From Glandiceps talaboti (Eukaryota; Hemichordata; Enteropneusta; Spengelidae), in contig NC_135564.1 in assembly GCF_964340395.1 (NCBI RefSeq), positions 861,501-925,500 on the forward strand: a stretch of DNA of 64,000 nt, in the 5' to 3' direction. The notes beneath the pieces are model-generated. The model was not told where the DNA came from. It saw nothing but the letters and a program-made list of their open reading frames with translations, and made no database searches. The translations under genes were made by a program, and so were the position numbers. Numbering within the stretch: the stretch's first letter is position 1; the number at the start of each line of letters is the position of its first letter. Below, piece after piece: positions 1 to 64,000 of the stretch.

Positions 1-54
1 TAAAGCTCTGCATGGCAACTGTTTTTCTCAGCCAAACTTTAACCCTAATCAGAC

Positions 55-206
55 ATGGGTATTTTAACACTGTAATCATGTACTGAATAGATATGGGTAT
101 TTTAACACTGTAATCATGTACTGAATAGATATGGGTATTTTAACACTGTAATCATGTACTGAATAGATATGGGTATTTTAAAACTGTAATCATGTACTGA
201 ATAGAT
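55..206. repeat. 38-bp minisatellite, four copies
   Basis: Four near-perfect head-to-tail copies of a 38-bp unit beginning ATGGGTATTTTAACACTG, starting at 55, 93, 131 and 169. The first copy follows what looks like a fragment of the TTAA-flanked element family found elsewhere in the window (CAACTGTTTTTCTCAGCC at about 18-35). No coding potential. Confidence 0.9.
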
Positions 207-395
207 ATGTTTACAATTTATGTTTACTCTTTTCACAAATTTAATTAACTTTGTTTTCTTTAAGTGGTGTTAAATATTTGACAGGATTTACAATATTTGA
301 CCGTCTCTTCACATCTATGGTTTGACTAGCTCTACATTTACTCTAACCCTTTCCACTATTTGTCTTCCTCTTGTTGATGAAATCAGTCACTACAT

Positions 396-463
396 GGGTG
401 GGGTGGGATGGGGCAGGGTTGGGTGGGTTGGGGCAGGGTGGTGGGTGGGGGTGGAGGAGGGAG
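396..463 (+). other. G-rich tract, G-quadruplex candidate
   Basis: The + strand carries more than ten runs of three or more G separated by one to a few bases over about 68 bp, for example GGGTGGGGTGGGATGGGG. This exceeds the usual four-run rule for G-quadruplex formation. It lies upstream of the visible death-domain exon, so it is probably intronic or intergenic. Confidence 0.6.
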
Positions 464-618
464 GATATTCTCCCTGCAATTGCTAAGAACACTCTTAAAG
501 TATAGAATAAAACCAGAAACTCCACATCATTTTTATTATGAATTTCAAAATAACTCTAAAATCTTTTCTCTTTTTATCATAGAAAGCTGATATTTGTTTA
601 TTTGATAAATTTATGAGT

Positions 619-791
619 TATGGTTCACTTTGAAAAAATGATTAAACATCAGGAGTGAAAAACAATAGTTGTCTGACAAAGTTATAGAAAAAGTTGGTCC
701 AGAACAAAATAATAATCCTCTGTAATCCTCATGGCTCCACTGATAAGATAACACTAATGTAAGAATGTGGGATTGAAACCCTGGCCTTTAA
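619..791 (-). mobile_element. TTAA-flanked MITE-like element, copy 1
   Basis: Dispersed element recognised by internal blocks such as GTTGTCTGACAAAGTTATAG and AAAAAGTTGGTCCAG, ending at GGCCT followed by TTAA (788-791). Related copies lie at 11614-11718, 29306-29460, 41731-41938, 46215-46380 and 47239-47866, in both orientations. The AGGCC terminus next to TTAA resembles piggyBac-type target sites. There is no coding capacity. Confidence 0.6.
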
Positions 792-996
792 TTGTTTTAG
801 TCTTTGGTTAGAGTAAATGTATATCATTTGAGAGGGGAGTACATTACAAAGCTTTTCCACGCACATTGTACTAAAAAGAATATTTCAACTTCTTAACAGT
901 ATGATTTTTTTATACGGTGGCTTATATGGAATATTTTGTACATTTACATGGTTTGAGTACAGAATCAAATTTCAGTTTCTGTTTGAACCTTTTCAG

Positions 997-1283
997 GTCT
1001 TTTCTGTGACCGGAAGTTGATCTACATGGCAACATTGATCGGCAACCGTTATCCTGAACTTGGCTATGAACTTGGACTGGGTCCAGAAATGATGATGCAA
1101 GTTAAGATGGCTACACCGGACAATCTTCAACATCAAGTGTATAATATGTTTGTAGCGTGGAGAGCAGCACAGGGTCCAGCAGCCAATATGTACACACTTA
1201 ACAACGCACTGAAAAGACTTGGATGGATATCAGTATTTACACAGATTCAGAACACTCCAGATAATTTCTATCCTATCCCATAA
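997..1283 (+). CDS. Death-domain protein, C-terminal exon (partial gene)
   Basis: Last coding exon of a gene whose earlier exons lie outside or are not recognisable. It opens after a pyrimidine-rich acceptor (TTTTCAG at 990-996), starts in split-codon phase (two bases complete a codon) and runs 95 codons to TAA at 1281-1283. The peptide has the death-domain pattern: YPELGYELGLG, then a polar helix, QVYNMFVAWRAAQG with the family's helix-4/5 tryptophan, then LNNALKRLGW near the end. Death domains are about 80-90 residue helical bundles that assemble signalling complexes in apoptosis, innate immunity and netrin/neurotrophin receptors. The domain alone does not tell which protein this is. It ends soon after the domain, as in many adaptors and receptors. 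Confidence 0.7.
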
Positions 1284-3060
1284 TATGTTGCTGTTTTGGG
1301 TAGCCAAGAACAGTATTAAAGGAGAACAGTACAGAGGTGTATAATTTCCTGAAATATTTCAGTTTCATGTAAAAGTCAACTTACACCAATCTTCTTCCTA
1401 TAAGCACACTCAGAACTGTACATCATCATTTTGACAGTATGTACAGTTTGAAGAATCAATGCATGATACATTATCATTTGTTTAGAGCAAATAAATTATG
1501 TCATAGAACACATGAATCATGGGAGACAGGAAACTACAAATTATACCACTGAGGGCACTGTTTGAAATCATGACAAAAGTCATTTAGAGCATAATCAATG
1601 ATGTGAGAATATAGTCAGTAGCTACCAATACTACATTCATCGTACTCCTTCATATTGACTAAAAAATATGTTGTTCTGGATCTGTCTCTTAAAAGGAAAC
1701 TGAGCCTATCAGTGAAATGTCTTGACAGCAGACCATAAAGGATTATTTTATTTGACAAAGCAATAGAAGACAAATCTTTCTACATGCTTTATACGAGTGC
1801 ATTATTATCTGCCAAGCTTTTCATCAGCTTTAGTGTTCATTGTGGAGTTATTTGTAATCGGTCTGGCTAACAGGTTTGTTGTCAATTTTGTGTTGAAGTT
1901 TTTGTAATTAAATTTATTAATTTATTTATAAGTTGTTCTTAGATTAAAACATCTCTCCTTTCAGCAACTGGTATTTTTTAAGCCAGTGCTATAACTCTTA
2001 TAAGGTGATATTTTCAGTGCTTAGTTTCAAGGCATGAATATTTGTTGTTACCTATAGATTTAAAAGAAAACTTTTAATTTGTTATAATATTCCAGGTTAG
2101 TAGTGTTCATGTGGTAAAACACTTGAAATATTGAAATGGAATAAATTGATGATAAAAATCACATAATGTACATAAAGTCGTCTCTGTGTTGTTTCAAACA
2201 CCAACATGTCAGGTTACCTAAGGCCCCCCAAAAATAATTATTTGGTTCCAGTTACCCAACCCCACCTAGATTTTCACTGCCTACCCTAAACTTTTTTTAA
2301 CATTTTGAAGAAAAAATAATAAAATCACAAACAATTGGGAAGTCTCACAAGAAATAGTGGATGCAGAAAGTGACATCAACTTCAAAAGACAATATAAAAC
2401 TGTTCTTCCAATCTGTAATGGCTGTACATCTGATAGGAAGAAATAAATAACACAGAGACCATTTGGAAAACAATGGAAAATATGAACTAGACACTCACAC
2501 ATGAAAAAAATATAATAAGATAAAAATAAAAAATCTACCTATTCTAAAATTGAGCGTAATCGGAACCACACAATGTTTTTTATTAGGTCTAATGTGAGAA
2601 AATCTGTTGCCTGCCAACAAATCTATAGAAAAGGTTACATACACAAAGAATGCAATGGATTCATTACAGATAATATAGCAAACTGTTAGAACCTGGTATC
2701 GAATCATGGGCCATTAATTTCAAAGTTACATTGCATAACTGGGAATGTGTTTTCTTGCATAGAATTTGTAGAGGAACTTTACTCTTAAGTTGTCTATAAG
2801 ATAAAACATTCATGCCACACTGTTACTGTGTTAGTTATCACTCACTGTGGTTTAGAAGCCTGATAGGGCTGAACAACAGTCTATACACTATGTGAATAGA
2901 TTGTCTAACATGATATTTATCATTCCTGTATATCATCAAACATACATATACATATACATATGGACAGAACATGACAGAGACATTTATTTCAGTTGTGAAT
3001 ATCTCCTGTATTATTAAAAAATAATAATATGAATATTAATGTAATTTACAGTACAGGAAT
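1284..3060. other. 3'UTR of the death-domain gene, then intergenic
   Basis: AT-rich sequence without a supportable exon. The first part is the 3' untranslated region, with possible poly(A) signals at 1490 and 2140. From about 2200 to 3060 I see only short incidental reading frames with no splice-site or family support. Confidence 0.5.
2140..2145 (+). terminator. Candidate poly(A) signal of the death-domain gene
   Basis: AATAAA followed about 30 bp later by GT-rich sequence (GTCGTCTCTGTGTTG). An earlier AATAAA at 1490-1495 is an alternative with a weaker downstream element. Confidence 0.4.
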
Positions 3061-3074
3061 GATGGTAACAATAT

Positions 3075-3222
3075 TTTGTTTATCAAAATCCCAAAATATC
3101 AACAATTTTCCTTTGTTTATCAAAATCCCAAAATATCAACAATTTTCCTTTGTTTATCAAAATCCCAAAATATCAACAATTTTCCTTTGTTTATCAAAAT
3201 CCCAAAATATCAATAAATTTTC
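3075..3222. repeat. 37-bp minisatellite, four copies
   Basis: Tandem 37-bp units containing TTTGTTTATCAAAATCCC at a constant period (CAAAATCCC at 3084, 3121, 3158 and 3195), downstream of the first pirin gene's stop codon. Confidence 0.85.
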
Positions 3223-3410
3223 CTCCTTGTTAAACTAGATTATCACTTTATCCCATTCATTGTTTATTTCAATATAAAGATTCAACGTCATGGCAACTTC
3301 AGTTTATACCATTGTTATGTGGTGTTCAATATATTAGCTAAAATGTTTTAAATTGCTGTTTTTTAAAGAATTGTTCATATATTATGCTTGAGAAGGTATA
3401 ATTTATAATA

Positions 3411-3530
3411 TTATTCCCCAATATTTGTCTCCATTCACCTTGAAAATACTCGGTGACCTAAGGATTTTGTCACAACATTTCTTGACAAGGCCCCTTAGGC
3501 CACTCACAATTTCTTCAGAATGAAGAAAAC
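3411..3530. mobile_element. GTGACCTAAGG palindromic element, copy 1
   Basis: Begins TTATTCCCCAATATTTG, has a palindromic core (GTGACCTAAGGATTTTGTC ... GACAAGGCCCCTTAGG) and ends in an inverted GAATGAAGAAAA arm. The same organisation occurs at 52533-52669 and 55488-55612, so this is a dispersed non-autonomous element rather than a chance hairpin. Confidence 0.55.
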
Positions 3531-3531
3531 T

Positions 3532-3712
3532 AAAGAGTAATAAATATTTAAATTTGTGGTCTGAAAAACAATTAATTTTGACTACTTCTAAAATAACATA
3601 GGAGGAATGTAAAATTTAATTTAAAGAGTAATAGATATTTAAATATGTGGTCTGTAAAACAATAATTAATTTTGACTACTTCTAAAATAACATAGGAATG
3701 TAAAATTTAATC
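3532..3712. repeat. 91-bp tandem duplication abutting the pirin A stop
   Basis: Two copies of an approximately 91-bp segment (AAAGAGTAAT at 3532 and 3623). The second copy runs into the last codons of the first pirin gene, so the duplication copied the immediate 3' flank including the reverse complement of the stop codon. Confidence 0.7.
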
Positions 3713-3823
3713 TTTCCAAGTTCCAGTCTCTTTTTGTTTCTGTTTGGAAGCCGCTGTCTGTGCATATCTTTTCTCGCTTCCTGTAATTCTTCCCATTCGA
3801 CCTGAATCATAATCCCGGATTGC
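3707..3823 (-). CDS. Pirin A exon 8 (C-terminus)
   Basis: Acceptor TTGTAG, then 38 codons and TAA. Begins [13 protein letters not shown], equivalent to the AILDF segment of human pirin, and ends in a lysine/glutamine-rich tail longer than the human one. Confidence 0.88.
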   Translation of the reverse strand, partial: AIRDYDSGRMGRITGSEKRYAQTAASKQKQKETGTWKD

Positions 3824-6800
3824 CTACAAAGAGAAGTAATTGCAGAGATAATGAACATCATTTTGAAAAGTATATTTATGTAGTCTTTGAAGACTGATGA
3901 TTAGTAATTATCATTTATGATTCTCCCACGATTACAAAATATATTAAAATTGGACTACTCCAGTAATAATAGAACAACACGTGAAAATCTCCAGTCAGCA
4001 GGACTAAAAGAAATCTGTTCATGAAAACACTGGAATATTTGTCTGTTATATGAATACTCATAAGCCATCAATGAATTGTAAACCCACCTGTTTGATCTGT
4101 TCCTGTGTGTTCATCACAAAAGGTCCATACCTTGCTACAGGTTCATTGAGTGGTACACCAGCTAATAATAGTATGTGGCACACTGTAAAACAAGTAATAA
4201 TTATAAACACTCATTTTATAAACTTATACAGCCTTAGAATTTGTTAGTGGTACATCTGTACATTTATTTATACATATAAGTCTCTCAGTATTTTGTTCTG
4301 CTATTGTTGGTTTACTCTAAAAGCACCGTGTGTATGATGATCTGAAGTTGTTTGATATCAGTTATGTAGACCACAAAATACTGATTATGTCAGTTATGCA
4401 GACCACAAATTACTGATGACGTCAGTTATATGCAGACCACAAATTACTGATGACGTCAGTTATGCAAACCACAAATTACCAATCTGATTAAAATCCGATG
4501 TGGTGAAAGCGGCTAGATGTCCTTATTTACCTCTATTCATCGTGTTGTGACGTTTGTTTTGTTCGAAGTGATCGCCGCCTTCGTTCACCACATCGGATTT
4601 TAATCAGATTGACAAATTACTAATGACATCAGTTATGCAGACCTTAAATTACTGCTGATGTCAGTTATGCAGACCACAAATTACTGATGACGTCAGTTAT
4701 GCAGACCACAAATTACTGATGATGTCAGTTATGCACACCACAAATTACTGATGACATCAGTTATGCAGACCACAAATTACTGATGAGTTATCTTATTATC
4801 CTGTAATCACGATCTCGGTTTGCTAAAATAGACACAAACTAAAATTATTGTTGCAACATGTTGATACAACATTGATAAGCTATTGAATGGATGACATGAG
4901 ACAGAGACAGTATTTTATTGATAAACTTGCAGTGTACTGTTTTGGGACTTTCAATGTTTGCATTATCTTGATCACAGGGTGATTAGAATCACACAACAGC
5001 GTCACCACTATCTCCCACTTGTGTAATCTACCACATTGAACAACAATAGTTTTATTTTGAGTCTTATCTTAGTAAACAGAAGTCTTGATTACTAGAGTCA
5101 TTATTGCAAACATGGTTTTTACAGACTACAACATGCTAGGCTTTAATTGTTATTCATCCAAAGTGTATCTGGAGCTCTCATAAATGCACGACAGTCAATG
5201 TTTTACAATATTATTAATTGTTGTATGCTGTGAAAAAGAGTAGCATACCTTGGTTGTCATCTGCTTGCATTGTAAACACAGACCCAGCTGTGAGTTCACC
5301 AACTTGACCCATTTTGGCCGGTTTCTTGTCATGACCAAGAAAGCCTGCTCCTCTCCAAATATATGCAAATCCATTATAGGACTCTGGTACTTCCTGGGTA
5401 AAACTGGCACCAGGCTGGAGATGAATATCCAGAAACATTATTGGAGTTCTTGTCTCAATGTAGGCCTGGGTACCTGAATGGAATACCAATGAGATAATAG
5501 TGCTTTAATGGTTTGGAAATGAAGTTTAAAAATATGGTAGCCCAGTACTAAGATGAGATTTCTTTGTTTGTCAATTCAAGAAGTGAAGGGTACTAGTATG
5601 TGTACAATTATTCTCAAAACTGCCAACAATATCAATTATCAACTCCTGAAAAAACATGGATTAATTTTAAGTCATCACCTATACATGTTCCCTTGATCTG
5701 TCTGCTGTTTTTTGAAAGGTTAGTAAAATACAGTTACTTTGGAACAGTAAGTTAAAAACAAAGGCGATGCTTTGATCTGTCTACTATGGCCTTCTTGGAA
5801 CCATGAACAAAATATTCTCCATTGTTTTTTTTAAAGTTTCTTTACCAAGAATTTACAATCTTGACCTGTATGAGTTATCATACCTAGTGACTTTCCAGCA
5901 ATAACTTTTACTTCAACTTTTCCATCTGGTGTTTGTACAACTGGGATCTTCTCAGGTGGTGTGTCCTGATAGCGAGGTGCAATATATTTGTCCTGAATAT
6001 TTAAAAAAAAAGATTTCACTGCAGACAAAGTTCCTCAACCAAAAGCCTTATCAACGATAACTTGTATAACAGCAGAGATGTACTGAGGTGGACATAGAAA
6101 CCCTTTCTGGCCCTCTCCTGTTAAAGGCTATATACTCTGAAGTATTGGTTATGTGTGGTTCAAGTCAAGTCAGACTTCATTGTATTTCTGTCCCTGGACA
6201 TAGAAACCCTTTCTGGCCCTGGACATAGAAACCCTTTCTGTCCCTGGACATAGAAAACCTTTCTAGCCCTCACTTGTAACTCACTTGTTGGTCATGTGTG
6301 GTTCAAGTCCAGTCAGATTTCATTGTATATCTTACCTCAGTACACTTGTATTGATTACTGTATTAACTTAGATATGATTTGGGGTGATAAAATACCACCA
6401 TAGTCATTTCAACTTGTTTGTATTGTAATGCTAAATAAGGGGAAAAACAAAATAAACTAATCTATGTCAATTGAGGGCGCTGTGTATAGAGGATTCTTAC
6501 CACTGCAGGTAAATTGACCCATAGTTGAAATGCTTCAGAGTTTCCACCATTCTTTACTATTTCATCCGGTGGCATCTCACTGTGTACAACACCACTGCCT
6601 GCTGTCATCCATTGCACCCATCCATCTCGTAAAACTCCTGTGAGACACATTAAATCAAGATACACAGTCAGCAGAACGATAACCAGTATGATACATTTAT
6701 CCTTGCAATACCAATCATCCTTTTATATCAACTTATATTAAAGTGGCCCTATGGACGAGAATTGGGTATTTATTTTGGATTTTTAATTTATAAAACCATT

Positions 6801-7311
6801 TTATCATGGCTTCCTATTTGAAAAATTAACATGAAACAACATATGCCAAGTCCTTGTTTGAAACTCAATAAATTGCAAAAGATTAATAATTGTACAATAA
6901 CAAATATTTTATATATATTTTAGCTTTTTGCAAGGTATTGCGTTACAAACACAGACTTAATCAATGTTGTTTCACATTGATTTTTCAAGTAGGAAGCCAC
7001 GATAAAATTGTTTCATATCAAAATTAAAAATCTAAAATAAATACTAAAGCCACTTTAACATATAATAATAATCTTGTATCTTTCTTTGAAGTGAGTGATT
7101 TTCATCTTTCATCTTACCTTCATTACCAGCTGAGTCTTTATGATGTACACCGCCCTCTATGATGTAGGACACTGTTTCAAAACCACGATGTGGGTGATCG
7201 GGAGCACCAAGTGCTTCTCCTGGTTTGTGATATGTTGGACCTGTTGACATGATAAATATATAATTATTACATCACTTGTCTATCAACTGTTACAACTATT
7301 ATATACTTGCA

Positions 7312-7345
<34 letters not shown>

Positions 7346-7348
7346 TGT

Positions 7349-7434
<86 letters not shown>

Positions 7435-9192
7435 ATACTCTAGTGGTATTGCACCACTTGCCATGCACGGCTACAGCCTACAGGGTTGCCAATAGGGTTG
7501 TTTGTTTTTGTAAACAAAACTAACTGAGCCCGAGTCCCCTGTGGTCTGAATCAACTTGAGCTGGTCTCAAATGGCACTCAACTATAGACAGTGATTGGTC
7601 GAATACATAATTAGAAATGGTTAAATCATACAATCAGGTCACATGATGAATCCATAATTGTTGTTGTGTGATCGAGTGACCTATTAAAATGCATGCAACA
7701 AATATATCTAAATGAGGGTAACCCACCAACCAACACTGTTATGATACATCAGATTCTATTCAAATTTACAAAATATTTTGCACACGTTGTATGTTAGGTG
7801 GGACATGATATGTCATTTTGCTTCGATGTGTGAAGATGCTACTTCATGGCTTACCTTACAAAGTTGTGTGTTGAGTACAATGTACTATACAAATACATTA
7901 CCTATATGATCCAACATTAAGAAAGGATCCACCATTGATAATCTTCCACCAATTGGTCTCCGTATCAAAAATCCTCCTCCTTCTCTCTGTTCACGTGCTG
8001 TTATGATTTCTTTCACTAATCGTTCCATGGTTTCTATGGCAACACTATACCACTGTTTTGGTTGACAAATTTGACTAAAGTTCTTATCTTGTACACTATT
8101 TGATGAGATGATGCAACTCCAATAAATTAATATGAATACTGAAAACAAATCAAAATGTTGACTCATTGATTCATGTGTACATATTTCCTTTAACATTAAG
8201 AAAGAAACTTAGCTAGAGATACACCACAATAACCTGTCACTGAGTACCTTAATAAAAACATCATGTTGATGTCAAAGTCAATATTAGACAATAACTTGAT
8301 AAAAAGTGTGTAATCTACAGGAGAGACTTTCAGGGAGAAGGTATGCAGATCACAGTATTTAATTCACTATTTAAAATACAATCTCTTCTAATACAATCAT
8401 AAATAAATAAATAATATTATCAACATTAATTCATTCATTCCACATTTCAAAATTTTTGAATTTTTTTTTTTCTGTGAAATACAATTTGTTTTTATGTATA
8501 AGCATTTTATGAATGATATAATAAAATTGTACACAAATATTTGTTAATTTTGGTTATCAAGTTTTCAGCTTATAGGTACAATAAATTCCTACCAATGCTA
8601 GCACTAAATGGTCTATAATTATGTATATGCTGAGAATATGTATTCTACTGTGAAAGTAAACTGGGAAGTAGATGCTAGTCCTGCTTGCAGATGGTGCACG
8701 GGTCTAGCTTACTGACATATCCGACCCTCAAGGAAGGGATGACTTACTCTGTATGCAAGCAGGACTGAGTAGATGCTAGCTTGGCAGTGTGATATCTCTT
8801 GAACTCAGTGGCTTAGGCTGATATTGGAGGTATATGAGTACAAGAGTATAACAAACTGAGTGTACTGAACTTGGCAGATAGATAAATACTCTGTGCATAG
8901 CTTGTTACAGCAGTATACTATACCCAGATGTTATTAAAGTGTTACAATCATTCATTCAATCTTTTATACCCCACATTGGCATCCAGACTACAGTATACTA
9001 TACCCAGAATGTTAAAATGTGTATAGCTGGTTACAAAAGTATACTATATCCAGAGTGTTAAAATGTGTATAGCTGGTTACTACAGTATACTATACCCAGA
9101 ATGTTAAAATGTGTATAGCTTGTTACAAAATTATACTATATCCAGATGTTACATAGGAAAGACTTACCAGTAATCTTTGTATACAAACTCAT
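3707..9192 (-). CDS. Pirin, tandem copy A (eight coding exons, 355 aa)
   Basis: Pirin-family double-cupin protein. In human this is a nuclear iron protein that modulates NF-kB/Bcl-3; some homologues have quercetinase activity. Exons in order: 9168-9192, 7902-8138, 7118-7240, 6501-6637, 5884-5992, 5249-5473, 4088-4182, 3707-3823. All junctions are GT-AG and in phase, giving 1068 nt. Family signatures: [26 protein letters not shown] (His103, His105), [14 protein letters not shown] (His147, Glu149), FQLWVNLP, and C-terminal [11 protein letters not shown]. The three His and one Glu match the metal ligands of human pirin, so the site looks intact. The protein is about 65 residues longer than human (290). 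Much of the excess is an N-terminal extension with a hydrophobic stretch (about residues 7-20) that could be a signal peptide or anchor. A second copy lies directly upstream. The gene family is secure; the exact N-terminus is less so. Confidence 0.92.
4088..4182 (-). CDS. Pirin A exon 7
   Basis: 95 nt between TTTTACAG and GTGGGT. Encodes [19 protein letters not shown], one of the most conserved pirin segments (second cupin, final strands). Enters in phase 1, leaves in phase 0. Confidence 0.92.
4360..4787. repeat. 32-bp minisatellite carrying repeated CRE (TGACGTCA) sites
   Basis: Unit of 32 bp with core CACAAATTACTGATGACGTC, repeated about 12 times in intron 6 of pirin A (ACAAATTAC at 4405, 4439, 4471, 4612, 4708 and 4740). 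Several units hold a perfect TGACGTCA; others have TGACATCA or TGATGTCA. Interrupted at 4480-4611 by an inserted inverted-repeat element. Confidence 0.85.
4480..4611. mobile_element. 132-bp MITE with 28-bp inverted repeats and 9-bp target duplication
   Basis: Starts CAATCTGATTAAAATCCGAT and ends with its reverse complement; the arms match for about 28 bp (to GTGGTGAA). Flanked by direct ACAAATTAC at 4471-4479 and 4612-4620. Because that word is also in each minisatellite unit, the duplication is probable rather than certain. A 9-bp duplication with long TIRs would fit a Mutator-like non-autonomous element. Confidence 0.75.
5249..5473 (-). CDS. Pirin A exon 6
   Basis: 225 nt between CATTCAG and GTATGC. 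Encodes [19 protein letters not shown] through [10 protein letters not shown], the first half of the second cupin (human TRTPTLYLDFKL region). Phase 1 on both sides. Confidence 0.93.
5884..5992 (-). CDS. Pirin A exon 5
   Basis: 109 nt between ATTCAG and GTATGA. Encodes [19 protein letters not shown] and the [14 protein letters not shown] strand that links the two cupins. Phase 0 in, phase 1 out. Confidence 0.92.
6501..6637 (-). CDS. Pirin A exon 4 (third and fourth metal ligands)
   Basis: 137 nt between CTCACAG and GTAAGA. Carries [17 protein letters not shown] and [10 protein letters not shown]. His147 and Glu149 correspond to human His101 and Glu103. Confidence 0.93.
6738..7058. mobile_element. 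321-bp MITE with roughly 100-bp terminal inverted repeats, TTAA flanks
   Basis: The left arm TTAAAGTGGCCCTATGG mirrors the right end GCCACTTTAA. The two arms stay similar for about 100 bp, including GTGGCTTCCTA-type and AAAATTAACATG/CAATGTGAAAC blocks on opposite strands. TTAA at both ends suggests a piggyBac-like target. Sits in intron 3 of pirin A; pirin B lacks it. Confidence 0.75.
7118..7240 (-). CDS. Pirin A exon 3 (first two metal ligands)
   Basis: 123 nt between GTCAACAG and GTAAGA. Encodes [19 protein letters not shown]; the two histidines of the DHPHRG motif are metal ligands. Phase 1 to phase 1. Confidence 0.94.
7316..7432. repeat. (GT)n microsatellite
   Basis: About 58 GT dinucleotides with a few ACGT/ATGT interruptions, inside intron 2 of pirin A. 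Long alternating purine-pyrimidine DNA of this type can adopt Z-DNA. The long His-Thr and Cys-Val frames it creates are not genes. Confidence 0.95.
7902..8138 (-). CDS. Pirin A exon 2
   Basis: 237 nt between GTTTTCAG and GTAATG. The first codons finish the hydrophobic segment ([11 protein letters not shown]), then comes a linker, and from [11 protein letters not shown] onward the peptide aligns with the start of human pirin (REQ..GVG..RRSIG). The last part, [11 protein letters not shown], is conserved. Confidence 0.9.
8677..8767. mobile_element. 91-bp inverted-repeat element with 10-bp flanking duplication
   Basis: AGTCCTGCTTGCA at the left is mirrored by TGCAAGCAGGACT at the right. AGTAGATGCT occurs directly at 8667-8676 and again at 8768-8777, as expected for a target-site duplication. 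Lies in intron 1 of pirin A. Confidence 0.6.
8880..9150. repeat. Degenerate tandem repeat shared by both pirin introns 1
   Basis: Repeats of CAGTATACTATACCCAGA followed by ATGTTAAAATGTGTATAGC. The same block is present at 18455-18615 next to exon 1 of pirin B, so it pre-dates the gene duplication. Copy A has more units. Confidence 0.75.
9168..9192 (-). CDS. Pirin A exon 1 (start codon)
   Basis: ATG at 9190-9192 and eight codons (MSLYTKIT) before donor GTAAGT. An in-frame TGA lies about 40 bp upstream with no other ATG between. The exon and its phase are identical in pirin B. A non-coding leader exon further upstream remains possible. Confidence 0.75.
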
Positions 9193-9308
9193 ACCAGCTA
9201 TACAGGAAGTACACACACTGTTTTCCCTTACTCATGTCATGCCCTGTTTTACATAAACAACAATACTCCAGGGGGTGCCACACTCATGATCCAAATCATT
9301 CTGGGAAA
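9193..9308 (-). promoter_or_regulatory. Conserved 5' flank of pirin A
   Basis: About 115 bp upstream of the ATG match 18659-18760 upstream of pirin B, then similarity stops. This is the 5'UTR and/or core promoter carried along in the duplication. A splice-acceptor-like GTAAAACAG within it would allow a leader exon. No clear TATA box. Confidence 0.45.
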
Positions 9309-9559
9309 CAGCTGGTAGAGTCCTGTATTACTGTATGTGTGGCTGCGCTGTCATTAGGACTCAACCAAGTATTCAAATTAACAATTGGTACAACATGTCA
9401 GACAATATGTTTATGAATAATAGCTTGATAATATGAAATAACCTCATGACACTTGAGTGCAAGTGTGGCATACTTGTGGTATTTGCACAAGTGCATGCTT
9501 GAACGTGAAGTGACTCTCTGCGGCCATAACTTTCAAATGTATAAGCACAGGGAGCTTGT

Positions 9560-9690
9560 TTTTTGTTTGTTTGTTTGTTTGTTTGTTTGTTTGTTTGTTT
9601 GTTTGTTTATGTGTGTGTGAGTGTGTGTTTGTTTACTTACTTGTTTATTTGTTTGTGTTTTGTTTGTTTGTTTACTTGTTTGTTTGTATT
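9560..9690. repeat. (TTTG)n microsatellite
   Basis: Tandem TTTG interrupted by GTGT-rich and TTAC-bearing variants, in the spacer between the two pirin genes. Confidence 0.9.
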
Positions 9691-10160
9691 TGTAAACAAA
9701 ACTAACTGAGCCTGAGCTCCCTGTGGTATAAGTGAAAGTACAGCAGAAAACACTGCAAGCACAAGTGAAAATACCCTCTGTACATCATGCAGCATGGGGT
9801 TATTTTATTATTACATGTTGAAAGGAACAACAAATATCCATGAAAGGGATACTTTGCGATAACATGCTCTCATTTACAAAGAATGCCTTCATTTGCATAT
9901 CATTTGCATGCAGGTATACAATAATGTTTTCATTTACAGTGAAAATACTACTATAGTATGTACATTCACCAGTGGAAGTAATCACTGGTATATATTCAAT
10001 ATAAAGTTTGATTTCCTTGAAATGGGGAATAGAGTACGGAGATCTTGAAATAATTTCAAGATATATATTTCATCAAATTTCTAAACTTCCTCAATGTATT
10101 GGCAAAATTCTTGAACCCAAACACAATGATAACACAATGTACATCAGGTGAACCCTTAAT

Positions 10161-10876
10161 ACATGTCATGACCTTCCTACATGCCATGGCTTTGACCTTC
10201 CTACATGCCATGGCTTTGACCTTCCTACATGCCATGGCTTTGACCTTCCTACATGCCATGGCTTTGACCTTCCTACATGCCATGGCTTTGACCTTCCTAC
10301 ATGCCATGGCTTTGACCTTCATTACATGCCATGACTTTGACCTTCATTACATGCCATGACCTAAATACCTGTCATGACTTTGACCTTCATACATTCCATG
10401 ACCTTCATACATGCCATGAAATTCATACACGCCATGACCTTCACACATTCCATGACCTTCACGCATTCCATGACATTCATACATTCCATGACCTTCACGC
10501 ATTCCATGACATTCATACATGCCATGACCTTCACGCATTCCATGACATTCATACATGCCATGACCTTCACGCATTCCATGACATTCATACATGCCATGAC
10601 CTTCACGCATTCCATGACATTCATACATGCCATGACCTTCACGCATTCCATGACATTCATACATGCCATGACCTTCACGCATTCCATGACATTCATACAT
10701 GCCATGACCTTCATGCATTCCATGACCTTCATACATGCCATGACCTTCACGCATTCCATGACATTCATACATGCCATGACCTTCACGCATTCCATGACAT
10801 TCATACATGCCATGACCTTCACGCATTCCATGACATTCATACATGCCATGACTTTGACCTTCATACATGCTATAAC
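10161..10876. repeat. Compound 24-bp and 36-bp (2 x 18) minisatellite
   Basis: First block: about seven 24-bp units with TACATGCCATGGCTTTGACC. Second block (from about 10376): 36-bp units made of two 18-bp halves, CATGACCTTCACGCATTC and CATGACATTCATACATGC. Because 18, 24 and 36 are multiples of three, several frames on both strands stay open for 170-200 codons. This is a period effect, not coding. Lies between pirin B and pirin A. Confidence 0.92.
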
Positions 10877-10899
10877 CTTCATACTTCCTTTGATCTGCT

Positions 10900-11773
10900 G
10901 AGAAGACAAACCAATTTTCAAGAAAAAATCAGACATGTATTTTAATCTCATATTTTAATTTATTATTACAAAATATGACATGTAGATATTAAAATGTGCA
11001 ATAAATAAATATAGACAAAATTCATTTCTGAATCATCCTAAGAGAATAAACCCAGCATGGTCTTCATTACAATTCAGTTATTTCTGAAGATATTTATGTT
11101 TTATGTAAATGTTGCCATGACAGTACAGATTAAATTTAAAAGTGTATTTATTGAGAAATAGAAATGTACCTTATACAGACTAAAATGCATGACGGATTCT
11201 TTGCATTAGCAGTTCAAGTGCAACTTTCCCGACTTGGTGAGCCAGCAAGTCGAGTGTCATAAAAATTGTTTGCATCTCTAAAGCTATTTGCAATGTCACT
11301 GATAATGGGTCAGTAAAACCATAGACCCTCCAAGTCTATGGTAAAACTGATAACAACTGATATGACATTAGGGGCTTCACACTTAGATATTGAGCTTAGC
11401 TTTGCCTGATGTGTTATGTAATAGTGCTTTATCACATTTGTAAATATTGCCAACAAACATAATTCAGTGATAAGAAAGATAAGAAACCCCACTTCCTTAG
11501 CTAATGGCTTGATTCTGTAATGTCTATATTGGACAAATCTAGCAACCAGCCTAAATTAGACTCTAAGAATAATCTAAAGTATTTATAACACAGCTTGGTT
11601 CCTCTATACCAATCTTAAAAGGCCCACTTTGAAAAAAAAAAGGATTAAACATTACGAGTGAAAAACTGTTGTCTGACAAAGTTATACAAAAAGTTGGTCC
11701 AGAAAAAAATAATAACAATATCAAGCATACATAAAAGCCAACTTTGGTCATTTTTTGTAAATATCATAACAAT
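10900..11773. other. Spacer / 3' flank of pirin B
   Basis: AT-rich sequence with no supportable exon. Contains a hairpin at 11319-11341 (CCATAGAC ... GTCTATGG around CCTCCAA) related to the perfect palindrome at 31233-31258, and a candidate minus-strand poly(A) signal at 11147-11152. Confidence 0.5.
11614..11718 (-). mobile_element. TTAA-flanked MITE-like element, partial copy
   Basis: Starts TTAAAAGGCCCACTTTG and includes GTTGTCTGACAAAGTTATAC and AAAAAGTTGGTCCAG, then loses similarity. It is the opposite-end half of the element seen in full at 46215-46380. Confidence 0.6.
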
Positions 11774-11890
11774 TTAATTATTCCAAGTTCCAGTCTCTTT
11801 TTGTTTCTGTTTGGAAGCCTCTGTCTGTGCATATCTCTTCTCTCTTCCTGTAATTCTTCCCATCCGACCTGACTGATAATCTAGGATTGC
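11774..11890 (-). CDS. Pirin B exon 8 (C-terminus)
   Basis: Acceptor TTTACAG, 38 codons, TAA. Starts [13 protein letters not shown], closer to human AILDF than copy A is. Same basic/Gln-rich tail. Confidence 0.88.
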   Translation of the reverse strand, partial: AILDYQSGRMGRITGREKRYAQTEASKQKQKETGTWNN

Positions 11891-14800
11891 CTGTAAATAG
11901 AAATGACAGCAGTGAAATGACAGCAGTGAAATGACAGCAGTGAAATGACAGCAGTGACATGACAGCAGTGAAATGACAGCAGTGAAATGACAGCAGTGAA
12001 ATGATAGCAGTGAAATGACAGCAGTGAAATGATGAGTCATTTATATAATATTTATTATACTGGGTATTAATTAAATTTCTCAGGCAATGTACTATTATTT
12101 CTTTTATAAATCAAATAAAATTTGGTATCTTTTCAATTTATTTTACAACCAACCAACCAACCAACCAATCAATCTAACACTTATTTATTTATCAGATGAC
12201 CATTTATGAGCTAGTCCCATTTATAAGCTCCTTTCATTCAGTGTTAATGCAGGAGGAAACTGGAGTAACCTGCATTGTACAGTAGAGTCAAACTGAACGA
12301 CACTCTTCTTACTTACAGCATGGTAAATTTAATCAAACCAAGCCGACACCTTGCGGGTTCGAACCCAGGCTGTACAGGTAAGAGGCATATGAGCTAATAG
12401 ATGCAAACATGCAGGTGCCAATGTTTTCATGTCTGCATGGTGGCAAGTTAAAGTTCATTACATTTAGACAAAGTGTAGCAAGAATCTGTATTACGTAATT
12501 TAATCTTGATGTCATAAAGTGTAGCATGTGTGGTTTCTGTGTGGTTGTAGCATATAGAGCCAGTGAACACTAACATGAAATGGGTTGTAAGAAATGACTA
12601 ATTGACAGGTATTACACCTGCATTGATATATCACACAGGACCGTGTAAAACTGGTTGTACAGATCTAATAGTAATTTAACATGAAAACACAGATATATGT
12701 ACCGTAATACTCGTAATTCATCAATTAATTGTACACCTACCTGTTCGATCTGTTCCTGTGTGTTCATCACAAATGGTCCATACCTTGCTACAGGTTCATT
12801 TAGTGGTACACCACCTAACAATAGTATGTGGCACACTGTAAAGTAATCAAACAAGTCCACTCAGTGGTTTGTTGTTTTGACAGCTCACTAGCCCACAGAC
12901 TTGGCTAGCTGGCATGCAGACATACAAGCTTGAGTTTTCTGGCAAAGAGGACAGACAGGCTGGATAGCCAAGTCTCTCAGCTAACAGCTCTAGTGTATGA
13001 AAGTTTCAGAACATACAAATAATTTGCTTGACAAAATCTAAATACTTGAATATCATTTTGCATAAATTTCCACAACGATGGCGTTCCATCCACTGTTTCC
13101 TTTCTCACGATTTTAATACTAAAGCTTGTCAGAGAGATGTCCCCCTTCTGTTGGCATTGCTAGTTGAAGACTAGGTGGCATGTGTTCCCCTTCAAAACTG
13201 GAACTTTTGTCAATTCTAACTTGAGTTTGGTGAATTGCATTTTGACAAGATTTGTATGACGAGTCTACTGAAATTGTAAGCTCTGGTGTTAAAAGTTGTG
13301 TTTGTATAGAATGTGTTGATATTCCAAAAAGTTTCCTCATTTAATTAAGTAGAATCTTCACACAGCTCTAACTATATTCAGAAGTACATATAACCTTTAA
13401 CCTCTGTCATGTTTGACCCATGACCCTTCACATACCTTGGTTGTCATCTGCTTGCATTGTAAACACAGATCCAGCTGTGAGTTCACCAATTTGACCCATT
13501 TTGGCCGGTTTCTTGTCATGACCAAGAAAGCCTGCTCCTCTCCATATATATGCAAATCCATTATAGGACTCTGGTACTTCCTGGGTAAAACTGGCACCAG
13601 GCTGGAGGCGAATATCTAGATACATTATTGGAGTTCTTGTCTCAATGTAGGCCTGGGTACCTGTATAGAATACCAATGGGATAATAGAAGTTTATCACTC
13701 GAAAAAAATGGAATACAATTTTAGTAAAGTACATTCTTAGCACTTGTCATATTTGAATGAAAGAATGGTAGATACGTAATTCTTAAGTCACACTTTAGGG
13801 AGTTTCTTCAACTTCAAGTCTTTTATAAATACTTAGAGTAAATGTAACATAGTGTGTATTTGTTACATATCTGTATCTCTGTATCGTTCTTTCAAGTTTT
13901 CTTTCAAGTTTTCTGTTTTTCAAAGAGAGTGGGCAGACACATTTATAGCTCAGACATAGTGATCTGAGCTTATAGTGAGTCTCTAATCCATGGTGTCTCT
14001 ACTAACATTTCAGAAAGAGTTTGTGTGTCTCTACACCAAGTATGAATTTTATCGATGACTTAGAAGGCTTCACCTGTACAAAACAAAGTGATATATTTGA
14101 TAACTTTTATTGGTGACTTAAAAGGGCTCACCTGTACAAAACAAAGTGATATATTTGATAACTTTTATTGGTGACTTAAAAGGGCTCACCTGTACAAAAC
14201 AAAGTGATTTACTAAGTGACTTTTATTGATGACTTAGAGGGGATCTCCTGAGTGACTTTTATTGAAGACTTTGAGGAGCTCTCCTGAGTGACTTTTATTG
14301 AAGACTTTGAGCTCTCCTAGTGACTTTTATTGATGACTTAGAGGGCCTCTCCTGAGTGACTTTTATTGATGACTTTGAGCTCTCCTGAGTGACTTTTATT
14401 GATGACTTTGAGGAGCTCATCTGAGTGACTTTTATTGATGACATAGAGGGGCTCTCCCGAGTGACTTTTATTGAAGACTTTGAGGAGCTCTCCTAGTGAC
14501 TTTTATTGATGACTTAGAGGGGCTCTCCCGAGTGACTTTTATTGATGACTTAGAGGGGCTCTCCTCAGTGACTTTTATTGAAGACTTTGAGGAGCTCTCC
14601 TAGTGACTTTTATTGATGACTTAGAGGGCCTCTCCTGAGTGACTTTTATTGATGACTTTGAGCTCTCCTGAGTGACTTTTATTGATGACTTTGAGGGGCT
14701 CATCTGAGTGACTTTTATTGATGACATAGAGGGGCTCTCCTAGTGACTTTTATTGAAGACTTTGAGCTCTCCTAGTGACTTTTATTGATGACTTAGAGGG

Positions 14801-17800
14801 CCTCTCTTGAGTGACTTTTATTGAGACTTTGCGAGGTTCTTGTTTATTTCCAACATTGTCAATGAGCTACCAGGTTGATGAATCACAGAGACTTGAATAC
14901 TTCATTTGAGACAGAAGCAAATAATTTTGTGAAAGTAAACCTACTTGAGGTCGATTTTGATTTACTTTTGTATTTGTGGTTTGTGGTCTTTGACTACAAT
15001 AATGAGAATACTAGTATCACAATAAGCAAATCATACCTAATGACTTTCCAGCAATAACTTTTACTTCAACTTTTCCATCTGGTGTTTGTACAACTGGGAT
15101 CTTCTCAGGGGGTGTGTCCTGATAGCGAGGTGCAATAAATTTGTCCTGAATAAAAATATGTTTTAATATTAATGACAAAATGATAAATATTACTTATTGT
15201 GAAAAAGACTCAAAGATAGGCAACCTAACAAACTTTATGACAAACCAGACATGTTATGTGACAATGTTCTACTACCAGCATATACCGTAGATGATCTAGC
15301 CTGGACTCCATGTGAATGAGGGTTTTAAATTCATAGATGTGGAAATATAAATCAAAGCCTGGATTCTAGGCTATAGCTGATCAAATTCAACATCCTTACA
15401 CTTCTATGATATTATATACAGGTCTTCAATGTAGATCTGGTCGACAGAGGGCACTCTACATAGATGACTGATACTTACTACTGCAGGTAAATTGACCCAT
15501 AGTTGAAAGCCTTCTGAAAGGCCTCCATTTTTGATGATATCATCAGATGGCATTTCACTGTGTACAACACCACTGCCTGCTGTCATCCATTGCACCCATC
15601 CAGCTCGTAAAACTCCTATAAGAGAGAAATAAATGTCAACTGACAGTGACACTCAACAGGACATCTTAGTTTCATGGAAATCAACAGTGACCTTATTCAG
15701 AAGAAAACAGGGATACTTCCTTGACTAATTTGCCAGTGTAACTGATAACACTACAAATTACACCATTATATACAGAATCTGGTTCTATGTTTTATTACAA
15801 CACACACGTAAACCTAGTGTCAACCAGACTGTGTGAAATTAACGTAAAATGACTGTTGGTCATATTAAAGGGTGGACAGGGTAGCAACAGCTGTTGGTCA
15901 TTATGACAAATTGTTGGGCTTTACTTAACACAGTTTATGATAATGCAGTTTGCCAATCATAGAATGGAACTTAGAGATGCCATATAATAATAATAGCAGA
16001 CATTTACAAAGCCTATCCATATGATCATAGCACTGTACAATTACTACCCCTGGCACAGACCTATATTGGCACAAATGTTGTATGCAGTAACTTCCTCAAC
16101 TCCCGGGGGAATATACAATCCATTGCAGCCTCTGTAAAGTGTAAGCACACATGATTAAAGCCTTCACATTACAACCTCTATCCTACCAGGTCCCCAATTA
16201 TACAGTTGGGTTGACTGAGGCACTATCGAGGTTCAAATCTTGCCGAAGGACTTTAGCCACTCAGAAACAAACAGCAGCAGCTAGGCTCATACCTGCAACC
16301 ATAGAAAATATTGTCTATGCTGCAACCTGTTGATTCTAAGCTGGCCACTCTAACCATTCCACCATCATGGGTCTCTATGCTTACCTTCATTACCAACAGA
16401 GTCTTTATGATGAGCACCACCATTTATCAGGTATGTTACAGTCTCAAAACCACGATGTGGGTGATCTGGAGCACCAAGTGCTTCTCCTGGTTTGTGAACA
16501 GTTGGACCTGTTGACATGATAAATATTATTATATTACAACCACTCTGAGTTTTCACTCAACTCTTACTGTTAAAGGGCAGCCCTTAAGTTCATTCTATGT
16601 TTTTTATGTTACAACTCTTCGTGTTAAAGGGCAACCCTTAAGTTCATTCTATGTTTTCTATGTTACAACTCTTAGTGTTAAAGGGCAACCCTTAAGTTCA
16701 TTCTATGTTTTTTATGTTACAACTCTTAGTGTTAAAGGGCAACCCTTAAGTTCATTCTATGTTTTCTATGTTACAACTCTTCGTGTTAAAGGGCAGCCTA
16801 ATAAGTTCATTCTATGTTTTCTATGTTACAACTCTTAGTGTTAAAGGGCAGTCCTTAAAGTTCATTCTATGTTTTCTATGTTTCTCATACAGTACAGTAC
16901 AGTACAGTACAGTATATTTTATTTGACATGAAATAATGTAAAAAATACATTATCTAGAGTCAAAAACAACATACAGAAACAACAAAAACAAAAATAATTG
17001 ATAATTATTAATATTATGCAAAGATGTATACCCCACCCACCCATCCCCACCCCCAACCCCACAACCATCAACATCACCCTGCCTTCTTCTAAGACATTCC
17101 ATCATATGACATATTCATAAATCAATGATAACAATCAGTTACAGTTTTTAATACTATACAGAATTTAATATCAAATATGTAAATATGTAAATATGTAAAT
17201 ATATGAGCTGAGAGGCATGATGTAGACTTATTGGAATGCACTAACCAAAATGATCCAACATTAAGAAAGGATCCACCATTGACAATCTTCCACCAATTGG
17301 TCTCCGTATCAAAAATCCTCCTCCTTCTCTCTGTTCACGTGCTGTTATGATTTCTTTCACTGATCGTTCCATGGTTTCTATGGCAACACTATACCACTGT
17401 TTTGGTTGACAAAATTGACTGAAGTTCTTATCTTGTACACTCCTTGATGTTATGATGTAACTCCCGTATATTAAGATGAATACTGAAATCAAACAAAACT
17501 AATTTACGCTGAATGACATTGATCTTATTTTTATACAAAATATACAAGAAAGCAAAAAATATCTTTGATATTACTATCAAATCCGTAAATCAAACAAAAC
17601 TAATCTACATTGCATTTAATCATTTTAATAATCCAAGTGTCTACATTTCTTAATTTACTCCAAAATATACAAGAAAGCAGAAAATGTATATGATGCTATA
17701 AACTGTAACCATGGTAACTGTTGAACATTATTAGTTTGTTTCATTGTTGGTTTAAAGCTACACTGGCTGCAACTAACATTTTCTTTAAAAATATTTTTTT

Positions 17801-18658
17801 TTAGATATAATGACTTATAATATTGTACACCCTGAACAGTATCAAATCACCTTGTGGTATAACAATTTGTGTAGCTCTACATAGTATGGTCACAGATAAA
17901 TCCGATTAAACTGATTTTGGGTCTGCGTCCATCCAGTGACACCCCCCCCCCCCCCTCTCCCATGCAATAATAATTTCAACTTGTTACTGTACTACATACT
18001 GTAATATGCTTACAATCAACAACTAATTGACATACATAGTAAAATGTCTAATCATTGGTATTTTAATAATTTCCTGCGAACATATTGTGGATTGTGTTAC
18101 CAAAAAAAACCCACTCCAGCTACAATTAGTGTAGGTTTAAAAGATTTCTAGTAATCTACAGGACTGGTGTATAATGACAAAATCTGAGTCAAAGTCTATT
18201 GTCTCTTGCAAAGATTAATCAAAATAAACAAAACGTGTTATCAACACCGACTTTTATCATGTACTCTATGATTACAATATGTTCAAAATAAACTGCTTAT
18301 ATTAACATCATGATTAAAAAAATATACTGATTAATTTTGTAAAGTTTTCTCAAAAATGTAAAAGAAAATACAGTTTGCGTAAAACTAATTTGAAGATAAA
18401 TTTCCTACGTCACATAACTTGCAGTGGATAATTGAATATGTGATGTATATACCGATAGCTTGTTACAGCAGTATACTATATCCAGATGTTATTAAAGTGT
18501 TACAATCATTCATTCAATCTTTTATACCCTACATTAGCATCCAGACTACGGTATACTATACCCAGAATGTTAAAATGTGTATAGCTTGTTACAAAAGTAT
18601 ACTATATCCAGATGTTACATAGGAAAGACTTACCAGTAATCTTTGTATACAAACTCAT
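11774..18658 (-). CDS. Pirin, tandem copy B (eight coding exons, 355 aa)
   Basis: Duplicate of the downstream pirin gene. Exons: 18634-18658, 17246-17482, 16385-16507, 15479-15615, 15037-15145, 13436-13660, 12741-12835, 11774-11890. Every exon has the same length and phase as in copy A, and all signatures are kept, including [12 protein letters not shown] and [14 protein letters not shown]. Differences from A are mostly scattered substitutions (for example DHFG for DHIG, TWNN for TWKD at the end). The N-terminal hydrophobic stretch ([11 protein letters not shown]) varies more than the following linker, as signal sequences often do. One donor (intron 2) is GTTAGT rather than GTAATG. Introns differ in repeats and inserted elements, so the duplication is not very recent. 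No frameshift or stop is seen, so both copies look functional. Confidence 0.92.
11901..12031. repeat. 14-bp minisatellite
   Basis: About nine units of GACAGCAGTGAAAT immediately inside intron 7, beginning about 10 bp from the exon 8 acceptor. Expansion has stopped just short of the splice site. Confidence 0.9.
12741..12835 (-). CDS. Pirin B exon 7
   Basis: 95 nt with donor GTAGGT. Encodes [19 protein letters not shown], identical to copy A across that stretch. Confidence 0.92.
13119..13340 (-). other. Unexplained open frame in pirin B intron 6
   Basis: Uninterrupted 73-codon frame with balanced composition ([18 protein letters not shown] near the start), closed by TAG, stop in frame just upstream of ATG. 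It has no strong splice acceptor that I can assign and I recognise no family. It could be a decayed mobile-element fragment, an unannotated exon or chance. Confidence 0.2.
13436..13660 (-). CDS. Pirin B exon 6
   Basis: 225 nt between TATACAG and GTATGT. Encodes [19 protein letters not shown] through TMQADDNQG. Only a few residues differ from copy A. Confidence 0.93.
14045..14840. repeat. About 35-bp minisatellite in pirin B intron 5
   Basis: Roughly 20 variable units (about 29-37 bp) with the constant word GTGACTTTTATTGATGACTT followed by AGAGGGGCTCTCCT variants. Higher-order pattern: blocks of several units are themselves repeated. Confidence 0.88.
15037..15145 (-). CDS. Pirin B exon 5
   Basis: 109 nt between TATTCAG and GTATGA. 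Encodes [19 protein letters not shown] and the inter-cupin strand. Confidence 0.92.
15479..15615 (-). CDS. Pirin B exon 4 (third and fourth metal ligands)
   Basis: 137 nt between CTTATAG and GTAAGT. Carries [17 protein letters not shown] and [10 protein letters not shown]. Ligand His and Glu conserved. Confidence 0.93.
15984..16362 (-). mobile_element. tRNA-derived SINE-like element, copy 1
   Basis: Read on the minus strand: a tRNA-like head (GGTGGAATGGTTAGAGTGG, near 16344-16362), a body with CTAAAGTCCTTCGGCAAG and AACCTGGTAGGATAG-type blocks, and a tail of (TAT)n at about 15985. Related copies at 37750-38110 and 45590-45830 share the body and, in one, an (AAT)n tail. No RNA polymerase III promoter was tested. 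Confidence 0.6.
16385..16507 (-). CDS. Pirin B exon 3 (first two metal ligands)
   Basis: 123 nt between GTCAACAG and GTAAGC. Encodes [19 protein letters not shown], with both metal-binding histidines. Confidence 0.94.
16557..16885. repeat. 54-bp minisatellite, about six copies
   Basis: Units with GTTAAAGGGCAACCCTTAAG, period 54 (ACAACTC at 16611, 16665 and 16719), in pirin B intron 2. Each unit contains the self-complementary AGGGCAACCCTT. Confidence 0.88.
16890..16990. repeat. (ACAGT)n followed by AT-rich tail
   Basis: Four to five ACAGT pentamers followed by ATATTTTATTTGACATG. A microsatellite next to TTTATT-type sequence is typical of the 3' end of a truncated retroelement lying on the minus strand, but no coding part remains. 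Confidence 0.4.
17246..17482 (-). CDS. Pirin B exon 2
   Basis: 237 nt between GATTTCAG and GTTAGT. Finishes the hydrophobic stretch and the linker, then the conserved core start ([11 protein letters not shown]) and [11 protein letters not shown]. Confidence 0.9.
18634..18658 (-). CDS. Pirin B exon 1 (start codon)
   Basis: Identical in sequence to exon 1 of copy A (MSLYTKIT), donor GTAAGT, ATG at 18656-18658. Confidence 0.75.
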
Positions 18659-18760
18659 ACCAGCTATACAGGAAGTACACACACTGTTTTCCCTTACTCA
18701 TGTCATGCCCTGTTTTACATAAACAACAATATTGCAGGGGGTGCCACACCCAAGATCCAA
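18659..18760 (-). promoter_or_regulatory. Conserved 5' flank of pirin B
   Basis: Matches 9193-9308 almost base for base (for example GGGCATGACATGAGTAAGG on the minus strand) and then diverges. This marks the upstream edge of the duplicated segment and probably contains the 5'UTR or core promoter. Confidence 0.45.
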
Positions 18761-18769
18761 AAATTCACA

Positions 18770-19930
18770 GTGGGCAAGAGCTGGTATATGGCATGCATGG
18801 TCCATACAATTGAACATATTATTACAGGCTCAACCCTGTATTCAAGACTACATTGTTACATCTTCTTTCTAGTGGGACATAAATGTGCATTCTTCTAAAC
18901 TTTTGGTAAAAATATAAAATATTTAACTCAAATATGAAAGCAGTCAAAACACAGTATAGATCACATGACCCCTTCAGTGTGTGCTGTGACCTTTACACAT
19001 CCTTTGATTTGAAAAAATAAAAACATTTTGAAGACAAATATTGCACAATCTTTTAACCTTCAATCAGTATTTTCACTATTTGTAAAATGTCAATACAGCA
19101 TCTTAATGAAATGAATAAAATATGAAATAAATAAGAAATTAATTGATAAAAATATAAACAAACTTTGTACCTCTGAAGTTAAAGTTGCTTTGAAGATTTC
19201 TGTAGATGAAAGATTCTGTAAATTTTGTTAAAATTTAGTAGATGAATTTCATATTTTTGATTCTTTTTTCTCATTATACAAATGAAAGAGAGGCACTTTT
19301 TCTCCTTTTTCATCAAAATAATCTAAATTCACATTCTTTAAATGACAAGTAAATTCTTTTCATATTTTGACCTCAGACGATAAACTTCCTCTCGGAAAAT
19401 GTAAACAGTCCTTCAGCAGTTGGTTAAAGGATTGTATTCCCTCTATTTCTGTATATTATTTTTGTATGCTTTACCATGATTGCTATATTGCATGTTGTTA
19501 TGTAATAAAAATATGATCTGAAGTGTATTAACAATTCTGAGGAATGATACATTTATGAATGACCAAATTAAACACTAAAGATTATTATTTTCATCTTTTC
19601 TTTAAAAACGATATAACAAGTGATGACTGCATAGATTGCTTGACCTTTGACTTTTCAATTTTTCATTTCTGTTTACATGTAAATAAAGATAATGCTCTTT
19701 GTAATAGTGGTACGACTTTCCAAGAGCAGCGATATGTCTGAGTACTAGAAGTTTAACAACACTTTAGGGAAGGAATTCCTTGGTTTCAATGTTATAGTTC
19801 ATTCTATAGTTATACAGCTTTTCCTTAGAAAGACGATTCACAAATTTGAGTGTGAACAAGACCGACTACTCTATACTGTTTGCTGTGCGACAAGTTATTT
19901 CGAAATAAGATATTGACAAGGTGCTGACTC
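18770..19930. other. AT-rich spacer upstream of pirin B
   Basis: No exon that I can support on either strand. If the candidate first exon at 19933-20091 is real, this is the start of its first intron. Confidence 0.4.
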
Positions 19931-19932
19931 AC

Positions 19933-20091
19933 CTGCCTAAATTCATAATCAGCTGACCCACTTTTGTTCGTTTTCCCATACTTGTCGTCTGATGGCGCTA
20001 TAATGGTGGAAGATACCACTACATCATGGTGACTAGAGAGGATTGTCGCGTTTCTTTTGGATTTTTTCAAGAACAATTTTGATAAATTCAT
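19933..20091 (-). CDS. Candidate first exon of an unidentified gene
   Basis: ATG followed by 53 uninterrupted codons ending at a strong donor (CAG/GTGAGT at 19932), phase 0. Composition is coding-like: a basic start (MNLSKLFLKKSKRN) and a polar end (KSGSADYEFRQ). It starts 256 bp from the DAZAP2-like ATG on the other strand. I do not recognise the protein and found no continuation to the left before pirin B. It cannot join any pirin exon in frame, so it is either a separate gene or a leader exon whose open frame is incidental. Confidence 0.45.
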
Positions 20092-20347
20092 TTCTATTTC
20101 ATTTTTATAATGTATACAATATTGTGATTATAATGTCAATATTGAAATGAAAAACACAAATAAAAAAATAAATCTCGAATCACTATATGGTAACCCCCGG
20201 TAGAAAAATATATATTGCCAGTGACGTTAAGATTTTTCGACAACATTTATCACGTGACTATTAATTGACAAAGGACCGAACGAGATATATTCGTACGCAG
20301 GCTTATATTTGGCAGAAGTTTAACTAAAATCCAATTTAACAAGAATC
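20092..20347. promoter_or_regulatory. Probable bidirectional promoter
   Basis: 256 bp between the candidate minus-strand first exon and the DAZAP2-like start codon. Contains an E-box CACGTG at 20251-20256, a half-CRE TGACGTTA at 20222, and locally more CpG than the surrounding introns. No TATA box at a fitting distance for either gene is obvious. Confidence 0.45.
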
Positions 20348-20378
20348 ATGTCAGCGGGACACCCAGATGAAAAGAAAG
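20348..20378 (+). CDS. DAZAP2-like exon 1
   Basis: ATG and ten codons (MSAGHPDEKK) plus one base before donor GTAAGC. In phase with exon 2. Confidence 0.82.
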
Positions 20379-23300
20379 GTAAGCTAAACACCTGTGTCTT
20401 GTATGCGAGGTTTGTCGTAAATGGCGAGAAAAACACCGTTGTTCTTTCCATTTATACGTCGTTGTTGAAACTTGATGTTGAAAACAAACATTTATTGGTT
20501 GGGTATGTGATGTAACAAAGCTATCGGAGTTTGAGAGACCATTAGGGATCTACCCAGTTTGTATTTGTGGTTCACCAGTCACTATTACTACTCCAAATAA
20601 ACTGCAAAGTTTCTGTAAAGATAGACACAGATATATAGGGTGGCGATCGTCTCGTTAGTAACAAGCCTTGAACGCTGGTAACCGATTGCATGTTTTGTTT
20701 AGGGCCGTGAACTCTTCTCGTGAGACGAAAACGCCAGGCCTTGAATGCTAGAGTCTCTAAATAGCGCCAAGGAATAAGACATATCATTGTAGAATAAACG
20801 TTAGCTTTTCAGTTTCAGTAGTACTTTCTGCCAATATGGCAATAATACACGTAGAAAGATAAGATATTTATTACACTAATAATATATAAGACCCTCAGCA
20901 GAGAGTGACTATATTATTAGTACAGCTGGGGAAGGGTGAAGTGAAACTGATTTCATTACATTACAAATTGAAGTGTTGCATTAATTAATTATTATGCAAA
21001 CGGATGCACTAATTTAATTTATTCAGGAAGTGCATTAGAGTAAAAAAATACAATGATAAGTGCTCAATGAAAATAACATTAAAATTAAATTTGAAAAAAA
21101 AGCCACATTTATACTGTTATTGCTTATTATACAGTGTCTAAATACATTTTAACAACTGACAACCCTGAGAAAATACACCTTGATGGTTGATTTACATACT
21201 TTTCAGAAGATATGATTATCAATCTAGTGTAGGAAATTTTTTCCAAGTTTCTTGACATTAAATTCTGTTAATATAGCCCTGTCATAAGTATGTTAAACAT
21301 ATGTTGAGAACTATCATTTGACATATGAACATTCTAAGGAAAAGAAGGTGTCTGTTGACATGGAATCAGGGTTAGGGATTTTCAAACAAAAATAGCATTG
21401 TAGTGTAAGGGCAGTAAGCAGGTAAAATCTACCTGAGTCCCACAGTCATTTTACTGCAGTTGCCAAACAAAAATGGCAGTTACAGTGCCTTAGAAATTAT
21501 GGCAGCGATGCTATAGTTCCTCCCATTCTGTTACTGGGGTTGCCAATTATCAACACAAACAATGGTAGTGGGGAAGGGGGGGTCTCTTTTTATACTGCCT
21601 GCCACTACAAATGTTATTTTGCACATCTGAACATGGATACAGCCACAATAGTCCAACTTGTGGACAACATAAAATGAGACTTGATTGAGACTGCTATCTC
21701 TCTCTGTGTGGTCAGAATTGGCTCCCAACTTACTTTGTCTACAAGCAGGACAATTGCCATACAAATATATTACAAGAAGTGAGACCAGGAACAAGTAGTA
21801 CATGTATGCCTATTCATACACCCTTTGTTTTTGCAGGTGAAGGCCAATACCATGGACCCCCACCAACTTATCAACCTACCCATGGACAGGCATACCCCAT
21901 GCAGCAGACATACCCAACTCAGACAGGTCAATACCCACAATATGCCATGCCGCCCCAACAAGGCTATGTTGCAGCACCTGCTGGCTATCCACAGGGACCT
22001 CCACCTCCGTACACAGCACAAGGAGGCCATCCTGCAGTAAGTGTTAGCAATGTTTTTAATGATACCTGTTACATTAGAATATTCAAAGAAGTGTTGACAC
22101 AAATCAGCAATCTTTACTCTTACTAGTGCTGAGTGTCACATGACATGAACAATCACAACTTAATGTTACACAGAGTGTTACCAATGAAGCAAAAATAGAA
22201 GTATGAAATTGTACCATTGTGTGTTCACAAGTTCAAAATGATTCTCCTGAGAAATGAAGTTCAAATTCATGTTCACTAATGTTTGGTATGGAAACCAACG
22301 TCAATATGGGGAATTTAATTTCCTATGCTGTGAAAGCAGGAAAGTATGGATGCCTTGCATACTAAAGGATATATTAATTATCATAGGACAGGAACAGCCT
22401 GCATGTCATCAAACTATCACCGAAGGATATTTCATATCCTATTCTGCAGAAAGGGAAAGCATAGATTCCTGGCATTTCACCCAGTGTTTCATTTCCAGTG
22501 CTGTGGAAATTCCAAATAGAATAGTTGCATATAGCATTGTATTCCACATGTCTCTATTTATTATATTTTCACTGGGTGATGTAAGTTACAACAGTGGTTT
22601 TAATTGCAATCCTATTGTGTGTCTCTATTTAGTATCCACCACAAATGCAAGCACAGTATGCCCCACAGCCAACTCAGGCTTATGCAGCACCAGGTGCCTT
22701 TGATGCAGGGGCAAGGTTTGGAGTTGGATCCACAGTCAATATTCCAGTAAGTGTCTAAACTTTTACAATAATCACAGGTATATGTATGATTATCACTAAA
22801 TCAGGTATATATGGTATTCACAATTGTCTCAATCATTGACTATTTTCCTTCACTTTGGGGTACAATATGTGGCAAACCTGTACCTAGACAATAACATCTG
22901 CACAGTAAACTTGTCTGATGGATTACAACTTGACCAGGAAATATGGGCACATTGTCTAGAATGTTTTTCCATTGTCAGTTGTAATATTTCCCAAATTTCT
23001 TGCCAGGACCAAGATTAACCCAACCCCCTATCCAAACCACCCCACCCACCATTACATCAACATATATATATTGACCTTGCGTAACCATTTTGATCTGTCT
23101 TGGGACAAAGTTCAGATTTCATGTTATGTAACCATTCTCAATAAAGACTATTTATACATCATGTTGAAACTATTCTTTCTTTGCATTTAATTGCTTTGTC
23201 ACTGTTCTGTCGGCCTACTTTAAATTCTCTGCAAAACCTGTCCATTTGTCAAGTATAGATGAAGAAATCTCCCTTCAAAGTCATAAATGATCATTTTTTT

Positions 23301-26300
23301 CACCACAGTTTTATTGCTTCTCTAGTAATAAACCAATTGCTAGAATTCCAGGTAGTGTTTGTCCTTCACTAGATGTCCACTCAGTTGCCTTGCTGTCTTA
23401 ACATTTTCATGGCAACAAGAAATGAAATGAATAGCAATGTGCTCATGAAAAGAATCAGTCATTTTTCCATTGAAAAGTAACAAAAATTGGCTTTTAATAA
23501 TTAAAAGTTTTTGTCGATATCCTGTGAGATAATGTGGGCCAAAGTTAACCTCTCAATGCCCTTCACCATTGTCACAAGTACAGAGTGTAGTTAGTGAATG
23601 CTATGCCAAAGTGTAGTTAGTGAGGTGAACGCTATGTGAGTGTGTAGTTAGTGAATGTTATGGAAGTGTATGTAGATAGTGAAGGCTATGAGAGTGTAGT
23701 TAGTGAACACTGAGTGTGTAGTTTGTGAATGCTATGTGAGTGTGTATTTAGTGAACGCTATGTGAGTGTATGAGAGTATGTAGTTAGTGAATGCTATTAG
23801 AGTGTGAGGTAGTGAACACTATGCGAGTGTGTAGTTAGTGAACGCTATGTGAGTATGTAGTTAGTGAACACTGAGATTGTGTAGTTAGTGAACACTATGC
23901 GAGTGTGTAGTTAGTGAACACCAAGCGAGTGTATGAGAGTATGTAGTTAGTGAATGCTATGTGAGTATGTAGTTAGTGAACATTATGTGAGTGTTTGAGA
24001 GTGTGTAGTTAGTGAATACTATGAGAGTGTGTAGTTTGTGAACGCTATGTGAGTGTGTAGTTAGTGAATGTTATCTGAGTGTGTAGTTAGTGAACGCTAT
24101 GTGAGTGTGTAGTTAGTGAACGCTATGTGAGTGTGTAGTTAGTGAACGCTATGTGAGTATGTAGTTAGTGAACATTATGTGAGTGTTTGAGAGTGTGTAG
24201 TTAGTGAATACTATGAGAGTGTGTAGTTTGTGAACGCTACGTGAGTGTGTAGTTAGTGAATGTTATCTGAGTGTGTAGTTAGTGAACGCTATGTGAGTGT
24301 GTAGTTAGTGAACGCTATGTGAGTGTGTAGTTAGTGAACGCTATGTGAGTGTGTAGTTAGTGAACACTATGTGAGTGTGTAGTTAGTGAAGGCTATGTGA
24401 GTGTGTAGTTAGTGAACTCTATGTGAGTGTGTAGTTAGTGAACGCTATGTGAGTGTGTAGTTAATTAGTGAACGCTATGTGAGTGTGTAGTTAGTGAAGG
24501 CTATGTGAGTGTGTAGTTAGTGAAGGCTATGTGAGTGTGTAGTTAGTGAATGCTATGTGAGTGTGTAGTTAGTGAATGCTATGTGAGTGTAGTTAGTGAA
24601 CGCTATGTGAGTGTTTGAGAGTGTGCAGTTAGTGAACGCTATGTGAGTGTGTAGTTAGTGAACGCTATGTGAATGTGTAGTTAGTGAACGCTATGCGAGT
24701 GTGTAGTTCGTGATCATTATTTGAGTATGTAGTTATTGACAGTAGTACTATATTTTATGTAGACATAATAACAAACCCATATGTTGTCTGCAAATTCTAT
24801 GTAAAAAGTAAAGCATACAGCCATTTATAGCCAGCCAGCTAACAAACCCCACAGGACGCTGATAGAAGATCAGTGGTTCAATATACGTATGTACATGCAT
24901 TCGTATAGGGATGTGTGTTTTAGAGAATAGGACATCCATCGGTAGAAAAAGTTTTTCGCTAACTCCTCCCACAAACGGTGGAATCGATCAATGAAATTTT
25001 CCCTGTTGTTCCTCCAACCCATTCTTCCCAGAACACACACTATAGGAATACGTATTTTCGATTTTTAGTAGTAGAAATCGACTGATTCTTACCATCAGGA
25101 TTGTCAATGTTACTTACCGCCATGTTGAATACGCAACGGACGCTGGGAAAATCAGGAATTTGTGTTCGTCGCAATATAGACTTGGCTTGTAACTAAACGA
25201 CTTGTACCAGGTACTATGTAGAATTTTCCCGCAACTTGTATTTTTGTACTTGTCACTATATCGATCGTGCTCTAGACTAATATTTGTTACCTACCCCTGA
25301 TAATGAAATTCATTTTACAACATAATTATACAGAGTTCTCCCCAACCTTGAAATTAGTGCTGGTCAGCCATTGCTGTTCATGATTATTTGATATTCATTA
25401 TGTTTGATCCTTATCAAATGTAGACTGTAAGATACGTCATGTCGCCCTGCCCTCACCAGCTTCCTCCTTCTTGACCAATGTGTGAGGGCGCCCTGTCATG
25501 GCTTACCTTACAATATGTATCAAATGTAGACTAAGATACGTCATGTCGCCCTGCCCCACCAGCTTCCTCCTTCTTGACCAATGTGTGAGGGCGCCCTGTC
25601 ATGGCTTACCTTACAATATGTATCAAATGTAGTAAGTACAGGTAGCATACAAGCAAGTCAGTTTTAACAGTAAGAATGGAATAGAGCTGTCCAGCACAAT
25701 ACATGTACTAGAAAGTTTTTAACCCTTTCATGACTAGAGACGAGTTTTAAATAATATGGGGACCCAATTTATATGAATATTTTCATAATTACAATAATAT
25801 TACTTTATTAGGAAGTAACATTTCTTTATTTCCAGTCTAAAATGAAGTTGATATATGCCAAAAACTTACATAAAACAAGAATTTTGTCCAAACAATTTTG
25901 GCGGGAATGTTTTCAGTATTGAAGGAGTTAAGGTAGATATTATATAGGAAGTCACTTAGGTCACATGATGGTTCCTATCTACTGCAATGACTTTTGATAC
26001 ATTAGGAAGACAAATCAATATCACTCACATATACCCAATATCAGATAAGATAAGACAAGTGAAAACTGAGATACGATATATTTATCATTTCACATTTCTC
26101 TGTGTTATCAACATCAGTCGTTTGTTTAATATGTAAGCTATAACAAAAGTCATTACAGAAAACGCATAAAACATCTTGTGGCCTAAATAACTGTCTATGC
26201 CTATGTTTCTTTCATAATAACTGTATGATAATGAGTAATGGTCAGCACTAACTGCAATGGGGAGGACCCTGGTTATATCCAGAGCTAAACATAGATATCC

Positions 26301-29300
26301 CATTAAGACAACAATCAAGATTAAGAATGTATAAAAAAAAGTTGATGTGTTAAAAAAAAGTTGATGTGTATGACAGGATAATACATGCACAGAACGCCAT
26401 CCCTAAATATCATTTTAAAGCATTCTTTTATTGCTCTAACTGTCTAGTATTGCATTCTCTCCTTTCATAGCCTCCTCCCCCAGGTGTAGCACCTAATGCC
26501 GCACAAATGGCCTCCATGCAAGGCCAAAATGTTGTGGTTGGACAGAGGAAGGGAGATTGGTTTAGTGGTGGTTCAGATGGTGGTTACGTCTGGTGGTAGT
26601 TGGTGTCTGTACAGAATTAGCATATGAGCACAATCAAGTTGTATACTGACGAACTAGACTGACTGGTTTTCAACGTTATAGTTAATCTGAACAGAATCCC
26701 AAACATTGCCAGACTAATGATAACAAAAATGGATCTGAAAGAGTCACCAGTGAGAAATTGGAGACAGCAGGACTGAACATATTTACTCCATGTACTATCA
26801 ACATATATATATATATAGCTGGAAGAATCAAATCATTCTGTTCGTAGCTTTCAACTTTAACATAGTTGAGTTTCAATTCATTTGCTGTATTGTCACAAAA
26901 CATCAGTGGTTTTTGCTGTATTTTCGCACAATGTTGTCAGCTTTATTTACAAACAAGTTGTGAATGAATACATCATATTCCGGTTATCAAAAAGACCAAA
27001 TAGTGTATAATTTGGCCACTAGAGGGCACTATTCAACAGCAGACATTTTTCTGTAAGTGTGGGTCAGATCCATTCAGTTCTAGTGTACTTTGAAAATCAC
27101 CCTTTCCCAACTTTTCATGGCAATCATCAATAATGCTCCTGGTTCATTCCAATTGTTCTGCTTTTTTCTGCTTTCACTTGTATAAGTTGTACATTTTGTT
27201 GATGTTCTTCCACAGTGACTGTTTCTTACACTGCCATGCATTTGACATACAGAATGAAATCTTTAGTCCTCATTTTCTCTACTCTGGAACATACTTACAT
27301 CTTCCAACAATGGTTGAAAAGAAGGTGACCGGAATATGACGTATTGTCATCAACAATTTTGACATTGTAGAAATCTAAGCTCTGTTAGATAAATGATAAA
27401 AGTGATTCTCTTTTTTTGAAGAATCTGTCTTTGAAATAATTAAAATCAGTATTCAAATGAAAAAAAATTCTAGATGAAAATATTACAGATTATTTTCTAC
27501 AAGACTGTAAATCATAATGTTGATAAAAAATGTATTTGTGCATTTTCTCAAGAAGTGTGGCTATCTTTATGCTTTGTTAGCTGATTTACATATTTTTGAT
27601 AAAAAGCATACCCTCTAAAAATAGACTGTAGAAACATCAATGGATGAATGGACCTTTTCATAAAATGTGCCCTTGTGGAAAACATACTGTCAAGGCATAG
27701 ATAGATGGATGAATGGACCTTTTGCATAAACACTGGACTCTCTTTTGGAGAATAGACTGTCAAGGTGTAGATGAATGAAATGTAACTTTTCATTGTAAAT
27801 AGGCTGTCAAAGCAGAGAAGGGTGAATGGACCTTTTCATAAAATGTGCCCTCGTGGAAAACATACCGTCAAAGCATAGATGAGTGAAATGTAACCTTTGT
27901 CAGATGTAAGGAACTATAGATATATAATTGAGATGTAATCACATAGAATCGTTTTATAAATAGTTGCCATAATATAATACTGTACTTATCAGACCCTTGG
28001 TATGTACTTGGACAAGAGACTCTGTCGTTATGACGATGAGTCAGTTTTGACAGAAAGAGACGTAAATTGTTAGTATTGCAGTATTATAGTGAAATGTAGC
28101 TAACGTTCAGATATTTAACACAACATGTAGAAAGATGATTTCACAAATAATTGGGCCACAGAACAAGTATAAATAAATTTTGTATAAACTTAAATATGAT
28201 ACTTGGTATCTTGACATCTGTTCATCATGTAGTTTGTGTGTGTGTGTATTGTGTGTGTGAGTCTGTGTGTGTATTGTGTGTGTGTCTGTGTCTGTGTGTC
28301 TAGTCTGTGTGTGTGTGCGTGCGTGCGCGTGTGTGAGTTTGTAATGTTTAAACATACAATAATGCAAAAACAACAGTGTTTTATTTGTGTGCAAAGAATT
28401 GGATAGTAGCCATAAGATTTCTGAGATTTCTGAAATTTGTTGATAATTTTATGGAATTGATCACTTATCAGTAAGAAGATGGAAAGATTGTCATCTGTTT
28501 ATATTCTGTACACACCAAGAATCTTGTAAGATCTACCTATGGGGGGTTAGTTGTCATCTAAAAAGTCGGTGACGGTCCACATCAGCCAATTCTACCCTTC
28601 ACCACATTTCACATTTATTCATTTCAAATACTCCCATCTTCTCAGTGTCATTTTACTATTAGAAAAATTGCTTTACATATAATGAAGATAAATGTCAAAA
28701 AGCAGTCATTGAAGTTACGTATCCTGGCAACAAGGTATCCTGGCAACAACAAATATTTTTATCTAGATATACTGTAAAGCTGATACAAGATTGTCACAAA
28801 GCTATTCTTTCAATAGCAGCATTGTATGAGGCAAATTATTGGATTACATGTGTCAACGATTTTGATTGGTCATCACAAAATCACTCATTCAATGGCTGCA
28901 TTGTACAAGGCAGATCATTGGATTAAAAATATTTCTTGTCAATGATTTTGATTGGTCCATCCAAAATCATTTATTCAGTTTCAATGGTTGCATTGTAGGA
29001 GACATCATTGGATTAAAATGTTTCAGTTTGATTAATCATCACAAAATCACACGGTCAGTGGTTGCATTGTACAAGACAGATCAATGGATTAAATGTATTG
29101 CATGTCACAATGAGTTTGATTGGTTATTTTCACACATGGATTTTGATTGGTGTATTTGATACCACATGTAGGTTGATTGGTTAGCTTCATATCCCATAAT
29201 ACATTCTTGTATCTGCTGTATTCCTACCTATTTATGGCAAGTTTGAAAGAGTGCAACAGTTATCAATCAATCAATGGTATTTAGAATCTGTACTATGCCA

Positions 29301-29651
29301 AGTATGAACACTTGAGGCCAAGGTTTCAATCCCAGGTTCTCACATTAATGTTATCATATCTTTGGAACCATAATGATTACTTTGGATCATTCTTTTGTTT
29401 TGGACCAACTTTTTCTACAGCTCTGCTGGACAACTGTTTTTCACACCTAAATTTTAATTGCAAGTCAAGCTCAGCCTTCAAAGATGATGTTACTGTAATA
29501 CATATTGGTATTATCTTTACAGCCACCACCTCCAGGAGTAGCACCAAATACTGCCCAGATGGCACAATCACAGGGCCAGAATGTAGCAGTTGGACAAAGA
29601 CAGGGTAATTGGTTATCTGGTGGTTCAGATGGAGGCTATGTCTGGTGGTAG
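20348..29651 (+). CDS. DAZAP2-like proline-rich protein with two alternative last exons (157 aa)
   Basis: DAZ-associated protein 2 family: small Pro/Tyr/Gln-rich adaptor that binds WW- and SH3-domain proteins and DAZ-type RNA-binding proteins. Common exons 20348-20378, 21837-22036 and 22633-22746 join either 26471-26599 or 29523-29651; both options are in phase 0 and give 157 residues (human 168). Signatures: a PPPPY motif in exon 2 for WW-domain binding, then FDAGARFGVGSTVNIP, PPPPGVAPNAAQMA and the C-terminal GGSDGGYVWW, matching human YDAGARFGAG, PPPPGCPPNAAQ and GGSDGGYTIW. The N-terminal half is low-complexity and less conserved. The start at 20348 is the first ATG before a clean donor. 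An intron of 3.7 kb holding a 1.1-kb minisatellite precedes the first terminal exon. Confidence 0.9.
20379..21836 (+). other. DAZAP2-like intron 1
   Basis: 1.46 kb. The first 400 bp are relatively CpG-rich, continuing the promoter region; the rest is AT-rich. I see no repeats or exons in it. Confidence 0.5.
21837..22036 (+). CDS. DAZAP2-like exon 2
   Basis: 200 nt after TTTTTGCAG, donor GTAAGT. Encodes a Pro/Tyr/Gln-rich stretch including PPPTYQP and QGPPPPYTAQG; the latter is a PPxY WW-ligand. Confidence 0.92.
22633..22746 (+). CDS. DAZAP2-like exon 3
   Basis: 114 nt after CTATTTAG, donor GTAAGT, phase 0 both sides. Encodes YPPQMQAQYAPQPTQAY and the diagnostic FDAGARFGVGSTVNIP. Confidence 0.93.
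23578..24742. repeat. 26-27-bp minisatellite (1.16 kb) in DAZAP2-like intron 3
   Basis: About 42 units of GTGTGTAGTTAGTGAACGCT plus ATGTGA, with variants in the CGCT/TGCT/CACT position and occasional TGAGAGT insertions. A multi-unit block of about 185 bp is repeated at about 23990 and 24175 (both starting GTGAGTGTTTGAGAGTGTG), showing higher-order amplification. Confidence 0.95.
24900..25320. other. CpG-richer island inside DAZAP2-like intron 3
   Basis: This stretch has clearly more CpG than its surroundings and on the minus strand contains CAACATGGCG followed by two donor-like sites (GTAAGT at 25117, GTAAGA at 25092). It may be the start of an unrecognised minus-strand gene or an alternative promoter. 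No downstream exon was recognised. Confidence 0.3.
25412..25623. mobile_element. TAGACTGTAAG palindromic element, two tandem copies
   Basis: Two head-to-tail copies (about 106 bp each) of an element whose ends are inverted: TAGACTGTAAGATACGTCAT at the left and, on the opposite strand of the right end, TGTAAGGTAAGCCATGACAG. Further copies at 30172-30266 and 32523-32634. Confidence 0.65.
26471..26599 (+). CDS. DAZAP2-like terminal exon 4a
   Basis: After CTTTCATAG. 42 codons and TAG. PPPPGVAPNAAQMASMQGQN ... QRKGDWFSGG, then SDGGYVWW. This version keeps PNAAQ and the MQG of the human protein, so it is probably the ancestral exon. Confidence 0.9.
   Translation, partial: PPPPGVAPNAAQMASMQGQNVVVGQRKGDWFSGGSDGGYVWW
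27016..27029 (+). promoter_or_regulatory. CTCF-like site between the alternative terminal exons
   Basis: CCACTAGAGGGCAC fits the CTCF core pattern CCASYAGRKGGCRS at every position. It lies about 400 bp past exon 4a. Similar GAGGGCACTG words elsewhere (1552, 37381) mean it could also be part of a dispersed repeat. Confidence 0.35.
28172..28177 (+). terminator. Candidate poly(A) signal for the exon 4a transcript
   Basis: First clear AATAAA after exon 4a, followed within 60 bp by a long GT-rich run (28230 onward), the usual arrangement for cleavage and polyadenylation. It implies a 3'UTR of about 1.6 kb. Confidence 0.4.
28230..28336. repeat. TG-rich microsatellite
   Basis: Interrupted (TG)n with TCTGTG and GTGC variants, between the two alternative last exons. 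Confidence 0.85.
28840..29180. repeat. Diverged tandem repeat with GATTGGT words
   Basis: Four to five diverged units of roughly 75-80 bp with GATTTTGATTGGTCATCACAAAATCA and GGTTGCATTGTACAAG-type blocks. Each unit has an ATTGG (inverted CCAAT) word. Lies just upstream of exon 4b. Confidence 0.6.
29306..29460 (+). mobile_element. TTAA-family MITE-like element directly upstream of exon 4b
   Basis: Contains CAATCCCAGGTTCTCACATT, TGGACCAACTTTTTCTACAG and GACAACTGTTTTTCACACC, the plus-strand version of the family. It ends about 60 bp before the exon 4b acceptor, so it may supply branch-point or pyrimidine sequence for that exon. Confidence 0.6.
29523..29651 (+). CDS. DAZAP2-like terminal exon 4b
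   Basis: After TCTTTACAG. Same length as 4a (42 codons and TAG). PPPPGVAPNTAQMAQSQGQN ... QRQGNWLSGG, then SDGGYVWW. The ten or so nucleotide-level codon changes between 4a and 4b are largely synonymous or conservative, so both appear selected as protein. Confidence 0.9.
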   Translation, partial: PPPPGVAPNTAQMAQSQGQNVAVGQRQGNWLSGGSDGGYVWW

Positions 29652-29790
29652 AGACTCAATGGCGTTAATCATGCCTTTCTTCAACTATCTCCCTAAGCCT
29701 CACTATAGCCAAAGGAACCTTTAACACATAAAATGATGGGCTGAAAAAAACAACAACTTACTTTACTCTTATGCTGTGTTATCGAACAAA

Positions 29791-29796
29791 AATAAA
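29791..29796 (+). terminator. Candidate poly(A) signal for the exon 4b transcript
   Basis: AATAAA 140 bp past the exon 4b stop codon, followed by a TGTGGTACTTTATTTTTTTG stretch. Gives a short 3'UTR. Confidence 0.5.
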
Positions 29797-30171
29797 TTTG
29801 ATCATGGTACTTTACTGTGGTACTTTATTTTTTTGACAAGGTGTCTCGCGTGCATCTTAGCAGAAATATTGTCTAGAATTGGTCAGTTATCAAAAATAGA
29901 TGAAATTATTTTGAAAATAAGTTGATATTCAAGTGCCATTTGATGTCATTGTACAACTGTGATGTAGTTTTTGTAAATTGTATGCCAATGAGTTTACTGC
30001 TAAAAACATTGGTTGCTCATATTTTTTGGTTACAATTTTTTTTGAATAAATTGTTACAAATCCCTATGTATGATTCTGTTGGCTTGACTTACAGTAGACA
30101 TCAAACTGGTAAAAGGAATTTCAGAAATGACATGGTTGATAAGAACTTCCTATGAAAACATGCCTACAATG

Positions 30172-30266
30172 TAGTCTGTATGGTACGCCATGACGGGGCG
30201 CCCTCACACATCAGTCAACCCCCAGGCAGGTGAGGGCTGAGTGATGTGATGTATCTTACAGTCTAG
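30172..30266. mobile_element. TAGACTGTAAG palindromic element, copy 3
   Basis: Left end TAGTCTGTATGGTACGCCAT, right end GTATCTTACAGTCTA. Same family as 25412-25623, here in a version with better-matched arms. Confidence 0.6.
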
Positions 30267-31232
30267 TAACCTACAGTGTTATGAGTCTAAAAGTATGTGT
30301 GGTATCCTACTATATATCAAGACACTATCCATAGTGAGATCACATCTACTTGAATTCTTGTTTCTGTATTCCACTCATAATAGGAATGTTTTTAATACAA
30401 GGTTCCTATCAACTCTTATTTTCGTAACTGTTATTCAAATCATCCCCCTTTGCAGCTAGATCAAATTTATCTAATTACTAGTTACATCCCAAATAATTCT
30501 TAATATATATCATGTTTTACAGTTTAGGCCATTTTTTAGCATGTGACAATCCATATAGTATGTACAGTATGTTTACATCTCAATCAAACTTGAGAGTAGA
30601 CAGTGAACTTGACTTGGTGAAGCCAACAGAATGTATACATCAACTCAAAGTCAGATTTCCACATACAAATACAGTATAGTTGTAAGGAAGATGATGGTCA
30701 CCAACGTCCGAGTACTTGTTTCCAAAGAAAAAGTTACTTAGTGTAATATTCATCATCACTTGTCTAAATACCAACAGCCACTGACAAATCTTCTATCGTA
30801 TAAACTGATGTGATACTGTAGTCTAACAAATAACAGTAAAATGGCATCACTTGATTCAGATGGTATGAGAATACAGAATCACAGCAGTTAATACAATAAG
30901 AGGTTTGTCTGTGACTACGAGTCATTAAACAAGTGATAGTGAAGGGTAAAATATAAGTCAACTTTTATTTGGAAACAAAAGTGAAAAAGAATACTTATAA
31001 GCTGCAGACCATGTGATGTCCCTTTAAGTGACTTGCCAACACCTTCTCTTTATTTCTTAAAAAATACTGCATTATTCAGATTTTCACCCCAAAATGCCAA
31101 AATTTGTGAGTACAGACTTGATACAAAGAAATATACAAAGAAGAGCATGTTCTAAAATGTACCTCAACTGACATACTGTTTGGGTATACTGTACTTGTCC
31201 ATATATAAATGTCTTTGGAGATTACATTAACC

Positions 31233-31258
31233 ATAGACCCTCCACGTGGAGGGTCTAT
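31233..31258. repeat. Perfect 26-bp palindrome
   Basis: ATAGACCCTCCAC followed immediately by its reverse complement, centred on an E-box CACGTG. A related imperfect hairpin at 11319-11341 shares CCATAGACCCTCCA, so this is a dispersed sequence, not a chance event. Confidence 0.8.
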
Positions 31259-31504
31259 ACATAAACCTAGTAGTAAACAAACCTAGGGTGATGGCTTTAT
31301 ACATGAACAACTTACAGTGTTTCATAAATACAATCAAATGTTCAACTAAAATATTTTATTGCAAAATATAGAAATGTATCACATGTACATAACACAGCAT
31401 TCAAACATTGAAAGGTAAATTGTGAAGAAGAAACTAAAAACAGTACCAACAAACACATACTGCACACATATATATTGATACCTGGTTATACAGCAAATTG
31501 TCCT

Positions 31505-31640
31505 GAATTATGTGAATTGTCTATTATTTGACTATTTTCACCTGCTATGTAAAATTTACATATTATTTGAGTCTTCACCTGTTATGTAAAATTTACATAT
31601 TATTTGAGTCTTCACCTGTTGTGTGAAATTTACAGTTTTT
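31505..31640. repeat. 45-bp repeat, about three copies
   Basis: Units containing TTCACCTGTTATGTAAAATT and TACATATTATTTGAGTC. Confidence 0.75.
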
Positions 31641-32522
31641 ATTATGTCTCATGTACATTGTGAGTTAATGAAGTAGTAACATGTATTCAAGGATAGTTGA
31701 TACAGTAATTCTGACATTATTTTAGCTGTGAATATATACCACAGGCTTTGAGGCTACGTCATGACTTAAATCCATCCAACTATGTGATCAAAATTATGAT
31801 GAAAATAAATCAAGATGCAAAAAGAGAATGGGTTGAAGAGAGATAATCCGAGTTTGATATGAATCTAGTTTCAAAACATGTCAACTGTGACTGGAATCTA
31901 AAATGACAACAATTTAAAACCATATGTGATCTCTCAGTAGAAATGAGCACAAAATATAACTGGATACCAGACATAGACTCAACATACACTACATGAATAT
32001 TTTGATAGCCAGTTTTTATCAACCATGTCTTTCTGTAATTACTGTTTTGGCCAATCCCCGTATGTAGCTGTAGTAGCTTGGTTGATTTATCTTCATTATA
32101 GATATTATGTAGCCATTTAGTCTGTAGCAATTGAACAAATGCAATCTATGTGTAAACAATGTCAACAAAGGAGATATGTAAATGTATGCAAATTAATCAC
32201 AAGTGACACTTGATATGAAGGATACTGACGAGGTTGGTGACCTTTATGCAAATCAAGGGAGTCTTAATTTGTACAATGGTTTAAAGGTCATTGGGGGAAA
32301 TTATAGATTGATTTTATACCTGCTACGTAAAAGCATAAAATTGTGAACACTAGTAAGAAAACACCCATAAGGGTCAACCTTATGTGATGGGTAGCTATTA
32401 TTGCCAAGTTTGGTTATGTAAGTATAATAGATTCCAAATCTAAAATGATAGGTTGGTAAACACCCATAAGGGTCACATTTGTGAGATGGATTGGATAATT
32501 ACATACAAAGTAATGTCCAAGT

Positions 32523-32634
32523 ATAGACTGTAAGATATGTTGTATCATTCTGCCTTCACCGTCCTGCTCCATCGACAAAAGGGTTGGCTGATGTGTGAGG
32601 GTGCCCTGTCATGGCGTAACATACAGACTGTCTA
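32523..32634. mobile_element. TAGACTGTAAG palindromic element, copy 4
   Basis: TATAGACTGTAAGATATG at the left, CATACAGACTGTCTATA at the right, with TGTGAGGGTGCCCTGTCATG inside. Same family as 25412-25623. Confidence 0.6.
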
Positions 32635-33120
32635 TAAGAAACTACCAACCATCTCAATTGTACCATGTAGTGGAATTATGTAGTGTATATTTTGAAGTCA
32701 TACATACAATATGTAATCTGGTTAATTCACAACTATTCTGCTATCTTCGGTGATCTTTTTATTTTTATTTGAATATATATGATGATAATAAATTTGTACA
32801 AAAGAAATAAACAAAAGTCATCAAAGTGAAAAAAAAAGTATTTTGTGTTTTATTAAATTCACACATATGGGAATTATTGTAAGGAATATTAGTGCGCCAC
32901 CTGTGGTCTATTCTGTTACCAAAGACTACCCTTGTTTATCTACTTGACATGTCTGCCTTGCTGGTGGCTAGGTCGAATCCCTGGGGTCAAAATATAGCTC
33001 CACAAAACACCAACATTGTGTATGGTTTCAGAAGAATGTCACCAAAAATGTGAAAAGTAGGAATTTGAAGACACATGATATATTGTAGTCGTACGAATTC
33101 GTATAGAAATTAATGTTATG

Positions 33121-33159
33121 TAGGTGACGTCACATTACATGTAGTTATGACGTCACCTG
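33121..33159. promoter_or_regulatory. Paired CRE sites in an inverted arrangement
   Basis: Two TGACGTCA octamers at 33125-33132 and 33148-33155 inside a near-palindrome (AGGTGACGTCAC ... TGACGTCACCT around ACATGT). CRE octamers bind CREB/ATF bZIP dimers. No neighbouring gene start is evident, so function is unproven. Confidence 0.4.
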
Positions 33160-34455
33160 TTGTCTTTGTCATATAGTTCTGAATCATGAAGAAATAAAGT
33201 TTTACAGGAGATATACTTCTTGTAGTATGCTTTAACATAATGAATAATTGCATTCAAAGCAGTCAAAAGTTATATAGGACGTTCAAAGGGGGGAGGGGTG
33301 ATGTCAGAAAGGGGGTGGGGTTGAAGTAATATCAGTCATATCTTCCATATACACTCACTAAAGTGATTGATATTTTTATTGCTGTATTGATAATCTTGAA
33401 ATATTGATTAGTATTGATCATGTTAGTATCACAGGTCATTCAATGGAAACCACTGGGACTGTGCTTGTATCTGTTGTCACAACTGTTGCTATAGCGACAC
33501 TACGATCACCCCAAAGAATGGTAGCTTCAATTCACAATCCATACAAACAACAAGGTACCGGAAATGGCACATACCCAGCATGTTGCATTGTTTGAAATAG
33601 GTTTCCTTCAAGAGCTAGAAAGAAAAACAAGACAATAGCTTTGTACTCCTTCTTTCTTAAATCTATTGTTTTGACAAGGACAAAACAGACACTGTCCATT
33701 TGAGAATGGTGGCAAGCTTTTGATAGGATGTTAAAAAGTCGATGACAATGACTGCCTTGTACTTTTTCTAACCGCTCCTTGACCTCTCTCTCTCATATTA
33801 TCCTCTAATTGCAAGTTTAAGGTTATAAATCTGAACTCTGGAGTTTATGACCAAACAAAGGGCTTCTTGTTAAAGTTCATTGACCCTAAAATGTTATATT
33901 AAAGTACTATACATTTAACCAATAACATTTCAAAACATTAGTTTTTACTTTGATCAAGAAAACTTCAACCTATTTTCAGTTAAAGTCATAAAAAAGTGAG
34001 TCACCGTACAAATTTTTTAAATAGAGGGCAAAATTATGTAAAATTCAGCCATTTTTGAATCCAATATGGCTGCCTAAAACTGTGACGAGATATCATAGAT
34101 AATCATGTGCACAAAACAATTGTGATTATTTTAGATTGTTGTGTAGATCTTTTATCCCAGGGTCTATGATCATTACAGGCCAAAACTTGAAAGCAATGAA
34201 ATATTTCTTGTTAAAAGTTGAACAAAATATAGTCTTGGCATTGTTAGGAGTTCCTAGCTTTATTGTGTAGAATACCTCAGCCCAGTGTACAGAAGGCCTT
34301 TTAGCTTATAAGCCAGATTTGCTAATTCTATCAGAGGGCTTTCACAATGCAGGGTTAGTGAAAATGACTTTTCTGGGCCCCCCAGCATAAAGAATTGCAG
34401 GAAAGATGAAATAAGCCTCGCCATCATTCCCTTAATGCCCCAGTATCTGTTATGG

Positions 34456-34595
34456 AAACTCTGGGTCCCCTAAACATAAAGAAATGTAGGAAACTCTGGG
34501 TCCCCTAAACATAAAGAAATGTAGGAAACTCTGGGTCCCCTATGCATAATGAATTGTAGGAAACTCTGGGTCCCCTACACATAAAGAATTGTAGC
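34456..34595. repeat. 35-bp minisatellite, four copies
   Basis: AAACTCTGGGTCCCCTAAAC at 34456, 34491, 34526 and 34561. Confidence 0.88.
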
Positions 34596-34774
34596 TAAAG
34601 TTATCATTGCATGTATTTTTGTCTATATAGACTAGCATTAAATTTTACATGTTGATGAAAATTTCTTGAACTGTTGGTCACCAAAATATTGTGTTGGAAT
34701 GGTATTTTCAGATCATATCTGAATTACTTGTATAAGATCTAACAGTTGGTAGACATCATTTAAAATGTGTTAAA

Positions 34775-35925
34775 GTCATTGGAATAATGTAAGAAATTAA
34801 ACATTGAAATAATGTAAGAAATTAAACATTGGAATAATGTAGAAATTAAACATTGGAATAATGTAAGAAATTAAACATTGGAATAATGTAAGAAATTAAA
34901 CATTGGACTAATGTAAGAACTTAAACATTGGAACAACGTAAGAAATTATACATTGGAATAATGTAAGAAATTAAACATTGAAATAATGTAGAAATTAAAC
35001 ATTGGAATAATGTAAGAAATTAAACATTGGAATAATGTAAGAAATTAAACATTGAAATAATGTAAGAAATTAAACATTGGAATAATGTAGAAATTAAACA
35101 TTGGAATAATGTAAGAAATTAAACATTGGAATAATGTAAGAAATTAAACATTGGACTAATGTAAGAACTTAAACATTGGAACAACGTAAGAAATTATACA
35201 TTGGAATAATGTAAGAAATTAAACATTGAAATAATGTAGAAATTAAACATTGGAATAATGTAAGAAATTAAACATTGGAATAATGTAAGAAATTAAACAT
35301 TGGAATAATGTAGAAATTAAACATTGGAATAATGTAAGAAATTAAACATTGAAATAATGTAAGAACTTGAACATTGGAATAATGTAAGAAATTAAACATT
35401 GGACTAATGTAAGAACTTGAACATTGGAATAATATAGAAATTAAACATTGGAATAATGTAAGAAATTAAACATTGGAATAATGTAAGAATTTAAACTTTG
35501 GAATAATGTAACAAATTAAAACATCGGAATAATGTAGAAATTAAACATTGGAATAATGTAGAAATTAAACATTGGAATAATGTAGAAATTAAACAATGGA
35601 ATAATGTAAGAAATTAACATTGGAATAATGTAAGAACTTAAACTTTGGAATAATGTAACAAATTAAACATTGGAATAATGTAGAAATTAAACATTGGAAT
35701 AATATAGAAATTAATCATTGAAATAATGTAGAAATTAAACATTGGAATAATGTAAGAACTTAAACATTGGAATAATGTAGAAATTAACATTTGAATAATG
35801 TAACAAATTAAACATTGGAATAATGTAGAAATTAACATTTGAATAATGTAGAAATTAAACATTGGAATAATGTAGAAATTAACATTTGAATAATGTAGAA
35901 ATTAAACATTGGAATAACATAAGAA
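34775..35925. repeat. 25-bp minisatellite (1.15 kb)
   Basis: About 45 units of AATAATGTAAGAAATTAAAC plus ATTGG, with deletions (GTAGAAATT) and substitutions. Blocks of about 260 bp recur (near 34905 and 35157, both with ACTAATGTAAGAAC), showing segmental amplification of several units at once. Confidence 0.95.
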
Positions 35926-36364
35926 TACAAAACAAATGTAACCACAAACATTTTTAATACACATTTTGCAGCTTTGTCATCACAACTTCTTTATTTAGCT
36001 TTCACTTTACCAAATGATTTAACATTTCAACATAAACTGCATGAAAATTTTACGACTCTTGAAAGATGATAAATAAATGAAAACCAAGTCAAATTTTTTA
36101 TTATAAAATATATATTTTCTCTTTTATAAATGATATGAGGGACACCATGATGTGTTCACACACTTGGACAATAAAAACTCTTTATAATGTCAGTTGCAGT
36201 GTAGCGTATAGGTTTGAAAATCTTTGGAGAGTTATCAGGTGATCGCAGTCTTCAATATTTGCCTGTAATGATACCAGGAATGCTTAAAGTGGCACAAACT
36301 GAGTTTATAAACTCTTTACTCAATACTTACACAAACTCTAGTATAATGTTTATGTAAATACTGT

Positions 36365-36965
36365 GAGTGAAGGTATAAATTGTAACAATACTATATAGGA
36401 ACTAGATTGTGAGTGGAGGTATAAATTGTAACAATACTATATAGGAACTAGATTGTGAGTGGAGGTATAAATTGTAACAATACTGTATAGGAACTAGACT
36501 GTGAGTGGAGGTATAAATTGTAACAATACTATATAGGAACTAGATTGTGAGTGGAGGTGTAAATGGTCATGATACCGTTTAGGAACTAGACTATGTGAGT
36601 GGAGGTGTAAATGGTCATGATACTGTATAGGAACTAGACTGTGAGTGGAGGTGTAAATCGTAACGATACTGTATAGGAACTAGACTAGTGAGTGGAGGTG
36701 TAAATGGTAACGATACTGTATAGGAACTAGACTGTGAGTGGAGGTGTAAATGGTAACGATACTGTATAGGAACTAGACTGTGAGTGGAGGTGTAAATGGT
36801 AACGATACTGTATAGGAACTAGACTGTGAGTGGAGGTGTAAATGGTAACGATACTGTATAGGAACTAGACTGTGAGTGGAGGTGTAAATGGTAACGATAC
36901 TGTATAGGAACTAGACTGTGAGTGGAGGTGTAAATGGTAACAATACTGTATAGGAACTAGACTAT
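36365..36965. repeat. 46-bp minisatellite, 13 copies
   Basis: Unit contains GTGAGTGGAGGTGTAAATGG and TATAGGAACTAGACT. Left units (TATAAATTGTAACAATAC) are older variants; the right-hand units from about 36690 are almost identical, so the array is growing from that side. Confidence 0.93.
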
Positions 36966-37749
36966 ATCAATACATGTCTTCTATAACATTACACTTTGTG
37001 GTCTAACATTGTTAGAACAGGTGATTACATACTATAGGGATTTCCAATGCTTTGTTATTGAACCATTTATATTCTAAAACCGGGTTTCAGTTCAATGCAA
37101 GTGATAGCTGAGTATGCTTCAGTAAGTACAATACTGTGAATATCTTTTAAATATGCAGCAAAAAATATGCTCCAAAATGTCTAAACTCAGCTTGTGTCCC
37201 TTGAAAACTTTTAACATTTTGATAATAAACGCTTTGTAACTATTAAAATATTTACTTTGCACTACATCATTTTCTACTTTGCCACAATACTTGCAATTAA
37301 TTTCAGGGTTATCTCTAAACAGCGCCCTCATACAATGTTATGTCAAATACTATTGTTTTATCAATATGGTACTACTACTGAGGGCACTGTTCTCTTCAAT
37401 AAGCACAATATAGTGTTTGGATTGCAATACATTGGACATTTCTTCAAACTTGAGGTTTAGTGATGCAGATAACATTTTAACATTTTTCCATTTGTGTTTT
37501 TAAGACTTAGCAAAAAATTGTGCACAATATTGCTATATTTGTAAGTATTCATCTGGTAAAACAAATTGCACTTTTATGTAGTTCAACATGTACAGAATTC
37601 TTGATGGCAAGTGAGAAATTGGTGATAAGAAATCAATTGTAAACAAGTATATGTTTAGTCTTACACTCTGTAGTTTTATTATTACAGCAGTATGAAAAGC
37701 TAAGACTGATACGATAATATAAAATGACTAAACATGACTACATACCATA

Positions 37750-38110
37750 AATAGTTGACAGTAATAACAACAATAATAATAATAACAATAACGTTCTTAT
37801 CTAACTCTTTCAAAACACATTGTTCTCAAAGTGCTTTACAATAATTACCCAGGCTTGTGTAGACCCGTGATGGCACGATGGCTCCTTAACTCTCTGGAAA
37901 GTATACAATGCCATTGCTGTCACCCCCTGAGGCACATAGGATTATAGTCAGCAATCAAACCAGGTCCCCAGTTCTACAGCTGGGTTAGCTGAGGCACGCT
38001 TGTGGTTCAAATCTTGCCCAAGGACTTTAGCCATTCAAACAGCTGTGGTAAACCTCAAACTAACAAGATCTAAATTGCAAGCCAGCTCCTCTAACCACTT
38101 GGCCATACAT
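37750..38110 (-). mobile_element. tRNA-derived SINE-like element, copy 2
   Basis: Minus-strand reading: head ATGGCCAAGTGGTTAGAGG with A-box-like sequence at about 38100, body with CTAAAGTCCTTGGGCAAG and CTGGGGACCTGGTTTG, tail AAAGCACTTTGAG then (TTATTG)n at about 37765. The AAAGCNCTTTGAG tail resembles 3' ends shared by SINEs and L2/CR1-type LINEs. Confidence 0.65.
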
Positions 38111-38734
38111 CAGTACAGTACATCATCACATACTTCATTGCTTTATGAACAGACTTCAAAGTCTGACTTTAGCAAGGCCATAACTCATATGAATTATTAT
38201 AGTATGTCATTTCCTAGTAATGAATACAATCATTCTTATCTGAACAATAACACATAATATATGATGCTATTTTTATCAAGTCATAAATTATTGATATTTC
38301 CTATCATAAAGAGTGTCATAAATAAATGTCATATATACAATGAAACATACAAATAGGTGTCAGATACCAGTATGTGTACATTTCATATACACACAATCAT
38401 TCAAGTTTACGTTACTCTAGTTAACTAGTTTGCAATGTTTAATAACTTCACTTTAGTCTCAGATGTATATGATTTGTAAAAATAAGTCAAAAGTTATATA
38501 TTCACCAGTTTACAAATTGAAAACTTTTTCATCATGGCATTCTATGTACAAAATTCTGTAATATTATGTGAGTTATTACGGTAGCATTATTTCTATAAAT
38601 CATAGCAGCCATAAATCATGAACAGTGATTGGTTACTTTAAATTCTCCTTGACTTATGATTGGTCAATTTTAATTCACAGCTAACAATGATTGGTCAATT
38701 TTAATTCACAGTTAACAATGATTGGTCAATTTCA

Positions 38735-38786
38735 ATTTTCACTGCCTGATGATTGATTTCTTGATTGATTATTGATTGATTGATTG

Positions 38787-38824
<38 letters not shown>

Positions 38825-38825
38825 T
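38735..38825. repeat. (GATT)n microsatellite with GATTGGTCAATTTTAATTCA repeats
   Basis: Tandem GATT run preceded by three copies of an approximately 40-bp unit carrying GATTGGTCAATT (about 38620-38735). Confidence 0.88.
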
Positions 38826-38975
38826 AAATTGTCAGTCACGGGTGATTAGTCAGTTTTCAGTTTTCAATAACTGGTCGTCTTATGTTCTCATCACTCTGAA
38901 TTGAAAAGACACAAATTTGAATTTGTGACAACTAATAAATATAAATAAGAATTCAAAGTAGCCAAAGTATCGTGT

Positions 38976-38981
38976 TTTATT
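38976..38981 (-). terminator. Candidate CRPPA poly(A) signal
   Basis: TTTATT on the plus strand is AATAAA for CRPPA, about 380 bp after the stop codon. Other AATAAA-like hexamers further left are possible. Confidence 0.35.
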
Positions 38982-39254
38982 GTCAGTGAACTCAAAGTGA
39001 ATTCTATAAACTCTATCTGTAAGGTATAATTATAAACAGTTTCTGTGGGCTTACAGGATTAATAACCACTATTTCATACTATCCAACACTGATAAGACTT
39101 CAGCAGCAACTCAGACAAGGAGTTGGTTATAACCCGCTACACAAACTTTAATATTAGCTCCAGTAGAGGACTGCTAATCTGTACATGTCAAACAATGTGT
39201 CAACATTTTGACAACTAAAGGGTATAAGTATTAGTAATAATACAATGTAATAAC

Positions 39255-39380
39255 AATCTTCTTGGGAAGTGGAAGATGCAAAGTTCATGGGAGTTGAAAA
39301 ACCTCAAAGTTCATGGGAGTTGAAAAACTGCAAAGTTCTTGGGAAGTGGAAGACTGCAAAGTTCATGGGAGTTGAAAAAC
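39255..39380. repeat. Repeat derived from the CRPPA stop-codon segment
   Basis: Three to four copies of a 38-39-bp unit with GCAAAGTTCATGGGAGTTG. The rightmost copy (39363 onward) is the end of the CRPPA coding sequence (minus-strand QLP then TGA). The others lie immediately downstream in the 3'UTR, so the coding end has been locally amplified. Confidence 0.8.
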
Positions 39381-39461
39381 TTGACCAGAGAAGGCAAGAT
39401 TTCTGTGGAAAACCAACTCTGTGATCATATTGGCCGCTTCTGTATTTGAAGATCCACTTTC
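39363..39461 (-). CDS. CRPPA: CRPPA exon 9 (C-terminus)
   Basis: Acceptor GTTGCAG, 32 codons and [23 protein letters not shown] corresponds to the human IIIASLIKERNSGLIGQ end. Confidence 0.85.
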   Translation of the reverse strand, partial: ESGSSNTEAANMITELVFHRNLAFSGQVFQLP

Positions 39462-42400
39462 CTGCAACAAATATGAAAAATAAGAGACACACAAAGTAAG
39501 ATGGTATGATATTATCTCCAACACTTTACGATATTATAATATCTCCATCACTTTACAATATTATTTCCAAGACTTTACAACAGAGATATTTTCTTCACTG
39601 TCTCTCATCATCAAATGATTTAAACTGTTTTAACAAAAAGAGTTAGTTGTCTTTTCCAAAGACTGTGGACATATCACCTGAACAATAAACTGTCCCATAT
39701 GCTTAAATACAGATAGTACAAACAGAAGTGAGATGTTTGGGGTAGTGAGGTGTTTGGGGTAGTGAGGTGTTTGGGGTAGTGAGGTGTTTAGGGTAGTGAG
39801 GTGTTTGGGGTAGTGAGGTGTTTGGGGAAGTGAGGTGTTTGGGGAAGTGAGGTGTTTGGGGTAGTGAGATGTTTGGGGTAGTGAGGTGTTTGGGGTAGTG
39901 AGGTGTTTGGGGTAGTGAGGTGTTTGGGGAAGTGAGGTGTTTGGGGAAGTGAGGTGTTTGGGGTAGTGAGATGTTTGGGGTAGTGAGGTGTTTGGGGTAG
40001 TGAGGTGTTTGGGGTAGTGTTACTGGTAATTTACATCTACAATGTCTATTATTTAAACAATTGTGACTATATTGCTGATTGTCTGATGGAAAAAAATAAC
40101 TCTAGTTACAGCTAGTGCAGCTTTAATGGTTGATTCTGATATCATCACCTTCTGTCATAGTCAGTCATTGGTCACATAGGAGATGACCAAGTCACCTTCT
40201 GTCCTAATCAGTCATTGGTCACATAGGAGACAACCAAGTCACCTTTTGTCATAGTCAGTCATTGGTCACATAGGAGACAACCAAGTCACCTTCTGTCCTA
40301 ATCAGTCATTGGTCACATAGGAGACAACCAAGTCACCTTTTGTCATAGTCAGTCATTGGTCACATAGGAGACAACCAAGTCACCTTTTGTCATAGTCAGT
40401 CATTGGTCACATAGGAGATGACCAAGTCACCTTTTGTCCTAATCAGCCATTGGTCACATTGGAAACGACCAAGTCACCTTTTGTCCTAATCAGTCATTGG
40501 TCACATAGGAGACAACCAAGTCATCTTTTGTCCTAATCAGTCATTGGTCACATAGGAGACGACCAAGTCACCTTTTGTCCTAATCAGCCATTGGTCACAT
40601 TGGAAACGACCAAGTCACCTTTTGTCCTAATCAGTCATTGGTCACATAGGAGACAACCAAGTCATCTTTTGTCATAGTCAGTCATTGGTCACATAGGAGA
40701 CAACCAAGTCACCTTTTGTCATAGTCAGTCATTGGTCACATAGTAGACAACCAAGTCACCTTTTGTCATAGTCAGTCATTGGTCACATAGTAGACAACCA
40801 AGTCACCTTTTGTCCTAATCAGTCATTGGTCACATAGGAGATGACCAAGTCACCTTTTGTCATAGTCAGTCATAGTCAGTCATTGGTCACATAGGAAACA
40901 ACCAAGTCACCTTCTGTCATAGTCAGTCATTGGTCACATAGGATGCGATCAAATAAAAAATGTTACAGTTATAATTAAAGTGTACAACATACCTCTTTGT
41001 TGATAATAACTATGTTGACACACAGTCCACCTGATCTGCCTTGCTCACTCAGTTTCTTACACAGCTCTCTACTTTTAAGATAAACTTTGCAGTCAGGGTT
41101 GCTATGGGATACCACAATCACAACTGATCCACCATATTGGATTTGAGTTTGCATTTTTGCAAAGATCTGTTGTACAGTATTACTCACTTCTTCAAGTGAA
41201 GAATTCTGTAAAATTGGGAAGAATTGATAGTTTAAATGCATGGATTTTGTTGAGGTTAGTTCTTACTGAGTTACTGTCAACTGTATATTCACAACTTTCT
41301 AACATTTTTGTAACAGCACCCTCTATAGGTATAGTATTACCATTAAAACCAGTAAAATGCTATACCGCTGGCCTGAATCACAACAATTACTCTCTGGAAG
41401 TTGACCTGTAACTCCCCCCTCCATTATAGCAAGTTCTTTGTAACATCCTTTATTGGTAGAATATTACGGTGTAAGAACAGCTAAGGACATCACCCCACTG
41501 CCCTCAACAATTTACCCCTCTACGTTCTAGCTCTGGCGGTAGAGCTGTACTCCATTCTAGCAAGTTCTTTGTAACAATAGCCTCTAAAGGTTAGAGTATT
41601 ACCATGTAAAATAAAAACAAAAACTTCATCACACTGCCTTCAATCCAAACAATTACCATTGTTAATGCAGACCTAAGTTCCAGACCACCATGCCACTTGA
41701 AAACACAACATGCATATCATTACAGTATAGTTAAAGGCCCTAAGTTGGCTTAGGTTTTAAAGACCCATGATTCCATCCCAGGTTCTCACATAAGAGCTTT
41801 CTAATCAGTGGAATCATGAGGATTACATAGAATTATTCTTTTTTGTTCCAAGTGGGTCAACTTTTTCTATAGCTCTATCAGATAACCTGCACCTAAATTT
41901 TAATCCTAATCAGAACTCTGGGCCTTAAAAGTAGTTTGGTCTGAACACAAGTATAAGCTTGTCTAATGCATACGTTGTTTTTGTGAGATAGTGGATTCAA
42001 ACTTTGGGCTTAAAAATGTCAAAATTAGCATTCATACTTACTGTACAAACAACTACTGAATTAACAGTCTCTATGACATCATCAACCTTGCTGTATACTG
42101 ACAACATCTATTGTGAAATAAAATAAAAACAGTCTCTTAATGTAAGAAAAAAACTATAAAAACAATTTCATTTCATAGACAGTGATTCAACAAAATATTA
42201 CATAAACAGTGCAATGCAACCTGATGTTAATTCTAGGCATTATTTTCATGCACACAACCCCCCCCCCCCACACACACACACCCATGCACACAAACCCATA
42301 CACACATGCACATGCACACAAACAGACACAGACATAGACTAGACACAAACACACATACACACCCACACACACACACAAACCCATAAACACACACAAACCC

Positions 42401-45400
42401 ACACACAAACATGCACACAAACCCATACACACATGTACATGCACACAGACACAGACATAGACTAGACACACACACACACACACACTTTACCATACCATAC
42501 CATGCCCATAGTATACAGACAATACAATATTATTTAATACACATATTATAAACATTAACTGCTGAAGAAAGCTGAGTGATTTAGATGAATAGCCTTGATA
42601 TATATTAATTATACTCTCACTTCAGAATTAATACTAAATATTATTCCAAAGTAAGGAAACAAGATATTTGGTTGTAGAACTAATATTAAGTTTACCTATG
42701 GATACCAACCTGAAGCCCTTTACATCTTAATTGTTGTTCTATCTGTTGAGTCATTAATGTGGAATCTGAAGTGACTATAGCAACTGAGTTCAATTCTATA
42801 AACAACAAAATATCACGTATTAGTAGCCTGTATAAGTAAGATTTAAAAAGAAGGATATAGGGATTCATGTAGCTGCCAATGGTGGAGTGACATCACATTC
42901 ATGTAGCTGCCAATGGTGGAGTGACATCACATTCATGTAGCTGTCAATCAGGGAGTGACATCACATTCATGTAGCTGTCAATCATGGAGTGACATCACAT
43001 TCATGTAGCTGTCAATCATGGAGTGACATCACATTCATATAGCTGTCAATCATGGAGTGACATCACATTCATGTAGCTGCCAATGGTGGAGTGACATCAC
43101 ATTCATGTAGCTGTCAATCATGGAGTGACATCACATTCATGTAGCTGTCAATCATGGAGTGACATCACATTCATATAGCTGCCAATCATGGAGTGACATC
43201 ACATTCATATAGCTGTCAATCATGGAGTGACATCACATTCATGTAGCTGCCAATCATGGAGTGACATCACATTCATGTAGCTGTCAATCATGGAGTGACA
43301 TCACATTCATGTAGCTGTCAATCATGGAGTGACATCACATTCATGTAGCTGTCAATCAGGGAGTGACATCACATTCATGTAGCTGTCAATCATGGAGTGA
43401 CATCACATTCATGTAGCTGTCAATCATGGAGTGACATCACATTCATATAGCTGTCAATCATGGAGTGACATCACATTCATATAGCTGTTAATTGTGGAGT
43501 GACATCACATTCATATAGCTGTCAATCATGGAGTGACATCACATTCATATAGCTGTTAATTGTGGAGTGACATCACATTCATGTAGCTGTCAATCATGGA
43601 GTGACATCACATTCATGTAGCTGTCAATCATGGAGTGACATCACATTCATGTAGCTGTCAATCATGGAGTGACATCACATTCATGTAGTTGTGTTTATAC
43701 ATTCCATGCATAATATGGATAGGGAAATAGGTCCTGGTAGCAGAGGAGGGCAAAGTGTTAAAACTTAGATAGATTTCTACACCTTGTACCATAATTTTGG
43801 TGGCTAACCCTGGGAACAGGAGGGGAAATCAGGTAACACTTGTATATATGTCCACACCTTGTTCCATAATTATGGTAGGGCACTCTGGTAACAGAGGAGG
43901 AAAATCTGGTAAAATGTGCATATATGTCCACACCTTGTACATGTATCATAAATTAGTGTGTACCATGGTGACAGAGTTGGGAAATCTGGTAAAATCTTTG
44001 TATATATCTATATCTTTATTGTTATCATAATTTTGGTGTACACCCCTTATCAAAATTCCTAGGTAAAATTAACCTACCTCCTGCCATAGAAATGAAATAT
44101 GCTAGTGAACATATTGAATCTGTTACCTAGCAATAATTCTGTACAGAGATCTTATGATCTATTTAATCTATACTTGTACTAGTGTAACCTGATCTTACCT
44201 TTAGCTAGTCCTTCTGCCGTGTACAAATCTCTCCTGTAAGTCACCTGTAGTATGGACAATAGAAAAGAAGATTAGCGTTATAATCCTCAGAGTATGGCAA
44301 CCTGTGTAATAGTAAGAGGGATAGAAGCAAGACTCTTTAACACTCGTTACATCAAAGATGTAATTCAAAGATGACTGATTTAGTAAGTTGACTACCATTA
44401 CGTTCAAACCACAAATAGACTTCAGATGACAGTGCTTTAACAACCACAAGTTGACTCAAGGGATTCAAGCTATGGATAGCCTCTACGCTACAGAGCTCCT
44501 ACAAATTATAGTTCAGGAGAGTATGGTCTTCCATGGGGTAAATCCTTACAATTTCTCTAACATAATTCAACTGCTTGAATAATGAATAACTGTGTAATAT
44601 ATTGTTGAAGTTTATCAGTGAAGTTCAGACATAACTTTGGAGATGGAATAATGAATAACTTTGTAACATAGTAGTAGTAGTAGTAGTAGTAGAATCATTT
44701 ATTATAGTGACATGAGGTAAACAGACTACCGCAAAAAACAAAACAATTTACATTACACAACCTCCCAGCCAAATAGGCTTATATGTCACCTAAAGTGAAA
44801 TAAAACATAATTAGAACAGATTGAGGAGCTTTTTTACAATAATGAAAATATCATTTACAAGGCAAAAATAAGAGTTATGAATTAATGTACAAGTTGTCCC
44901 TTCTCCTACTTCTCCTACTACTACTACTCTACTACTATGAACCCCAATGTTGAGTCTGAACTTCATTGATAAACTTGTCATGGATTGGTTCCTTGTTTCC
45001 ACTTTCATCTCCAGTACAGACTAAGTACCCTTTGTCTTCTACATATGTGACATACGCCCTCACATGATCAATTCATCATATCTTTTATAGTCATGTAAAC
45101 AATACAGACGTATTAGTTTCATGTCAGTGAATGCATACAATGGCAAGTAATGTCTATGCCCCTCCTATGTCTAATAATACTAATTACTAAATGTGAATGC
45201 TTTGAATTATATAATGGCTTGTTACATCACACCTCACTATTCACAACAACACTTCACAAGGGCAGTAAGTTATATGATAATATGATTACTTTTCACTTTC
45301 CCACACTACTCAAGTACTTTACAATGATTCCTCCATGCATAATAATAACAACAACAGTACTACATATTTATTGCCATTATGCATTTTAAAAGTACATTTG

Positions 45401-48400
45401 GAAAAGTTGCGATGTTGCTTAAAAACAAACAATTTACAGTACACAAAACAAAACAAAACATTAAAACTAGTGACATAAGACAAATGTAAAACTGTTCAAA
45501 CTTTTCAATAGTTAAAAGATTATAACGACATCGACCAAACTACATGTGGGAAGAGACTGTTGCTAAAGCATGTAATCCCAAACATAGCTCTACAGCAACA
45601 CACCTGGGGACAACACAACAACCCTTTGCTTCCTCAACTCCCTAGGGAGAAGGAGGATACAATCCACTACAGCTTCTCTATCCTACCAGGTCTCCAATTA
45701 TAAAGCTAGGTTGACTTAGACACATCACTGTTCAAAATCTTACCCAAGGACTTTAGCAGTTCAGTTCAGAAATAAAAGGGCAGAATCAAGGCTCAAATTC
45801 TGAGCTCATCTCGTTAATCATTTGATTATCAATAGCCCCATCTACATGTAGGTCATCCTACCTGAGGCAGTCCCAAGTCCTACCTGAGGTAGGATAGGTT
45901 TGTGTCTACACATAGGAAGGTTACAACGGAGATGTCGCGCCTTTCTTCCTGACAGTACATAGGACGAAGTCAGGAGGGTTTCAGGAAACCTCTCAAAGGT
46001 GTCCTAAGTCAGGACGGTTTCAGGTCAGGTGTAGGACGTGTTTGCGTCTACACGGGCTTCAAACTATCCTGAATCCTACCTCAGGTAGGATTTTTAGTGC
46101 CGTGTAGACGGGGCTAGTCTTTAAAAGTCTACCATGTGACCCTATATATAGCTTGTAATTACATCAAATTACAGTAACCAAGTCATTAAAGGGTTAATAA
46201 TTACACAGAATAGGGTCATGGGGGATTAAGATTAAAATTTGGGTGAAAAAACCCCAAACATGTGGCAGAGATAGAGAAGAAGTTGGTCCTGAACAACAGA
46301 ATAATCCTATCTAATCCTGAAGGTTTCACTGATAAGATAACACTAATATGATAACCTGGGACTGAATTATGGGCCTTTAAGTTAATTTTATTCAATGTTA
46401 ACCAGTCATTCAATTCACTTGAGTACATGCCTTGGGTCCCATACTATGAAAACTTAGCCAATAACTAAAGACCCTCACACTGAACTGTTTTTGAGCAGGT
46501 CAAAGGTCATAGAAATCAGTAGTCTGTAATTTAAGATACAGAGATTTGTACCAAGCTATCAGCCAGCACTCACCTGATATAGGACTGAACAACGCGATGT
46601 AACAAATCAGTCAAATTCAAACTGGTTGTCAGAAGTCAAGTTAAATAAGAGTTTACACAGTGATTGCAATGTGATACATCCTGTTTGTCAACATTAGAAT
46701 AACACATTATACGGACTTATGTATCAGATGACCACTGAAAATGATAAACTGAGCAGGCAGCCAGAAAAACTTGTTTGTTCATAAGTTTGTATATAAACAT
46801 CATAAAGTCATTCAGAGACACTAACTCAGGTCAGAACTACTTTTTACTTCCATAATCTTACTTAAGCAAATCTAAAATATCCTAAATTGTTTACACAATT
46901 CACTGAAAACAATAAACTGAGTAGACACGGAGGAAAATGTATTTATTCATAAGTTTGTTTATAAACGTCCCAAAGTCATTCACAAAACTAATAAAGGTCA
47001 GAGCTGTTTAATGTTTTCAGTTATATTCACAAATCAACACAATACAACAAATATCAAAGATTTCCATATTTGCTGAAAAAATATCAAACTGAAAATGATA
47101 AAATGGGCAGCCAGAAAAACTTGTTTGTTACTAAGTTTGTTTATAAACATCACAAAGTCATTCACAAAACTAATACAGGTCAGTGCTGTGTTATGTTTTC
47201 ACTTCTTTACACCTAACAAAATACAAAGCTCCAAAACATTTTAAAGGCCAAGGTTAAAATTCCATGTTCTCACATGACTGTAATCTTATCAGTGGAGTCA
47301 TTAAGATAATTTTGTTTTTTACCAACTTTTTCTAAAATTTTGTCAGACAACAGTTTTTCACACCTAATGTTTAAAATTCCATGTTCTCACATTACTGTAA
47401 TTTTATCAGTGGAGTCATTAAGATAATTTTGTTTTTTACCAACTTTTTCTAAAATTTTGTCAGACAACAGTTTTTCACACCTAATGTTTAAAATTCCATG
47501 TTCTCACATTACTGTAATTTTATCAGTGGAGTCATTAAGATAATTTTGTTTTTTACCAACTTTTTCTAAAATTTTGTCAGACAACAGTTTTTCACACCTA
47601 ATGTTTAAAATTCCATGTTCTCACATTACTGTAATTTTATCAGTGGAGTCATTAAGATAATTTTGTTTTTTACCAACTTTTTCTAAAATTTTGTCAGACA
47701 ACAGTTTTTCACACCTAATGTTTAAAATCCCATGTTCTCACATTACTGTAATTTTATCAGTGGAGTCATTAAGATAATTTTGTTTTTTACCAACTTTTTC
47801 TAAAATTTTGTCAGACAACAGTTTTTCACACCTAATGTTTAATCTTTTTTTTCAAAGTGGGCCTTTAAATTCCTCTGAAAAATGATAAAACTAAAAAGTA
47901 GTACAGCAATGAGGACACATTCCATACTTTTTCTACTTATTTTACAAAAGTGATTAACCAAAGTTTTGATATCTTACATGACTGTGGTGCTATTAGTTGC
48001 TACTTAAAGGTCACCTTTCCAATTAAACCCTTAGTGACAATCACCAGACATAACCCCTACCAATCTTTTCCATATCTGTTTTCCTTTGCCCTTCTAGTAT
48101 ATCCAGGCTGGCACCTTAGCCTGAGCGGAACACAACTTCCTTCTTTAATACTCCCTGTTAGAACTTATAAACATGTTTGTTGTCTGAATATTATCTTGGC
48201 AGTGGTTATACATAAATGTTTTCTTGTTAGAGGCCATAGTACTTTTTCCAATTCTTGATGGAAACATTCAAAACAAATCACATTGGCCTCACAAACTTAA
48301 ACTTTAAACCAAATCACATTCACGTTTCATTTTGATTTGAATATTTCCCAACTAGAAACATACATACATACATACATACATACATACATACATACATACA

Positions 48401-48481
48401 TACATACATACATACATACATACATACATACATACATACATACATACATACATACATACATACATACATACATACATACAT

Positions 48482-48524
<43 letters not shown>

Positions 48525-51500
48525 CTACACCACGCCTATAGCACTTCTGAACTTTAGTTCAATTGTGCTAAAATGTTTATATTCACAGTAGTACATGTGA
48601 ACTAAAACCAAGAGTTCATCTTGTAAAATCATAGTAAAACTTTAACAATAATTTAGACACTACCTTCCAAATATCTCCAGTAGCTGAGACTAATTTTGCC
48701 CTAGTTGATGTATATTTTAATGCCAGCTGCAGGCACTCTGTACCATGGTCTAGGTCTTCCTCACTTATCTGGGGAAATGAAAAATGATGTCTGAGAGTAA
48801 GAATACATGTAATATGATACTGTGTCAGAATGTATGACACCACAAGGCAATATGATTAGGTATGACTACAGTATACAAAGATGGTACCTTGTCAGAATGT
48901 ATGACATCACAAGGCAATACAACTAGATCTGACTACAGTATACAAAGATGGTACCTTGTCAGAATGTATGACACCACAAGGCAATACAACTAGATCTGAC
49001 TACAGTATACAAAGATGGTACCTTGTCAGAATGTATGACATCACAAGGCAATACAACTAGATCTCACTATAGTACACACGAATGGTACCATGTCAGAATA
49101 CTGCTTTGTTTATCATACCTCAAGAGGACATTGAACTAAATCATCTTTATATAATCATGCCACTTATCCCCTTTATACTTAAATGACCCCATTTGACCTG
49201 GCACCCCACCCCACCCCATCAACCCTGGTTCCAAATCAGTCTGCATGTACAATATTTAACTATTTTACAACATGATTTCCGACATGAATATGTAAGTACT
49301 TTCTTGGAAAGTACTTTCTTGGAAATTAGACATGTACTTTTATTGGCATATAAATAATTAATGACCTCATAATTCTCCATTTATTGAAATCAGTTAATTC
49401 ATCGAAATTGAACAAAATCTTTTTATGAGAACATTAAAGTGAACAGCCTAATAAATTAAGACCCATAAAAGATGAATGAGAAAAACAACCCGGAATAATG
49501 AATACCAACAATTTTAAAATACTGTGAAACAGTAAAATTATCATTTCAAGTTATTTAAACTTTTTCGCTGGTGTTTTTTTTCGACAGTAAAACCCCTGTG
49601 AAAATACTTTTACTCAGTTACTATGTACATTGTGCATACCTTCCTAAATCAATGACAATTGAACCAGCAAATTTCTCTTTCCCCTAAAATTTAGCATTCC
49701 ACTGTATGTGCTATTATTAAGAACACTTGAATGCAAGATTGCAAGGATATGATTTAACATGATGTACTACCAAACCAGAGTGACTATAGAGTTTTTAATG
49801 AGGAGATACAATGTTTTTTTGGTACCAATTACACAAACAAAATACAGGCACCGATAACATGCAACAAGTGTTACATTTTATCTCATTGTGAACACAAATA
49901 AACAGTTTGTGTTTGAAATTGAATCTTTCTTGTTTTGTCCAACAGTGATGTTGATTTGTGTCCACAGTGAGAAACAATGTGCAAGCTGTATCATTTTATA
50001 ATATGATTGTGTGCTGTCAGTGTCTGTAATTTGTAAAAAAAGCATTGAGTGAGACATAAAAAAATATCATGCTGCCTAATTGAAACTTTATAGTCACTTT
50101 GGTTTGGTAGTAATATCATGTCGCCTAATTGAAACTCTATAGTCACTCTGGTTTGGTAGTAACATCGCACCGCCTAATTGAAACTCTATGGTCACTCCGG
50201 TTTTGTAGTAACATCGCATTGCCTAATTGAAACTCTATAGTCACTCTGGTTTGGTAGCAACATCGTGCCACCTAATTGAAACTGTCGAGTCACTCTGGTT
50301 TGGTAGTAACATCATGCCGCCTAATTGAAACTGTAGTCACTCTGGTTTGGTAGTAACATCATGCCGCCTAATTGAAACTCTATAGTCACTCTGGTTTGGT
50401 AGTAACATCATGCTGCCTAATTGAAACTGTATAGTCACTCTGGTTTGGTAGTACATTGTACTACCTATTTGAAACTCTATAGTCACTCTGGTTTGGTAGT
50501 AACATCGTACTGTCTAATTGAAACTCTATAGTCACTCTGGTTTGGTAGTAACACCATGTCGCCTAATTGAAACTCTATAGTCACTCTGGTTTGGTAGTAA
50601 CACCATGCTGCCTAATTGAAACTCTATAGTCTCTCTGGTTTGGTAGTAACACCGTGCTGCCTAATTGAAACTCTATAGTCACTCTGGTTTTATAGTAATG
50701 TGATTGCCATGGTATCAAGTAAACAGGGAAAGACGGAAGAAAGCCTTTAATGTTGATATTAATCTTTGCACAGTTCATGTACATGTACATGTAGATGATT
50801 CATAGTAATCTAAAACTAGATGTGATTTATGAAACTAATAAAAGATATGATACTCTAGTAAATCTATTTTACTACACTGAAACTGCCTTCCCAGTGTAAC
50901 ACAAACAAGTCTTTAAAATTGAATTTAAAGAGGTTGTTAGCATTTTATAACTGCTACTGTATCTTCATCAATAGCTAAGTTATAAACAAGGTTTGTGATA
51001 GCAACATGGTTGTATCTTGGACATGCAGTCATTACCCAACATCAACATTATCAGGTTTACTAAGAATGGGTGACTGCACAGTTTTTAGGTTTTGCTCTTT
51101 TCTATCTCTGTCCCATCAATCCTACACAACTTGAACATTATCAGATTTGCATGTAAACATGAAGCTGTAATTGTTACCATCAAAATTATTAGGGTTCCTG
51201 AGAATTGGCAGCTGTATAATTTTAATAATACATTGTAATAACAATAATAAAGAAAATATAAAGAGTGCCTAATCTCTGCAAGCAGAGTTTGAGGTGTAGA
51301 AGTAAATGGAAAGTAAATTGCCGTATGGTATGAGGAAAAATGGATTGACAGACACTGGATACTAGCCATATGGTACGAGGAAAAGTGGATTCACAGACAC
51401 TGGATACTAGGCAATTGAAGAAGGCAAAGACTGATGTTTAAAGAGATAGGTCTTGAGAGAACGGTGGAAGGATGTAAGAGACTTGGAGTGGCGAAGATCG

Positions 51501-54500
51501 AAAGAAAGATTGTTCCATGATGTAGGGCCAATGTGAGAGAAAGATCTCTGGCCAAAACTCTTTGGCACACAGAATAAGAGAATCAGAGGAAGAGCAAAGG
51601 TGTTGCTGTGTTTTATCTCTGCCCTGTACTTGTTACACAACATTATCAGGTTTCCTGAGAACACACAGATGCACAGTTTTGAGGTGTTGCTGTGTTTTAT
51701 CTCTGCCCTGTACTTGTTATACAACTTCAACATTATCAGGTTTCCTGAGAACAGGCAGATGCAAAATTTTCTGGTGTTAATGTGTTGTATCTAACCCTGT
51801 TATTGTTACACAATTTCAACATTATCACAATATCAGTAAAGGGGTGGCTGCACTATCTTGGGATGTTGTCATAAACTCTTAGAAGGAGTGGCTTCATTTA
51901 TATGCTTTAGTTCCATCTGAGACCTCCATCACATGCAAACTGTTATCAAAACTATGATAACCTGCATAGATAACCTTGGCTGCTATATTTCAACAATTAT
52001 AGTGAAATTACCAGGCATGTTACAAATTGTATGTATCACTTATGATGAAACGGTTTGTTTTCAATTCATGGTGAGTGATATCTTGAAAGGTTCATCTTTG
52101 TAGAAGGAGGTCAAGGACAGCGTGTTGTATGTTCATTCATCTTATTTTTACAGCAATGTTTTTTATCTGAGTTGAAGCTGTTTATCAATTCTGCTTGTGG
52201 CTGTGTAAATTAAATATTTACTAAATAACCTATTTCTAGACTTGAGATTGTTTTTTGCTTAGAATGTTAAAACATCATGACCGCTAAGTAGTTGGGGAGG
52301 TTGGTTGGAAAGAGAAATAGTTTCCTATATGTGTGCTGTATTTTTTGCTGAGATTTTAGAACATTATAGTAGCGGTTTAGAGAGGGAGGTGACTGTTTGA
52401 AATTTTTTTTGACAGTTTCCTAAACATAAATCATTTCTGTAATGCCATGGTAGCAGAGTAGTGGAGGATGGAGACTGTTTGACATAGCAAAGTATCTTTC
52501 TGATATTTAGAATATATATAGAATAATTGGATGTTATTCCATACTATTTGTCTTCATTCAGCCAAGAAAAATAAGAGTGACCTAAGGGGTTTTGTCACGA
52601 GTCACTAGAGGAGTAGTGACAAGGGCCCCTTAGGTTATGAGAATTTGAATGAAGTTGGGGAATAATATATTTAAATTTCCTCATGTATAATTTATGAAAA
52701 ATCAGGAAAAGTACAGGTGACTTGGTATGTTTTGACTGATATTTGGAGTGTAGAATCAGTGACAAAGGATGAGCAGGGTATATAATCCATATTTTCTGTT
52801 TGAAGACAATAACTTGGCTTGTGTATCGTATAATACAACATACAATACCAACATAAATTTTCTATTTAACCTAAGAGTTCATATCAAGTCTAAATTGTAA
52901 TCATGAAAACCTCATGAGATTACAAACATTTCTGTTGAGATAAAGAGGAGTAATATATAAATTATTCTTTTTCCCTGGATTATTTAAAAATTGTAATTTC
53001 TGTGTTTGTACATTTTAGATATGATGCACACAGTGCCCTCAATCTTGATCTCTGGATGTCTATGTAAGTTTATCATGATATGCCATCAATCTGGTGGATG
53101 GTAGGCAATCTCTATTTTGTTTGACATCATAACTGCATGCCTTTAGCATGTGGCTGACAATATATTTTGATCTTACCTCAGTATACGCCTTGTGTATGAC
53201 ATCATAACTGAATGCCTGTGTGTGTCTGGCAGTATATTTTGATCTTACCACACTATACGCCTTGTGTATGACATCATAACTGCATGCCTGTAGCATGTGG
53301 CTGGCAGTATATTTTGATCTTACCTCAGTATACGCCTCGTGTATGACATCATAACGAAATGCCTGTGGTGTGTGGCTGGCAGTGTATTTTGATCTCACAA
53401 GGGAATGATCCAAAAAGCCATCTTCAGTTGGTGCAATTACAGTTGATACCAATGGCTGAATTGCTCCTGCTGCCTTAGGATGGGAAAAGTGGGAACAAAA
53501 ATGAATTTTAAGGAAATTGACCTAATGTTCAAGTTTTATGGAATCAAATAGTGTTACAAAATAGTAAACACAAGGTAACAGGAATACAAGCACAACTGAT
53601 AAGTACACCTGGCTTTATTGCAAAATCATTAACTACGATAATAAACTTATGAATATGTTGTTTTTGCACTACCTCTGCAAAATACATCTGACATTGTCCA
53701 TCACGACAGTTGATAGACCGACAATTTACACTACATGTGATTTTAACAGTTGTTGCTCCATTTGCATAATTGTGCTTCATTTGCATATTCACCCAGACAT
53801 ATGAATACCGTGAGTTTACTACTATCAAACATGTAGAAAGCTGTCACCATGTTTTGATATAAATTACACACGTGGTTGACTACTATCACTGATATCACAT
53901 GATAAGATGGATGTGTTAATTCAAGTCTCTGCCAAATGTAGATCGAGTGTTATGAAGACATAACCTGGCCATCCTATGATTTCATGAGAACAACAGAAGT
54001 TAGTTCACACATAACAATGTTTGGCATGCATCACTTGTATTAGTGTGAGTTACAGTTAGCATCCACTGTAATAGTGGGATATAATAAAGGTTTCCATGGT
54101 GATTACTTACTCCATGGTTGTGTGCTGCCTTGGAAACTTGTGATAAAATGTCTTCATCAGCAAATGGTCTGACAGCATCATGTATAATAATAACATCAGG
54201 TTTATCAAGATCATTAACAACTTTTAAACATTTCTTGATAGATCTGTGTCTGGTTTCGGCTCCCTCTATTACAAGGACTTTGGTCAAATTGTACTTTTTA
54301 ACTTGATTTTGTAGAAATTCCAACCTTTCTTGTGAAACAGCTACAACTACAGTGCCAATCCAAGGTATACTAAAGAGAGAATAAATAAAATATCTATTTA
54401 GATACTAAAAGTATTAGTACATCCCAACATTCAAATAAACCATTTTATTCTTTTTCTATGAACTGCTTTAGTTGGCTTATAGCTATACAATGTAAATACC

Positions 54501-54533
54501 ATTAGTACATACTTATCATATATATATATATAG

Positions 54534-54566
<33 letters not shown>

Positions 54567-57500
54567 TGCATGCATGTACATACATACACACTACATACAT
54601 ATACATACATACATACATACATACATACATACATACATACATACATACATACATACATACATACATACATACATACAAACATACATACACGCATACATAC
54701 ACACACACATACACACATACATACACACATACATACATACATACATACATACATACATACATACATACATACATACATACATAGACAGACAGAGACATAC
54801 ATACATACATACATACATACATACATACATACATACATACATACATACATACATACATACATACAAATGATAGTTGCTTGTTTAATATTTATTGTCTTTC
54901 TTTTTTGTATTTGTATGTTTTTGTATTTTTATGGGACATCTTGATGGCCTGAAATAAAGAAATAATACTGATAATAATAAAATACAAGCACACAGAGTGA
55001 CACAGAGACACAGAGCGACAGAGACACTGAGACACAGAGTGACACAGAGACACAGAGACATGTAAACAGACACAGACCGGTTATACTATTATTTTACTAT
55101 ATTATTTAAGCTATTACATCAGGTAATAATTTACCAAGGAGGTATGTATTAGGTAGTCTTGTACAAGACCTTAGACTGAGCTCCTGAAGGTTGCCAAACA
55201 AAGCCGAAGGACAATTACATATTCTAAACACCGCACCCTCAGGAAGAACCTGTGGTGCTCGGCGACCTTTGGTAAGGTTAAATCTGGCAATGTACGCAGC
55301 ATGAGGGTGGAGCAATTAGCTATCTGTCAGGATGTTGCACACCCTTATTGTTTTTATTTCTCATATTGTAAACAAACTACCAATCTGGAATAATTATACA
55401 TCATTCCTTGATATTTTTCTTTATTCACCTAAGAAAAATAAGCTTGACCTATGTTTGACCTATCTGTTTCTTTGAAATAATTACATATTATTCCCCAATA
55501 TTTAAGGAAAATATGAGTGACCTAAGGGGCCTTTGTCACTACGAGTTGCTAGTGACAACCTTTAGGTCACAAGTATTTTCTGGCTCAATGAAGAAAATTA
55601 TTGGAGAATAATATAACTGTACCAACGCCAGTAATATCAAAGAAAAATCGGGGAAAGTAATGGCAATCTTGAACATTTTGACTCATATTTCGAACACAAG
55701 AGAACCAGTGGTGTAGACAAGCATTGTCGTGACATAGACGTGTGTTGTCATGACGTAGAATGACCATCTAGCATATTGTTTGTTCAACTTAGTTCATGCA
55801 TGGTAAAATAAAAGGAATTTTAGGATCCACTATCTTGTTTTCAAAGAAATCACTAAATCTTTCATTTTCCCATAGTGTTAACACAGTTTCAGCTGCCATA
55901 TTGGATTCTAAAATGATTTAAGTTTGATAACAGTTTGATCTCAATTTTAAAAATTTGTACATTGACACCAATTTCTTTCTTAATTTCCTGGTTTTGACTG
56001 AGAACGGGTTTGAGTATTCTTGAAGAAAGTAAAAGAAAAAGTTAAAGATCTTTCTGATTGTGTGAGACATGTATGACAGAGAGTGATGCTAGAAAGCCAA
56101 CAAGTTTGGACTTATGACACCTGTCACTCATTGTTATCTTAATTAATACTACATGTCAGACATCTTTCATCAAGTCCCAACCCCCAATAAATCAAAATCC
56201 ATACATAGCTAGGGTCTACAATCAGAAGTCAAATATTGTTGTTTTGCACTTTGGCATCTTACATCACTATTAATCTCCCAACTACCCAAGGGTTCTCCCT
56301 AGCCCCAAAATGGGTACTGGTCAGTAATACTCATGAACATTAATATTCACTGTGTTAAAATATTGAAATCTGTCATCAAGTGCATAATCTGCAAAAACAA
56401 TGTAACAGATTAGATGTATATTGGTGAGGCTATATCCACCCCACCCACCCCTCCCCCACCCCCATGCCAGTTAGATGCATATTGGTGAGGCTACCCAAAG
56501 TGCCAGTTGTTACCGACCTTTACAAAATAGCAGCATGGGGAGAACCCCTGCATGTACATGTATAAGCTACTTTGTCATGAAATCTGTTATCAATTATCTC
56601 TAATCTGATTAAAATCTAATTTGTCTTTTGTCAGCTAATTGGTCTTAATCTTATTACATTTTAGTTTTCTCCATTTGTCATTTTGCATTACGTGTTTATG
56701 CTTTGGTCTTCAGGACTGTCCTATCAATTTTAATCAAATTGTATCATATGAAATACTAGTATGAAACATTTGCACTAGTTCTATGTTAAGTTCAAGTTAA
56801 TTAAGTCTTTTGAAGTCCTGACATCAGGGCCTCCAATTATTTACACACACATCATAGTACCAGTATACATTTTCAGAGCTTTAGGGACTGGACACAAATT
56901 AGAAGGGTGTATTTTGGGGAAGGGTCACCATTTTTCATGTAAGTGTTGGATGGAGGGTCATAAGTTTTTTGTACAAATATAATTTTGATCATATACTCTA
57001 ATGGCAGGGGAGGGTCAATAATTTTTGTGCAATGTCTTGACGAATGGTTAATCTTTTTCATGCACTGAACGTCTGAAAAACACCCCTCCCCCCCTGTAAT
57101 TTATGTCTAGTCCCTTATGCCTACAACTGATTTGCAAATAAGAACAACAATGATTGACAACATACAACAAAAGTACCAGAAATACAGTTATATCTACTGA
57201 ATTATGGCCAACCCAAATTAATCTGATTACTTCAGAACTCCTGTAATGCGTATTAGCGGATTTTGATGTAGAAAATGAGAGTCACGCCTACACGTATATG
57301 GTATAATGACATGAGAGAATCCATCACTTGATCAATAGATACTTCAAAATCTTTGTATCATTCTACTTATTGCCATTTTACTATGCTAGCCAGGGTAGTA
57401 GGTCAATGTCCGCACTCAAATTAAATCCGATTTCCAACTACGTTTTTTTTTTCTTCTTTTTTTTATTTGAATACTCCATTCTTGCAGAAGATGAGACTGC

Positions 57501-58504
57501 TGGGCGCTCTATTGTGAGCTGTATTTCTCTTTGTTCTAGTACCATGAACAGACTTTGAAAAGTGCACTGCTCAAAAGATACATTCATGCTGCAAGAATAA
57601 GCTTGACACCAAGTATATATATAGTTAAACTGTTAGCTTAGTTTTGAATTCAACTAATTAAATTCCCACCTGTCATTATTTAGTCAAATATTTCCCTAAC
57701 TGTACAACAACATTACTAGGTCAGTATATTGTCTTACACTTTTTAGTGTTCACCTTCCAACAGGACCAATTCCTTGCAGAAATAATCTAGTGTATGTATA
57801 GACTTTTCAAATTAACAGTAATTTGATATCTCCCTGAGAGGTAGAATTGTTTCCAATGCGCTGACAACGAACAGGTGCATGTCATATTAAAATATGCAGT
57901 GAATGTAATATTAGTTAGTATGCATGCCTGCTATGGGTTACATAACGCTTTGCTGAAACCCCTGCGGTATGGGCTATTAGCCTGCTAAACGGTGAATAAA
58001 TGACCTTGAATGGCATCGGGCCTCTCTTTTGTTCGATAGAAATCACCACATTCCACCACAGAAAGAAGAGCAAGAACGGTCTATTGTTCATCATTTCGTC
58101 TCGTTATACTGATTCTTGCTGCCATGTTGGACACATCGACTGACCCACAAGGCGGCGAGAGGTAAGGTTTTCACTGTCTATGAACAAGTGTGCATGCAAA
58201 TACAGTTGATTGCTTCTGAACGCTTTGCTTGGGAAACTGTGTACTTGTGATGCGTGTTGTCATAACAACGATGTGGGTTTTTGTTTACATTTTTAAAGAA
58301 AAACGACAATGTCAATGAAATGCACTAACAGTGACAGCGTAACATTTACGTGATTTTGTCTGGTCACCTTTCAAAACGCTGCAGTGTGTAGGTTATCAAG
58401 GGGCGGCCAAGGACTTCACAGTACTGTTTCGGAGTTTGAAGACCCATTCGTTCACCTGTTCCAGCGGCTGGTAACACAGCATACGTCGTGAACTCCATTT
58501 CCAT
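39363..58504 (-). CDS. CRPPA: CRPPA / ISPD, D-ribitol-5-phosphate cytidylyltransferase (nine coding exons, 386 aa)
   Basis: Makes CDP-ribitol from CTP and ribitol 5-phosphate, the donor for the ribitol-phosphate units of the matriglycan linker on alpha-dystroglycan; a cytosolic homodimer in vertebrates. Exons: 58368-58504, 54111-54369, 53324-53473, 48664-48768, 44199-44244, 42710-42795, 42042-42107, 40993-41205, 39363-39461; all junctions in phase. The IspD-type nucleotidyltransferase domain occupies about residues 8-225: [11 protein letters not shown] (11-21) and PKQ (25-27) for CTP binding, GAETRHRSI (82-90), [11 protein letters not shown] (105-115), [18 protein letters not shown], and [12 protein letters not shown]. 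The rest is the eukaryote-specific C-terminal domain, shorter than human (451 aa in total). Gene length is 19 kb because the introns hold many minisatellites. Exon 3 has an unusual in-frame tandem duplication in the following intron. Confidence 0.95.
39728..40018. repeat. 17-bp minisatellite
   Basis: Seventeen units of GAGGTGTTTGGGGTAGT with AAGT and AGAT variants. G-rich on the plus strand (one GGGG per unit), so G-quadruplex-prone. In CRPPA intron 8. Confidence 0.93.
40150..40945. repeat. 47-bp minisatellite, about 17 copies
   Basis: Unit with CACCTTTTGTCATAGTCAGT and CATTGGTCACATAGGAGAC, ending within 50 bp of the CRPPA exon 8 donor. Two unit types (CATAGTCAGT and CCTAATCAGT) are interspersed. 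Confidence 0.93.
40993..41205 (-). CDS. CRPPA: CRPPA exon 8
   Basis: 213 nt between TTTTACAG and GTATGT, phase 0 both sides. Encodes the last part of the C-terminal domain, including [20 protein letters not shown] and [14 protein letters not shown]. Confidence 0.88.
41731..41938 (+). mobile_element. TTAA-flanked MITE-like element
   Basis: TTAAAGGCCC at the left, GGGCCTTAA at the right, internal TTCCATCCCAGGTTCTCACA and GTGGGTCAACTTTTTCTATA. One of the few copies with both ends in place. In CRPPA intron 7. Confidence 0.65.
42042..42107 (-). CDS. CRPPA: CRPPA exon 7
   Basis: 66 nt between CACAATAG and GTAAGT. Encodes [18 protein letters not shown], aligning with the human GRHLQQIILDQCYNFVCV helix and strand. 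Phase 0. Confidence 0.82.
42258..42484. repeat. (CA)n-rich microsatellite with a C10 run
   Basis: Interrupted CACA/CATA/CCCA repeat. Open Cys-Val frames on the minus strand are artefacts of the repeat. Confidence 0.92.
42710..42795 (-). CDS. CRPPA: CRPPA exon 6
   Basis: 86 nt between TTTATAG and GTTGGT. Encodes [20 protein letters not shown]; phase 1 in, phase 0 out. Start of the C-terminal domain (human QEICVVMDTEEDN). Confidence 0.83.
42860..43690. repeat. 34-bp minisatellite, about 24 copies
   Basis: Unit TCACATTCATGTAGCTGTCA plus ATCATGGAGTGACA. Left units have GCCAATGGTGG, right units GTCAATCATGG. In CRPPA intron 5. Confidence 0.95.
43775..44045. repeat. Diverged repeat of about 75-80 bp, three to four copies
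   Basis: Units share CACCTTGTACCATAATTTTG-like, GGAGGGGAAATC-like and ATATATGTCCACACC-like blocks. Confidence 0.6.
44199..44244 (-). CDS. CRPPA: CRPPA exon 5
   Basis: 46 nt between ACTACAG and [21 protein letters not shown] matches human VTYKRDLYAAESIIK closely. Confidence 0.93.
45590..45830. mobile_element. tRNA-derived SINE-like element, degenerate copy 3
   Basis: Retains TTCCTCAACTCCCTAGGGAG, CTACCAGGTCTCCAATTATA and CCAAGGACTTTAGCAG blocks in the same order as the copy at 15984-16362. Confidence 0.55.
45833..46116. mobile_element. 284-bp MITE with TAGCCCC termini
   Basis: Left end TAGCCCCATCTACA, right end TGTAGACGGGGCTA: inverted, with TA as possible target duplication. Subterminal TCCTACCTGAGG also occurs inverted near the right end. 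The interior is CpG-rich relative to its flanks (GATGTCGCGCC, GGACGTGTTTGCG). In CRPPA intron 4. Confidence 0.75.
46215..46380 (-). mobile_element. TTAA-flanked MITE-like element, minus orientation
   Basis: AGAAGTTGGTCCTGAACAAC, TTTCACTGATAAGATAACAC, and GGGCCT followed by TTAA at 46377. Confidence 0.6.
47239..47866 (+). mobile_element. TTAA-flanked element with five-fold internal 117-bp amplification
   Basis: Begins TTAAAGGCCAAGG and ends GGGCCT/TTAA. The interior (TTCCATGTTCTCACA through CACACCTAATGTTT) is repeated five times at an exact 117-bp period (ATGTTT at 47367, 47484, 47601, 47718 and 47835). The copies are almost identical, so the expansion is recent. Confidence 0.8.
48357..48524. 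repeat. (CATA)n then (CAGA)n microsatellite
   Basis: About 31 CATA units followed by 10 CAGA units, 140 bp from CRPPA exon 4. Confidence 0.95.
48664..48768 (-). CDS. CRPPA: CRPPA exon 4
   Basis: 105 nt between TTCCCCAG and [26 protein letters not shown] corresponds to human [18 protein letters not shown], the end of the nucleotidyltransferase domain. Phase 0 in, so it accepts any of the three exon 3 donors. Confidence 0.94.
48822..49098. repeat. 67-bp repeat, four copies
   Basis: TGTCAGAATGTATGACATCA and ACTACAGTATACAAAGATGG in each unit. Confidence 0.88.
49760..50700. repeat. 49-bp minisatellite with an inverted copy upstream
   Basis: About 13 units (50065-50700) of CTAATTGAAACTCTATAGTC plus ACTCTGGTTTGGTAGTAACA. 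A single inverted copy, GTACTACCAAACCAGAGTGA, lies at 49764-49800. This layout suggests an element with inverted ends whose right end was amplified. In CRPPA intron 3. Confidence 0.85.
51240..51590 (-). mobile_element. LINE fragment (3' end of a non-LTR reverse transcriptase gene)
   Basis: Minus-strand frame ending at 51407 contains [20 protein letters not shown] and [14 protein letters not shown], the typical C-terminal tail of CR1/L2-like LINE polyproteins. After the stop comes a short 3' region ending in TTTATTATTGTTATTA at about 51235. Heavily 5'-truncated, no catalytic residues remain. Confidence 0.75.
51595..51775. repeat. Direct repeat of about 85 bp, two copies and a third partial
   Basis: GGTGTTGCTGTGTTTTATCT and ATTATCAGGTTTCCTGAGAA twice, then a diverged copy to about 51840. 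It abuts the LINE fragment. Confidence 0.75.
52533..52669. mobile_element. GTGACCTAAGG palindromic element, copy 2
   Basis: TTATTCCATACTATTTGTCT at one end and GAAGTTGGGGAATAATAT at the other; core GTGACCTAAGGGGTTTTGTC and GACAAGGGCCCCTTAGG. Confidence 0.6.
53123..53323 (-). repeat. In-frame tandem duplicates of the CRPPA exon 3 end
   Basis: Following the normal exon end (unit 1, 53324-53398), unit 2 (53249-53323, 75 nt) and unit 3 (53177-53248, 72 nt) repeat the segment [18 protein letters not shown] and on, with changes ([19 protein letters not shown]). A partial unit 4 ends near 53123. No stop interrupts units 2-3, and each of units 1-3 is followed by the same donor GTAAGATC (53316-53323, 53241-53248, 53169-53176). 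They could be skipped as intron or added as 25 or 49 extra residues. The PQAF motif of the family is intact only in unit 1. Confidence 0.9.
53324..53473 (-). CDS. CRPPA: CRPPA exon 3
   Basis: 150 nt after ATCCTAAG, phase 0 both sides. [19 protein letters not shown] then [20 protein letters not shown] and IHEAYTE, matching human AAGAIRPLVSTVVSPSADG and SEMPQAFLFDVIYEAYQQ. The low boundary is the first of three identical donors. Confidence 0.92.
54111..54369 (-). CDS. CRPPA: CRPPA exon 2
   Basis: 259 nt between CTCTTTAG and GTAAGT. Contains [13 protein letters not shown] and [19 protein letters not shown], core of the cytidylyltransferase fold; the Asp of HDAVRPF is in the position of the metal/substrate loop. 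Confidence 0.95.
54540..54866. repeat. (CATA)n microsatellite with CACA and CAGA interruptions
   Basis: About 330 bp of ACAT tetranucleotides. All four dense reading frames across it (Tyr-Ile-His-Thr or Met-Tyr-Val-Cys) are repeat artefacts. Confidence 0.96.
54885..54990 (+). mobile_element. Possible LINE 3' end
   Basis: GGGACATCTTGATGGCCTGAA followed by ATAAAGAAATAATACTGATA and AATAATAA. Ending in an AATAA-rich microsatellite, this looks like the 3' terminus of a CR1/RTE-type LINE. Only about 100 bp is recognisable. Confidence 0.35.
55488..55612. mobile_element. GTGACCTAAGG palindromic element, copy 3
   Basis: TTATTCCCCAATATTTAAGG left, AATTATTGGAGAATAATA right; core GTGACCTAAGGGGCCTTTGT and GACAACCTTTAGGTCAC. 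A further partial copy precedes it at about 55400-55460. Confidence 0.6.
55620..58367 (-). other. CRPPA intron 1, first part
   Basis: Unique AT-rich DNA. Includes a C-rich stretch at 56438-56463 and a roughly 260-bp region (about 56287-56545) bounded by GGGTTCTCCC and GGGGAGAACCC, perhaps another inverted-repeat element. No exon recognised apart from a weak plus-strand candidate at 58134-58161. Confidence 0.4.
58368..58504 (-). CDS. CRPPA: CRPPA exon 1 (start codon)
   Basis: ATG at 58502-58504 (a second ATG two codons on gives MEF). [20 protein letters not shown] is the CTP-binding P-loop-like motif of IspD-type enzymes. Donor GTGACC, leaving two bases for exon 2. Human CRPPA has a longer N-terminus. 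Confidence 0.93.
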
Positions 58505-61500
58505 ACGACCTATATTGAAAGTTTCATAACTCAAATGAAGACCATTTGGTCGGCAAAACTTTTTGTGAGTGCCGCCATATTGGAAAATGATGCACCATGG
58601 GATATTGACTCCCTAGGTGTGTAATTGCGTAACATGGCGTGTCCTCTAAGTTTATGTTTATGAAATGTTCTTATAACAGGTGTGTGGACAGCGCCCCTTT
58701 TTGTGTCTAAAAAGTTTTCACATGTTATACTTAAATGTGCAAGCATCCAGAACAATGGAGTTTTCGTAAGATGAGGGGTAAATATTTAAAATAGTCGAGA
58801 TGGTGCTCACCAGGTGTCGGTTTTTACACCAAACAAAAACGAAAAGAATTTGTGAGCTCATTGATGTGTTTACTATTAGCTGGAAAGCCGAAGAGTGTAC
58901 CAAACACTTGTCACTTTGGTGCTAAAAAATAAGATTGACTGGTCGCTGACAGAAGAGTGACAGTCGAAAGTATTTGCTGGCGAGATTTTCCGTAATCTTT
59001 GACAACATAGAAAGTGAACCCAGTGATAAACACTCAACAGGAAAGAACTAACACTTAGGGTAGCAAGTATAAGCTGGGCCAAATCCAGAGATAATTCTGT
59101 AGCCTATCATAACAACTTTCTATAAAGCTGTAACAACTTTGAAAGCACTGTTAGGATTTGCTGCATTTAAGCCGAAAATAAGTCAAATACACCGTGTCTA
59201 TTCACTGACAGAAGCAATCTGGTCAACCTTGTAACAGTTCAAATCACCTATACGTACGTCATTTCCCAGCTTTGCGAGTTGTCTGACGTCATACAGTTGT
59301 TACGTTGATTAGCCTAGAACGATGAAGCGTATGATCAACACACATATAATCAAATAGCAAACGAAACATTAATTCTCAAATAGCAATTCTATATAACTGA
59401 CGTTTCAAGCACTCCCACGGCTTCCGCCACTCGCGTGTTTCTCTTTTCTCTGTAAACATAACTCGATCTCGATATGACAAATTGCATTGACTTTGAATAG
59501 ATCGCGTGAAGGGTTCCAAGGCCTTTGAGCCTACCCATTATCGAATTTTAAACATTTCAAACGTGACATGGTTTTTCCCCCAACGCGATTGACGTAATAG
59601 TAAACGTTGAGTTGTATCTTCGAACCATAACGATCGCGGGCGTAAGTTTCAATCGATGTGTAGCCTCAAGGGATGGACAATGATTAGGAAATGACACGAA
59701 AACCAACAAATGAGATGAGAGACGGGTCAATATCTTTTGCACCCCTCCTCTAACTGTTAAAATGCCAAAACCACTACAAAAAGTCCTGGAAAATTGGTTT
59801 TATTATAAATCACATTAAATATGCTAAGCATAATGAGTTCACTGACTATATATATACATATACATTATCCATATCGATAATGCCCACTGGTTGTCCGGAC
59901 TTCGTCGATATAACTGCAAGCGATTTACCAGGGTAAAGAGAGACATGCAGCATAGTTGAAATCCATAAGACAGGAACAAAGTTGATGCTTTATTACAATG
60001 TTGCTCCTCTTACTCTCCATCCCATCGATCCAATGATAGTATTTTATAGATGGATAGAAAAGCACTGTTCAAAGGTATGTTGCAATCTCCGTGTAGTTTG
60101 TATTCAAGTGTAGTTGTGTTTTAGAAGTCAATACTGACAGTTCTGTATTTGTATAGGTTCATAATATATTATTGCATATTTTTCCCACAAGAAGGGTAAC
60201 AAAGTTTTATATTATTCTAACTGGACCCTAATCTGTAAAGCAGGTTGTTCAGTATTCAATGTAATGATGTCGAAAGTTGAACTGGTAAGGATTATGTGCA
60301 TGCAATCAGGCTAGGATAGGTTGGAGTTGTAATTTTCGCACACATAGAATAGTAAGCTTAAATCGCAACTGTCAGTTGCTGACAACTAAAAGGACGAATC
60401 TATGTATTCTCTGTATGCGTGCGTGAAATCGTGAGAAAGAGAGGTGGGGAAAGGATTCTATCCATACCTGTAGTCACGAGCGTCAACTTGACTGTATGTC
60501 AAATAAAAGAATAGGCCATAGGGCTTGAATACACTAAATGACATGGGATGTATTTTGACAGGCGAAGGGACCATTATCTGCTCCGTTTTGTAACCACATC
60601 GGATGTACAACCAACACTAGCCGCAAGTATCCGATGTGTGGCTTCGCGACGCCTTACAATGTTCGTCGTAGATCGCTTTAATTTCATGCATTTGTAACTT
60701 TCCAACCTTGAAGAAAGCAGGTAAATAAAAACAGGGTTTAATTTTGTACCGCGTATGACGATTAGGCATAAAAGACGAATTGTGCAATTTGTCAACTCCA
60801 GTGCAAAGGAAAATTGGGCATTTGGCGACGCTTATTGGAACGCGGTGAGGCGAGCGTAAAGCTGTTGTCAATTGGCGACGTTCCCCTATTCACGTTGGAA
60901 TGAACGCTATTCTTACAGTTTGACCAAGACATAATTGTATAGAGATTGAAAGCTGGTGAAGTAATTTCCGGCGAGAGTTCACCACACTTCTTCAGCAGTG
61001 TCGCTTTGTCACAATACGTTACATTGTAACAGCACGACTCGATCGAAGAAAGACTTGTTAAAGACACTCAGCGCTAATATACACCCGTATAATAGCCTGG
61101 ACTGAAACGATTCACTCAGCTTGTATCTCCCAGCTTTCAAGAAGAAGGTAAGGCGATGTGCGACCAAATCGCACCAGATCATACAAAGAATGGTAGAATT
61201 GTTGTGATTGCGACTCAAGGTATGTTTGCATTTTTCAAGGCTAAACAACTCCACACCCGATTGCTGAACACCCTAATACTGTACAAGTTTGAATGGTTGC
61301 TTCCGCTTCTCTGTGTATGGACATAACTACAGGGAACAGTATTGCTGTGATAAACAAACCCGTGTACCTAGTAATTACTGTCCATGTGAAATTCTTTCTT
61401 TAACAATTCTCAATGTTTTACTAATTTCCAACCCTTTCTGAGCTGACAGTTAAGCAGTGTGTTAGCTCGGAACTGGTTCCTGCAACCTATTCCCGTGTGT

Positions 61501-64000
61501 CCCATGAGTGACCGGGCTACATTGTGTCGCGGTTTGTCGACCGGTGTCGCTGGTGAATTCTGTTTCGATATTGGGTAAAAACATCGCGACAGTGGCAAAC
61601 AGGCTAAAAGTGTAAAAGGTTGCGTTAGAATTAGGAATGCATTTCAAATTGAATAGAGAGAAGGAAAATTAAGAGTTCATGCGTACAAACAGGATACAGG
61701 AGAGAAAAGAAGTGGTTACCCTGATTTGCATTAATGGTATATCATGAATACGTAATTAGTTTGTTATTTAACTCACTACCACCTCGAGGCCTGGACCTGA
61801 GGGTTGTCTTCCAACACACACCTGTTGCACTTGTCACTGCACGTACTTTTTTAGTGATGATGCGCGGGTGTCTACGTTTACGTTAATTGAATCCTTTTAA
61901 CGTTTTTAAGACCACCGGGTCTCCGTCGATCTGTTTGCTTAGATTTACATATATTTGTATTTAGAGTTGATGTACATTGTCTTCAAGATAGCTCATGGTG
62001 TTGTGCTTATTTTTGGCACTTTGGTGATTATCTTATCTGACATTACGCTCCTTCATCATCTATTTTTACCTTCTATATTTGTTCTTCAATGTTTTGCTCT
62101 TTATACAACGCATAGGTACTCTCATGATGTCTCTCTATCTCAGTGTCATCATGTCACTCCTTATCTATGTCTTCTCGCACCCCCTCTTGCTAAGCGAGTC
62201 TCTCTCACTCTCACTCTCTATCACTTGTTTGCATGTATTGCGCTGCAAAACAGCTTAGGGCGCAGATTGCATTCGGGACCACACAGTCGTGAAATAGCCT
62301 ATGATGTAACATACCACGACGGCCTTTTATGCTACCACTGTATCAGTCGCATTAAAAAATACAACATTTTGTGCTTTTATCATTTGTGAAAATCTCTATT
62401 GAACACCCCTTTTAAATTGTAACTATTTTAGATGTTTTTAGTTGCCTTGTATCCCGTCCATGGAACTCGTAGAAACAAATTCGGGCCTAATCTGTAATCA
62501 TTGAAAACAAGTTTTGCAATTGTTTTTTTTTTGTAGAAAAAAAAGAATACAACGAAAGGTCTCGGGAAAACCCTGTTTCCATTTGTATTCCTTATTCAAA
62601 GGATTCCTTCTTCCTTTTTCACTTGCAATTAGATGTAGAGACCGGTCATTATATTAGAGCATGCTTTTCTAAGCCCAGTCAAGTCAACAGTTGGATAGAC
62701 GCCTTTTGTGTATTCTGAACACAAGGTTTTTGTCCTTGCGAAAAGAAACTTTGTCAAAGTGTCACTTTTTGGAGTGTGTCTGTAAGCAATGTCAACATCA
62801 ACACTGTCCACGTCTTATTTCCACAGTGGGAAATCTTTCAATGAAATCGCCTATGGTTATTGAGCGAGAACCAGTTCGTTGCCCGGTAATGTTTATCTGG
62901 GAGGAGGGATACGTCAGCCAATGATTGACGAGCTTTCAAGTTCGGGTGATTGACTGCGTTTAAATTATCCAATGATTGACAGGCTTTCAGCAGCCAGTAA
63001 TGAACGTTCTTTAGTCTGCGAGCTGTCAATCTTCGTCAGTTGTCAGATACAGTATTTAAACGCTAACAGTCCTTCATATCTGAGTTTATCAGCAAACACT
63101 TTGGTAGCAATTAAAGAACAATTGAGATGATTAGCATTAATTAATTAATTAATTACTGGCCGTTTAAACAGTAGCAAGTTAATTAACGGTGAACAGTCAT
63201 CGAAGAGGTGGTCCTTTTCGAGAGAAAAAATCTCGTCTCCAGACACAGTGTAGTGTTCATGATTTTCGGAGTAAGAACGATTAGTCAATATTGTATAGGG
63301 TTGCTTGTGGTGGGGGCATTGCGGGGCCTTGGGGCAGACTAGTATAGAAATCAAACCCCGTACTCTCTTGCAAGATTAGCCAATCACAATGGCAAACTGT
63401 ACCATATATGTCACATCGTCTTGTAACAAGTTAGACCGGGCCCACGACTATGTCCATCAAAATGCTCTCAAATACCGCGTTGACTATAACCTGCCTCGAG
63501 TCACGAATTTTTGGGTTAATTACCGTAATAGGTCCAACCGGAGGACAGATGTTACTTTTGTATGCGACCTGCCAATCATTGCGTCGGTTACAGTATCAAT
63601 GTAGCAATGTTTAAAACAATACCCATCATGCATCATAGAAGGCGGACTGGTATGCCGCTGGATGGTTGAGTGATCATGTACTCGTCAGTTATTTGGACTT
63701 TGTTAGCAAACATCGCAATAATTAGTGTCTTTATAAACCCCGGCTTAGCATTCTGACATCTGACTGCTCATGTCATGGTGAGATAAAACACATGTCTTGA
63801 TATTTCAGTCAATAACGTGTACACATCACATCTAGTAGTGCATGAATGACTCCTTTATAGATCCTACGAGGTCTCAGACAGCGTCTTTAACTCGTAGACG
63901 ATGAAGTGGCACATGCTCTAACCTCAAGTCTTGATCAGTTATTGCTCTGATTTTCAATTTAATGGCGATAATCAAGTTTTACAAACAAACATGAAAGGAT
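58505..64000. other. Upstream flank of CRPPA, no recognised gene
   Basis: Unlike the introns to the left, this 5.5 kb has many CpG dinucleotides and almost no minisatellites. Near the CRPPA start it holds a promoter-like stretch (CGCCATATTGG at about 58571). Candidate first exons on the plus strand are discussed under findings. Frames such as 61955-62389 (+) lack family or splice support. Confidence 0.45.
62918..63060 (+). promoter_or_regulatory. Promoter-like cluster: CCAAT boxes, TGATTGAC sites and TATA-like box
   Basis: CCAATGATTGAC occurs at 62918 and 62969, TGATTGAC also at 62947, and an inverted GCTGTCAATC at 63022. TGATTGACAG is the classical PBX-MEIS/PREP heterodimer site; CCAAT is the NF-Y site. 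TATTTAAA at 63053-63060 follows at a plausible spacing. No transcript downstream could be identified before the window ends. Confidence 0.45.

What the first reader, a model, noticed from the sequence alone, without database searches (positions are those of the whole stretch)
53123..53473. CRPPA exon 3 end is duplicated in tandem into the intron, giving three in-frame splice donors
Seen directly: after the normal end of exon 3, the last 75 nt recur as 75-nt and 72-nt units plus a partial unit. Units 2 and 3 stay open in the CRPPA frame and each unit ends in the identical donor GTAAGATC. Exon 4 starts in phase 0, so any donor gives an open protein (386, 411 or 435 aa predicted). Unit-specific changes keep the tyrosine, SYDVI and AYT residues but lose the conserved PQAF. 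A coding minisatellite at a splice boundary could tune isoform length in an enzyme that is normally rigid in this region, near the substrate pocket.
Basis: partly seen in the sequence, partly recalled or inferred. Interest (0 to 1): 0.75.

Follow-up and report, generated by a model that had tools for sequence, protein, structure and literature searches.

The report
CRPPA exon-end "mirage" minisatellite
The last 75 bases of one exon of an animal sugar-transfer gene, with its splice signal, have been copied in tandem into the next intron; this closely resembles the "mirage" repeats known from lancelets and is most likely a harmless by-product of local DNA duplication.

Summary
On the minus strand, exon 3 of an animal CRPPA (ISPD) gene (53473-53324) ends in a 75-nt unit that recurs as U2 (75 nt), U3 (72 nt) and a decayed partial U4. 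U1, U2 and U3 are each followed by GTAAGATC (53323, 53248, 53176), and splicing any of them to exon 4 keeps the frame open. The functional reading is not supported. Only the first donor gives the length of human CRPPA. U4, intronic whichever donor is used, is equally open. Changes among U2-U4 are almost all amino-acid-changing, and the donor columns are no better conserved than the rest. Tandem duplications of exon/intron boundaries with repeated splice signals are a described kind, the "mirage" minisatellites of lancelets, whose authors suggest that they do not disturb regular splicing (passages). This locus matches that anatomy, in a minisatellite-rich window (41 arrays, 18% of bases). No RNA data were available, so donor use, including a possible constitutive 49-residue insertion from the third donor, remains untested.

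The parts
58368..58498 (-). CRPPA exon 1 coding part (from ATG at 58498; an in-frame ATG also 6 nt upstream), donor GTGACC
   Evidence: N-terminus of the IspD domain aligned to human ISPD 4CVH
54111..54369 (-). CRPPA exon 2, donor GTAAGT
53324..53473 (-). CRPPA exon 3, 150 nt, canonical form; second half (53324-53398) is repeat unit U1
   Evidence: Gap-free alignment to 4CVH across exons 3-4; Pfam IspD PF01128
53398..53398 (-). Weak donor-like GTGAGATC at the start of U1, inside exon 3
   Evidence: U1-snRNA duplex energy -4.4 kcal/mol; 14% of the 4169 GTs on this strand are at least as strong
53323..53323 (-). Donor 1, GAG|GTAAGATC, the presumed canonical donor
   Evidence: Only donor that gives human-like length; energy -9.6
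53249..53323 (-). Unit U2, 75 nt, first intronic copy
53248..53248 (-). Donor 2, GTG|GTAAGATC
   Evidence: Energy -8.0
53177..53248 (-). Unit U3, 72 nt, second intronic copy with a 3-nt deletion
53176..53176 (-). Donor 3, GAG|GTAAGATC, as strong as donor 1
   Evidence: Energy -9.6
53119..53176 (-). Unit U4, partial decayed copy without a donor at its end
48664..48768 (-). CRPPA exon 4, phase 0 acceptor
44199..44244 (-). CRPPA exon 5 ([15 protein letters not shown]); its inferred donor also reads GTAAGATC
   Evidence: aligned to 4CVH; its 3' end is inferred from the donor sequence

Best explanation
It is a mirage-type minisatellite: a local tandem duplication whose unit happens to be the 3' end of CRPPA exon 3, ending exactly at the splice donor. 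A 75-nt segment between the exon-internal GTGAGATC and the donor-side GTAAGATC (7 of 8 bases alike) was duplicated, the two units diverged, and the two-unit block was probably then duplicated again, giving U1-U2-U3-U4 with U1/U3 and U2/U4 as pairs. Splicing most likely still uses mainly the donor of U1 at 53323, so U2-U4 are intron. The inner donors may give some in-frame longer transcripts, tolerated as noise. Shown: the array, its units, repeated donors, open frames, and the length match of donor 1 to human CRPPA. Inferred: microhomology as trigger, order of duplications (few informative columns), dominance of donor 1.
For: Anatomy. Donor 1 alone gives a gap-free match to human ISPD 4CVH through exons 3-4. 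Three substitution columns group U1+U3 against U2+U4 as aligned (two under other equally good placements of the 3-nt gap) and none conflict. Changes within U2-U4 are nearly all nonsynonymous (U2-U3 0.5 syn: 5.5 nonsyn; U2-U4 0:4; U3-U4 0.5:7.5; the pairs share branches), compatible with the neutral expectation of about 70-74% nonsynonymous and 20-27% synonymous. U4, intronic for every donor, is open for 38 codons. P(one mutated copy stays open) is 0.62-0.76 for 6-12 random changes. The nine donor columns hold 2 of 16 variable columns, P 0.71 under random placement. 41 arrays of period >=10 cover 11,742 of 64,000 bases, against 9,971 of 180,000 in 18 sampled stretches of the same genome. Published precedent: lancelet mirages are suggested not to disturb regular splicing (passages).
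Against: Period and the one indel are both multiples of three, and both potentially coding copies are open; a rough post hoc product, by hand, is about 0.05-0.06 by chance. Donor 3 is as strong as donor 1, and an intron-proximal donor can be preferred (DOK7 minigenes, where it was also the stronger one; passages). Pfam does not separate the forms (113.2 bits canonical, 115.5 with U2 and U3). Comparisons with U1 have dS above dN (U1-U2 0.265/0.138, U1-U3 0.23/0.055, U1-U4 0.369/0.218), though U1 is itself under constraint and the sites are few. U1 and U2 differ by 15% and yet no GT of the three donors has been lost. The mirage authors note that such repeats could give alternative transcripts.
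Confidence: 0.74

Rival explanations
1. Donor 3 (or 2) is the main donor in this species, so its CRPPA constitutively carries a 49-aa (or 25-aa) insertion after EAYTE, before the conserved GTECLQLAL segment.
For: Donor 3 equals donor 1 in U1 pairing (-9.6); a preference for the intron-proximal site is documented for one human gene (DOK7, passages); both insertions are open and in phase; the insertion falls between conserved blocks.
Against: No such insertion in human ISPD 4CVH or in the one bacterial relative (6xhp) whose alignment was printed; U2-U3 show no constraint; lancelet mirages are suggested to splice regularly.
Confidence: 0.12
2. Regulated isoforms: the array of in-frame donors tunes CRPPA length and activity.
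For: Three donors in phase, open frames, in-frame 3-nt deletion.
Against: Neutral-looking substitutions in U2-U3, openness shared by non-coding U4, donor columns not specially conserved; no expression evidence.
Confidence: 0.08
3. Raw material for a new intron or exon (Rogers-type intron creation by duplicated splice signals, as proposed for lancelet globins).
For: Model given for mirages in PMC3087553 (passages).
Against: The repeated part is an exon end with its donor; the real acceptor of exon 3 (at 53474) is not part of the unit. Acceptor-like sites inside the array were not searched for.
Confidence: 0.03
4. Assembly artefact that inserted false copies.
For: Tandem repeats can be misassembled (general knowledge).
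Against: Copies differ from each other by 7-21%; the stretch has one match in the assembly (whose counts are lower bounds); chromosome-scale contigs.
Confidence: 0.03

Closest known systems
Mirage minisatellites of lancelets (Adh3, BflGb6, BflGb9, troponin C, PGBD5)
   Same: Tandem copies of an exon/intron boundary, units of 10 to about 160 bp, splice signals in many copies, copies 81-100% alike in BflGb6; BflGb9 duplicates the 3' boundary of an exon, as here (passages of PMC3087553 and PMC3902484).
   Different: Other gene (CRPPA); units in phase and open, so extra copies could be translated; length polymorphism and undisturbed splicing not testable here; host probably not Branchiostoma.
PGBD5 108-bp repeats of lancelet
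   Same: Imperfect tandem copies abutting a 5' splice site, with a predicted but unconfirmed extra segment (passages).
   Different: There an automatic prediction made the second and third copies a separate exon of 57 residues, which the authors left out; here whole units could extend one exon by 25 or 49 residues.
Intron creation by tandem duplication of AG/GT sites (Rogers model; Gao and Lynch; named in PMC3087553, originals not read)
   Same: Same raw event: internal duplication that includes splice signals.
   Different: No new intron is recognised here.
Human CRPPA/ISPD (PDB 4CVH)
   Same: Same gene over exons 1-5.
   Different: The aligned human protein has no repeat or insertion at this place.

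Membership tests
Mirage minisatellite | Tandem repeat whose unit spans or abuts an exon/intron boundary | tested here: met
Mirage minisatellite | Repeated splice signals in many copies | tested here: met
   Three GTAAGATC donors
Mirage minisatellite | Regular splicing not disturbed | not testable with these tools
   No RNA data held
Mirage minisatellite | Length instability between haplotypes or cells | not testable with these tools
   Single match in the one assembly
Mirage minisatellite | Occurs in a cephalochordate genome (as the cases seen do) | tested here: inconclusive
   Genome unnamed; 22 contigs above 18 Mb seen (C25-C44 not looked at), unlike the 19-20 chromosomes of Branchiostoma (recalled)
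CRPPA/ISPD gene | IspD domain with best match to human ISPD | tested here: met
   PF01128 113.2 bits; 4CVH E 8.8e-70, best of 30 matched sequences; both with a provisional exon 1/2 join lacking 3 residues
CRPPA/ISPD gene | C-terminal domain of animal CRPPA | tested here: inconclusive
   Exon 5 aligned; later exon candidates had no match above a curated cut-off
Functional alternative 5' splice site exon | Coding constraint on the extension | tested here: not met
   (small number of sites, so weak)
Functional alternative 5' splice site exon | Transcripts that use each donor | not testable with these tools
   No RNA data held

The most novel reading that the evidence does not exclude
A mirage whose units stay in the reading frame, so that a glycosylation enzyme of an animal outside the lancelets is made in two or three lengths, or constitutively with a 49-residue insertion, set by repeat number and donor choice: a coding, copy-number-variable exon end.
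Probability: 0.15. Interest if true: 0.6.

Novelty: new member of a known kind. Interest (0 to 1): 0.3.

Why it matters
If ordinary, it adds a clean, in-frame case to the mirages and hints that they may not be limited to lancelets. It is a natural experiment on how a spliceosome chooses between near-identical donors 72-75 nt apart, which RNA-seq from the species would answer at once.

Tried and rejected
Coding constraint on U2-U3: tested by Nei-Gojobori counts and a stop-gain simulation; no support, on few sites. Extra conservation of donor bases: none. Pfam score as a test of the insertion: does not discriminate. U1-snRNA pairing as a test between donors 1 and 3: equal. Retrocopy or paralogue of CRPPA that would reveal the donor used: the own-genome protein search did not complete. 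Species identification from a mitochondrial contig: of contigs C45, C46 and C47, the first 10,000 bases of each were fetched; C46 looked like a satellite, the longest open frames (first 90 residues shown) gave me no mitochondrial gene, and ARAGORN found no tRNA; other small contigs were not looked at. Other exon-boundary repeats in the window: for nine exon pieces (five of CRPPA, one of them a guess, and four of pirin; exon 3 not in the set), a self-search found each piece itself and, for the four pirin pieces, one distant copy each. Structure prediction of the long isoforms was not run, as spliced proteins are not letter-for-letter window sequence. Literature: no held paper has both CRPPA and minisatellite (the alias ISPD was not searched with it); other searches are. 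One search translated a wrong frame and read only 1 of 18 stretches; one search replaces it.

Full report
Observation. On the minus strand, exon 3 of a CRPPA (ISPD) gene runs from 53473 to 53324 (150 nt). Its second half, U1 (53398-53324), is followed head to tail by U2 (53323-53249, 75 nt), U3 (53248-53177, 72 nt) and a partial U4 from 53176 that is alike for about 57 nt. TRF finds the array with period 75, 3.7 copies, 87% matches, score 423. U2, U3 and U4 each begin GTAAGATC, so a donor sequence follows each of U1, U2 and U3. U1 begins with the similar GTGAGATC inside the exon. Every donor gives an open frame into exon 4, with +25 or +49 residues for the second and third.

Gene. A protein joined from exons 1-4 (provisional exon 1/2 join, 3 residues short) matches human ISPD (4CVH) with E 8.8e-70, best of 30 matched PDB sequences, and Pfam IspD with 113.2 bits. 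The match runs through the exon 3/4 junction without a gap when donor 1 is used. The same query with U2 and U3 added scores 115.5 bits in Pfam, so that score does not decide between the forms. Exon 5 also aligns to 4CVH. Later exons were not confirmed.

History of the units. Of 16 variable columns (gap-only columns left out), three pair U1 with U3 against U2 with U4 as aligned, or two under other equally good placements of the 3-nt gap, and none conflict; five columns set U1 apart. The simplest reading is one duplication of the 75-nt unit, divergence, then duplication of the two-unit block. The likeness of GTGAGATC and GTAAGATC at the two ends of the unit suggests a microhomology-driven start. 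Both steps are inference; the original start of the intron is not known.

Constraint. U2-U3 differ by 0.5 synonymous and 5.5 nonsynonymous changes, U2-U4 by 0 and 4, U3-U4 by 0.5 and 7.5 (these pairs share branches). Random single changes would be about 70-74% nonsynonymous and 20-27% synonymous. So there is no sign of protein-level constraint on the copies, though the sites are few. Comparisons with U1, which is constrained itself, have dS above dN: 0.265 and 0.138 for U1-U2, 0.23 and 0.055 for U1-U3, 0.369 and 0.218 for U1-U4. A copy with 6-12 random changes stays open with probability 0.76-0.62, and U4, intronic whichever donor is used, is open for 38 codons. Of 19 arrays of the window that I picked by hand from the TRF list, 5 have a period divisible by three. 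Period, in-frame deletion and two open copies together have, by my rough hand product, a chance near 0.05-0.06, counted after the fact. The nine donor columns hold 2 of the 16 variable columns (P 0.71 for 2 or fewer).

Donor choice. Pairing energies with the U1 snRNA end (typed from recall) are -9.6, -8.0 and -9.6 for donors 1-3 and -4.4 for the exon-internal site; the donors of exons 1, 2 and 4 give -6.6, -8.0 and -7.9. Sequence strength therefore does not decide between donors 1 and 3. In one human gene, DOK7, the intron-proximal of two competing donors is preferred; there it is also the stronger, and SRSF1 helps (passages of PMC5585400). For lancelet repeats of this kind, Adh3 data and globin RT-PCR suggest that regular splicing is not disturbed, although the authors note that the repeated signals could give alternative transcripts (passages of PMC3087553; also PMC3902484). 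I weigh the direct precedent and the human-like length most, and expect mainly donor 1.

Place in the protein. IspD enzymes have a beta-arm subdomain that joins the dimer and holds the substrate site (passage of PMC11770629). U1 carries the conserved TPQAF segment (recalled as near the substrate); U2 reads MLQAC and U3 TQAF, without the proline. Any insertion would come after U1, so the native segment stays intact and the added copies would sit before the next conserved block.

Known kind. [quoted passage not shown] The original Adh3 paper is not held and was not read. This locus meets the anatomical features. Splicing and instability could not be tested.

Background. In the window 41 arrays of period 10 or more cover 11,742 of 64,000 bases. 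In 18 stretches of 10,000 bases from the same genome, 50 arrays cover 9,971 of 180,000 bases, 8,705 of them N. So the window is about three times denser than this sample. The genome has 590.4 Mb in 47 contigs, with 22 contigs above 18 Mb seen (C25-C44 not looked at). Branchiostoma has 19-20 chromosomes (recalled), so the host is probably another animal, but it was not identified.

Verdict. A real repeat, well described by analogy; the functional reading is open but unsupported. On recheck, the number of columns that pair the units fell from four to three; the odds did not need to change.

Noticed in passing
17354-15035 and about 8050-5877, minus strand: Two pirin genes or gene copies lie in tandem downstream of CRPPA; four exon pieces of the first match the second at 87-98% identity; Pfam Pirin 105.4 bits on a join of three pieces.
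   Followed up: partly
44198-44191, minus strand: The inferred donor of CRPPA exon 5 starts with the same octamer GTAAGATC as the repeated exon 3 donors, although exon 5 shows no repeat in the self-search.
   Followed up: partly
14047-14250: A 58-nt tandem array in which the minus strand shows TTTTGTACAGGTGA in three copies, an acceptor-like tract directly joined to a donor-like GTGA (GTGAG in two of them).
   Followed up: no
51407-51790, minus strand: An open piece that reads like the tail of a retrotransposon protein ([18 protein letters not shown]), recalled likeness only.
   Followed up: no
L004 (contig C46 of the same genome): A 17-kb contig that in its first 10,000 bases looks like a satellite of short GGTTTGGACC-like units, with open frames of about 300 codons on both strands under mitochondrial codes.
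   Followed up: no
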